In this document: piece after piece, positions 1 through 37,522 of the stretch | Numbering within the stretch: position 1 is the first letter of the stretch | Layout of the letters: each line of letters starts with the position of its first letter | Origin: a virus | Direction: 5' to 3' (one strand) | Length of the DNA stretch: 37,522 nt | Virus record (IMG/VR): IMGVR_UViG_3300030115_000016 | Span: 1 to 37,522 of that record | Notes under the pieces: model-generated | Told to the model about the DNA's origin: nothing | The model's input: the letters and a program-made list of their open reading frames with translations, nothing else | Database searches by the model: none | Made by a program: the position numbers and the translations under genes

Positions 1-43
1 TCCCAAGGGCTATTCCTTGGGCCGGTCTAATTACCTTACTCAT
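1..43 (-). CDS. Truncated small ORF sharing its 5' end with the 698-907 gene (runs off window)
   Basis: The ATG at 43 overlaps the stop of the upstream gene (ATGA). The first 14 codons read MSKVIRPAQGIALG, identical to the start of the gene at 698-907, and the frame is still open at base 1. If the window ends are joined as a circle, the frame continues from 37522 as IPKAP and stops at a TGA that overlaps the ATG of the gene at 37509, giving a 19-aa product. It is therefore either a truncated duplicate or the start of a gene beyond the window. No function is recognisable. Confidence 0.5.
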   Translation of the reverse strand, partial: MSKVIRPAQGIALG

Positions 44-70
44 CCCTTCCCCCCGGACTTCCTGCGCTTG
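1..70. repeat. 70-bp direct repeat, copy 1 (copy 2 at 865-934)
   Basis: Bases 1-70 are identical to 865-934. The repeat covers the last codons of one small gene and the first codons of the next. It also holds a short inverted repeat (CCCAAGG...CCTTGGG). A 22-base core (ccccccgg to gcgcttg) occurs a third time at 666-687. Confidence 0.95.
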
Positions 71-192
71 AGGCAGCGCTTGCACGCGTCTTTATAACGC
101 CTGATTTTACCAACCCTCACGACTCTAATTCCTGGATACTCGCGAAGTCCGCACGCGGTCTTACTCCAGAGCATGATGTGCACCTTACCCAT
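40..192 (-). CDS. Small basic zinc-knuckle-like protein (50 aa)
   Basis: This 50-codon frame starts MGKVHIMLWSKTACG and ends KDACKRCLKRRKSGGKG. The layout is a histidine near the N-terminus (VHIM), then TACG, then a C-terminal CxxC (C37, C40). That arrangement of one Cys plus CxxC after a VHLM-like start is common in tiny actinophage and proteobacterial phage proteins of unknown role, probably a single zinc site. It overlaps the upstream gene by 8 bases and its stop overlaps the next ATG, so it belongs to the same operon. The C-terminal codons lie in the 70-bp repeat, so its tail KRRKSGG is shared with two leader ORFs. The function is unknown. Confidence 0.6.
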   Translation of the reverse strand: MGKVHIMLWSKTACGLREYPGIRVVRVGKIRRYKDACKRCLKRRKSGGKG

Positions 193-658
193 CCGAACCC
201 CCCAGGATTGCTGCGAGTGCCTTGCGACATTTTGAGTTTAAACTTTCAAGTGTCTCGGTGCCTGGGTAGCGAAGTCCTTGAGTAGTGCAAAGCTTTAAAT
301 CCTCAAGCGCATCCTCCAGTACCTTCACGCGTTCATGGGATTCGGATAGGGCGGATTCAGCAGTTAAAAGCTGATGCTGCCACTTTGCACGAAGGACCAT
401 CATCGATTCGATAGACGCGTCCAGCCTCTCCACTTCTGCGAGGGCTTCGCGAAGGGCTTCATCAAGATTAAGTGCAAGATTATGGGAAATCTGAGGAGAG
501 AAATCACTGAACATACATCCATGGAGCTCTGCTGGATTAAGTGGACCTCTCACGCGCGGCTTGGGTTGGTCGGTCATGGGGAGCGGGTCGGATGTTTTCG
601 CAACGCAAATATCACAACCCATTCCAAACACTTTGCCGTGTGCACATTCTCTAAACAT
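185..658 (-). CDS. Hypothetical protein with N-terminal Cys motif and central coiled coil (157 aa)
   Basis: The N-terminus carries C5, C15 and CxxC-like spacing (CAHGK...GCDIC), a possible small metal site. Residues about 60-125 are a heptad-like, Leu/Glu/Ala-rich helix (LDEALREALAEVERL and onward) that is probably a coiled coil. The C-terminus (KALAAIL) resembles the end of the 84-aa protein at 36953-37207, which has the same plan: Cys-rich start, then VRVLEGALE-type helix, then RQALA. The two may be diverged paralogues. An internal MTDQPKPR repeats the leader peptide sequence found upstream of two genes here. No function is recognised. Confidence 0.6.
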   Translation of the reverse strand: MFRECAHGKVFGMGCDICVAKTSDPLPMTDQPKPRVRGPLNPAELHGCMFSDFSPQISHNLALNLDEALREALAEVERLDASIESMMVLRAKWQHQLLTAESALSESHERVKVLEDALEDLKLCTTQGLRYPGTETLESLNSKCRKALAAILGGSDG

Positions 659-701
659 CGTTACTCCCCCCGGACTTCCTGCGCTTGGGTTGGTCGGTCA
701 T
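651..701 (-). other. Short leader ORF (16 aa) MTDQPKRRKSGG-type
   Basis: The ATG at 701 overlaps the stop of the 698-907 gene (ATGA). The frame encodes MTDQPKRRKSGGSNDV and stops 8 bases inside the next gene's start. It is nearly the same peptide as the 904-948 ORF. It may be a translational coupler or a relic of a duplicated gene end; whether it is translated is unknown. Confidence 0.35.
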
Positions 702-907
702 TCGGTTAACCCCGCTTTGCGAAGCTGGCTCACGATCATTTCGCGCCAAGCGTCTCGGATTTCGTCTTGCACGTCGTTGGGAATCTTATCGCAAGCGTCG
801 CCCTCAGCAAAAAGATGCTTCAAAGTTTGCCTCTCGCGCAAGTCCTTAAAGAGCCTATCAACAATCCCAAGGGCTATTCCTTGGGCCGGTCTAATTACCT
901 TACTCAT
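698..907 (-). CDS. Hypothetical protein (69 aa)
   Basis: The chosen start is the ATG at 907 (MSKVIRPAQGIALGIVDRLF), because the stop of a 14-codon ORF overlaps it (ATGA) and a purine-rich GGGGGGAAGGG lies just upstream; an extension to 967 is possible. The product is a charged, mostly helical protein (DVQDEIRDAWREMIVSQLRKAG) without recognisable motifs. Its first 14 codons are duplicated at the window's left edge. It sits in the operon downstream of the metzincin-like gene. Confidence 0.55.
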   Translation of the reverse strand: MSKVIRPAQGIALGIVDRLFKDLRERQTLKHLFAEGDACDKIPNDVQDEIRDAWREMIVSQLRKAGLTE

Positions 908-934
908 CCCTTCCCCCCGGACTTCCTGCGCTTG
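865..934. repeat. 70-bp direct repeat, copy 2
   Basis: Identical to bases 1-70 (offset 864). It spans the 3' end of the 14-aa leader ORF and the 5' end of the 698-907 gene, just as copy 1 spans the end of the 50-aa gene and the start of the truncated ORF. Confidence 0.95.
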
Positions 935-948
935 GTTTGATCGGTCAT
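904..948 (-). other. Short leader ORF (14 aa) MTDQTKRRKSGGKG
   Basis: The frame from the ATG at 948 to the TGA at 904 overlaps the ATG of the 698-907 gene by ATGA. It follows a GAGGATA stretch that could serve as a ribosome site. The shared KRRKSGGKG tail is the same as the end of the 50-aa protein at 40-192, so this looks like a shortened copy of that gene end. Translation is unproven. Confidence 0.35.
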
Positions 949-1000
949 GGGCAAGATATATCCTCAATTTACTTACGTCTGATAAGAAACATTATGTTAA

Positions 1001-1462
1001 CTAAACCTTGTTTGCATTGACCCAATCGACCACGGTATTGCCAACGAAATAAGGCTCGGAGTCAGGCCGTTGCGGCGTCGGGTTGTAATCATGCGTGTAA
1101 CCGAGCTCATGCTGATACTCGTGGGCAATGGTTCCAGCTAGATCGGCCAAAGTCGCACGTCCCATGTAGCTTGCATAAATGTGGATGCCCTGCGCATCAG
1201 TCCATGCAAGCGCCGATGACCATCGACGCCAGAAGCGCCAGCCGGGGCTGTAAACGAAAATAACGAGATCCCAGGGCAAAGCCGTACATGCGGCAATGAC
1301 CTCCGGCCCCGTATCCGTGGTGCTTGTATAGACGTGATCCGTGAGGGTCTGCACAAAGACGGGATCGGCAAAAGCCAAAACGATTTGAGCCACGGCTTGT
1401 TTGATCTGTTCAGATTGAAGATTCGTTGCGCTGTAGGTTGCAACATTTGCAATGGTAATCAT
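1001..1462 (-). CDS. Putative zinc metallopeptidase with metzincin motif (153 aa)
   Basis: Residues 114-124 read HEYQHELGYTH, an exact HExxHxxGxxH. This is the zinc-binding signature of metzincins, with three His ligands and Glu115 as the general base. Preceding residues (ALAWTDAQGIHIYASYM) form a beta-rich stretch, as expected for the strand before the active-site helix. At 153 aa it is a minimal domain without a signal peptide. A downstream Met (the Met-turn of true metzincins) is not obvious after the motif, so family placement is tentative. It lies in the lysis/fibre end of the late region and overlaps the DUF1064 gene by 53 bases. Possible roles are virion-associated proteolysis or host-surface processing (inference). 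Confidence 0.55.
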   Translation of the reverse strand: MITIANVATYSATNLQSEQIKQAVAQIVLAFADPVFVQTLTDHVYTSTTDTGPEVIAACTALPWDLVIFVYSPGWRFWRRWSSALAWTDAQGIHIYASYMGRATLADLAGTIAHEYQHELGYTHDYNPTPQRPDSEPYFVGNTVVDWVNANKV

Positions 1463-1817
1463 CGGGGATAAGTTCCTCTATTTTGTAACGCGGCCAATTT
1501 CCCATGAAAATACGAAGTCGACCTGGGCCGAAAACTTTCCAAAGCTTTTTTTTGAGCAGCCACTCCGGCGTTTCAAAACCTTTATATTCACCGAAAACTT
1601 GCTCGTTTAATTTTATATCAAAAAAAACGTAATCCACTCTGAGCCGAATACCAGCCACAAGTGGGATCGTTTGTTGGGTTTCTATGTCGCGAATTTCGCC
1701 CGCTTTTTCGAGAGCTTGAAGAAAACTAAAGCAATGCGATTCCGCTTTGCTGTCGAAGCTTCGGCCCGCAAGTTTCGTAGGCTTTCTTTTGAAGTTCTGA
1801 TGCCAGGCGTTTGTCAT
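1410..1817 (-). CDS. DUF1064-like putative nuclease (135 aa)
   Basis: The core FDSKAESHCFSFLQALEKAG, followed by IRDIETQQTIPL, then RVDYVFFDIK and GEYKGFETPEW, matches the layout of phage DUF1064 proteins. These have a PD-(D/E)xK-type fold: Glu in SKAE, Asp in VDYVF, and E-x-K in GEYKG. Family members are usually annotated as Holliday-junction-resolvase-like or restriction-like endonucleases. The sequence ends with a Cys cluster (HCKCC). The gene overlaps both neighbours heavily (92 bases with the membrane peptide gene, 53 with the metallopeptidase), and no good ribosome site precedes the ATG at 1817. Confidence 0.65.
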   Translation of the reverse strand: MTNAWHQNFKRKPTKLAGRSFDSKAESHCFSFLQALEKAGEIRDIETQQTIPLVAGIRLRVDYVFFDIKLNEQVFGEYKGFETPEWLLKKKLWKVFGPGRLRIFMGNWPRYKIEELIPDDYHCKCCNLQRNESSI

Positions 1818-1935
1818 GATGTTGGGTTTTTTTGGTGCGAATAAAAATTATACATAAAAGTAATCCCGCCAAAACCGCAGCCGCATATACGGCTTGAGAA
1901 TTGGCGGGATCTTTAAGCCATTGTTTTTTAGGCAA
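1726..1935 (-). CDS. Small single-pass membrane protein (69 aa), lysis accessory candidate
   Basis: Residues about 14-33 (QAVYAAAVLAGLLLCIIFIR) form one hydrophobic segment, followed by a positively charged stop-transfer (RTKK) and a polar tail. The only available start is TTG at 1935, which overlaps the collagen-like gene's stop. The tail overlaps the DUF1064 gene in another frame. The position next to the holin candidate and transglycosylase suggests a spanin-like or second holin role, but no family is recognisable. Confidence 0.4.
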   Translation of the reverse strand: MPKKQWLKDPANSQAVYAAAVLAGLLLCIIFIRTKKTQHHDKRLASELQKKAYETCGPKLRQQSGIALL

Positions 1936-2776
1936 GGGACTTGAGCTTGATGATGTTCACCGATCCACGAGTGATCGGGAAAGCATTACCAAGGGTAGAA
2001 GGATCAAGATCAATAGAGTTCAGCGAAGTGCTGCGCATCTGAAGGATCTGACCGGCCATGATTTCGACCTGGGACTCCGAGGTCGAGTGAGCTGCATCGT
2101 TATCGGGAGAGTCAGTAAACCCGGAGTAAATCGAGCCGGGAACCATGACGCTATCCAAGAAAAATGCGAAACTCCAGCTAGGTACAGGACTAGGCACTGG
2201 GGCATGGATCTTAGCCTGGGCAATCCACCGAAGCAGATAAACCCCATGCTTAAGAACCTTGATTTTCCCATCTACTGCAAGCGAGGAAACATCAAAGTCA
2301 GACGGGTCGCTGATCGTACTCACCTTATCGAAGAGCACGCCATCAGTTGCCGATCCGTAAGCACCTGCGGTCTGGGGTTTGGTCGAGTATGCGTTAAGGT
2401 ATACGCCAAGCTTATCGCCGGGCAAACCTTGTGGGCCAGTTGCTCCCGTTGCTCCGGTAACGCCCTGGCTGCCGGTCGCTCCGGTAACGCCAATATCGCC
2501 CTTTGCACCCTGGGAACCCTGATCCCCTTTTGCACCTTGAAGCCCTTGGGCTCCGGTTTCTCCAAGGTCGCCCTTGTCGCCCTTAATACCCGCTGGGCCG
2601 TTTGGGCCTGCTGGGCCTGATACGCCAGCCGAGCCAGGAAGACCCTGGGAACCGTTCTGACCTTGAGCACCTTCTGAACCTTGCAAGCCGCTCGGACCCG
2701 CTGGGCCTTGAAGCCCCTGCGCACCGCGCGGACCGGGAGGGCAAAGCTCACACAAACACTTATTATCACATGACAT
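1928..2776 (-). CDS. Collagen-like fibre protein (282 aa)
   Basis: After a Cys-rich start (MSCDNKCLCELC), residues about 13-118 are Gly-X-Y triplets (GPRGAQGLQGPAG and onward, GDKGDLGETG), the collagen triple-helix pattern. Residues about 120-282 form a beta-rich C-terminal domain resembling the trimerising BclA/C1q-like heads that often follow bacterial and phage collagen repeats. It is probably a trimeric tail or host-adsorption fibre. A consensus-like sigma70 promoter and the ribosome site AAGGAG lie directly upstream, so it can be transcribed apart from the lysis genes. Cys residues before the collagen repeat could cross-link chains. Confidence 0.85.
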   Translation of the reverse strand: MSCDNKCLCELCPPGPRGAQGLQGPAGPSGLQGSEGAQGQNGSQGLPGSAGVSGPAGPNGPAGIKGDKGDLGETGAQGLQGAKGDQGSQGAKGDIGVTGATGSQGVTGATGATGPQGLPGDKLGVYLNAYSTKPQTAGAYGSATDGVLFDKVSTISDPSDFDVSSLAVDGKIKVLKHGVYLLRWIAQAKIHAPVPSPVPSWSFAFFLDSVMVPGSIYSGFTDSPDNDAAHSTSESQVEIMAGQILQMRSTSLNSIDLDPSTLGNAFPITRGSVNIIKLKSLA

Positions 2777-2805
2777 AGTTATTCTCCTTGTTACAAGTTT
2801 GGACT

Positions 2806-2834
2806 ACTATACCGACCGGCCAACAGTAAATCAA
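2806..2834 (-). promoter_or_regulatory. Sigma70-type promoter of the collagen-like gene
   Basis: On the minus strand: -35 TTGATT (2834-2829), a 17-bp spacer, and -10 TATAGT (2811-2806), about 30 bp upstream of the ATG at 2776. GGTCGG of the dispersed repeat family lies in the spacer next to the -10. Confidence 0.65.
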
Positions 2835-2858
2835 CCTACAGACTACCGACTATCAAAC
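2811..2858 (-). repeat. Dispersed GTCGGT/GTCGAT repeat, site 1
   Basis: The minus strand reads GATAGTCGGTAGTCTGTAGG, then GGCCGGTCGG closer to the start. It is a diverged member of the repeat family and overlaps the promoter of the collagen-like gene. Confidence 0.5.
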
Positions 2859-3017
2859 TTTAGGCGTCTTCGGTCTTAAAAAAGACAAGATTAACTCAAG
2901 CAAGCTTGAGCTCGCCCAGGCGGGGTTGATCCCAATCAGAAAGTCAATCACCGCCACTAAAAAAGGGATTAAAACCGCCGAGTGGGCCACGATAAAGGCA
3001 AGAATTGAAGCGATCAT
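2853..3017 (-). CDS. Holin candidate (54 aa)
   Basis: The ATG at 3017 overlaps the transglycosylase stop (ATGA) and follows AAGGAAATTCAATT. The 54-aa product is MIASILAFIVAHSAV, then LIPFLVAVIDFLIGI, a short Trp-containing turn (NPAWASSS), a second hydrophobic stretch LLELILSFL and a basic end (RPKTPKV). One to two membrane segments with a cationic tail directly beside an endolysin are what small holins look like. It belongs to no holin family I can name. It ends just before the dispersed repeat and collagen promoter. Confidence 0.6.
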   Translation of the reverse strand: MIASILAFIVAHSAVLIPFLVAVIDFLIGINPAWASSSLLELILSFLRPKTPKV

Positions 3018-3523
3018 AATTGAATTTCCTTATGGGCCAAAGGTAGCTTGGCCTTGATTGAAGTCATGGCGGCTGTAACAGCATCCACGTACTTTTGATT
3101 TTCGTATCCCCCAGAAACCTTTCTGGGAGTTCCGCCGTTGTAGGCCGAAATTACGTCTTCTAATACCGAGTATTTGGCATTTAGAATTGCGATCTTTTTA
3201 GCCCCGTAAGCCAAATTAATTTCTGGGTCAAATGCCTGGGGTAGTGGCCCCGTCAAACCCAGCTCGCGAAATACTCCACCCATCATCTGACAAAGGCCCA
3301 GGCTGAATTTCTGAAGCTCGACTTCTGTGTTTAGGCTCGTGTGATTCGTTGCCGCGTGGGTTGCTGCTTTGGAAATGTATTTGTATCCGGCCTCATATCT
3401 CGCCGCAAAGGGATTTCCTTCGCTTTCGACTTGAACGATGGCCGCAAGCAAATAGGGATCAATAGCTAATCCCCTGGATGATGCGTGCGCTTGAATACTC
3501 GGCCAAAAAGCGATTACTGACAT
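3014..3523 (-). CDS. Lytic transglycosylase-type endolysin (169 aa)
   Basis: The start at ATG 3523 follows the upstream stop within two bases; the longer frame to 3640 would overlap a real gene. Residues 31-38 read QVESEGNP, with Glu33 as the likely catalytic acid of the SLT/GEWL fold. SLGLCQMM (the SxGLxQ motif) and ISAYNGG (the AYNGG motif) follow in the standard order. It has no signal peptide or membrane segment, so it would either be released by the adjacent holin candidate or act from the virion. It cleaves peptidoglycan glycan strands. Confidence 0.85.
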   Translation of the reverse strand: MSVIAFWPSIQAHASSRGLAIDPYLLAAIVQVESEGNPFAARYEAGYKYISKAATHAATNHTSLNTEVELQKFSLGLCQMMGGVFRELGLTGPLPQAFDPEINLAYGAKKIAILNAKYSVLEDVISAYNGGTPRKVSGGYENQKYVDAVTAAMTSIKAKLPLAHKEIQL

Positions 3524-3524
3524 A

Positions 3525-3887
3525 TTACCCGCCCTTCGACATTGCGTTGATTGCCAGCGTTCCGTTACCGGCCCCAATGGTGTAAACCACGCGCATCCAC
3601 CGATGACCGACATTTGGAAGATTAACCAGTGTGTTACCATTCGTAGTCAGAGCGGGAGCCAAAACCGCCGCATCCGTGCCCCAGCTTGCGGGATTCGGAG
3701 GCCCGTAAGGCGTTTGCCCTGTAGGGTCGTCTGAAAATTGAATTGATGCGGTTCCAGTCGGTGCCGCTGCGTTTGAAACAATAAATTGCAATGAAGCCCA
3801 AGGGCAGCTCGTGAGGTCAATCACTTGGCTTGTCTGGTTCGCATTCATCGGACTGGGTATTAAAATCTGGATATTATCAAATTTCAC
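3525..3887 (-). CDS. Small virion/tail-associated beta protein (120 aa)
   Basis: The GTG start at 3887 overlaps the upstream stop (GTGA) and follows GGGAGTAGGAAC. The product is beta-rich (WASLQFIVSNAAAPTGTASIQFSDDPTG, RWMRVVYTIGAGNGTLAINAM), a jelly-roll-like pattern seen in small podoviral structural proteins encoded between fibres and lysis genes. No enzymatic motif is present. A decoration, fibre-tip or accessory structural role is inferred from composition and position. Confidence 0.55.
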   Translation of the reverse strand: MKFDNIQILIPSPMNANQTSQVIDLTSCPWASLQFIVSNAAAPTGTASIQFSDDPTGQTPYGPPNPASWGTDAAVLAPALTTNGNTLVNLPNVGHRWMRVVYTIGAGNGTLAINAMSKGG

Positions 3888-5188
3888 GTTCCTACTCCCA
3901 TCATCATTAATTGATTGGTTGCACCGGATATTACGGCTTGAAGGATAAAGTTTGTTGTACCGAAAGTCAGAAACGGATTGCGGTTTGTTGTCGAATCTAC
4001 TGAAGTAATATCAGCGGCGTTTGCATCACCGAGCTGAAAAAAACTGTTCATAGTGGAGCCAGATTGATTTTCAAAACCGATTTCTATGACGAGGTAATCC
4101 CCGTCCAAGGCGTTCACCGTGGCATTAAGTGACGTGCCAGTAGCAAAGCGAGAAGAGTAAGGCGTATTTGCCGGGTAAGAGTTTAAGTTAGAATAAAGAG
4201 TCGCATCAGCGGGCGCTACAATATTGCCCCGATTCGCCCCGGCAGGGGTCGCGATCCAGGCGCATCCCCGGAGCCAATGAAAACCATATGTGACGCCATG
4301 ATGCCCCATCCATCCGATTGTCATAACTTGAGCTGGTACAGATACCGCTTTAATCGGCCCCCATACCCATTGTTGAGCGCATTCACGACTTGGATTTGTG
4401 CCCGCAAAAGCACCGCCGTTTCCATTGGAATTCGCAAGATTCGGGCGGCCAAAAACTTCACTGGCATCCGTTGACCATGGCCTTGCACTAAAAAAATCGG
4501 GCCGATTTACTGACCATCCTGCATTTGTAGACGGGCTAATCGGCGCCGGTTTCCAGCTTGAAGATGGTGCATAAAAAGTTGTACCCGTTCCTACGACATT
4601 AAAAGTAATCGCCGAAGAAAACTCAACCCACGGATTGAAATCGTTAGTTTCGCCAGCGATCAGGCCCAGGTCAGAAGCGCTTGATTCCCCGATCCTAAAA
4701 CTTGTATTTCCCCCTCCCCCGATGATTTCGCCTATCTCTACTACAATCACGTCACCTAGTACGGTCGTAACCGCGGTCAAAGTTTCCGATGGTCCCACCA
4801 CAGAGGAAAGAGTTGCGGGGAATGCGCCATAATTGAAAGGTGTTCCCGCTCCGCTATCAAAAAGCACCCCTCGGAGCGTTGTACCATCTGAGGCCATGAC
4901 TTTAATTGAAAGGGCAAAACTGCCCGCGCCAGCTACTGACAAAACACGAATCGCAAAATTAAATGTTCCTGAAATAGTTTGAGCGGTCAACGCAGGCGAG
5001 ACTAATTGAAACGCAAGCCCGTATGTCCCCGCGCCAGCAAAATTGTCAACCGTGGTCGAAAGTGCGCTTGAACCTTTTGTTTTATTAAGCCTACGCCTAA
5101 CCGCATGGGTTTGGTCATCCCATGTCGCCGTATAGGTCGGGGATAAGGCGGGTGCGGTTGTTGCGTCGAAATAAAGCCGAGTTGCCAT
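3884..5188 (-). CDS. Tail/fibre structural protein (434 aa)
   Basis: The sequence starts MATRLYFDATTAPALSPTYTATWDD, a beginning typical of phage virion proteins that bind other tail parts. It has two related halves: a block with LAINxRV-like beta strands around residues 60-200 (VIVVEIGEIIGGGG, SFRIGESSASDLG) and a second block around 340-430 (YLVIEIGFENQSGS, SFFQLGDANAADIT). Each ends with a NPWVEFSSAITF or NPFLTFGTTNFIL motif. So it contains an internal duplication of about 170 aa. The ribosome site is GAGGGTAGGGGG before the ATG. It is probably part of the tail fibre or spike complex with its neighbours. Confidence 0.65.
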   Translation of the reverse strand: MATRLYFDATTAPALSPTYTATWDDQTHAVRRRLNKTKGSSALSTTVDNFAGAGTYGLAFQLVSPALTAQTISGTFNFAIRVLSVAGAGSFALSIKVMASDGTTLRGVLFDSGAGTPFNYGAFPATLSSVVGPSETLTAVTTVLGDVIVVEIGEIIGGGGNTSFRIGESSASDLGLIAGETNDFNPWVEFSSAITFNVVGTGTTFYAPSSSWKPAPISPSTNAGWSVNRPDFFSARPWSTDASEVFGRPNLANSNGNGGAFAGTNPSRECAQQWVWGPIKAVSVPAQVMTIGWMGHHGVTYGFHWLRGCAWIATPAGANRGNIVAPADATLYSNLNSYPANTPYSSRFATGTSLNATVNALDGDYLVIEIGFENQSGSTMNSFFQLGDANAADITSVDSTTNRNPFLTFGTTNFILQAVISGATNQLMMMGVGT

Positions 5189-5203
5189 GGTCCCCCTACC
5201 CTC

Positions 5204-7387
5204 TTACAAGTTATTAATTGCCTGAGCCATAATGTGAATCGAGCTAACCGCCGCGCTTGATTGAGCCGTCCAAGTCGTGTTGGCCGTGACCTGGGCAAGT
5301 GGCACCGGCAGATTAATTACCGCGCCCCCGTTTGCAGCAATATCCACGATGAGTTTAATCGTTCCCGCAGTGCCCGAGCGAATCGTGATAGTCGTGGCCG
5401 TTGCACTTGAATTGGTAATGACGAGCTGACAAAGGTCAAGGAAGGTGCCCACAACCCCCGCAAGCAGGGTTGTTTCTGCCGTTGAAGCGGTAAGCGTAAT
5501 ATTCCCATCCACTTTCAAAAGACGCGGGGCAAGGGTCACGACTTCACGCCCGAGGCTATCAAAAAACGTGTTCACACGTGCAAGCGATGCAACGGAAGTT
5601 GGTAGCACGTTTGTTTGTGCGATCCCGCCCACTTTGACCGGGTTTCCTGAATCGGCTGTACCGCTTGGAATATTTCCGATTGTATGAAAATCATTGTCAG
5701 ACGCTTGCGTAATCGAAAGAGAATTAGAGGCAAGCCTGATCCCTTGAGCAAACGCAGCCCCGCCCACCTGGGCTAGATTCTCATTCCAAGGCGTCGCATT
5801 TGCCGTACCTTGATTGGATGTTACCGTTCCAGAAACGGGTACGGTTCCTGAGATAGCAACCGTTCCAGATACTGGCACCGCACCTTGATCGGATGCGATA
5901 ACTACAGGCATCGAGCTTACGGAAAGCTTGCTTCCAAGCGTAACCGCAGTCCCGCCGAATTGAGCAATGTTCGCATTCCAAGGCGTCGCATTTGCCGTAC
6001 CTTGATTGGCGGTAACTGTACCAGAAACGGGTACGGTTCCCGAAATGGCAACTGTTCCAGATACTGGCACCGCACCTTGATCGGATGCGATAACTACAGG
6101 GATAGATCCGGCCATGAGTTTTTGACCCAAAAGCTCAAGCCCGGCTTGAGTTCTTAAGCTTACATGAAGTCCACGATTGGCCGTGAGTCTAACCGTCCCC
6201 TCGGTGCCCGTTGCAAGGGCCGCAGCCGCGTCGTTGAAAACACCGCCTGTCGGGACAAGTGCGGTAACTCCCGCAGCCCAGGTCGCGCCATCTGCCGCTG
6301 AGAAACCTGCACCGCCACCCGAGACGATAGCGACGTTTAATCCGCCCGATGTCGTGCCGATTTCAACGCCTGCTTGTGTTCGTAAGTTCGAATGAATCGC
6401 TCGGTTAGGGGTAAGCCTGACCGTCCCCTCGGTGCCCGTTGCAAGGGCCGCAGCCGCGTCGTTGAAAACACCGCCTGTCGGGACAAGTGCGGTAACTCCC
6501 GCAGCCCAGGCCGCGCCATCTGCCGCTGAGAAGCCCGCGCCACCACCCGAGACAATGGCGACATTAATCCCGCCCGAAGTAGTACCGATTTCAACGCCCG
6601 CGGCGGTTCTTAAGTTTGCGTGCAAAGCACGATTGGCCGTGAGTCTCACGGTTCCCTCGGTGCCGGAGGTCAGAGCCGCAGCCGCATCATTAAAAACCCC
6701 GCCCGTAGGGGCCAGGGCCGTAACGCCCGCCGTCCATGTCGTGCCGTCTGCAACGGAAAGGCCCGCGCCACCACCCGAGACAAACACGGGATTGCCTACG
6801 GTACCGAGCTCGACGCCCGCCACGTTTCTTAAGTTCACCTGCAAAGCTCGGTTTGCCGTAAGCCTAACCGTGCCCTGTTGGCCCGCGGTCAAAGCCGTTG
6901 CGGCATCATTGAAAACCCCGCCTGTCGGCGTGAAAGTGGAAGCTCCCGCAGTCCATGCCGCCGCGTCAGTAATGGAAAGGCCACCCGATCCGCCGCTTGA
7001 GGTAAAAACAGGATTTCCTACGGTACCAAATTCAACGCCTGCGGCATTTCTTAAATTGACTTGCAAAGCTCGGTTTGCCGTAAGCCTAACCGTGCCCTGT
7101 TGGCCCGTTGTGAGCGCCTGGGCTGTATCGTTAAATGCGCCCCCAGTAGGGGTAAACGTGGAAACGCCCGCAGCCCAAACGGCCTCGTCAATAATGGAAA
7201 GGCCACCCGATCCGCCGCTTGAGGTAAAAACGGGATTTCCTGCCGTACCGAATTCTACGCCCGCCTGATTTCTCAGGTTTACATGAAGCGCACGATTCGG
7301 CGTGATCCTGACTTCACCCGGAGTCATCGGGATGGTGAGTATAGCAAGAGTCGTATCGTTAAAAATTCCGCGTATTGAAAGGCCCAT
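5204..7387 (-). CDS. Modular repetitive tail fibre protein (727 aa)
   Basis: The N-terminal ~400 residues are six tandem modules of about 70-77 aa. Each contains a FNDxxxxL...GxxGTVRLTxNRALxxNLR core, ending ...GVEFGT..NPVF or GGINVAIV, and a Gly-rich linker. The next ~150 residues hold a second repeat, VPVSGTVAISGTVPVSGTVT with QGTANATPWN, present twice. The C-terminal ~180 residues are a beta-rich unique domain (TLLAGVVGTFLDLCQLVITN and following). It has no enzyme motifs. It is probably a long trimeric fibre or whisker whose length is set by module number. The ribosome site AGAGGTAATT precedes the ATG. Neighbouring module copies are nearly identical at DNA level, so copy number may vary. 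Confidence 0.75.
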   Translation of the reverse strand: MGLSIRGIFNDTTLAILTIPMTPGEVRITPNRALHVNLRNQAGVEFGTAGNPVFTSSGGSGGLSIIDEAVWAAGVSTFTPTGGAFNDTAQALTTGQQGTVRLTANRALQVNLRNAAGVEFGTVGNPVFTSSGGSGGLSITDAAAWTAGASTFTPTGGVFNDAATALTAGQQGTVRLTANRALQVNLRNVAGVELGTVGNPVFVSGGGAGLSVADGTTWTAGVTALAPTGGVFNDAAAALTSGTEGTVRLTANRALHANLRTAAGVEIGTTSGGINVAIVSGGGAGFSAADGAAWAAGVTALVPTGGVFNDAAAALATGTEGTVRLTPNRAIHSNLRTQAGVEIGTTSGGLNVAIVSGGGAGFSAADGATWAAGVTALVPTGGVFNDAAAALATGTEGTVRLTANRGLHVSLRTQAGLELLGQKLMAGSIPVVIASDQGAVPVSGTVAISGTVPVSGTVTANQGTANATPWNANIAQFGGTAVTLGSKLSVSSMPVVIASDQGAVPVSGTVAISGTVPVSGTVTSNQGTANATPWNENLAQVGGAAFAQGIRLASNSLSITQASDNDFHTIGNIPSGTADSGNPVKVGGIAQTNVLPTSVASLARVNTFFDSLGREVVTLAPRLLKVDGNITLTASTAETTLLAGVVGTFLDLCQLVITNSSATATTITIRSGTAGTIKLIVDIAANGGAVINLPVPLAQVTANTTWTAQSSAAVSSIHIMAQAINNL
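5780..7330 (-). repeat. In-frame DNA repeats of the fibre gene
   Basis: About 230-bp units recur through 6140-7330. The copies at about 6197-6300 and 6428-6531 are almost identical. A shorter ~190-bp unit (GGCGTCGCATTTGCCGTACC and following) occurs at about 5787 and 5979. All are in frame and correspond to the protein modules. Confidence 0.85.
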
Positions 7388-7389
7388 AA

Positions 7390-9954
7390 TTACCTCTGCA
7401 TCCTTCTTTGTTCAGCGTCTTGATTAGGCGTCTGAGAAAGATTGTTTGATTTTCCGAGCTTATTCATCCCGCTTTGATTTCTTTTTGGCGTTCCCTGGGG
7501 AGGCATTTGCGGTGCAGGAGGTCGCATCATCTGCATTGCCTGCGGGGTCATGGTCGAGTCAAGGGCTTGGCCCATGAAGACGGAAAGCCCGAGCCTTGTC
7601 TGGTAAGGAATGGGTTTTCCGTGGGCAATTTGAGTCGTCATTTCGGCCATGACTTTGCCTTGTGTTCTTTGAAGCCAGCCGGGATAAATGGCGCTCAAGG
7701 TTTTCATGTCCTGAGAGTTAAGACGGCCCGAGCGCATATAATCCATTGCCTTGAGCGGTTGCTGGGCCAATCCCACGGCGCGGTCATAAGTGGCCTGTTG
7801 GGTCGAATTTACTTTTTTATCGCTATCGAGCGGCGAAGTTTTGTCAGTATTGGGCTTGAGCGTCTGAAGATACTGCACGGCCCTGGCCGCAGTTGCCGAC
7901 ATGGCCGCATGATGATCGGGCAAGTAATGCCCCACGTCGCCACCGACTTCGAGCAGCTTCTTGGGATCTTTTTGAACCTCATCAAGCCTAGACTTTAATG
8001 TTTCAATTTTGAATTTCGACGAGAGGTCCGCTTCTTGGCTGCCGAGTTTCCCCGCTTCAAAGACTTTTTTGACCGCCGTATTAAGGCGGCTTTCGCCCTT
8101 CGCCGCTGCGATGCCCATATCAATGGCCGCTTTAAAGCCCCGCGAATTGGATGCTTTTTCAAGTAGCGGTTTAATGATTCCGGGTAAAACCTTTTCAAAA
8201 ACAGGACCAACAATACCAGCCCCGACCGCAGCTCCGATGCCAGGCGCTCCGACAAGTGACCCAAGAGCTCCGCCACCCGCTCCGCCCATTGCTTTACCTG
8301 CAAGATTTGCGGCTGCTTTATTTCTGAGCGTTTCATAGACTTTCGCGCCATACGTTTTTTCATTCAATGTGTCCCTCAAAAGATTTTGCGGCGAATTTTG
8401 AATCGGGCTTTCAAGACCTAAATCGACGTGCATTTCATGAATTTTCTGGCCGTATTTATCGGCTGCATCCAGAAAGTTTTTCATCATGCTTTGCTTGAGC
8501 TCGGCAGTGGGCTTGCCGAGTTGATTCATGTATGTGTTGACCTTGCCTGCATCCACTTCTGGAACGCGCCCGAGCTGACTTGTGAATTTTTTAGAGAAGT
8601 CATCGAGTGCAGGTTTAAACTCAGAAAAAGCTTTATTGAGGTCCGACTGCACCTTACCGGCTTGGCCCCAGACTTTCGTATCTTCGAGCGAGGTTCTGAC
8701 TTCAAAAGCCAAGCCCTTGGCCTCATCTCGGAATTCACGCTCCGCGAGAGGAACAAAATTTTTATTGTACTTGCCCCACTCTTGGAGCTGTTTTTTCATC
8801 TCATTGGAGGCGTCAAACACTTCGCCCGAAGTAACACCGGGTTTTGTGACTGCGCCTTGCCATTTGTTGAGAGACTTCTCAAACCGAGAAGCCAGCGGAT
8901 CTTCAGCTTCCCGTAAGCTTTGAAGGCTTTTAGTAAACTTATCTGATAACCCTTGCGTTTGCTCCGAAATCAAATCACTCATTTCGGGCAAATATTTTGA
9001 AATTGCTTGGGCTTTAATTCCGCTTGAACCGAAAACTTTATCGGCCCCTTCGGTGATGTTTTTAAAACGAGCAGAAAGCTGCTCAGTCACTCCCGCGGCC
9101 AGGTCAGGATGGGCAAGGTCGGCTTTAAAAGCTCCCTTGATGTCTTCAATGGTTTGACCGGCTTTTTGACCAAACTTTGAATTCCAAAGAGGACTAACGG
9201 CTCCAAAGACGCCACCTAAAGCCCCACCGACTTCTCCGCCCAGGAGGGCAGCCGCTCCGATATGGCTTGCGGCAGTTTCCCAATGTTGGTCGGGGTCACT
9301 CATCGCAAGCTTTGAAACCTCGTCACCGGCCTCCATAAGCGCGGTTTCAGCGGCTCCACTGACTAAGCCTTTCACGGCCCCGATGCCAGTGCGTGCGGCA
9401 AATCCCCCGATACCAGACGCAGCCGACGCGGCTTCTGAGGCCCCAGCCAAGCCCGGCACAAGCCCAGTTGCAAACTTTCCAGCCTTACCTAAAAGATTCG
9501 CTTCCCCTGCCCCGTAGAGCATAGAAAGCCCCAGGCCGCCCATTTCACCGAGAGCGTGAATGCCAGGATTCACATCTGCTCTGCCCTGAATGTCTTCAGG
9601 CGTGGTTCCGTATTTTTCTCCCATGAGGGCGCTGATTCCAGCTCCCGCAGCACGTTCGATTGCCGTTGAGACTCCGAAGCTTTGTGAAACGCCTGCACCT
9701 TCAAGTGCGGTCATTGCTTGCTGACTGGTTGAGCTATATTTTGCATACCTCATCATGTCATGAAGCTCGGCAGGCTCAGGCTGCGTGTATCCTTGCTGCA
9801 TCAGCCCCGGAGCGTCTGAGATATGCGCTGACGTGAGGTTGCCCTGGGCATCTTTAAGCGGAACGTGATGAGTCCCCGCTTGGAGCGCCTGGCCTGCTTG
9901 GTCGTCGGGAAGGTTCTCTGCAATCCCTGATTCGGCGTTGACGATAACCGCCAT
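7390..9954 (-). CDS. Large DNA-ejection (internal virion) protein candidate (854 aa)
   Basis: It has an N-terminal soluble region, then alternating glycine/alanine-rich hydrophobic stretches: residues about 125-250 (GLGLSMLYGAGEANLLG, AAALLGGEVGGALGGVFG) and about 560-600 (GGAGGGALGSLVGAPGIGAA). Long charged helices lie between them, and the tail is Pro/Gln/Met-rich. Large size, glycine-zipper segments and a place after the nozzle protein match podoviral ejection proteins that leave the capsid to build a channel across the envelope. No peptidoglycan hydrolase motif is visible. The start is coupled to the upstream stop (TAATG). Confidence 0.65.
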   Translation of the reverse strand: MAVIVNAESGIAENLPDDQAGQALQAGTHHVPLKDAQGNLTSAHISDAPGLMQQGYTQPEPAELHDMMRYAKYSSTSQQAMTALEGAGVSQSFGVSTAIERAAGAGISALMGEKYGTTPEDIQGRADVNPGIHALGEMGGLGLSMLYGAGEANLLGKAGKFATGLVPGLAGASEAASAASGIGGFAARTGIGAVKGLVSGAAETALMEAGDEVSKLAMSDPDQHWETAASHIGAAALLGGEVGGALGGVFGAVSPLWNSKFGQKAGQTIEDIKGAFKADLAHPDLAAGVTEQLSARFKNITEGADKVFGSSGIKAQAISKYLPEMSDLISEQTQGLSDKFTKSLQSLREAEDPLASRFEKSLNKWQGAVTKPGVTSGEVFDASNEMKKQLQEWGKYNKNFVPLAEREFRDEAKGLAFEVRTSLEDTKVWGQAGKVQSDLNKAFSEFKPALDDFSKKFTSQLGRVPEVDAGKVNTYMNQLGKPTAELKQSMMKNFLDAADKYGQKIHEMHVDLGLESPIQNSPQNLLRDTLNEKTYGAKVYETLRNKAAANLAGKAMGGAGGGALGSLVGAPGIGAAVGAGIVGPVFEKVLPGIIKPLLEKASNSRGFKAAIDMGIAAAKGESRLNTAVKKVFEAGKLGSQEADLSSKFKIETLKSRLDEVQKDPKKLLEVGGDVGHYLPDHHAAMSATAARAVQYLQTLKPNTDKTSPLDSDKKVNSTQQATYDRAVGLAQQPLKAMDYMRSGRLNSQDMKTLSAIYPGWLQRTQGKVMAEMTTQIAHGKPIPYQTRLGLSVFMGQALDSTMTPQAMQMMRPPAPQMPPQGTPKRNQSGMNKLGKSNNLSQTPNQDAEQRRMQR

Positions 9955-11498
9955 TAACCACTCCTTTTAGGCATGGTCTGGACCTGGCCGGTTCTGGCCT
10001 GGGTCGGGAGCCCGTAGGATTTCCTGAGATTGTTGACGGTTGCGCCGTTTGAATCTTCAAGCGCCTTGTATTTCGGATCAGTACGGAAGCTTGAGAAAAA
10101 CTTGGTCGGATCTTGATCGACAATCCCAGAAACGAAATGCGCTTCGGCTTCGCGGAAGACGCCCTGGCCGTTGGCCCTGCGGTAAGCATCTTGCACTTGG
10201 CTGGCAAGGGCTTTTCCGTAATTAACCGTATGCGGGTCAATACTTCCCGAGTGTTGCTGTGCATAGTTTCTGAGTTCCTGCACTTTGGATTGAAGATCGG
10301 CACGGCCTACAAGCTCCTCTCTGATCTTGTCAGGCACTTTAACCGACGCCATCCCCACGCCTGGGATATAACGCTCTTCCATTTCTTTGGCCCTGGCCGG
10401 GTCAACCATCCTCATCATCTGAAGTTGTTGATCCGTACCACCCTGCCCCATCCCTGCGGTCAGTGCATTTCTGCGAGCCATTTGGTCAATAATCGGGATA
10501 ATTTGCTGTTGAAGTGCCCCAGCCTGTTGCATGGCAATGTATTTGGCTGAGTCAGTCTTCGCCTGGGCTCCCGCTTGTTGAAATTTTGCCGCGTTAATTC
10601 CGAGTAGGTTCACGCGGGTCATGTCGGTCGCATCCTTCATGTTGCCCATCATCTGCATGTTGGCTTTGAGCAAAGTATCTTTGTTATTGAAATTGGCTTG
10701 CTGGGCGGCAATATCGCGGTCGGTTTGCTTGTTGATAAAATCCATCACGGGGTTGCTTTGCCCAAGTAATCCGCCACCGATTCCGCCTAAAACTAGGCCG
10801 ATCCCGGTTCTTACTTTTTTACCTGCATCCATATTTTCCAAATAATGATTGGGTTGAATATGGCCGTTTTCATGATCTGACATGACTTGATCGTGATATT
10901 TTTGATAGGCACTGACGTTGCCTTGGTACGTTTGATTTATTTTGGTGAGAGAATCAGCCGTATCCCCTGCCGTCTTCGCTTCGCTTCTCCCTTGGGTTTC
11001 AGCCGCACGAGCTTGGCCTTGAAGACCCGCCACCTGGGCGCCAGCCGCGTTTCTCATGCCCTGAATATCTTCGGGAGGAAGCTGCATCGGTGGAGGCGCG
11101 GGCTGCGCCTTCGGAATATTAAAATTAGTTTCTTGAGCTTTTGCTGGGTCGTGCGAGCTCATTTCTTGAGTGGGGGCTTGTCCCTGGTTTGGGTCATTCA
11201 AAGAGCCTGTGGGCATTGAAGCGTCATCGGCCATCGTGACCGGCGACGGGTCATTCATTGCAACCGTTCGACCGCGGGTGTGCGGATCATTCAAGGGCTC
11301 AATGTCCAATTGGCTATCGGCATTTTCTGGAATGTCGATCCCTTGGGAGGCGTGTACGGGTAGTTTCTTGAGCTCGGCGTGCGCTTTCGGAGAAAGCAGT
11401 GCTTTGGCGATGACGATATGATGCCCTTCCGGGTGCTGCATGACCGCGGTATGTTCGTCTTCTTTTACTTTTTTAAACTGACTGAGGTCGAATTTCAT
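9954..11498 (-). CDS. Second DNA-ejection protein candidate (514 aa)
   Basis: The ATG overlaps the upstream stop (ATGA). It has an N-terminal basic/acidic domain (MKFDLSQFKKVKEDEHTAVM), then a Pro/Gln-rich linker around residues 130-165. Next come a helical region, a short Gly-rich hydrophobic patch at about 230-250 (IGLVLGGIGGGLLG), then long Gln/Met-rich helices to the end. Composition and its position between two other repetitive internal proteins suggest a virion core/ejection component. No enzyme motif is recognised. Confidence 0.6.
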   Translation of the reverse strand: MKFDLSQFKKVKEDEHTAVMQHPEGHHIVIAKALLSPKAHAELKKLPVHASQGIDIPENADSQLDIEPLNDPHTRGRTVAMNDPSPVTMADDASMPTGSLNDPNQGQAPTQEMSSHDPAKAQETNFNIPKAQPAPPPMQLPPEDIQGMRNAAGAQVAGLQGQARAAETQGRSEAKTAGDTADSLTKINQTYQGNVSAYQKYHDQVMSDHENGHIQPNHYLENMDAGKKVRTGIGLVLGGIGGGLLGQSNPVMDFINKQTDRDIAAQQANFNNKDTLLKANMQMMGNMKDATDMTRVNLLGINAAKFQQAGAQAKTDSAKYIAMQQAGALQQQIIPIIDQMARRNALTAGMGQGGTDQQLQMMRMVDPARAKEMEERYIPGVGMASVKVPDKIREELVGRADLQSKVQELRNYAQQHSGSIDPHTVNYGKALASQVQDAYRRANGQGVFREAEAHFVSGIVDQDPTKFFSSFRTDPKYKALEDSNGATVNNLRKSYGLPTQARTGQVQTMPKRSG

Positions 11499-12823
11499 AC
11501 TCGTTTCCTCATGTTTTCTTTTGCCATAATTGCTTGAACAAATTTCGCCGACGCGTTTACCGGGTCGCTCCCGTGGAGAACGGAACGCGGTATGACGATT
11601 TCACCGGGCGAGAGCTTGGCCGCAACCGTATCGTTTTTTAGGGAATCGCCTTTGACCTGGGCCTGGCCGCCGACTTTCCCGCCTGGGCTAAATTTTTTGA
11701 CTGGGCCGCCTTTGTTTGCAGCCATCAGCATAGGGAGCATGGAGGTCATACCGCCGCCTCCTTCGCCACCACCGCCGCCCTTCATAGCTTCGGCTGCTTT
11801 GCCTCCAAAAAGGTCTTTTGCACCTTTCTGAAGAGCCGATGCGCCTGAGTCATCACCGCCGCCCGAGCTCGCGCCCTGGGCAGATCCGCCCATTGCTGGG
11901 CCTTGGTTTGAGGGCTGGCTTTCACCGGAAAGAAATTTTCCTGCAAACGATTGCGGGCCGCTACCGCCGCCTGAACCTAAATCTGTATTGACGCCCAGGT
12001 TGAAGGAAGACGAATCGACTGACCCACCCACGTCATAGCCGGGCACTTCGCCCCCATGAGCCAAGCCCAGGAGAGAGCCCACGCCGCTCATGACGCCGCC
12101 CAAGATCCCTTGCTGCCCCTTGGTGTTGGTGTTGGCGATTGCTGAGTTAGCTGAGTTGATATTGGACTGCATATTGACGTTGGCATTGTTGGCCTGCGCT
12201 TGCGCGTTCAAGAAAGCTTGTTGTTGTTGTTGACCCAAGCCCTGATAGTTCTGAGCCATCTGATTATAATTTTGTAAGGCTCCTGATTGCTGCCCGACTG
12301 CTTGCCCTGAGAGCTGCCCTAACTGCGATTGCGCGGCAAGCTGTTGCTGGGCGCCCAGGGTGGCGGCCTGGCCGACTGACTGTTGCTGAGTATTTGCGCC
12401 CTGCTGGGCCGCTTGACGCCCGATCATGCCGACGTTTTGACTCGCTCCGCGCTGCGATCCCATCATGGCGGATTGGTTCTGCACATTTTGACCGGTATTT
12501 TGCGCAAGCATGGCTTGAGCTGGGTTTGGACCTTTACCTTGAGCTTGTTGGCCTAATTGGGACATTAAGCCCTGTTGGGCCGCCATGCCTTGCTGACCGC
12601 CCGCGCCCGCGGCGTTCGCAAACGACTGTTGTTGATCGAGGCCGCCTTGGCTGCGCCCCATTGATTGATTAATGATCCCTTGCTGGCCGTTCATGGTATC
12701 GTTTCCGACCCAATTTTCGGTCTTGGCAGTCATGGGAGCATTGCCAGCCGTTCCGTAACCGGCCCCGGCAGCTTGGTATCCCGCACCCTTTTGGCTCGAA
12801 AACATGTCGCCGATAAAACCCAT
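11495..12823 (-). CDS. Gln/Gly-rich internal virion protein, ejection candidate (442 aa)
   Basis: Residues 1-230 are extremely Gln/Ala/Asn-rich (NTQQQSVGQAATLGAQQQL), with predicted long helix. Residues 240-380 are Gly/Ser-rich, carrying AHGGEVPGYDVGG. The C-terminus has DTVAAKLSPGEIVIPRSVL, a 'D-x-V-x-A-x-L-x-P-G-E-x-V-I-P' motif that recurs at the end of phage tail and ejection proteins. The ribosome site GAGGGAAAGTC precedes the ATG. It is the first of three consecutive large internal proteins, like the three ejection proteins of P22/T7-type phages (analogy in position and number, not shown homology). Confidence 0.6.
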   Translation of the reverse strand: MGFIGDMFSSQKGAGYQAAGAGYGTAGNAPMTAKTENWVGNDTMNGQQGIINQSMGRSQGGLDQQQSFANAAGAGGQQGMAAQQGLMSQLGQQAQGKGPNPAQAMLAQNTGQNVQNQSAMMGSQRGASQNVGMIGRQAAQQGANTQQQSVGQAATLGAQQQLAAQSQLGQLSGQAVGQQSGALQNYNQMAQNYQGLGQQQQQAFLNAQAQANNANVNMQSNINSANSAIANTNTKGQQGILGGVMSGVGSLLGLAHGGEVPGYDVGGSVDSSSFNLGVNTDLGSGGGSGPQSFAGKFLSGESQPSNQGPAMGGSAQGASSGGGDDSGASALQKGAKDLFGGKAAEAMKGGGGGEGGGGMTSMLPMLMAANKGGPVKKFSPGGKVGGQAQVKGDSLKNDTVAAKLSPGEIVIPRSVLHGSDPVNASAKFVQAIMAKENMRKRV

Positions 12824-12832
12824 GACTTTCCC

Positions 12833-13234
12833 TCACAATTCGAGAGTCATCACCGTCAGAGCCTGTCGCTCAAACCCGTGGGATTTGCCTCTCTCAACAA
12901 TGGACGGATGTCTGGTAATCGCCATGACGCGGGTCATCTTAAGCCCGTGAGCTGCTTTCAAAATCGCATCGACTAGGGCCTCAAGGGCCTCGTGCCTGGC
13001 CGGGCCGCGGGCATCCGGGTCAGTCACCATGCTGTCAAAAATCCCAAGGTTCCCCTCGCAACGCCTAAGAAAAGCAGCGGCTACGGCCTTACCCTCGTCA
13101 CCGTAAACTATAAAGCCAAACTCGGGAATTTCTGACACGGGCACGGGAGTCATTCCATGCTTGAAAAGCCATGAATTGATCGTTGCAAGCTGCGTGATCT
13201 TAAACCGATTAACTAGCACTGTATTTCGCCGCAT
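12833..13234 (-). CDS. GNAT-like acetyltransferase-fold protein (133 aa)
   Basis: The pattern GFIVYGDEGKAVAAAFLRRCEGNLGIFDSMVTDP (central strands), then PARHEALEALVDAILKAAHGLKMTRVMAIT, then HPSIVERGKSHGFER follows the GNAT fold from motif D to motif B. The final G-F is the usual 'x-x-x-G-F' strand. The acetyl-CoA loop (Q/RxxGxG/A) is replaced by RGPARHEA, so catalysis is uncertain. Such proteins are often found among podovirus structural genes without known substrate. The 14-mer repeat lies inside its coding sequence at TRHPSI. The start overlaps the nozzle-like gene by 26 bases. Confidence 0.6.
   Translation of the reverse strand: MRRNTVLVNRFKITQLATINSWLFKHGMTPVPVSEIPEFGFIVYGDEGKAVAAAFLRRCEGNLGIFDSMVTDPDARGPARHEALEALVDAILKAAHGLKMTRVMAITRHPSIVERGKSHGFERQALTVMTLEL
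12901..12914 (-). repeat. 14-mer CAGACATCCGTCCA, copy in GNAT-like gene
   Basis: An exact match to the 14-mer at 18167, 22689 and 24820. Here it is coding (within TRHPSIV) and lies about 80 bases upstream of the start of the 442-aa internal protein. Confidence 0.8.
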
Positions 13235-16145
13235 CTGTTCTGCGACCCTTTTTGGCAGCCACTACCAGATTCATCCCCGACATTGTGAATCCCGCACCAG
13301 CCGCGGGGCCTTGTGCCGGGTCAAAAGATTCCGTAACCGTGACCTGGAAAGCTTGGCATTTCTGCCGGTTCAGAAAAATTCGCCAGTATTCAAGCGCGGT
13401 AATGGAAAGCACATTATCGGGCGTGATCGTCGTGATTTGATTCACGAGCGGATCATAATCATAAGCAATTTCAATTTTTAGTTTATGGGGAGAAAGCCAG
13501 GTCGCCAGGAGTTGAAAAAAATAGGCTCGCTCAAAGCCTTGTATTCCAGCAAGATTAATCCACGCAGTTGCAAATTTTATCAGCACTGGGTTTGTACCAT
13601 CCAAGTATGCGCCTGGGGTTTCCTGAAAGACGCTTTGGCCGTTCGTGGAAAGATACGTTTGCTTGTTCTGATAAATGGTGGTTGAGATCCCTGGGATATT
13701 GACAAACGAACCCCATTGCTCAAAAAAGTAATCGTACATGAGGGTTACACCCGTATCGAGCGTGAGCCTGATTTGATTGACGCCTAAAATTGTTTGAGCA
13801 GAAAGAACATTGGCCGAGTTAAACGCTTCCACGGGCGCCCCGATGTACTGGGTTTGCAGATCCCGACCCAAGAGCCAGATCCCTTTATCACTTTGGAAGA
13901 TGAGCCCAATGGGAGTGAGCACAACGCTTTTGATGTTCGTACATCCCACGGTACCCGTAATAAAAATGGGATCAGAAAAATCGTTGTTTGCGCCCGTATT
14001 GTCGGGGCCGTTTCCGGTGATGTAGTAAATCGCGTTTCTTTTAAATACAATCAGTTTGTCATCCATGACCGAAATCGTGATGATGGGTCCGGTATTACCC
14101 TGAGCGCCGATGGTCGGAGGGACAAAGATCGTAAACAAATCGGAGAACTCGACCGGCACTTTGTCGATGATTTGCTTAGAGAACCAAAGCAGATTTCTGT
14201 TTTCCGCACTGACAATGAAAAGTCTGGATTTGAAAAGCGTAGAAGCCGCCGCGGCGGGTGCTGAAATATTCTCAACCACGCCTCCGGTCGTGTAAAGAAT
14301 GAGATTTCCGATAATGCTAGAATCAGCTTGTGAGTCTATAAAACTCACCGTGTCCACTGTGGGATCATTCAAAAGTGGGGCATTGAAATTCGTGACTTGA
14401 TAGGCGATTTGCTGGTCGGCACTCCAACGATAGATGACGATTCTAACGGGGTTAGCTCCGCGTTTATAAGTCGCTCGAAGCGTTGGAATCGTGAGCGTTG
14501 TTTTAGACGCCGCCGCACCTGTGACGGCAAGCGGAATCGAGGGTGCTGACCTGAGAATGTTTCCCGCTGCATCAGTCCATTCATAGGTGATGTAATAGTA
14601 ATATTGCTGCGCAGTCTGAGAACCACCGGCTGCATTGACCGCGGTGGCCCCTTCCGGGTATTGAAAAAATCCGTGTTCTACGGGCTTCACTCCATCGTAC
14701 ATCCAGACAAAACCGCCCGTAAAATGGTGGTCGCCTGCGATTTCGTTGAAAGTAAGATTTCGATTTGAAAATGTGAAGCTGACGAGGTTGATCCCATGCA
14801 TGGCATAAACGCCCGTACCACTGCCGCCCTGGGCGCGGTTGATGGGCTGGATCTGATCGGCTACCAAGTAACCCATTTGTACTGTGTTGCCGTTGATATA
14901 AATATTGGGTAAATTATTGATCCCCGATGTTCCGGCATTTTGATAAGCGAGCTCGGCCACGATGTTGCCGGTCACATCTTCAAGATAATAAACCCTCTGA
15001 AGTGGTCCTCCGCTTGAAACAAGCAAATAAGTGGTATTGGTCGGTGCAAAGAAAAAAGCTTTGCCAGCCACTGCGGAAAATCTCGCGACGACGGATACGG
15101 CACTGATCGTTCCTGATTCAGAAATGGTCGCACTTGAAAGCACCGAGTTTGCTCCAAAAGAAGTGTCCCAAAATGCGGTCAAAACTCCGCCCGTGGCTGC
15201 ACCCGTCACGTTACCCACGAGCGGGGTTGCGGGCGAGATACTTCTGCGGCCCAGGTTGACCGTCATGTTGGCGTTGAAATTGACCGTATGAATAATGCTA
15301 TCAACGCTATCCCACCAAACTGCCCACACCCTGCCCGTGGTCGTATCTGCAACCATTGCGATCCCCAGGGGAGTTGCAACCGTCGAATTAGCGTTTCCTC
15401 CCAGTGTGAGATTGGAATTGAGGGCCTGATAACCGATGTCGGTCCCGGATACTAAAAGGGCGGCTGCGTAAAGAGTGGTGCCGTTTACGATGGCATCAAA
15501 AACTGAAAATCCGATTACTTTTACGTTTGCAATGAGAGTCGTGGCAGCCCCTGGGCTTGCCGGAGTTGCGATTGGGATTGCGATATATTGAAGCCCAGTC
15601 GCGTTAGTGAAAAGTACAATAAAATTTGAGCCGAGCACTTGAACGGCCAATTGTGATCCGGTGCCCGCTGGAAGGGCAACAGAAGGTACGATAATGTGAC
15701 CCGTGACGGAATCGACGATCTGATAAAAGGGTGCTGAAGGGGATGAGGGTAAAAGGTTCGTGTAAAGAGTGAGGGCGAGCCCATTGGGAGCAACCGCGGT
15801 ATCAACCGTTATTTGGTCCGAGCTGTTTCTGACCATTGGGACTACTTGCACATCCATTGGCTGAAATAAGCCTTTATTGACCCAAGTGAGGGTCTGATTA
15901 TTATAAAACTGAAAACTATTTCCGACTGCAATAAGATTTCCTTCATAAGTATTTATGTCGGTGAAGCTTGTATCTGGGAGCGAGGTCAGGGGTCCGAATC
16001 CGTTTCGTTTCGTAAGTAATCCGCCCTTACTAAAAACAGTATTTTGAAGCGTCAGCATTTTCCCAGGCTTCACTTGGAAAGGATCGTTTTTTGTGTCAAG
16101 CCCTTGAGCAAAGTTTAGATTTAAGTTTTGTTTTTCAAGAGGCAT
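13209..16145 (-). CDS. Tail nozzle / DNA-stabilisation-type protein (978 aa)
   Basis: The N-terminus LNFAQGLDTKNDPFQVKPGK, followed by MLTLQNTVFSKGGLLTKRNGFGPL, resembles the opening of podoviral nozzle (T7 gp12-type) and head-plug (P22 gp10-type) proteins: a 'GL(D)xKxxP' start, then 'xxGxLxKRxGF'. The rest is almost entirely beta strands and loops, as expected for a propeller-rich tail tube protein. It directly follows the adaptor and the conserved 101-aa protein, the usual order head-to-tail. It would form the lower tail through which DNA and ejection proteins pass. Assignment rests on N-terminal pattern, length and order. Confidence 0.65.
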   Translation of the reverse strand: MPLEKQNLNLNFAQGLDTKNDPFQVKPGKMLTLQNTVFSKGGLLTKRNGFGPLTSLPDTSFTDINTYEGNLIAVGNSFQFYNNQTLTWVNKGLFQPMDVQVVPMVRNSSDQITVDTAVAPNGLALTLYTNLLPSSPSAPFYQIVDSVTGHIIVPSVALPAGTGSQLAVQVLGSNFIVLFTNATGLQYIAIPIATPASPGAATTLIANVKVIGFSVFDAIVNGTTLYAAALLVSGTDIGYQALNSNLTLGGNANSTVATPLGIAMVADTTTGRVWAVWWDSVDSIIHTVNFNANMTVNLGRRSISPATPLVGNVTGAATGGVLTAFWDTSFGANSVLSSATISESGTISAVSVVARFSAVAGKAFFFAPTNTTYLLVSSGGPLQRVYYLEDVTGNIVAELAYQNAGTSGINNLPNIYINGNTVQMGYLVADQIQPINRAQGGSGTGVYAMHGINLVSFTFSNRNLTFNEIAGDHHFTGGFVWMYDGVKPVEHGFFQYPEGATAVNAAGGSQTAQQYYYYITYEWTDAAGNILRSAPSIPLAVTGAAASKTTLTIPTLRATYKRGANPVRIVIYRWSADQQIAYQVTNFNAPLLNDPTVDTVSFIDSQADSSIIGNLILYTTGGVVENISAPAAAASTLFKSRLFIVSAENRNLLWFSKQIIDKVPVEFSDLFTIFVPPTIGAQGNTGPIITISVMDDKLIVFKRNAIYYITGNGPDNTGANNDFSDPIFITGTVGCTNIKSVVLTPIGLIFQSDKGIWLLGRDLQTQYIGAPVEAFNSANVLSAQTILGVNQIRLTLDTGVTLMYDYFFEQWGSFVNIPGISTTIYQNKQTYLSTNGQSVFQETPGAYLDGTNPVLIKFATAWINLAGIQGFERAYFFQLLATWLSPHKLKIEIAYDYDPLVNQITTITPDNVLSITALEYWRIFLNRQKCQAFQVTVTESFDPAQGPAAGAGFTMSGMNLVVAAKKGRRTDAAKYSAS

Positions 16146-16154
16146 TTTTCCCTT

Positions 16155-16460
16155 TCAAAAAACAAAAAGATCGACCACGACTGGCGCCGATGCAGTTAAA
16201 AAAAGGTTTTTGTCTGGATATTGATTCGCGTCTTGCGTGTCGAAAATGGTTGCGGAAGCCCGCATCCGAATCACGATCCAGCCTTGGAGTTTCCTCGTCA
16301 GCTTGTGGTTGACTTGATTGAAGCCCGCAACAAGTGAGACTTTCGTTAGAATCTCGCCCGAGTTGATGGGCATTTCTATGACCGGGTTGAGACTTGAAGC
16401 CCAGGCCGTTTGCATCATCCCAAAATCTTTGTCTTTGTTTATAAAGATGGGGAGTGACAT
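16155..16460 (-). CDS. Conserved podoviral tail-associated protein (101 aa)
   Basis: The sequence pattern MQTAWASSLNPVIEMPINSG, then VNHKLTRKLQGWIVIRM and ASAPVVVDLFVF, belongs to a widespread small protein of short-tailed phages: 'NHxLxRKLQGW' in the middle and a hydrophobic beta C-terminus. It is usually found between adaptor and nozzle or fibre genes, and its precise role is not established. The ATG overlaps the adaptor stop (TGATG), so the two are translationally coupled. Confidence 0.7.
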   Translation of the reverse strand: MSLPIFINKDKDFGMMQTAWASSLNPVIEMPINSGEILTKVSLVAGFNQVNHKLTRKLQGWIVIRMRASATIFDTQDANQYPDKNLFLTASAPVVVDLFVF

Positions 16461-17449
16461 CAGTAACCACCATATCCACCGTCACCACCCGGAGAGCCGT
16501 AGTTGCTCCCGCCGTGATTACCGCGACTGTCTGAAATTGCATCGGGCTGGCCCGCGTCTCGGTTCATTGCGCTTTCTTCGATCCGTTTAATCAGCGCATT
16601 TTTTTGCATTTGTAAAACTGAGCAATCGCTTTCTTCTTTCTGCATCGCTTTGATTGCCGCGTCTGTGATGACGTATTCAGTCCAGCCGCTTACTCCATCC
16701 AGCATGTCGGTATCAAGCAAAGGCTCGGTGAGACGCGGGATGTACCAGATTCGGATAAACTGACCAGCGCCTGGGGTCGGGATAAACATAAGTGTGTTTC
16801 CGACGAGCCTGTAATTGAGATTGTACCGACCGAGATAACTGGTAGTGATCTGCGGAAAAACATAACGGTTTCTTGCGTGAAAATTGAATTTTCCGAGAGT
16901 GACCCAAGCTTGGGAATTTGCATCAAGACCCAAATCAACGCCCATAAGTTTGAAAAAATCGAGCGGCAATGTAAATTGATTTTTAACCCCGTCAGTCGTT
17001 ATGATGAGCGGCGCTTTGACGAAATAATCTTCAAAAAGAGTGACGAGCAAGTCATAGAGCTCAAAATAGCTTTGAACGATGTAGCGATTCCACTCGGGGA
17101 TGGTCACGAAATTGGAACCGACCCGATCCGCGCGTTGCTGGGCTTCAAGCCTGACCTGGCCCAATGAATTGACCGCGGTATTGGTCGGCACCACCGATTG
17201 CGGAGTTGTAAAAACACTGTCGCCGGTTGAGCCGTGACCTGAGACTTGATAAAAATATTTAGTTCCGATGACTGCGGTCGTATCGAGAAAGAAATTAGTG
17301 GCAGGGGTCGAAAGCGCTGAAAACGTGACGCCATCTGTAGAGCGTTGAACCGGGTAGGTCAGGGCATTTGCCATAATATCCCAGGAAAGCAGCACCTGCG
17401 TGTTGCCTTGTTGAAGGATAAAATTGGTCGGAGTCGCTGGGATTGCCAT
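16460..17449 (-). CDS. Head-tail adaptor with N-terminal FN3-like domain (329 aa)
   Basis: Residues 1-90 look like a fibronectin type III domain: IPATPTNFILQ, VLLSWDIMANALTYPVQRS, then YFYQVSGHGSTGDS (the conserved W, Y and 'YxYxV' pattern). Residues about 95-300 are the podoviral adaptor-like region: LGQVRLEAQQRADRVGSNFV, then EWNRYIVQSYFELYDLLV and ITDAAIKAMQKEESD. The C-terminus is Gly/Ser/Tyr-rich. The adaptor part would bind the portal and extend the neck. The FN3 domain is an addition of the kind often displayed on virion surfaces and thought to touch cell-surface carbohydrate. Confidence 0.7.
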   Translation of the reverse strand: MAIPATPTNFILQQGNTQVLLSWDIMANALTYPVQRSTDGVTFSALSTPATNFFLDTTAVIGTKYFYQVSGHGSTGDSVFTTPQSVVPTNTAVNSLGQVRLEAQQRADRVGSNFVTIPEWNRYIVQSYFELYDLLVTLFEDYFVKAPLIITTDGVKNQFTLPLDFFKLMGVDLGLDANSQAWVTLGKFNFHARNRYVFPQITTSYLGRYNLNYRLVGNTLMFIPTPGAGQFIRIWYIPRLTEPLLDTDMLDGVSGWTEYVITDAAIKAMQKEESDCSVLQMQKNALIKRIEESAMNRDAGQPDAISDSRGNHGGSNYGSPGGDGGYGGY

Positions 17450-17463
17450 GACCTACCCCGTTC

Positions 17464-18072
17464 TTAATTGATGCCGTTGACTGGAGAAGTCGAGTTGCTG
17501 AGATACACCTGGAATCCGAGCACCGTACCCGCTACCGGATTTGCAGCCGCTCCCGCGGCATTGAGGGTCGTTACGAGAATATAACCGCCCGCGCCTGCCG
17601 CAAGATTAAGAGGGGCAAGGGTTGCCGTTGGATTTCCGAGATTTTCGACTGCGAAAACCCCGGATGCAGCGAATGATTTAACCGTGCCTGTACCCGCTCC
17701 GACGGTTAAGGCAACGAAACTAACACCCACGGCAGCCGTAACCCCTACTGGCACGCCTGCGGCGATCCACTGGGCTTGCGTGGTGTTTCCCATTGTAAGA
17801 ATCTGATATGCGGTGCCGACAACAAACGCGCCGCCCGCAACCGTTGCGCCGGTTGCGCCGTCAATGACGTTCCAATCAATTCCGTAATAGTTTGTGTAAT
17901 TGTCTTCAAGCTGGATCTGATAAATTCCCACGCCCAGGCGCACGACTGCTTTGACGCCGACTGCGGCAATCGAAGTGACCGCGCCTACGGCCCCAATTAA
18001 AATATCCCCGTCAATAAGCACGGGCATTTTGTGGAGCGTGTAATAAAACTGCGTAAATCTGCGATTAGCCAT
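17464..18072 (-). CDS. Structural protein, head/neck region (202 aa)
   Basis: The start is ATG 18072 (MANRRFTQFYYTLHKMPVL) behind GAGG at normal spacing. Residues 1-40 resemble proteins encoded right after the capsid gene in podoviruses (RFTQFYYSLHK, then VxLxG). The rest consists of Ala/Gly/Val-rich beta segments (GATGATVAGGAFVVGTAYQI). No enzymatic motif is visible. It is probably a minor capsid, decoration or neck protein. It is the first gene after the capsid terminator and the 14-mer repeat, so it may begin a new transcript. Confidence 0.6.
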   Translation of the reverse strand: MANRRFTQFYYTLHKMPVLIDGDILIGAVGAVTSIAAVGVKAVVRLGVGIYQIQLEDNYTNYYGIDWNVIDGATGATVAGGAFVVGTAYQILTMGNTTQAQWIAAGVPVGVTAAVGVSFVALTVGAGTGTVKSFAASGVFAVENLGNPTATLAPLNLAAGAGGYILVTTLNAAGAAANPVAGTVLGFQVYLSNSTSPVNGIN

Positions 18073-18163
18073 TTGAATAAACCTCATCACCCGCCAAAAT
18101 TTCACCGGGCCGGTTGCGGGGATGCGCGGCACGGGTAGCGGCCAAGGTTTTCCGGGCCTTCAT
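18065..18163 (-). other. Possible 32-aa ORF after the capsid terminator
   Basis: An ATG at 18163, four bases after the 14-mer repeat, opens a 32-codon frame (MKARKTLAATRAA...GDEVYSNG) that ends 8 bases inside the next gene. It has no ribosome site, so it may be leader sequence only. Confidence 0.25.
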
Positions 18164-18166
18164 GAG

Positions 18167-18180
18167 TGGACGGATGTCTG
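18167..18180 (-). repeat. 14-mer CAGACATCCGTCCA, copy after capsid terminator
   Basis: An exact copy of the 14-mer, placed 4 bases downstream (minus strand) of the terminator T-tract and upstream of the 202-aa structural gene. This position suits a promoter, RNA-processing or protein-binding element. Confidence 0.8.
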
Positions 18181-18184
18181 GAAA

Positions 18185-18217
18185 TAAAAAACGGGCGGCC
18201 CCGTGAGAGGTCGCCCG
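18185..18217 (-). terminator. Intrinsic terminator after major capsid gene
   Basis: The minus strand has CGGGCGACC, an 8-base loop, then GGCCGCCCG (one mismatch), followed directly by TTTTTTATTT. It lies 56 bases past the capsid stop and would end, or partly end, transcription of the head genes. Confidence 0.75.
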
Positions 18218-18272
18218 CGAATTACAATCCGGATACTAAAGCAAAGCTTTTACATCTAAGTTATTGATATTA

Positions 18273-19565
18273 TTACACTCCTAGCTGAATCACACAATTC
18301 CATCCTGGAGCATTACAGATCAAATTCCCGTACAACCCGATTCTGACTTCAAGAGCATCGGCTGTTCCCACGCGAATCCCTTCCAAACCTTCCAGCCCGT
18401 AGGTCAGAACGTGCGGAGCTTTTCCGAGTGAGCGTAGCTTCCAGGTATCCATTTGAAGCAAATAGGCCGTCTTCGGAGTGCAGTTACGATCTGGGATGAC
18501 GGTGATCGGACCATAAGGTGCATGGATGCGTATGCCTGCGAAAGCAATTTCAGCCTCGTCGTGCTTCACATCCACATATTGAACCTTAGCGCCAAGCGAC
18601 TTTTCGAGGGCCGAGTAAGTGGCGAACGAAACGAAGGCCATATCGGGTTGACCGCCTTCACGAGCGACGAGAGATGACCCGTCGATGAGGGCTTCTTCCA
18701 CTGGCTGCGCAATTCCGTTATAGAAAACGCCTTGCATCCGAGAATCCGCCGAGCGGTTCACGTTCCAAAAGCTATCCCCGCCGCCCACTGCCGAGGTCGG
18801 CATCCAGGCTGCGAGTCCAGACATTTTCAGGAACGATCCCGTACCCGTGGCACCCGTTGCAGGAATATCCCCTTGAACATAGAGAAAACTATTCGCAAGT
18901 GACCATGGCGCGGACAAGGCCGCAGAGGTCGCCGTAGAAGAGTTACCCGTCAAGATCCCGGCAGGACGATTGACGCCCGTGATCGTCACGAAGTCCACCG
19001 AAGGCGCGGAGCCATCGGTCAGAGTCGTCGAAACGAGCAAGACCATCCCGACTTCAAACTGCACAACCGAAGTTGCGTCAGCGAGGGTAATCGTGATGAC
19101 CGGAGTACCACCCGTCACAACAGAACCGATCTGACCGCGGGAACCCGTGCCGGAGGCATAGAGGTCATGCGCTAAATCGTTGCTCAGATTGCGAAAACCG
19201 GTATCCATGTTGAGCTTCGCCTCATCGACGAAGGCGCCAGCATTGTCCTTGGTGGCTTCGAGCAATTCGTTGGTGATCGTGACGAGCTGGTAATTGCTGA
19301 CACGATAAACAAAGAAGCTCGCGAGCTGGGGCGCCGTTTGATTGTTCTGCGCGTTCACGAACGATGCAGATCGACCCTGCGGAGTTCCATAGACCAAGGG
19401 CACAGGGATGTATTTGCCTGCGAATCCTGATGGGGCCTCATCTTTTGGAATGAGCGCCAGGAGTGGGTTTTTTTTGTAAACCAGATCCTTCATGTAATCG
19501 TCGCCGGTATAAAGTTCTTTGAGAGCTGCGACTTGATTTGTTACGTTTGCGTATTGTGCGGGCAT
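18273..19565 (-). CDS. Major capsid protein (430 aa), HK97-fold type
   Basis: The N-terminus MPAQYANVTNQVAALKELYTG, followed by YKKNPLLALIPK, is typical of podoviral major capsid proteins. It continues with YIPVPLVYGTPQGRSASF, EATKDNAGAFVDEAKLNMD (long spine-helix-like segment), SNDLAHDLYASGTG, and a C-terminal domain with DMAFVSFATYSALEKSLGAK and DVKHDEAEIAFAGIRIHAPYGPI. Length is normal for the fold without a fused protease or accessory domain. It follows the scaffold gene and is preceded by a strong AGGAG. A terminator follows it, so it could be expressed at a different level from downstream genes. Confidence 0.85.
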   Translation of the reverse strand: MPAQYANVTNQVAALKELYTGDDYMKDLVYKKNPLLALIPKDEAPSGFAGKYIPVPLVYGTPQGRSASFVNAQNNQTAPQLASFFVYRVSNYQLVTITNELLEATKDNAGAFVDEAKLNMDTGFRNLSNDLAHDLYASGTGSRGQIGSVVTGGTPVITITLADATSVVQFEVGMVLLVSTTLTDGSAPSVDFVTITGVNRPAGILTGNSSTATSAALSAPWSLANSFLYVQGDIPATGATGTGSFLKMSGLAAWMPTSAVGGGDSFWNVNRSADSRMQGVFYNGIAQPVEEALIDGSSLVAREGGQPDMAFVSFATYSALEKSLGAKVQYVDVKHDEAEIAFAGIRIHAPYGPITVIPDRNCTPKTAYLLQMDTWKLRSLGKAPHVLTYGLEGLEGIRVGTADALEVRIGLYGNLICNAPGWNCVIQLGV

Positions 19566-19581
19566 GTTACATAACTCCTAT

Positions 19582-20439
19582 TTAAGAAAGTTTTCCTTGG
19601 AAAGCGAGCATTGCGCGTTCGCGCCTATCTCGATCCGTGGAGATTTTTGCTGACGATGGCGGTTGCCGATTCGAGAGCGTTGTTTGTCTGGACGCCTGTT
19701 GGCTTTGAGCCGTCGCGTGTTGGCTTTGTGCGGGGCTTAGGCGGGCTCGGATTTTTCCAAGGCTGGCTACCTTGAGGGCTTCACCGATTAGATATTCTTC
19801 GACTTCCCGTGCAGCCTCTTCGACTGGCATCAGGTAGCCGCCCCCGTCTTCTTCGGGAGCAAGAAATGTCTGCTCGATTAGCTCGACGATGGCTTCCGTC
19901 GCGCCCATTGCTTTGGTGGTTTCAAACGCCTTATCGGCGAAAACGAGTTGACTCGCTTCTTTCCTGATCTGACGCTTGGCCTGATCGTAGGAAGCCGTTT
20001 GGCTGGCTTCCATTTGGTCTTTGACCGCCTTGAGTTCAGCTTCGACTTTTCTGTGCCGGAGCTCTTCGTTTGACGGCTGATTCAGGATGCTATGAGTAAG
20101 CTGATCCCCGGTGATGCCGTATTCCCCGTAAGCATTCATCGGGTCAGACGTGAAACGGGCTTCGCGGGCGCGGTGTTGAACGTTTTCAGCTTCGATAACC
20201 TGGTAACGTTGTCTTTCGGCCTGCAACCGCCTTGAGTCCTGTCTGATCCTCTGTTCACGTCTCGCCATCTCGGCTTGAGCCTGACGTGCAACGGCAACCT
20301 GGGGATCGACCGCGGGCGCTTCCGTTGCTGCGGGAGCGGCCTGAGTCCTCTCATTAGGGGACGATTGTCTGTCAGGGGCAGTGGTGGCCTGTACGGCTGA
20401 CCGGCCCCCGGACATATCTACGGCTGTTACTGTGGGCAT
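19582..20439 (-). CDS. Capsid scaffolding protein candidate (285 aa)
   Basis: The gene lies between portal and major capsid. The product is highly charged and helical: residues about 50-90 (ARREQRIRQDSRRLQAERQR) form a coiled coil, the middle is rich in Glu/Lys/Gln (KVEAELKAVKDQMEAS), and the N-terminus is low-complexity Ser/Ala/Pro. The basic C-terminus (DRDRRERAMLAFQGKL) resembles the capsid-binding end of scaffolds. AAGGAG lies 7 bases before the ATG, stronger than most sites here. The dispersed repeat site 2 lies directly upstream, so transcription may also start there. Confidence 0.75.
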   Translation of the reverse strand: MPTVTAVDMSGGRSAVQATTAPDRQSSPNERTQAAPAATEAPAVDPQVAVARQAQAEMARREQRIRQDSRRLQAERQRYQVIEAENVQHRAREARFTSDPMNAYGEYGITGDQLTHSILNQPSNEELRHRKVEAELKAVKDQMEASQTASYDQAKRQIRKEASQLVFADKAFETTKAMGATEAIVELIEQTFLAPEEDGGGYLMPVEEAAREVEEYLIGEALKVASLGKIRARLSPAQSQHATAQSQQASRQTTLSNRQPPSSAKISTDRDRRERAMLAFQGKLS

Positions 20440-20461
20440 ACTGGAGTCTCCTTATAGTCTA

Positions 20462-20495
20462 TTGTAAACCGACCAATTGACCGATCGACCGATTG
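20462..20495 (-). repeat. Dispersed GTCGGT/GTCGAT repeat, site 2
   Basis: The minus strand reads CAATCGGTCGATCGGTCAAT, then TGGTCGGTTTACAA, in the 61-base gap between portal and scaffold genes. TTTACAA and TATAAGGAG follow, so a promoter here is possible. Confidence 0.65.
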
Positions 20496-20500
20496 TGAAG

Positions 20501-22423
20501 TCATGGCCCCGTTCCGTTGACGTTTGGGATCAATTCAGATTGCGGGGTTTGCATGGGGTTGGCCTGGGGCTGACCACCCGGAGGTTGACCCGGCATTTGG
20601 CCGGGTGCTGGCTGTGGCGGCTGGGCCGCGGTAGCCAGATCCTTGACTTGCGTGAACCAGTCTCGAAGCATTTGGGCTTTTTCTTCTTCGAGGTTGGCTG
20701 CCGCATAAAGATTGTAATATTGTGTGACGAGTTCGACGGCCTGCACGGGGTCCATGAATGGATCGGGCGGGGTATATTCGCCGTCTTCGACGATCTTGTC
20801 CAAGCATTGTAAAATGCGCTCTTCGCCTGCGTTGGCAAGTTTGTCCACTTGCTCAATATCAGCAAAATCGAGCAGACGCCTCCCCTCTTGGGGAGAAATC
20901 AAATTCGCCTGCATCATTTCCGTTACTTTTTGGAGCCTTCCCGCGGGGTCACGGGGCAAGCTTGACGAGTCAAAACATTGAATGACGAAGGAATCTTCAA
21001 GCAGTTTGACATCGGGAAGATCAATCTCTTTAGTGCCATTTTTTTTGTTTGGGTACACCGTCTGATAGGAACCGTCACGCTTTGCAATCGTTTTAGCTTT
21101 GCTGACAATCTGATGAGCGAGATCCACATAAAAATCGTCGTAGCGGCGCGAAAGGGATGCAAAACGATCAGTTTGCAAATCGTCATACTCCCGCATGGCT
21201 GCGCCGCTTGTGAGGCCAGAAGGCTTTTGAGAGTTGGCAGAGAGCTGAGAGATACCGCTTTGCTGGTACGCATAATCCACCAGTCTTTGAAGTTGCTCGT
21301 ACATTTCTGCGGGCACGCAAGGCGCGACTTCGTATTGGGGCTTTGTGCCCCGGTAAGTGACAATTGAGCCCACGTTATTGTTGAGATGCGCTTTTACGAT
21401 CTTTGAGCCGTCCTCGACAAACACCCGCGGCACTCCGACCAAGTTAATCGCCTGGCTGATCGTCATCAGGAGTTTATTGATTTCCATCTGAGTGCCCATT
21501 AACTGCTCGGCCAGGCCCTGACCGAAAACACCCGACAACCGCTCGGAGTACTGCATAAACACAAATGGGAATTCAGGCTCTTCCCATTCGTCATCAAAGA
21601 TAATGCCTTCAGTGCAGGCAATCGCGTGGAGGCCGTCTTTTGCTTCGGGGCCTGATGCCAAGTGCCAGCCTTCGGCCACCATGACTTGATCGGCTACGGT
21701 CTTGTCTGAGTCTGAGCTTGCGTCGACATAGGCTGATTCGGCTTTTTCGATCTGGGATTGATACTTGGGAAACTTTTCCATGAGTACGGCGCGGTCAATG
21801 AGCTTGAGCTCATAAAGCTGCCGGGGAGCGCCATAAAACGAATCGTTACTATCGGCCAGGATTTCAGTGCAAAGCCTTCGCTCAAGGCTTACCCGCTTTT
21901 CCTGATCCTCTAAAATCTTGATTACTCCGGTTCCTAATACGCCCGCGTCTCGAAGTGCTTGAGTACCAAGCTTGTAGGCGTCGGTCTGGTAGAATTCACC
22001 TGCGGTAAAGTTATTGAGCTGCTTTGCCAGGTTTCTCTTTTTGTAATCGGCGTTATCCGTCAGGAACCTGGGCGCGGGCTTGGATTGAGAGATGCGGGAA
22101 ACGAGCGTGTCAATGCAGCTCGTGATGACGGACATCGTGGGCCGGTCAAGCGGAAGCTGATTGCTCATGTTCCGCATTTTGTTCATGTAGGAACCGACCC
22201 AGCCAAACAGCGGCATGTTGCCGTACATTTGCGCGTAAATTGCGGCTTGCCGATAACGGTATTGGTTTTGCTGCTTGAGAAAGATGACCGTGCCCATCAT
22301 CTTTTGAGCAATTTCTTTTTTAGAGCTTCCATTCCACCAGTCGCTCGGGATGTCCTTTTGCTTTCCGGGCATCGTCTTAACCGTGACTGTATTGGATTCT
22401 GCCCGCGGCGTAATCTTTGGCAT
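20501..22423 (-). CDS. Portal protein (640 aa), podovirus type
   Basis: Head-tail connector protein through which DNA enters and leaves. Evidence: 640-aa length; N-terminal helical region with RYRQAAIYAQMYGNMPLFGW; the TMSVITSCIDTLVSRISQSKPAPRF block typical of portal wings; QYSERLSGVFGQGLAEQLMGTQMEINKLLMTISQAI (stem/clip region); GLTSGAAMREYDDLQTDRF; and a Pro/Gln-rich C-terminal tail. It comes after terminase and before scaffold and capsid in the canonical order. The start is ATG 22423 behind GGGGGCC. Confidence 0.85.
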   Translation of the reverse strand: MPKITPRAESNTVTVKTMPGKQKDIPSDWWNGSSKKEIAQKMMGTVIFLKQQNQYRYRQAAIYAQMYGNMPLFGWVGSYMNKMRNMSNQLPLDRPTMSVITSCIDTLVSRISQSKPAPRFLTDNADYKKRNLAKQLNNFTAGEFYQTDAYKLGTQALRDAGVLGTGVIKILEDQEKRVSLERRLCTEILADSNDSFYGAPRQLYELKLIDRAVLMEKFPKYQSQIEKAESAYVDASSDSDKTVADQVMVAEGWHLASGPEAKDGLHAIACTEGIIFDDEWEEPEFPFVFMQYSERLSGVFGQGLAEQLMGTQMEINKLLMTISQAINLVGVPRVFVEDGSKIVKAHLNNNVGSIVTYRGTKPQYEVAPCVPAEMYEQLQRLVDYAYQQSGISQLSANSQKPSGLTSGAAMREYDDLQTDRFASLSRRYDDFYVDLAHQIVSKAKTIAKRDGSYQTVYPNKKNGTKEIDLPDVKLLEDSFVIQCFDSSSLPRDPAGRLQKVTEMMQANLISPQEGRRLLDFADIEQVDKLANAGEERILQCLDKIVEDGEYTPPDPFMDPVQAVELVTQYYNLYAAANLEEEKAQMLRDWFTQVKDLATAAQPPQPAPGQMPGQPPGGQPQANPMQTPQSELIPNVNGTGP

Positions 22424-22426
22424 GTC

Positions 22427-22681
22427 TTAGGCCCCCTGCACGCTGTAACGGATGAGCCGGTAATCTTCGGGGCTCATACCTAACTCGGCAGCAGCCTCAA
22501 CAAATTCCGGCGAAAATTCTTCTCCAACGGCTTGGCTTGATGGCTCAGGGGCCTTTTCTTCTTTGTGAAAGACTGCCACGGGAGAAAGGTGCAGCTCGAT
22601 TTCGGGAGTTTTGTAGGTCAAAATCCCCTCTTTCTTCATGAAAGTTGCCAATTTCTTTAGTTTCTTGAGTTCTGAGTCCAT
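22427..22681 (-). CDS. Small protein upstream of portal (84 aa)
   Basis: The N-terminal ~35 residues (MDSELKKLKKLATFMKKEGI, then LTYKTPEIELHL) resemble a small helix plus beta unit found beside portal genes in other podoviruses. The C-terminus is acidic with SPEFVEAAAELGMSPEDY. No Shine-Dalgarno sequence precedes the ATG; instead the 14-mer repeat ends 7 bases before it. The function is unknown. The stop lies 3 bases before the portal start. Confidence 0.5.
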   Translation of the reverse strand: MDSELKKLKKLATFMKKEGILTYKTPEIELHLSPVAVFHKEEKAPEPSSQAVGEEFSPEFVEAAAELGMSPEDYRLIRYSVQGA

Positions 22682-22688
22682 CTATCAG

Positions 22689-22702
22689 TGGACGGATGTC
22701 TG
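22689..22702 (-). repeat. 14-mer CAGACATCCGTCCA, copy upstream of portal unit
   Basis: An exact copy in the 103-base gap upstream of the 84-aa gene. A second TGGACG (plus strand) 11 bases further on makes an imperfect tandem, and GTGGA...TCCAC gives a small inverted repeat beside it. Confidence 0.8.
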
Positions 22703-22784
22703 GATAAGTGGACGCGTCGATGACTCCACGCGAGCAGCGTTGGTTCTAATTCATCTCGGTTCCCATACTCATAACCCAAAGATT

Positions 22785-23054
22785 TTAAGCGTTTAGAACC
22801 TGGAACATCGTCTTTTCATCTGAGATGAGAAGATAATAGGTCGTATCTTTCACAAATAGGCCGTTTTCACTAAATGCCAGCCTGAGTGATCCTGCGCTGA
22901 GAAGAGTAAACAGACGCTTTTCATCGGCGGGTGACTTATCGTCAGGCAGCATTAGTGCGAAGTCGGCCAAGTGGCTCTTTTGATCTTGGCCGTTTTGCGC
23001 TTTTTTGATGACTGGGCTAACTGCGGTGCATTTGACTTTAAATTGAGTTCTCAT
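22785..23054 (-). CDS. Hypothetical protein (89 aa)
   Basis: A compact, probably beta-rich protein: MRTQFKVKCTAVSPVIKKAQ, HLADFALML, RLFTLLSAGSLRLAFSENG, TTYYLLISDEK. It has no Cys cluster or membrane segment and resembles small single-domain proteins in the packaging region of related phages, with no known role. It starts 14 bases after the glycine-repeat protein, behind AAGGAAACAAG. Confidence 0.5.
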   Translation of the reverse strand: MRTQFKVKCTAVSPVIKKAQNGQDQKSHLADFALMLPDDKSPADEKRLFTLLSAGSLRLAFSENGLFVKDTTYYLLISDEKTMFQVLNA

Positions 23055-23068
23055 GATTTCTTGTTTCC

Positions 23069-24523
23069 TTAATTGCCGTTTTTCGCATGAATCCCGCGCA
23101 TGATCCGGTCGAGCATTCCCTTGCGCTTAGGTTTGTCACTTTCCTCATCCATGTCGCCTTCATTGAGGGGGTGGTAATCCGTCTGCTCAAGGCTCGAGAG
23201 GAAATCATTATCCGGGTGGCTGTCGCGTCTGAAGTTGTCGATTGATTCGCCGTCTTCGGGCCTATCGTCGTCCGAATAGACCTTCCCGCCTTGGGCCATC
23301 TTCTTTGCTCGAATCGCTCCGGCAATGGATTTTCCGCCGTGAGCGTAACCTCCCATCGCGAAACGCTCGCCCTCTTCCTCCGGTTTCAAGCGAGACGGGG
23401 CTTGGCCGTAACCTGGGGCCTCATTCTCATAGGGGCGCCGCGGGCTTGAAATCTCGTTACCACCACCGCGCTCGGGAGTGATTCCGCCGCGGTTATAAAA
23501 CCTGCCCTGCTCTTCTTCGGAAGAATGGGGCTCGGCGTATCCTCCGCGGGACATTGACTTGACTCGGCTTTGAGCGCCTTTAATCAAATCGCTTGTGCCC
23601 TGTTGAAGTGCACCTGGGCCGCCTTCATCGCTTGGAGCTCGCTGGGCCGGGGCCTGCTTTTGGCTTGGGGCTTGGTTGAGAGGCGCAAATTTACTTTGCT
23701 GCATGGAGGTATCAACGCCCAAGCTCGGGCCACCGTCAGCCATTCGCTGATAGTGATCAGCCATTTCGCGGTGATGCTTTGCCATGTCGCCATGACTTGC
23801 CATCCCGCCTTCACTCATAAACGCACCCTGCTCTTCTTGAGAGAGTTGCTTCATAGGGTGGCCGCCTGATTTCACATCCATATTGATCCGGCTTGATTCG
23901 GCTGGGGCTCGCATCCCCTTGCCTCCTGGCTCTTGGAGTGGGCTGCCCTCACCGTTTGGATACTTGCTCGCATGGGCCATGCGGTCTTCTTCAAGGCTAG
24001 GGTGATTTTGACGGGCGGCCATAAGCGCACGCTCACGCCTTCCCATTGCGGATTTGACCTCGCCACCCTTGGCGAAATACGCGCCATTTTCTTCGGTTGA
24101 AAACTTGGCCTGGGCTTCCTTGGGCTCGTTTCTAATATCGGGATCAACCCGGTGACGTTCAAAAAGCTCAGGGTCGCCGCGGTCGTCAAACTCGGCTGGC
24201 TCATCTGGCTCGTCAAGCCCAGGTCGAGTGCGTTCCATCTGGGCGGCTGACAAATCCTCCCGCGCTAGACTTGAAGTGGGAGAACCCTCGCCAGAGGCAT
24301 CGTCTCTGAGCATATGGTTTTCATCGTCAGTCTGGGGGCCTTCGTGGGGCTTCATGTACTCACGGCCCATGTCTTCTTCTGGAACCTCGCCACCCTTTGC
24401 CATCTTCTTGCCACCCATGCGCTTACGCACGTTGTAGGCAATCGCAAGAGCCTGCTTTTGAGGCTTACCGGCCTGAGCCCCACCGAAATCAATCTTGTTC
24501 CCTTTGCCTTGCATGAGCGCCAT
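23069..24523 (-). CDS. Repetitive Gly/Glu-rich virion or assembly protein (484 aa)
   Basis: The N-terminus contains GKPQKQALAIAYNVRKRMGG, then KKMAKGGEV, an arrangement that recurs in phage proteins near portal genes. Downstream, a degenerate motif E-E-x-G-x-F/Y-x-x-G-G occurs four times (TEENGAYFAKGGEV, SQEEQGAFMSEGG, EEEQGRFYNRGG, EEEGERFAMGGY), spaced by disordered charged linkers rich in Ser/Pro/Arg/Asp. The protein is probably largely unstructured. Repeats before the capsid genes suggest a role in head assembly or an internal head component; this is inference. It starts behind AGGGGAATAATTC. Confidence 0.5.
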   Translation of the reverse strand: MALMQGKGNKIDFGGAQAGKPQKQALAIAYNVRKRMGGKKMAKGGEVPEEDMGREYMKPHEGPQTDDENHMLRDDASGEGSPTSSLAREDLSAAQMERTRPGLDEPDEPAEFDDRGDPELFERHRVDPDIRNEPKEAQAKFSTEENGAYFAKGGEVKSAMGRRERALMAARQNHPSLEEDRMAHASKYPNGEGSPLQEPGGKGMRAPAESSRINMDVKSGGHPMKQLSQEEQGAFMSEGGMASHGDMAKHHREMADHYQRMADGGPSLGVDTSMQQSKFAPLNQAPSQKQAPAQRAPSDEGGPGALQQGTSDLIKGAQSRVKSMSRGGYAEPHSSEEEQGRFYNRGGITPERGGGNEISSPRRPYENEAPGYGQAPSRLKPEEEGERFAMGGYAHGGKSIAGAIRAKKMAQGGKVYSDDDRPEDGESIDNFRRDSHPDNDFLSSLEQTDYHPLNEGDMDEESDKPKRKGMLDRIMRGIHAKNGN

Positions 24524-24526
24524 GAA

Positions 24527-24799
24527 TTATTCCCCTTCACTTTCGTCGGGCTCTTCGCCCTGATCTTCGTCGCTGTCGCCATAGGTTTCACAAGCGTCGT
24601 GCCCGGCCTGCATAGCTCTTGCGATGTCGATGACTGATTTGTGTTCAATGGCTGACAAAAGATCGGTGGCGGCTGCTTTTAGGGCTGGATCAAGCTCGGA
24701 CCCTGGCGCTTCCACTTCGGGAGAAACCTCGGCATCAGACTTGCCGCGCCTGGCGACAATGGCACCGGCAGCTTTTTTAGCGTCAAACATGGGAAGCAT
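24527..24799 (-). CDS. Small acidic protein, head region (90 aa)
   Basis: The start is ATG 24799 (MLPMFDAKKAAGAIV), spaced about 10 bases from TAGGAG; a GTG nine bases upstream has the ribosome site directly against it. The N-terminus is basic with small residues, the middle is helical (LDPALKAAATDLLSAIEHKS) and the C-terminus is strongly acidic (GDSDEDQGEEPDESEGE). It resembles small acidic proteins encoded next to the terminase in other podoviruses, which have no assigned function. Confidence 0.55.
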   Translation of the reverse strand: MLPMFDAKKAAGAIVARRGKSDAEVSPEVEAPGSELDPALKAAATDLLSAIEHKSVIDIARAMQAGHDACETYGDSDEDQGEEPDESEGE

Positions 24800-24819
24800 A
24801 GAGCGCACTCTCCTACCCT

Positions 24820-24833
24820 TGGACGGATGTCTG
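24820..24833 (-). repeat. 14-mer CAGACATCCGTCCA, copy after terminase
   Basis: An exact copy that begins at the base after the terminase TGA stop and lies about 20 bases upstream of the 90-aa acidic protein gene. Confidence 0.8.
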
Positions 24834-26246
24834 TCACCACCTGTCTATCCCGTGGCCTTGCGCGGCATCTTCCTGGGCTGAAAAGAACTCTTCGGCGGCA
24901 TGTTCCATCTCGGTTGTTTGTGATTCCGCCCATTGTTTGGTCCCGTATTTGGGTTTCTCGACGGGCTTGGTGTAGGTATAGGCCGGGCTTTCGCGGAAGG
25001 CATAAAGAACGGCGTCGATGATGTCGGAGTGAAACCCTTTCTTTACCACGAGCTTATCGGGCGTCGTTTTGTCGTGGTCGATCTGAAGCTGGTAGGAGTC
25101 TTGGGCGAAGCGCGAGCTCTTGGGGGCCTTAAACTTCCCTTGCCTGAGCCAATCGTTGAGAAAAGCCACGTTTTCAAACTTGCGAGCCTTATCCGCGGGC
25201 TGGACGGGGATCTGTTTTCGCCTGCGAATCTCTTCCGCGATCTTCTTACCCAGGGCACCCTCATCCATGACGATCTTGGCGATGTCATACTTGCCCATCA
25301 TGATTTGAATCTGCTCGGCAAGCTGCGTGATGTCCTGCCCCGCGGTTATCTTCTCTTCAACCAAATAGATATTGGGAGTCTGCTCGCTCCAAGCGATTAC
25401 GGCCAGGGCATCAGCGTCTTTGTGGCCGATGTCCACGCCCAAGATGTAATTCCAGTGCAGGATCGGGAGCAAGTCATAATGGTTTTGCTCGGGCTTGTAG
25501 TGGATCAGCAAAGAATCCATGTCGAGAACCCATTGGCCCCCGTACTCTCTCAAAAGGGTCGGCGTGCGATCATCCCAGCCCTTCTTCTCTTTGAGCCTCG
25601 CGACGAATCCCCGCGGGTTGGGCATGTAAGGGTTGTCGTAAAGGCTCCACTTGTGGAGCGAGAAGCCGCGGGCCTTGGAGCTCGTGATGTCATAGAATAG
25701 GCCACGAGGGAGAGGCCCAGGCGTGCCAGTGAGCGCAAGCCATGAATCCTTGTAATCGGCCAGGCTGGGCTCAAGAACATCGTCAATCAATTGCTCGATG
25801 TGAGGACCAAAGTCTTGGGCCTCGTCGATTGCGATTGCCGGGGATTTAACGCCCTTGAGCCTTCGGATAAAGTTTTTCATGTCGGCCCCGAAGAGCCTGA
25901 GCCTTGCCCCGTTGGGCAAGACCATGCTTAAATTTCCTTCGAGAAACACGGCACCGAGTTTAAAACGCTCGTCCACTTCGTGAAGTACCGGCCACATAAT
26001 TTCTTTGGCTGAATCTCTAGTGAGGGCGATATATCGGCTGGTACTGCCAGGATTACTCCGCATCGTTCGCACGAAACGTAAAGCGAGAGCATTGGTTTTC
26101 CCTGCACGTCGAGTACAAAGCGCCGCAATAAATTGTGCTTTGTCTTGCACGAACGCGTCTTGCTCGGGGAATGTTTTGTCTTCAACGACGCTTGGGGAGT
26201 TTTCTTTTTCAACTTCCTCGAAAATTTCATGTAATTGATCCTTCAA
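24834..26246 (-). CDS. terL: Terminase large subunit (470 aa)
   Basis: Packaging motor and nuclease. The ATPase domain has a Walker A-like CTRRAGKT (residues 44-51), Walker B AIAIDEAQ (137-144, Asp141/Glu142) and the coupling motif TGTPG (173-177). The RNase-H-like nuclease domain has Asp272 (LGVDIGHKDADA), Asp328 (VMDEGAL) and Asp408/Asp411 (FHSDIIDAV). Both halves are intact. The start at 26246 is TTG, which overlaps the small-terminase candidate by 20 bases. A better placed AAGGA/ATG pair just inside opens a different frame without terminase sequence, so initiation here is odd. Confidence 0.92.
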   Translation of the reverse strand: MKDQLHEIFEEVEKENSPSVVEDKTFPEQDAFVQDKAQFIAALCTRRAGKTNALALRFVRTMRSNPGSTSRYIALTRDSAKEIMWPVLHEVDERFKLGAVFLEGNLSMVLPNGARLRLFGADMKNFIRRLKGVKSPAIAIDEAQDFGPHIEQLIDDVLEPSLADYKDSWLALTGTPGPLPRGLFYDITSSKARGFSLHKWSLYDNPYMPNPRGFVARLKEKKGWDDRTPTLLREYGGQWVLDMDSLLIHYKPEQNHYDLLPILHWNYILGVDIGHKDADALAVIAWSEQTPNIYLVEEKITAGQDITQLAEQIQIMMGKYDIAKIVMDEGALGKKIAEEIRRRKQIPVQPADKARKFENVAFLNDWLRQGKFKAPKSSRFAQDSYQLQIDHDKTTPDKLVVKKGFHSDIIDAVLYAFRESPAYTYTKPVEKPKYGTKQWAESQTTEMEHAAEEFFSAQEDAAQGHGIDRW

Positions 26247-26574
26247 GTTTTGCCGCCTTCCAATCCCGGTATTTCAAGACGACTTTCTTTTCGTCTTCGG
26301 TCAGCGGAAACTCGGCGGGCTCTTCGATGACTTTTCCATAGGCAATCTCAAGTAAAGCCTTGAACCGAATCACGTCGCCTTCACCTATGCCTTGGTCAAT
26401 GATCCGGTTCAAGAATTGAGAACATTTCGCTTCCGATAGCTTTTGATGAATCATCAGCTTGATCGAAGCCTTGCCGCCTTCAAGTAGGTTTGTCACTTCA
26501 CGCGGAATAGCAGGAGGCCGACCCTTACGGTTTCCACTCTTGCCTTTTTTAAAGCTTCCACTTGATTTAGCCAT
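26227..26574 (-). CDS. DUF5681-like protein, small terminase candidate (115 aa)
   Basis: The N-terminus SFKKGKSGNRKGRPPAIPRE is the DUF5681 signature ('F-x-x-G-x-S-G-N-x-x-G-R-P'), a basic DNA-contacting segment. A helical core follows (KASIKLMIHQKLSEAK, DVIRFKALLEIAYGKVIEEP). Such proteins commonly occupy the small-terminase position directly upstream of terL, as here, and would recognise the packaging site and load DNA. No second small-subunit candidate is present. A perfect 20-bp palindrome lies 9 bases upstream of its start. Confidence 0.65.
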   Translation of the reverse strand: MAKSSGSFKKGKSGNRKGRPPAIPREVTNLLEGGKASIKLMIHQKLSEAKCSQFLNRIIDQGIGEGDVIRFKALLEIAYGKVIEEPAEFPLTEDEKKVVLKYRDWKAAKLEGSIT

Positions 26575-26583
26575 TGCTCTGTT

Positions 26584-26603
26584 AACGCTGTTTAAACAGC
26601 GTT
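26584..26603. repeat. Perfect 20-bp palindrome AACGCTGTTTAAACAGCGTT
   Basis: Both arms match with no spacer. It overlaps the last codons and stop of the 94-aa gene and ends 9 bases before the DUF5681 ATG. It could be an operator or a packaging/terminase binding site. Termination is unlikely because there is no T-tract. Confidence 0.8.
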
Positions 26604-26876
26604 GGCCTCTTTCGGAGTTTCAAACCAGATTTCACATAGGTTTCCGATGGGGACTAGACCCACTTCACCCGCGATTTCGAGCACGACGCCCTCGCCCTTG
26701 GAATAAGCCATCTTGAGCCCTGGGATCTTGTGGAGGGTTGTCTCTGTACGGCCCCCGCACATGATGGCCTTGCTCGTGTAGACGCGGGTGCAGGCTTTGA
26801 GCTGCGTACGGGGCGGCTGCGCGACCTGGGGCGCTGCCATTGAGGTTGTATGACCGTTTGTCTTCTGTTCTTTCAT
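26592..26876 (-). CDS. Hypothetical protein (94 aa)
   Basis: The start is ATG 26876, six bases after AGGAG and overlapping the upstream stop (TGATG). The N-terminal ~25 residues are polar and Pro/Gln-rich. A compact beta-like region follows (CTRVYTSKAIMCGGRTETTL, GVVLEIAGEVGLVPIGNL). VLEIAGEVGLVPIGN could be a small barrel such as an SH3- or OB-like fold, but no family is recognised. It is immediately upstream of the packaging genes. Confidence 0.5.
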   Translation of the reverse strand: MKEQKTNGHTTSMAAPQVAQPPRTQLKACTRVYTSKAIMCGGRTETTLHKIPGLKMAYSKGEGVVLEIAGEVGLVPIGNLCEIWFETPKEANAV

Positions 26877-27037
26877 CACTGACTCCTATTGTTGCGGGCG
26901 TGCTGCTTTCGCATTGCCCTGTTCATTGCTCGGGCTCCCTTTCCTCCTGGGATAAGGAAGATTCCGGGCGATTGGGATTGTCGTTTACGGTTGCGGCTTG
27001 CCATAAGTTGACGACTTGATTTTTCTACTTTGGTCAT
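26876..27037 (-). CDS. Small very basic protein (53 aa)
   Basis: ATG 27037 overlaps the stop of the GNAT-like gene (ATGA) and the stop overlaps the next ATG. The product MTKVEKSSRQLMASRNRKRQ...GGKGARAMNRAMRKQHARNNRSQ is rich in Arg/Lys/Asn/Gln with almost no acidic residues after position 5. It is probably nucleic-acid binding and mostly disordered. Tight coupling on both sides supports translation. No family is known. Confidence 0.55.
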   Translation of the reverse strand: MTKVEKSSRQLMASRNRKRQSQSPGIFLIPGGKGARAMNRAMRKQHARNNRSQ

Positions 27038-27441
27038 ATTGAAAATGGGTTAAACGCCCACTCCTTCGGTTTGATTTCTTTGCCCAGCTCAGTTAGGTGC
27101 GTCACTTCCGTAAACGTATGCGGAGCGATTAGGATTTGGGCCAGGCCCAGGCGACGCCAATTCTCGCGCGTCGATACCCAATGAAGCACCGAGCCACCGA
27201 AAACGATGTAAGACAGAATTACGTCAGGATCTTCTTTGAGCGCGATCAGCTCCACGCGCGTCTCAGGATTGGTCAGGATCTTCTCAAGTACCCGATGGTA
27301 ATTCTGGAAGTAGTCGGAGCGGGCGATCAACCCAAACCATTGATTCCCTTTGCGCAATCCCTTGAGCCAGCTCGTGTAAATGGCACCTTCATCAGTCGGA
27401 AGATACCCGCGGGCAATGATAAGAGATTGGTCAATCTTCAT
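27034..27441 (-). CDS. GNAT-fold-like phage protein (135 aa)
   Basis: The pattern IARGYLPTDEGAIYTSWLKG, VELIALKEDPDVILSYIVFG, LHWVSTRENWRRLGLAQILI matches the abbreviated GNAT-like proteins that phages encode just upstream of terminase. ILSYIVF is the central strand and WRRLGLAQIL takes the place of the acetyl-CoA-binding loop. Catalytic ability is unclear because the R-x-x-G-x-G/A loop is only partly kept (RRLGLA). It is coupled to both neighbours by 4-base overlaps. Confidence 0.6.
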   Translation of the reverse strand: MKIDQSLIIARGYLPTDEGAIYTSWLKGLRKGNQWFGLIARSDYFQNYHRVLEKILTNPETRVELIALKEDPDVILSYIVFGGSVLHWVSTRENWRRLGLAQILIAPHTFTEVTHLTELGKEIKPKEWAFNPFSI

Positions 27442-27806
27442 AGCTTGAGCATGATCGTTTTGAGCGTCGTGATAACCAAATGCACATGATCCTTATCCTT
27501 CCCTACGATTCGCCCGATCTTCCGAAGTGAAAAGCCGTGGGCATAATAATTCCAAATGCTCTTCTGTAGGTCCGATTTAAACTCGAAACGGTCTAAGAAC
27601 TCGGCGGCCAGGTCATAAAAGGCTTTCGTTGTGTCGATGCCGATTTCATCCTTGCGCCAGCCGGGGACATTCTTTTTTGAACGTGACCACCGACCATCGT
27701 TCTCAGCCTGTTGCTTCTCGATGTCTTCAAAGCCCAGGCACTCAAGAGCCTGGTACCAGTGGGCTTGAATCTGTTTAAATTCCTGTGTCCCGTATTCGTT
27801 CCGCAT
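27438..27806 (-). CDS. HTH protein, sigma-region-4-like, possible late regulator (122 aa)
   Basis: The C-terminal third reads KSIWNYYAHGFSLRKIGRIV, then GKDKDHVHLVITTLKTIML, a helix-turn-helix like those in sigma70 region 4 and ArpU/RinA-type late regulators ('xxxGxSxRxIxxxxGxSxxxV'). The N-terminal part is helical with Trp residues (AHWYQALECLGFEDIEKQQ). It is encoded directly upstream of the packaging/late block, where late-gene activators usually sit. The function is inferred from HTH plus position. The ribosome site GGGGTGG precedes the ATG. Confidence 0.55.
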   Translation of the reverse strand: MRNEYGTQEFKQIQAHWYQALECLGFEDIEKQQAENDGRWSRSKKNVPGWRKDEIGIDTTKAFYDLAAEFLDRFEFKSDLQKSIWNYYAHGFSLRKIGRIVGKDKDHVHLVITTLKTIMLKL

Positions 27807-27861
27807 TATCCACCCCGGTCAATTTGGGAGTGGCTGCGCCCGTTATTGCTGTTGATTTCAT
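27775..27861 (-). CDS. Possible 28-aa ORF
   Basis: A strong AGGAGAACGGT precedes the ATG at 27861, and the frame encodes MKSTAITGAATPKLTGVDN and 9 more residues before its stop inside the HTH gene. The ribosome site is better than that of the HTH gene, so this may be a coupler peptide or a real micro-protein. The function is unknown. Confidence 0.4.
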   Translation of the reverse strand: MKSTAITGAATPKLTGVDNAERIRDTGI

Positions 27862-27870
27862 ACCGTTCTC

Positions 27871-28110
27871 CTAGTTCGACAGCGGAGTGGGCACAGGTGG
27901 CGGGTTGTCTTTTGCGTCCTGAGCCTCCTTCGCTCTCTGTTGTGCGTCTTTTTCGGCTTGGACGAGCAAGGGCAGATTCGTTTCGAGTGCCACGATATCC
28001 GCCTTGATCTGGCGTCTCTGTTTTACAAGGTCTTCCAATTGGAAGCCCGTGTGCGCGTACTGAGCGCAGAGTTTGTTGTACTGAATATTTGCCTGTTCTT
28101 TTGCATCCAT
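27871..28110 (-). CDS. Coiled-coil protein (79 aa)
   Basis: The start is ATG 28110 behind AAAGGAGAACACT, preferred over an upstream start that would run into the dispersed repeat. Residues about 3-68 are one long amphipathic helix (LVKQRRQIKADIVALETNLP, VQAEKDAQQRAKEAQDAKD), ending with a Pro-rich tail PPPVPTPLSN. It is probably a dimeric coiled coil. Similar tiny coiled-coil proteins occur in many phages without known function. Dispersed repeat site 3 directly upstream suggests a promoter or operator for this gene. Confidence 0.55.
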   Translation of the reverse strand: MDAKEQANIQYNKLCAQYAHTGFQLEDLVKQRRQIKADIVALETNLPLLVQAEKDAQQRAKEAQDAKDNPPPVPTPLSN

Positions 28111-28133
28111 AGTGTTCTCCTTTAGTGTGCTAT

Positions 28134-28172
28134 TCAACCGACCGACTGTCAACCGACCTATCGACTATCGAC
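28134..28172 (-). repeat. Dispersed GTCGGT/GTCGAT repeat, site 3
   Basis: The minus strand reads GTCGATAGTCGATAG, GTCGGTTGACA, GTCGGTCGGTTGA in succession, the fullest copy. It contains a consensus -35 (TTGACA) and provides the stop codon (TAG) of the reading frame ending at 28158. Confidence 0.8.
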
Positions 28173-28428
28173 ATGGGTCCGGTTCGTTTCTTCGAGCCTG
28201 TGCCTCACGGCACCCTCGAAACTGTCATAGTTTATATCCATCAGGTTGCAGATAAACCGCGTCCACGGAGAGAAGCATTCAAGCTCAAAGCGTTCTCTCT
28301 TTTGGGCTGCAAGCCTGGCCCTGTTGCTGGTACTGATTATAGGCTTGCTGATAATCCTGGTTCGCCTGGGCTTGGCGGTAGGGATCAACTAAGCCTTGCT
28401 GTCCGAAGACCTGGCCAATGAGTGACAT
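28158..28428 (-). CDS. Small gene, apparently split between two frames
   Basis: ATG 28428 has an excellent ribosome site (GGAGGCGTTTTTTA) and opens a 47-aa frame (MSLIGQVFGQQ...QANQDYQQAYNQYQQQ) that stops at 28285. From about 28340, a +1 frame encodes protein-like sequence (ARLAAQKRERFELECF, then SPWTRFICNLMDINYDSFEG) to 28158, without its own good start. Either a single ~90-aa protein is interrupted by a frameshift (natural, programmed or a sequence error), or two tiny genes overlap. The function is unknown. Confidence 0.45.
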
Positions 28429-28542
28429 TAAAAAACGCCTCCAAGCTGTAGCCGCCGATGCTGAAATAGAGCTGTTACCGCTCCCCTCACCGATTTCGCG
28501 GAGAGGCACACCCAAATGGGATTTTCAGAAAGCTTTGAGTCT

Positions 28543-28764
28543 TCAGCCGATCCCATGGCGCTTGCCCTTTGCCTTCGGCAGGACCACGGGGCAAATCTTC
28601 TCGGCGATCCATTGGTCGATGGCTGACTCGGGCCAAGCGGCGGCCCTGGGTCCGATCTTGATCTGCTTCGGAAAGCCACCTTCGGCAACGAGCTTATAGA
28701 TCGCAGACCGTGAATAGCCAGTTCGCTGAAGGACTTCGCGGATTCTTAGAAGGCGCTCATGCAT
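28543..28764 (-). CDS. AlpA/excisionase-like MerR-type HTH regulator (73 aa)
   Basis: LLRIREVLQRTGYSRSAIYK, followed by LVAEGGFPKQIKIGPRAAAWPESAIDQWI, is the AlpA family pattern: winged HTH with 'TG-x-S-x-x-x-I-Y', 'G-x-F-P', and 'W-x-x-x-x-I-x-x-W'. Members are phage or prophage transcription regulators and excisionase-like DNA binders. AGAGG lies 7 bases before the ATG at 28764, inside the previous gene, so a 19-base gene overlap is real. With no integrase in the window, a transcriptional role is more likely than excision. Confidence 0.85.
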   Translation of the reverse strand: MHERLLRIREVLQRTGYSRSAIYKLVAEGGFPKQIKIGPRAAAWPESAIDQWIAEKICPVVLPKAKGKRHGIG

Positions 28765-29015
28765 AAAATTACCTCTTTCTGGATAATTTTATGCGCCGAA
28801 AATTGGGTCAAAGCCCGGAGCCTCGTGTGCAAATCGTCAATGGCTTGCAGCTCACGTTTAAGAAATTCTTTTGTGCCACCCTCAGACTCGTAAGGGTCTT
28901 TGACATGCTCGGCACGGACGAGCAGTTGAAGCGCGGCCTTTTTCTTGTGGTCCAGTTTCTTTTTTACGAGGTTCACTTGTGAAAGGGCCTCGGTAATCGT
29001 CATGGTCTGAGACAT
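28746..29015 (-). CDS. Helical hypothetical protein (89 aa)
   Basis: Almost wholly helical and basic: MTITEALSQVNLVKKKLDHK, KKAALQLLVRAEHVKDP, GGTKEFLKRELQAIDDLHTR. It resembles small phage coiled-coil/septum-site-like proteins with two helices joined by a short loop, but no named family is certain. The ribosome site GTAGGAGAAAT precedes the ATG. It sits just upstream of, and overlaps, the AlpA-like gene. Confidence 0.5.
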   Translation of the reverse strand: MSQTMTITEALSQVNLVKKKLDHKKKAALQLLVRAEHVKDPYESEGGTKEFLKRELQAIDDLHTRLRALTQFSAHKIIQKEVILCMSAF

Positions 29016-29022
29016 ATTTCTC

Positions 29023-29319
29023 CTACAGGGTTTCGCCAGGTGGCGGGTTTAAGGGTTGCGGCTCAAGTTTTGGATGTCCGCTGTCGGCAAAAACACGCCA
29101 TTCGTTGTCGATGGCCGTATGCAAAGCCCTGAGCGCGATCTGCACATGCGTGGAGCGGTACAATACGGGATCTTTGCGCCAAAGAGATGGCTCATTTCCC
29201 TGGGAGTTAGCCAGGCCCATGATGCGGGAAATGGCCTCAACCATTCGCATACTTTTCTGTTCTTTTTCGACAAGCTTTTCGCGCAGAAATTCAATTTCAG
29301 TCGTGTTCGATTCAGTCAC
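29023..29319 (-). CDS. Hypothetical protein (98 aa)
   Basis: An N-terminal helix rich in Glu/Lys (ESNTTEIEFLREKLVEKEQK) is followed by a second helical part (HVQIALRALHTAIDNEWRVF) and a Pro-rich end (LEPQPLNPPPGETL). It has no recognisable domain. The ATG overlaps the stop of the membrane protein gene upstream (4 bases), so the two are co-translated. Confidence 0.45.
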   Translation of the reverse strand: MTESNTTEIEFLREKLVEKEQKSMRMVEAISRIMGLANSQGNEPSLWRKDPVLYRSTHVQIALRALHTAIDNEWRVFADSGHPKLEPQPLNPPPGETL

Positions 29320-29594
29320 TGAGCGGTATCCCCTTTTAGTTCAGTCGGTGGTTTTTTTGATGAGTTCAATTCTTCGTTTTGACGTCTCGTCTGTTCCATG
29401 ACGCCCGCCTTGTATCCTGACGCATAAGCCCCTTTGATCTGGGGCATGTCGATCTTGAGCGGTGCAAGCGTTTTCATAAGCTCATGCAAGTGGGTCAAGA
29501 TGTGTTGGAAGTGGGAGCGGGTGGTGAGGATAACCAGGATTTGAGTGGAGAGTAAGGCGGCCAGGAAGACCGACAAGGCGGGCGACGTATTCAT
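29316..29594 (-). CDS. Small membrane-anchored protein (92 aa)
   Basis: Residues about 5-24 (PALSVFLAALLSTQILVILT) form an N-terminal membrane segment. The remainder is soluble and helical (HILTHLHELMKTLAPLKIDM, YKAGVMEQTRRQNEELNSS). It is a type II topology candidate. No Shine-Dalgarno sequence is visible before the ATG, but dispersed repeat site 4 (with TTGACA) lies 18-56 bases upstream and may supply a promoter. Roles such as superinfection exclusion or a lysis accessory are possible but unsupported. Confidence 0.45.
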   Translation of the reverse strand: MNTSPALSVFLAALLSTQILVILTTRSHFQHILTHLHELMKTLAPLKIDMPQIKGAYASGYKAGVMEQTRRQNEELNSSKKPPTELKGDTAQ

Positions 29595-29611
29595 TGGGCA
29601 GACAATTAGCC

Positions 29612-29650
29612 ACTATCAAACCATTGTCAACCGACATTTTGACCGACCGA
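29612..29650 (-). repeat. Dispersed GTCGGT/GTCGAT repeat, site 4
   Basis: The minus strand reads CGGTCGGTCAAAAT, GTCGGTTGACAA, TGGTTTGATAGTGG. It lies over the 3' end of the overprinted locus and upstream of the membrane-protein gene. Confidence 0.7.
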
Positions 29651-30070
29651 GAGATTATTTGAAACTGGCAAGGCGCATGAACGCTTCCCGCGCAGCTTGC
29701 GGAACCACGGAGTTACCAAGGCATTTAATTCGGTCCACCCGCATGGGTAGCCCATTAACCACTCGACCCACGTCGGGTTCAATTGCCCACCGATTTTCTG
29801 CGATAGTGTTTTCTGACCCTCTTTCCGATTGCCGATCCCACCGTGGCCTCGACTTGCTTCCGACGCTCGCGGAGTCGGCCATACCTGGACATATCTTCCT
29901 AGCGTTCGCTGTGTGTGTTTCCCGGTTCTCGGATTGTAAAGGCGCTCGTTCGGACCCGTGGTCACTTCCCAGTCTATCGCCCCAGCTTCCTGTGCACTGG
30001 GAGTGGGCAAGGGCTTCGGCGTGTTGGGTGAGAGCTTCGGCGCGGGAGCTCGCGCGCTCTTGGTGCCCAT
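29627..30070 (-). CDS. Overlapping-frame protein of the WPTP / LNPTWVEWLMG type (147 aa)
   Basis: This frame lies inside the 213-aa gene. ATG 30070 follows GGAGG at 8-base spacing. The product has LPTPSAQE (21-28), ERLYNPRTGKH, WPTPRASE (64-71), IGGQLNPTWVEWLMGYPCGW (about 94-113) and TPWFRK (120-125). The repeated '(W/L)PTPxAxE' and 'LNPxWVEWLMGxPxGWT' motifs are common in phage proteins annotated as C5-methylase C-termini or of unknown role. The frame keeps convincing amino acid sequence over its whole length, unlike the other frame in this stretch. It has no catalytic methylase motif. Confidence 0.6.
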   Translation of the reverse strand: MGTKSARAPAPKLSPNTPKPLPTPSAQEAGAIDWEVTTGPNERLYNPRTGKHTQRTLGRYVQVWPTPRASEASRGHGGIGNRKEGQKTLSQKIGGQLNPTWVEWLMGYPCGWTELNALVTPWFRKLRGKRSCALPVSNNLSVGQNVG

Positions 30071-30296
30071 CGTGCTGGCCTCCAAAAACCATCGTTTCCC
30101 AAAGCATGGGCGGCCCGCCCCACCACGCATGATCGAGTCCCAGGAACACGGTCGACACTCGTACTTCGCCGATATAATTTTCGGCTACCTGGCGATTGGA
30201 AGTTGCAAAATACTTAGCCCACTGGATTAAATCCTCGCACTTGATCGGTGTTTCTCCGTCCGCGGCAAGGCGGTAGTATCCCAAGGCAGTTTTCAT
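29655..30296 (-). CDS. DUF-type phage protein with Dcm-like C-terminal tail (213 aa)
   Basis: Residues 1-100 (VSTVFLGLDHAWWGGPPMLW, then ETMVFGGQHDGHQER) match a common phage protein in which 'TVFLGLDH...GPPxLxETMVFGG' is conserved. Residues about 105-165 are low-complexity Ser/Arg/Gly and look non-native. Residues about 168-207 (IEPDVGRVVNGLPMRVDRIK, then CLGNSVVPQ) match the C-terminus of Dcm-type cytosine methylases. The catalytic PCQ and ENV motifs are absent, so it is not an active methylase. The tail shares its DNA with the LNPTWVEW motif of the other frame. ATGA coupling at its start supports translation of the first half. Confidence 0.6.
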   Translation of the reverse strand: MKTALGYYRLAADGETPIKCEDLIQWAKYFATSNRQVAENYIGEVRVSTVFLGLDHAWWGGPPMLWETMVFGGQHDGHQERASSRAEALTQHAEALAHSQCTGSWGDRLGSDHGSERAPLQSENRETHTANARKICPGMADSASVGSKSRPRWDRQSERGSENTIAENRWAIEPDVGRVVNGLPMRVDRIKCLGNSVVPQAAREAFMRLASFK

Positions 30297-30595
30297 ACTT
30301 CTTCCCGGTTTGAGAATCGCAAAAGTTTAACCGCCATCCCGGTTCGCGTCGCGATCTGATCGGCCATCGGTTTCATTTGCAAAACTTTCGCCGGGTCGCC
30401 GCCCATCATCGGCATCACGCCTTGCGGAGTCTGACAAGCGATAATGCCCTCATTGCCCTGGGCATCGACTGCGACCCAGGCCATAAGCGAATTAATCACC
30501 ATGTAATTTTTTGGAGCGGTAAAATTACACTTGAGGCACATCCACCCGCCTTTTTTATCCGTAATGCATCCGAGCTGACAATTGGGGCAATTCAT
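30293..30595 (-). CDS. Zinc-ribbon protein (100 aa)
   Basis: The start is ATG 30595, overlapping the upstream stop (ATGA). CPNC (residues 3-6) and CLKC around residue 20 (MNCPNCQLGC...GWMCLKCNF) form a zinc ribbon of two CxxC knuckles. The rest is a small alpha/beta part with Met-rich stretches (GVMPMMGGDPAKVLQMKPM, RTGMAVKLLRF). It is a likely nucleic-acid- or protein-binding adaptor; its target is unknown. Confidence 0.55.
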   Translation of the reverse strand: MNCPNCQLGCITDKKGGWMCLKCNFTAPKNYMVINSLMAWVAVDAQGNEGIIACQTPQGVMPMMGGDPAKVLQMKPMADQIATRTGMAVKLLRFSNREEV

Positions 30596-30819
30596 AACTT
30601 CTTTTCTGGGCAAATCGGGCATGGCACGATCAGACCTTCACATTTTGGGCATCGTTCAAAACTCAAAGCTGATTGAGCGATGTATGATTCATGCGCCGAC
30701 ACAATAAGTTTTCTAAGTGTAGCATCACGCTCCGCCTTACCCTTGGGATAAGGTGCGAGTGCCGCGAGCATGTCAATTTCTTCGATAGTTAGCCAAAACT
30801 CGATCCGTGCATTACTCAT
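30592..30819 (-). CDS. Small protein with C-terminal zinc ribbon (75 aa)
   Basis: The start ATG 30819 follows GGAGG at 7 bases and overlaps the upstream stop (ATGA). The N-terminal part is helical (IEEIDMLAALAPYPKGKAER). The C-terminus has CPKCEGLIVPCPIC, two CxxC pairs 7 residues apart, a compact zinc ribbon. It is the second zinc-ribbon protein in a row, so the pair may work together. The function is unknown. Confidence 0.55.
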   Translation of the reverse strand: MSNARIEFWLTIEEIDMLAALAPYPKGKAERDATLRKLIVSAHESYIAQSALSFERCPKCEGLIVPCPICPEKKL

Positions 30820-31046
30820 AACCAAACCTCCAAAATGCAAGGGTCGTCAGTCGCGTCGCGCTCAACCCGGTGAAGCCCTGGCGGAATAAATGCTCGTACT
30901 TCGTCAAGGGACCAAATCCCTCCCCTACCCTCTTCCGCAATCGGCCCGCGGTCGGTAATCGTCCATTTCCTCAAGGCATACCCTGGCGGGAAGTCTTTCG
31001 GGTTTCGGTAAACCGTGAACATGGTCAGGCCCTCGTTTGGAATCAT
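30816..31046 (-). CDS. Hypothetical protein (76 aa)
   Basis: The ATG overlaps the upstream stop. The product MFTVYRNPKDFPPGYALRKW, ITDRGPIAEEGRGGIW, SLDEVRAFIPPGLHRVERDA, CILEVWL is the pattern of a small beta protein often found in phage accessory regions: a domain that starts with '(F)xVYxxPxDFPxxFVVRxW' and ends with 'Y/H-R-I-x-R-x-x-x-D-D-P-x-I-x-E-x-W'. It is conserved in phages but functionally undescribed as far as I know. Confidence 0.6.
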   Translation of the reverse strand: MIPNEGLTMFTVYRNPKDFPPGYALRKWTITDRGPIAEEGRGGIWSLDEVRAFIPPGLHRVERDATDDPCILEVWL

Positions 31047-31291
31047 TCGGGAACCGCCTCAGCTTTTTTTGCGGATCTTTCGACTCTGCCCCAATCCGAC
31101 CCGGTGAGGGAGTTGCACCACACTCGTTCAATCCAATCAAACGAAAGCTGCGCTATAAACTGAGCTTGCTCGCGAGTCTCACCATAAAAAATTGCAACCG
31201 TCTGGATAACGTCGCCATCGGTATCGGATACCGCGCACACCCACTTTTTATTTTTGGTGTTATAAGTCGCGTCGTTTCTTTTTAAATTCAT
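31043..31291 (-). CDS. Hypothetical protein (82 aa)
   Basis: ATG 31291 is preceded by GGAGGAG and overlaps the stop of the initiator gene (ATGA), so translation is coupled to it. The product (NTKNKKWVCAVSDTDGDVIQ, AIFYGETREQAQFIAQLSFD, WIERVWCNSL) looks like a small alpha/beta domain with a strand-strand-helix layout. No family is named. Coupling to the replication initiator may point to a replication accessory role, but this is weak evidence. Confidence 0.55.
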   Translation of the reverse strand: MNLKRNDATYNTKNKKWVCAVSDTDGDVIQTVAIFYGETREQAQFIAQLSFDWIERVWCNSLTGSDWGRVERSAKKAEAVPE

Positions 31292-32652
31292 TCCGGTTTC
31301 TCCTCCGGGACAAGCCCGTTTTTCAATGCCCACGATCCCAGCGCGAGACGTCGCCCCGGCCCTTTTGTTACGTCACTCATGAATGGAGGCGCATAAGCTC
31401 CCAGGATTTCCTCGGGATCAGGGGCGTCATGGTGACGCGCCTGAAATGCTGCCTCGTAGATTGCGTTTTGTTCGTCCGATCTTTTGTCAGCCTCGGCCTG
31501 TAAGCGATCCCGCTCCACTTTCGGATCTAAGACCACTGGTGCCTTGTCATCTTTTCGGAGGTAGTCATCGCTCGCGCCGTAGAGATTGCCCTTGACGATG
31601 ATGCCCATGAGAAACGCGCTCACGTTTTTAGGCCCGACTTTCTTGTGGGATAAATCCCAGGCATACGCTTCCAGGGAATCTTGAAGCTCATCGGGTCGAT
31701 ATTTTGACGCCAGGCTTTTGTATGCGGTTTCTTTTTGGGATCGACCAAACCACGACAACGGCGACTTGATCGACAACCACTCAACGGGGATCTCTGTCGT
31801 AGTTGTATTTGATTTAAGACTACTAACTACTACAGGGGCGCTTGCTATCGAATTTGCTATCGGATTGCTACCGATTAACCCGGCGCGTTGGTCCCTGAGA
31901 AGTGCGTCATAAACCCATTTTGGCAGCTCATAGATTGTAGCTCCAAGGGGTCCAGATGATGACGGCCCGGGAGCGATGTACCCCTTTTTGGCAAGACGGT
32001 CGCGAGCGTTTTTAGCCACGCCCAGATTGCCATTTGCGAGTTTTTGAAGCTCCCTTCCCTGCACTGGCCGAGTCGTCAATGAGTTCTCAAAACAGCACTC
32101 TGAAAACAGAAAATCCAAAATCACTCGTTGCAGGCCGCGCAAGAAAATAAGCCCGAATTCTTGCTCTCGGTTTGCTATCGAATTTGCTATCGGATTGCTA
32201 TCGATTAACTTACCGCGTTGTTTTGGCTTTGCTACCGGATTGCTACCGGATTGCTCTCGGTTTGCTATCGAATTTGCTATCGGATTGCTCTCGGTTTGCT
32301 GTTGGTTTGCTACCGGATTGCTACCGGATTGCTCCCGATTATTTCGGGTTTCTACGGCAGGTGAGGGGTAGGGTGCAGCATCTTCATTCACAAGGTTTCC
32401 AGACACTAGAGCGACCGGAGAAGGAATGTCAATAGGTCGGTTGACAATAGGTTCGATAATTTCAACCACCGGCCTGGCACACATCGGAACATCAACTAAA
32501 CGTTCGCGCTCTGCGATCTGGTTCAGGGTCGCAGCGTCTAATGCGTAATTCGCTGCGATCCCTTCGCCGTCATCCTCAACGGAAAACCTTTCGCCCTTAC
32601 CCCTTCGGCGCGTTCGGCTTTTTAAATTTCCGTCTGTAACCGCCTGATTCAA
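31288..32652 (-). CDS. Putative replication initiator with internal iteron origin (454 aa)
   Basis: Follows parA by one base, from a TTG start. Layout: basic N-terminus (SRTRRRGKGERFSV), a linker, residues about 104-164 with repeated NPIANSIANREQ / SNPVAN peptides, a winged-helix-like domain at about 170-230 (LQRVILDFLF...GRELQKLANG...RDRLAKKGYI), a second short SNPIANSIA segment at about 259-270, and a C-terminal helical domain (SWFGRSQKETAYKSLA...DELQDSLEAYAW). A wing-helix initiator carrying its own binding repeats in its gene recalls lambda O and some plasmid Rep genes in architecture. Homology to either is not shown. It probably recruits host helicase/primase to the embedded origin. Confidence 0.6.
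   Translation of the reverse strand: MNQAVTDGNLKSRTRRRGKGERFSVEDDGEGIAANYALDAATLNQIAERERLVDVPMCARPVVEIIEPIVNRPIDIPSPVALVSGNLVNEDAAPYPSPAVETRNNREQSGSNPVANQQQTESNPIANSIANREQSGSNPVAKPKQRGKLIDSNPIANSIANREQEFGLIFLRGLQRVILDFLFSECCFENSLTTRPVQGRELQKLANGNLGVAKNARDRLAKKGYIAPGPSSSGPLGATIYELPKWVYDALLRDQRAGLIGSNPIANSIASAPVVVSSLKSNTTTTEIPVEWLSIKSPLSWFGRSQKETAYKSLASKYRPDELQDSLEAYAWDLSHKKVGPKNVSAFLMGIIVKGNLYGASDDYLRKDDKAPVVLDPKVERDRLQAEADKRSDEQNAIYEAAFQARHHDAPDPEEILGAYAPPFMSDVTKGPGRRLALGSWALKNGLVPEEKPE
31842..31875. repeat. Iteron cluster 2 (3 units)
   Basis: Three units TTGCTATCGAAT, TTGCTATCGGA and TTGCTACCGAT. With flanking sequence to about 31892 they form a ~50-bp near copy of 32172-32222 in cluster 1, lying about 330 bp away across the winged-helix coding part. 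Confidence 0.8.
32161..32339. repeat. Iteron cluster 1 (14 units), candidate replication origin
   Basis: Fourteen units of TTGCT(A/C)(T/C)CG(G/A)(A/T), starting at 32161, 32172, 32184, 32195, 32229, 32240, 32251, 32262, 32274, 32285, 32296, 32307, 32318 and 32329. Most are 11 or 12 bp apart, about one helical turn, with one 23-bp interruption. The AGCAA core (minus strand) falls in all three codon phases of the surrounding gene (4, 6 and 4 units), so the repeat is kept as DNA and not as peptide. Confidence 0.9.
32429..32457 (+). repeat. Dispersed GTCGGT/GTCGAT repeat, site 8 (inverted orientation)
   Basis: The plus strand reads TCAATAGGTCGGTTGACAAT, then AGGTTCGATAA, inside the initiator gene (encoding EPIVNRPIDIP). 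It is the only clear member with the motif on the plus strand and lies about 90 bp from the iterons. Confidence 0.65.
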
Positions 32653-32653
32653 T

Positions 32654-33469
32654 TTAAACGCTCAAGCTAATTGCTGATGTCACCGCTTTGGCGAATCCTA
32701 AGTAATCGGCAGCCGCGCGGGAAGTGGGTGCCCATTCATGGATCAGCTTTCGCTTGACCTGGGAGGTCTTCACTTTAACGTCATGGCGGATCGGATCAAA
32801 CACGCAAGCCCCTGCATCGGGGAGCTCATTGCGTTCTTTGACGTAAATCTCAAGATCCTGTTGAGTATCAAGATCCATGTTGCGGCGGCTATCGAACATC
32901 GTCGGGAGAACTCCGAGCACCCGAGCAAGCTGAATATCTTGCCCTTTAAACGACTCACGGAGCTGGTGGATGAACGTGACCGTATTTTTAACCCCAACGT
33001 ATCCAAAGAGGTCGAGCGTGCAGGGGATGACCATATAATCGCAATAGGCGAGGATATTGGAGGTCAGAAGCGAGAAGGCGGGTGGAGTGTCGAAAATGAT
33101 GTAATCATACTTGCTGACGTTCTTAAAACACCTGGAAATCAGGCGCTCGGCGTCGGGCTTATGCATGAGCTCCTTTTCAAAATCCCGCATTGCCCGGCCA
33201 CCAGACAGAATCACGTCGAGGTTAGGGCGGACTTCAATAGCCAGCTTTTCGGGGTCAATTCCGTTCATGAGCACAGCGGCCAAACCGCCTTCGGCCTGGC
33301 CGAGCTTGATACTAAAGCTTGTTTTGATACAAGACTGCTCGTCTGAGTCTACGATCAAAATCTTGGCGTCAGGCTCTAGCTGCCTGATCCCACTGACGAG
33401 GCCCAAGACAGTTGAGGTCTTCCCGATCCCGCCCTTGTTATTCATAATCGCAATTTTTTTCGATGTCAT
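32654..33469 (-). CDS. parA: ParA-family partition ATPase (271 aa)
   Basis: Deviant Walker A KGGIGKTS (residues 12-19, with signature Lys12), Walker A' IVDSDEQ (39-45) and Walker B IIFDTPP (124-130) are all intact, at the usual ParA length. ParA ATPases move plasmids or prophage-plasmids to both daughter cells with a centromere-binding partner. No ParB-like gene is recognisable next to it. The partner could be one of the small unknown or HTH/RHH proteins. The ribosome site GAAAGGGACTAA precedes the ATG. It forms an operon with the initiator gene, and a non-coding region with possible promoter elements lies upstream. Confidence 0.88.
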   Translation of the reverse strand: MTSKKIAIMNNKGGIGKTSTVLGLVSGIRQLEPDAKILIVDSDEQSCIKTSFSIKLGQAEGGLAAVLMNGIDPEKLAIEVRPNLDVILSGGRAMRDFEKELMHKPDAERLISRCFKNVSKYDYIIFDTPPAFSLLTSNILAYCDYMVIPCTLDLFGYVGVKNTVTFIHQLRESFKGQDIQLARVLGVLPTMFDSRRNMDLDTQQDLEIYVKERNELPDAGACVFDPIRHDVKVKTSQVKRKLIHEWAPTSRAAADYLGFAKAVTSAISLSV

Positions 33470-33830
33470 TTAGTCCCTTTCAATTCCGTTTGCAGACTGG
33501 TTCCGCTGAAAAAATTATCACCGGACCCATTCAAGGGTAAGGGTGACATCCATAGCGAGCAAGGGTTATTTTGCCGATTGATATTTTTATTTAAAGATTG
33601 TGATTTTTACGCCAGGTGACATCGGGCAGGTTGCACGAAATTAGTGCGCTTTGAAATGTGCGGTTGCAATGGAATCCCTCTTTTTATGCAGAGGGATTCT
33701 TTTCGGGGCCAAGCCAGGCCGACAATGACCGTCGTTTAGCGTGGCGCGGCCCCGAATCCTTGATTCACTCTTTTTCGTTGATTATGTTTTGTCGTCCTAA
33801 GCACATAATATGCCAAATGGAATACAAACA
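33470..33830. promoter_or_regulatory. Non-coding control region with two strong hairpins
   Basis: No convincing gene occurs on either strand in this stretch. Visible elements are: a 9-bp stem GAATCCCTC/GAGGGATTC (33672-33680 with 33691-33699, followed on the plus strand by TTTTC); a second 9-bp stem TTCGGGGCC/GGCCCCGAA (33702-33710 with 33748-33756); an A/T-rich segment (about 33567-33612); and GGTGACATC at 33543 and again at 33616. A possible parA promoter on the minus strand has GATAAT as -10 near 33519-33514 with a weak -35 (TTACCC). It may hold a centromere, a small RNA or the replication control site. Confidence 0.5.
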
Positions 33831-33864
33831 TAAAAAACCCGGCAAGTTGTGGTGACTTGCCGGG
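33831..33864 (-). terminator. Intrinsic terminator after the recombination operon
   Basis: The minus strand has a perfect 10-bp stem CCCGGCAAGT...ACTTGCCGGG with a 7-base loop, followed by TTTTTTAT. It lies 37 bases past the 77-aa gene and separates the early operon from the parA region. Confidence 0.92.
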
Positions 33865-33901
33865 CCGGTTGCGTGTGTGGTGGGACTAACTCGTGGGCCT
33901 C

Positions 33902-34135
33902 TTATGCAAACATGTGAAACCATTCCCAGTCCCAGACGCGCTTGATGTCGCCCATCGTGAAACCTTTGTTATGGTAGTAGGTCACATCTGAGGCCAAAAA
34001 AAGCGGGTGCTCGACTAGGCTTTCGATTGTGCAGTTAAGCGTTCTTTCGCGGGTCACTGGATCGACTGAATAAACTGCGGTGGTCGTGAATTTAGGGGCC
34101 TTAGTGCGGTGATACGGTGCAATCTGGGTATTCAT
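33902..34135 (-). CDS. Hypothetical protein (77 aa)
   Basis: The start at ATG 34135 is chosen because AAAAAGGATTTTCAA gives correct spacing; a Met 18 bases upstream does not. The product (MNTQIAPYHRTKAPKFTTTA, VDPVTRERTLNCTIESLVEH, TYYHNKGFTMGDIKRVWDWEW) is a small alpha/beta protein rich in Trp/Tyr at the end. No family is recognised. It is the last gene before the terminator in the recombination operon. Confidence 0.55.
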   Translation of the reverse strand: MNTQIAPYHRTKAPKFTTTAVYSVDPVTRERTLNCTIESLVEHPLFLASDVTYYHNKGFTMGDIKRVWDWEWFHMFA

Positions 34136-34267
34136 TTGAAAATCCTTTTTCATTCATTCGGTATTTAAGAGAGAAGGGGTCGGGCTACCTGAATGGGAGG
34201 CGTCGATGACGTTTCCACAGGTTTTAATAGTGTTTCTATTCACAGAGAACACCGACCCCACGACTGA

Positions 34268-35185
34268 CTAACGGTTGAAACTTGCGAATTCTCCTTCGGC
34301 TGGCTCCGCCTGGCGGGGCCGTACTTTCGATATTTTTTCAGTAAGTTGCCTTTCGCCTGCACGCCTAGCAATGTCACCGGGAGACTCATCTAATTTTGCA
34401 GCCTCCTGATGCTCATTGTCAACCGACTTATCGACTATCGAGCCGGTCAAAGGTTTGACTGATCCTGACGCCCTGGGCGGCATCATGTTGAGATCCTTCT
34501 GGGCCTGGGCATACTGCTCTTGGCTCATGTCGCGGGTCGAGAGTAGGCCAGTCGTCTCTTTCAGGTAGTCCCTGAAATTCTGCTCAGTCCAGCCCGATTG
34601 CCGGATGAGAGCAAAAAGGGCCGCAAGCTGAGAAGCTGAAACCTTGGCAGGTTGAGCGGCCACCGGAGCAAGCGGGGAGGGTGGCGCCATCTTTACGGGT
34701 GCGATTACCGCGGGAGCCTGTTGCCTGGCCTGCGGCTGTTGCACGATCTGCGCTGGCTCGGCATCGTTGTCATCATCGGCAACGCAGCCGGTGAGGGCAC
34801 TGATCGAGTAGCGTTTCCCGTAGGTGATTTGACCGCCCAGATCCTTCGGGTCAAGGCTGTTTGGGAGCGGGTAGCGGGATGAGAACCATTCGCCCGAAGA
34901 GTGGATCAGCATCGTCAGAAGATGTGGGCCTTTCTCGTCGGTGCTCATGATGTGCGTATAAGCCAGGCCGTTCTTTGAGAGCGGTTCACGGATAGATGCG
35001 TTGATGGCAGCAAGATCCGCATAGTCAAAAGTGTACTTTGCGCCTGCTTTAGTCATCACGGTCACGCTGCGATTTTTATCGGGCAGTTTGATTTCTCCTT
35101 GGGCCTTGGCAAGAGCTCCGGCAATGGCTCCCACGGTTTTACTCATTGAGGTCGAAAATACGGTCGTCACGGTTTCGGTTTCCAT
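34268..35185 (-). CDS. erf: ERF-family single-strand annealing recombinase (305 aa)
   Basis: The ERF core is clear: LAKAQGEIKLPDKNR, YTFDYADLAAINASIREPLS, KNGLAYTH, LTMLIHSSGEWFSSRYPLP, and LGGQITYGKRYSISALTGCV followed by ADDDNDAE (the 'G-x-x-x-T-Y-x-x-R-Y' signature and acidic end). It anneals complementary strands and works with the exonuclease encoded directly upstream. The C-terminal third is Pro/Gln-rich, then a small helical domain (QLAALFALIRQSGWTEQNFRDY). Start ATG 35185 gives better ribosome-site spacing than the ATG six bases upstream. A dispersed repeat interrupts its C-terminal coding part (residues about 247-256). Confidence 0.88.
   Translation of the reverse strand: METETVTTVFSTSMSKTVGAIAGALAKAQGEIKLPDKNRSVTVMTKAGAKYTFDYADLAAINASIREPLSKNGLAYTHIMSTDEKGPHLLTMLIHSSGEWFSSRYPLPNSLDPKDLGGQITYGKRYSISALTGCVADDDNDAEPAQIVQQPQARQQAPAVIAPVKMAPPSPLAPVAAQPAKVSASQLAALFALIRQSGWTEQNFRDYLKETTGLLSTRDMSQEQYAQAQKDLNMMPPRASGSVKPLTGSIVDKSVDNEHQEAAKLDESPGDIARRAGERQLTEKISKVRPRQAEPAEGEFASFNR
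34416..34446 (-). repeat. Dispersed GTCGGT/GTCGAT repeat, site 5 (inside erf)
   Basis: The minus strand reads GGCTCGATAGTCGATAAGTC, then GGTTGACAA, in frame, encoding GSIVDKSVDNE. It is close to sites 3 and 6 at DNA level although it lies in coding sequence. Confidence 0.75.
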
Positions 35186-35197
35186 TTTCATTTCCTT

Positions 35198-36079
35198 TCA
35201 CAGTGCCCAGGTAGGGATTTTGATCGTCTGAATGCCCTGGCGGTAAGAGGGCCAATAGTTTTCCATCTGACAAATTGCGAGCTCTTGGAGGTACTTTTTA
35301 TAAGCCTCCCGCCCAATGCAGAGGTCCGAAAAGTCGAGCTCAAAAAGCGCAACGCCGTGAGGCGCTGATTTTTCGACCACCAAAAATACAAACCTCTCCG
35401 GGGTTGATTGTAAACCGACCGATCGACTATCGACTACCGATGATTGCTTAAGAGCTTCCTTTACCCCATCCAAATAAAAAGCCGCTTGGATGTGATAGCC
35501 GTAGTTTCCGACCGCTTTCCCAAAAGCCTTCTCGGTGGCGTCGTCGTTTGTGGTCTTCAGATCCAAGATTACGCCTTGCTCAAACACGATAGCGTCAGGC
35601 TTGCACTTGCAAAGGAGGCCAGTCGTTTCGTCGATCCAGTAAGCGGCTTGCTCAATCACTCCCGTGGTGAGGGTGGCCGCTACTTCGTGAGCTCGGACGG
35701 CTTCGCGCATTTTCTTCACCAGGGCCAGGTCATCCCCGTCGATGATTTCCTTGCCCACGTTTTCAGACGCCCAAGCCGCATAGGCTTCTTTGCCCGCGTT
35801 CGAGTTGCGCTTGATGTCGGGAGCGCCGACATAAAGGGAGTCAAACCGCTTCGGCTCCAAAACCGCGCAGTGAACCGCGGTGCCGAGCTTCATGGCCGCA
35901 GTCGGCTCCGAGTGCTTATCCATCTGAGCTTTGCCGTGAGCGGGCGAGAGCTTGAACGCCTTGAGGGTTGATTGAGAGACGCCAGGCCCGGCATGGTAGG
36001 CCAATTCCTCGACATCATGTAGACCGATCAGTTTACCAGCCGCATGAAGTTCCTTGATCTGAGCGAGATTTAAAGCCAT
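35198..36079 (-). CDS. RecE/Cas4-like PD-(D/E)xK exonuclease (293 aa)
   Basis: The start at ATG 36079 sits behind AAGGAAATTCAA; the longer frame to 36196 runs through the small membrane gene. Motifs of the DUF3799/RecB-like nuclease are: LGTAVHCAVLEP (His70), KPDAIV (Asp162), VILDLKTT (Asp173 and Lys175) and HIQAAFYLDG (Gln198 helix). All catalytic positions are present. It would resect double-stranded ends 5' to 3' to make the single strands that the ERF protein anneals. The N-terminal stretch resembles exodeoxyribonuclease VIII-type phage proteins. A dispersed repeat encodes SVVDSRSVGLQS at residues about 213-224, between core elements. Confidence 0.85.
   Translation of the reverse strand: MALNLAQIKELHAAGKLIGLHDVEELAYHAGPGVSQSTLKAFKLSPAHGKAQMDKHSEPTAAMKLGTAVHCAVLEPKRFDSLYVGAPDIKRNSNAGKEAYAAWASENVGKEIIDGDDLALVKKMREAVRAHEVAATLTTGVIEQAAYWIDETTGLLCKCKPDAIVFEQGVILDLKTTNDDATEKAFGKAVGNYGYHIQAAFYLDGVKEALKQSSVVDSRSVGLQSTPERFVFLVVEKSAPHGVALFELDFSDLCIGREAYKKYLQELAICQMENYWPSYRQGIQTIKIPTWAL
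35408..35441 (-). repeat. Dispersed GTCGGT/GTCGAT repeat, site 6 (inside exonuclease gene)
   Basis: The minus strand reads ATCGGTAGTCGATAGTCGAT, then CGGTCGGTTTACAA, in frame within the exonuclease gene. The GTCGATAG tandem is the same as in site 3. Confidence 0.8.
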
Positions 36080-36243
36080 TTGAATTTCCTTTTTGTTGCA
36101 GTGTGAACCCGAATTATTGCCCGAAATAAATCCATCATTAATTGAAAACCCTTGTAGCAGACTACGAAGATCATGATCCCCGTTGCTACCGACCAAGCCG
36201 TTGGGTCATTGATGGCCCGGCCTAGAAATTCATCGTTACTCAT
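36070..36243 (-). CDS. Small single-pass membrane protein (57 aa)
   Basis: ATG 36243 overlaps the stop of the ribbon-helix-helix gene (ATGA). Residues about 17-40 (WSVATGIMIFVVCYKGF and on) form one membrane segment, followed by a basic amphipathic tail (FRAIIRVHTATKRKFKW). The stop overlaps the exonuclease start by 10 bases, and the exonuclease ribosome site lies within its last codons. The function is unknown; early membrane peptides often alter the host envelope or block superinfection. Confidence 0.6.
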   Translation of the reverse strand: MSNDEFLGRAINDPTAWSVATGIMIFVVCYKGFQLMMDLFRAIIRVHTATKRKFKWL

Positions 36244-36392
36244 TTTTTTCCCTTTCCTTGGAAAAATGCGATCAAACGCCGAATCACGTCATCAGGGGAC
36301 TCGAACCCCTGGGCGAGCTTTTCCAGCATCTGAAACGTCTCAGTTTTGATCCTGACTTGCTTCGTGTTGTTTGTTTTTTTCTCAGTCGTCAT
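36240..36392 (-). CDS. Ribbon-helix-helix type DNA-binding protein (50 aa)
   Basis: Start ATG 36392 (MTTEKKTNNTKQVRIKTETF); a TTG at 36443 would add 17 residues. TKQVRIKTETFQMLEKLAQG, then ESPDDVIRRLIAFF, fits the RHH fold: a short strand (QVRI), helix 1 (TETFQMLEKLAQ), a turn and helix 2 (SPDDVIRRLI). Such proteins are dimeric repressors that commonly bind inverted repeats at their own promoter. A perfect 13-bp inverted repeat abuts its start codon, and it heads the exonuclease/ERF operon. Confidence 0.65.
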   Translation of the reverse strand: MTTEKKTNNTKQVRIKTETFQMLEKLAQGFESPDDVIRRLIAFFQGKGKK

Positions 36393-36425
36393 ACAAGAAG
36401 GATGATTGAAGCCATCCTTCTTGTA
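36392..36425. promoter_or_regulatory. Perfect 13-bp inverted repeat at the RHH gene start
   Basis: TACAAGAAGGATG (36392-36404), 8-base loop, CATCCTTCTTGTA (36413-36425). On the minus strand the second arm ends at the start codon and an AAGGA lies in the first arm. It could be an operator for the RHH protein or an mRNA hairpin that governs its translation. Confidence 0.8.
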
Positions 36426-36455
36426 AACAACTAAATGTGACAAAAGTTACAAAAG

Positions 36456-36746
36456 TTACTTTTTCCGCTTTCCGGGGTAAATCACCTTTGCGGCAGTATG
36501 CTCTTGCATTTCGATCATGATCTTGCCCTGGCCTTCGAGCTCGCCCAAAACATCATAGAAATCCCCGCGGAAGGCGCGGGAGAATTTAGCTGAAATGGCC
36601 TTCATAGGGCAGGGCTTACTAAAGTTTTCGTAATACTCAGAAATATCCGAAAGCAGGCGTTTTGTGAGTTTTTCTCGGTCTTCTGCGGGGCGGGAGAGTG
36701 ATTTTTGAATAGGGGATGACGTGGTTTCGCGTTTGGTCATTTGCAA
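36456..36746 (-). CDS. Winged-helix-like hypothetical protein (96 aa)
   Basis: After a polar N-terminus, residues about 25-90 (REKLTKRLLSDISEYYENFS, PCPMKAISAKFSRAFRGDFY, DVLGELEGQGKIMIEMQ, AAKVIYPGK) read as three helices and a beta hairpin, the order of a winged helix ('...L-x-x-L-x-x-x-G-x-I...'). The start is TTG 36746, seven bases after AAAGGA, or ATG 36740. It is probably an early DNA-binding or regulatory protein. Confidence 0.5.
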   Translation of the reverse strand: MQMTKRETTSSPIQKSLSRPAEDREKLTKRLLSDISEYYENFSKPCPMKAISAKFSRAFRGDFYDVLGELEGQGKIMIEMQEHTAAKVIYPGKRKK

Positions 36747-36786
36747 GCAGGTATCCTTTCAACGAAGAGAGGGTTTGGCGGGTGGT

Positions 36787-36847
36787 CATTACCCGACCAT
36801 CCTACTGTCACCCGACAGCCCACTTACTGTCAACCTGCCATTTGTCG
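36787..36847 (-). repeat. Dispersed repeat, site 7 (upstream of the early operon)
   Basis: The minus strand reads CAGGTTGACAGTAAG, GTCGGGTGACAGTAGG, GGTCGGGTAATGACC: three tandem variants of GTCGG(T)TGACA in the 206-base gap before the winged-helix gene. Two contain a -35-like TTGACA/GTGACA. Confidence 0.65.
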
Positions 36848-36906
36848 CTTGCCGCGGAAGGCCCTGGGGGTTAGACTTACGTTTTAGGTATTCTCATTCA
36901 ACGGTC

Positions 36907-36947
36907 AGAGCGGCGGGTTTCCTGTGAAAAGGGAGGCTCGCCGCTCT
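36907..36947. promoter_or_regulatory. 9-bp stem-loop after the 84-aa gene
   Basis: AGAGCGGCG (36907-36915) pairs with CGCCGCTCT (36939-36947) across a 23-base loop, starting 6 bases past the stop at 36953. No T-tract follows on the minus strand, so intrinsic termination is doubtful. It may be an attenuator or an mRNA stabiliser. Confidence 0.45.
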
Positions 36948-36952
36948 TCATT

Positions 36953-37207
36953 TTACCCGGATGGGTCGGCCTCACCCTTCCTGGAGTTCGCGAGGGCTTG
37001 GCGAGCGCGGTCACCCTGGTCCTCGTAAAGGTCAGACTGCACGCCAATGTTCGTGTACAGTCGTTTCACTGCGTAGAATTCCAGCGCCCCCTCTAGCACC
37101 CGGACCCTGGCGCGGAGGGTTTCGGCTTCACAGAGGCCACAGATGCATCTCATTAGTTCCGTATTCTCAGTTTTACGGCACACAAAAGTTTCATGTCTCT
37201 TTCTCAT
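36953..37207 (-). CDS. Hypothetical protein with Cys cluster and coiled coil (84 aa)
   Basis: ATG 37207 follows GGAAGGGAAGGT and overlaps the upstream stop (ATGA). The N-terminal part has C10, then CICGLC (C21, C23, C26). A helix LRARVRVLEGALEFYA and a tail ARQALANSRKGE follow. The plan (Cys motif, VLEGALE helix, RQALA end) mirrors the 157-aa protein at 185-658, so the two are possibly paralogous. On a circular map these genes would be close neighbours. The function is unknown. Confidence 0.55.
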   Translation of the reverse strand: MRKRHETFVCRKTENTELMRCICGLCEAETLRARVRVLEGALEFYAVKRLYTNIGVQSDLYEDQGDRARQALANSRKGEADPSG

Positions 37208-37509
37208 ACCTTCCCTTCCAATGCTGCATCGACGCGCTCATGGGCCAAGCTGACTCTGTGAACTGGACCGGACAGATCGCGCATGTTGATTCTTGCCTTG
37301 ATCAATTGCGCACACGTTTCTACCAACTCCATCAGTGCCGCTGCGAGTTCGGATGGTGGGGATGCGAGGGCGTCACGGGCAACGCTTGAGTAGTAGCAAT
37401 GGTGACTCGTTTTACTAGCGGTAGTCACAATTCGTTCAAACTCCCCTCGCAGCCTCAAATTCTCCGCAGATGCCGCGAGGAGCTGCTCCTGCATCCTCTC
37501 CACGGTCAT
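37204..37509 (-). CDS. Helical hypothetical protein (101 aa)
   Basis: The N-terminus is an amphipathic coiled coil (VERMQEQLLAASAENLRLRG). The middle includes CYYSSVARDALASPPSELAA and a second helical part (ALMELVETCAQLIKARINMR). The start is ATG 37509; only 13 bases remain to the window edge. If the window is circular, AAAGG 4 bases upstream acts as ribosome site and the ATG overlaps the stop of the ORF starting at base 43. The function is unknown. Confidence 0.5.
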   Translation of the reverse strand: MTVERMQEQLLAASAENLRLRGEFERIVTTASKTSHHCYYSSVARDALASPPSELAAALMELVETCAQLIKARINMRDLSGPVHRVSLAHERVDAALEGKV

Positions 37510-37522
37510 GGAGCCTTTGGAA

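Follow-up and report, generated by a model that had tools for sequence, protein, structure and literature searches.

Why does the coding sequence of a viral gene contain a dense array of short repeats, and is this array kept for the peptide or for the DNA? The locus that raises the question lies in a complete IMG/VR virus record of 37,522 bases, which was analysed as a whole (here, the window) and whose genes include those for terminase, portal, head, Erf and exonuclease proteins and for a ParA, straight after which follows a gene for a 454-aa protein. From sequence comparisons, we argue that the product of this gene is probably a replication initiator whose origin lies within the gene itself, and that the 11-bp repeats there are most likely the docking sites of the protein.

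The window gene and its two repeat clusters

The initiator-like gene (31288..32652, minus strand, TTG start; defined by ORF calling and tblastn to plasmid proteins) begins one base past the stop codon of the directly upstream gene for a ParA-family ATPase (32654..33469, minus strand; Pfam AAA_31, 3.5e-33). The 454-aa protein has no Pfam or PHROG family match of useful significance. A winged helix-turn-helix (wHTH) domain, the predicted DNA-reading part, occupies approximately residues 167-255 (31888..32154, minus strand); it is supported by a profile match with an E-value of 3e-29, for which the model itself includes the window sequence, and by an AlphaFold2 model with a pLDDT of about 74-91. 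The C-terminal helical region (31288..31798, minus strand), for which C-terminus comparisons in relatives and weak fold matches suggest a DnaD-like arrangement, would be the contact to the host helicase or replisome; its AlphaFold2 model is poor and of low confidence. Because the window ParA is 51% identical to that of plasmid pBdHAGR4, a Bdellovibrionota host is likely, and the virus probably infects predatory Bdellovibrio-type bacteria.

Elsewhere in the window, two long overlapping minus-strand ORFs of 213 and 167 aa lie in different frames (29627-30296), where a frameshift or overlap is possible; the 167-aa ORF ends in a LNPTWVEWLMGYP motif that we take to be methyltransferase-like. A 727-aa structural-looking protein (5204-7387) contains in-frame tandem repeats of 222/228 bp.

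An earlier note on this DNA had described seventeen AGCAA-anchored 11/12-bp units on the minus strand of the 454-aa gene, and our motif count returned the same 14 + 3 arrangement. The main cluster (32161..32339, minus strand) lies upstream of the wHTH codons and comprises 14 units of the form (T/C)CGRTAGCAAW at 11/12-bp spacing, with AGCAA starting at 32161, 32172, 32184, 32195, 32229, 32240, 32251, 32262, 32274, 32285, 32296, 32307, 32318 and 32329, i.e., with ten spacings of 11 bp, two of 12 bp and one 34-bp gap. The second cluster (31842..31875, minus strand) lies downstream of the wHTH codons and comprises three units starting at 31842, 31854 and 31865. All 17 AGCAA of the gene fall inside the two clusters; the core seems perfectly conserved because only AGCAA-bearing units were counted. 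Of the 19 minus-strand matches to the extended motif CG[AG][TG]AGCAA in the whole window, 16 lie in the gene, and the motif is nearly absent elsewhere. In 2000 synonymous-codon shuffles of the gene, in which the protein was held fixed, AGCAA was found at most 12 times (17 observed), CGRKAGCAA at most five times (16 observed), and exact 6-mer matches at lag 11 reached a maximum of 14 and a mean of 0.96 (30 observed).

In the main cluster, the AGCAA core is read in all three codon phases as previously claimed, i.e., four times as SN, six times as A and four times as EQ/QQ/SQ. The earlier note had taken this as evidence for selection on the DNA. Within the window alone, this argument is weak because the arrays have a 45-bp in-frame superperiod and both clusters have the in-frame peptide LI.SNPIANSIA in common, and these features could stem from duplication. 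The strong evidence for selection on the DNA comes instead from the relatives.

Relatives on plasmids and in phages

A tblastn search of plasmids with the window protein returned four Bdellovibrio proteins (best 7e-10), each encoded directly after a ParA gene. Repeats of 11 bp are present in all four genes, in three of which they clearly flank the wHTH, and the repeat unit differs among all four. The wHTH profile gave 35 matches in 24 of 369 Bdellovibrionota genomes as well as seven further loci, three of them archaeal and without arrays; these three marine euryarchaeal wHTH-membrane proteins were set aside as distant relatives. Forty other loci on Bdellovibrionota plasmids and contigs, found by the wHTH domain, have 11-bp arrays that lie within the gene and mostly flank the wHTH on both sides. 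In 32 of 41 loci, exact 6-mer matches at lag 11 outnumber those in every one of 200 synonymous shuffles, while at lags 10 and 13 most loci have almost none. The unit is specific to the lineage, lies on one strand and, with few exceptions, occurs in every codon phase of a gene; CAAA is contained in 30 of 44 units, and automatic calling gave no unit for loci L062 and L077. ParA is encoded directly upstream in 39 of 41 loci. As the observation that would speak against its origin reading, the earlier note had named relatives that keep the peptide and lose the DNA unit. We see the opposite: the arrays and ParA are kept while unit and peptide have changed. Peptides that change around an 11-bp architecture that stays match the prediction of DNA-level selection.

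In the homologue on plasmid pBdHM1 (6678-8840, 720 aa), the units are mostly paired and spread over about 1 kb. Genes for RNR, dUTPase, RecA and SSB are present on this plasmid too, possibly a phage-plasmid. A terminal-repeat test for circularity of the MAG contigs was negative.

Two phages with terminases 59% identical to that of the window encode ParA and an initiator-like gene with units AAACCTAGAGAT and AATCAAAAGGG, strong trios (see below) and unrelated linker peptides. The window terminase was not found in L089-type phages, and the module therefore seems common to different phage lineages. Among 12 related or module-bearing records, which may be fragments, an integrase was present in two module-less phages and in no module-bearing phage. 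Direct tblastn of the window protein in named phages and the virus-contig and family scans gave no match, virus-contig scans with two alignments (A1 and A2) no confirmed relative, and a scan of virus contigs with the window ParA no relative.

In gammaproteobacteria, plasmids of Legionella, Fluoribacter and Piscirickettsia encode ParA and a wHTH protein that lacks the C-terminal domain. In a Legionella MAG (L015, 3131-3600), parA and a wHTH-only gene are preceded by about 43 nearly perfect 11-bp units (TAAACTAGAGA), whose core is identical to that in plasmid pBdHAGR4 and phage L092. The wHTH gene of a Legionella antarctica plasmid (L119, 2759-3424) contains 6.5 copies of a 102-bp repeat, each with 11-mer sites.

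A putative unwinding element and the exchange of cassettes

Past the second cluster, most genes contain a GC-rich spacer, TAGTAGTAG trios and an A+T-rich stretch, often with an inverted CTA repeat. Of 46 dereplicated members, 36 have a trio run, as do 31 of the 41 that were not fetched by the trio motif; the chance expectation is 0.015 per 260 bp, and in 29 of 35 cases the run starts 1-9 bp past the last unit. The 6 nt preceding the trios are 69% G+C, and the following 50 bp are 77% A+T compared to 61% for the genes. In the window, the putative element TAGTAGTTAGTAG-tcttaaatcaaata-CAACTAC (31799..31832, minus strand) lies 6 bp past the last iteron behind the GC-rich CGCCCCTG; it is irregular and weaker than in most relatives, and for A+T the 50 bp from it rank within the top 0.9% of the gene. 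The element is not present in L007 (pBdHM1), L008, L061 and others. As a probe of virus contigs, the trio DNA element alone gave 20 matches, 11 of which have 11-bp arrays, with a wHTH within reach in ten of these 11. No consistent DnaA box (≤1 mismatch) was found. The bias toward serine AGT and threonine ACT codons in the trio region is circular evidence because the region was chosen by its TAG repeats.

An inverted TAG/CTA trio element also occurs inside ORFs without 11-bp arrays in other phages, L091 (6269-6321) and L103 (4830-4882). These ORFs, with SSSS...TTT peptides, may encode different HTH initiators, and the trio element may be a more general origin element.

The repeat unit is coupled to the wHTH. 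Unit similarity correlates with wHTH similarity (Mantel r=0.45, p<0.0005; 0 of 2000 permutations as high) and not significantly with C-terminus similarity (r=0.05), and a partial Mantel test agrees that the unit tracks the wHTH and not the C-terminus. Pairwise comparisons show the array-wHTH-array exchanged as one block between relatives on plasmids and viruses. First, in three near-identical phages, ParA and the Rep N-terminus are at 95-99% DNA identity; L089 and L098 are 97% identical through this part and return to 96% identity from the trio element onward, but in the intervening segment the array-wHTH-array does not align, the wHTH is only 34% identical and the unit is different. Second, two plasmids of one strain (L005/L006) have the C-terminus in common and different cassettes; near-identical C-termini accompany different wHTHs and units within HAGR004, MAG G001 and one phage group, and moderately alike C-termini (68%) do so within G003. 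Third, the converse is found in L085/L088, with an identical unit, wHTHs 64% identical and C-termini 30% identical, and in L056/L060, which have wHTH and unit in common but not the C-terminus. Short runs of other iteron types (ACAAACCTAGT and CACAGATCGTA) precede the main array in L095 (4033-4096) and L093 (8243-8384), as if they were remnants of earlier cassettes.

Replication, partition and known systems

The suggestion of a self-contained origin in a winged-helix initiator gene beside ParA gains support at the sequence level from the trio element, the arrays of the relatives and GC-skew minima. In pBdHAGR2 (48 kb) and pBdHM1 (161 kb), the minimum lies 1.7 kb and 5.6 kb from the gene, respectively, with the maximum nearly opposite; the skew of two small plasmids was not significant. 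Several relatives, and not the window protein, match PHROG families annotated as replication initiation protein or DnaD-like helicase loader. The best PDB fold match is DnaD (weak, E 9.5e-3), virus fold matches include replisome organizers, and the weak DnaD/replisome-organizer matches span both domains. Counting against the initiator reading are the lack of a consistent DnaA box, the low-confidence C-terminal model, the irregular trios of the window and their absence from some members, and a second candidate initiator, HTH_36, in L090-type phages.

A dual module, in which one protein and one array serve replication and, via a putative contact with ParA, segregation, is a less probable reading that still merits attention; it overlaps with the initiator reading, and the likelihoods that we attach to the two are not exclusive. 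Here, partition would be the older function, carried out by wHTH, ParA and iterons, and the branch of Bdellovibrionota and phages would have gained a replisome-recruiting C-terminus and the trios later. The distribution of parts speaks for this reading: Legionella and Piscirickettsia have wHTH, ParA and 11-mers without the C-terminal domain, and Bdellovibrionota and phages have them with the C-terminal domain and trios. The module may have started out in partition, or may have a role in it as well.

Partition alone, the main rival, with the wHTH protein as a ParB-like centromere binder, the array as an intragenic centromere and ParA as the motor, is improbable. The 39 of 41 loci with ParA directly upstream have the make-up of a ParA-type partition locus (ParA beside a gene for a DNA-binding protein with a repeat array), and ParA, winged helix and 11-mers also suit a centromere system. 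In TubR/tubC and pNOB8 AspA, a winged-helix protein, short tandem sites and a partition ATPase gene lie together, and TubR binds iterons of about 12 bp. Foldseek also lists the pNOB8 centromere-binding protein 4rs8, which we take to be the protein of the AspA centromere system. Moreover, the gammaproteobacterial relatives are ParA with wHTH-only proteins, 11-mers are found in Legionella both ahead of parA and within the gene of the short wHTH protein, and skew minima fail to tell an origin from a nearby centromere. However, partition leaves unexplained the trio/AT-rich element, usually 1-9 bp past the last unit, the C-terminal domain, which the gamma branch lacks, the PHROG matches to replication initiators, and pBdHAGR4, on which no other initiator was clearly recognised by Pfam (a Replic_Relax match was below threshold). 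The module also differs from TubR/tubC and pNOB8 AspA in its intragenic arrays, C-terminal domain and trio element, and its ATPase is of the ParA and not the TubZ type.

That the protein merely represses its own operon from the array, with no role in replication, is very unlikely: the wHTH is closest in sequence to transcriptional regulators, but an operator would not look like nine to 43 units within coding sequence, with one cluster on each side of the wHTH, a conserved element resembling an unwinding site, and a trio at which the swaps have their borders. Tandem duplication without selection, or selection for a repetitive linker peptide, to which the superperiod and common peptide of the window point, deserves practically no credence and is already contradicted by the comparative sequence data, i.e., by the 11-bp period kept in relatives with unrelated peptides and units, the synonymous-shuffle tests, and a unit that varies with the wHTH but not with the remainder of the protein.

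The closest working model for the initiator reading is RepA_N of pSK41, in which a winged helix binds Rep boxes that lie centrally in the rep gene, the origin encodes a linker, and a host-specific C-terminal domain resembles DnaD (PMC5703833). In the chimera pPR9, a swap of about 500 bp replaced the DNA-binding domain and origin while the C-terminus was kept, and the plasmid is compatible with pSK41 (PMC5703833). The module shares with RepA_N the repeats inside the rep gene and a host-conserved C-terminus that is exchanged independently of the DNA-binding part; it differs by many more units of 11 bp in two clusters flanking the wHTH, by the ParA operon and by the trio element, and RepA_N is found in Firmicutes whereas the module is found in Bdellovibrionota and phages. 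RepA_N (PF06970) did not match the window protein or the four plasmid relatives at E≤1. Our best reading is that the module works like RepA_N of pSK41, without detectable relationship.

Lambda O binds direct repeats (ori-lambda) within the O gene, beside A+T-rich DNA that unwinds. Similarly, SPP1 oriL lies in gene 38, and the initiator binds direct repeats beside an A+T-rich unwinding region (PMC6316719). The module resembles both as a phage initiator with repeats in its own gene and an A+T-rich region, and differs in repeat length, repeat number and the ParA neighbour. The earlier note had likened the suggested origin to those of lambda O and iteron plasmids. Phage_rep_O (by Pfam) and Rep_3 gave no match in the window protein or its plasmid relatives, O-like PHROG matches are weak (best 5.9e-6) and concern part of the members only, and Rep_3 plasmids have iterons of about 17-22 bp compared to 11-bp units here. 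Despite the short unit, initiator-gene origins with internal repeats, such as the pSK41 Rep boxes and SPP1 oriL, are an established kind, and we class the module as a new family of this kind.

The trio region, in turn, resembles the bacterial basal unwinding system, in which a DnaA box is followed by about 4 bp of GC-rich sequence and then 3'-GAT-5' trios (PMC8287927). The module likewise has a site, a short GC-rich spacer, TAG repeats (irregular in the window) and A+T-rich DNA. By contrast, it is an initiator iteron and not a DnaA box that adjoins the trios, the trios are often in facing orientation, forming an inverted repeat, and the element sits inside the coding region of plasmids and phages.

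In the initiator reading, we suggest that the winged helix binds the 11-bp units flanking its own coding segment, which would line up the initiator along about one face of the helix. Next to the last unit come the GC-rich spacer, the TAG trios and the A+T-rich stretch, which would melt. The C-terminal helical domain would then recruit the host helicase or DnaA machinery, and ParA of the same operon would serve segregation. The array-wHTH-array would act as a cassette that sets specificity, evolving and moving between replicons in one piece, and each replicon would thereby belong to an incompatibility group of its own. Phages with the module may live as extrachromosomal prophages. More tentatively, with somewhat less than even confidence, we propose an undescribed replicon family whose unwinding element is of the DnaA-trio type but has an initiator iteron where the DnaA box would be, all of it within the initiator gene. 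In this family, cassettes of diversified specificity would recombine at the trio border, generating new incompatibility or superinfection groups. No earlier description of the module was found in the open-access literature searched.

The module is likely to govern replication and incompatibility in plasmids and plasmid-like phages of Bdellovibrionota. Its more than 40 wHTH-unit pairs form a series for reading a DNA-recognition code, and it is a clear example of a coding region whose DNA is itself preserved, in whichever phase it is read.
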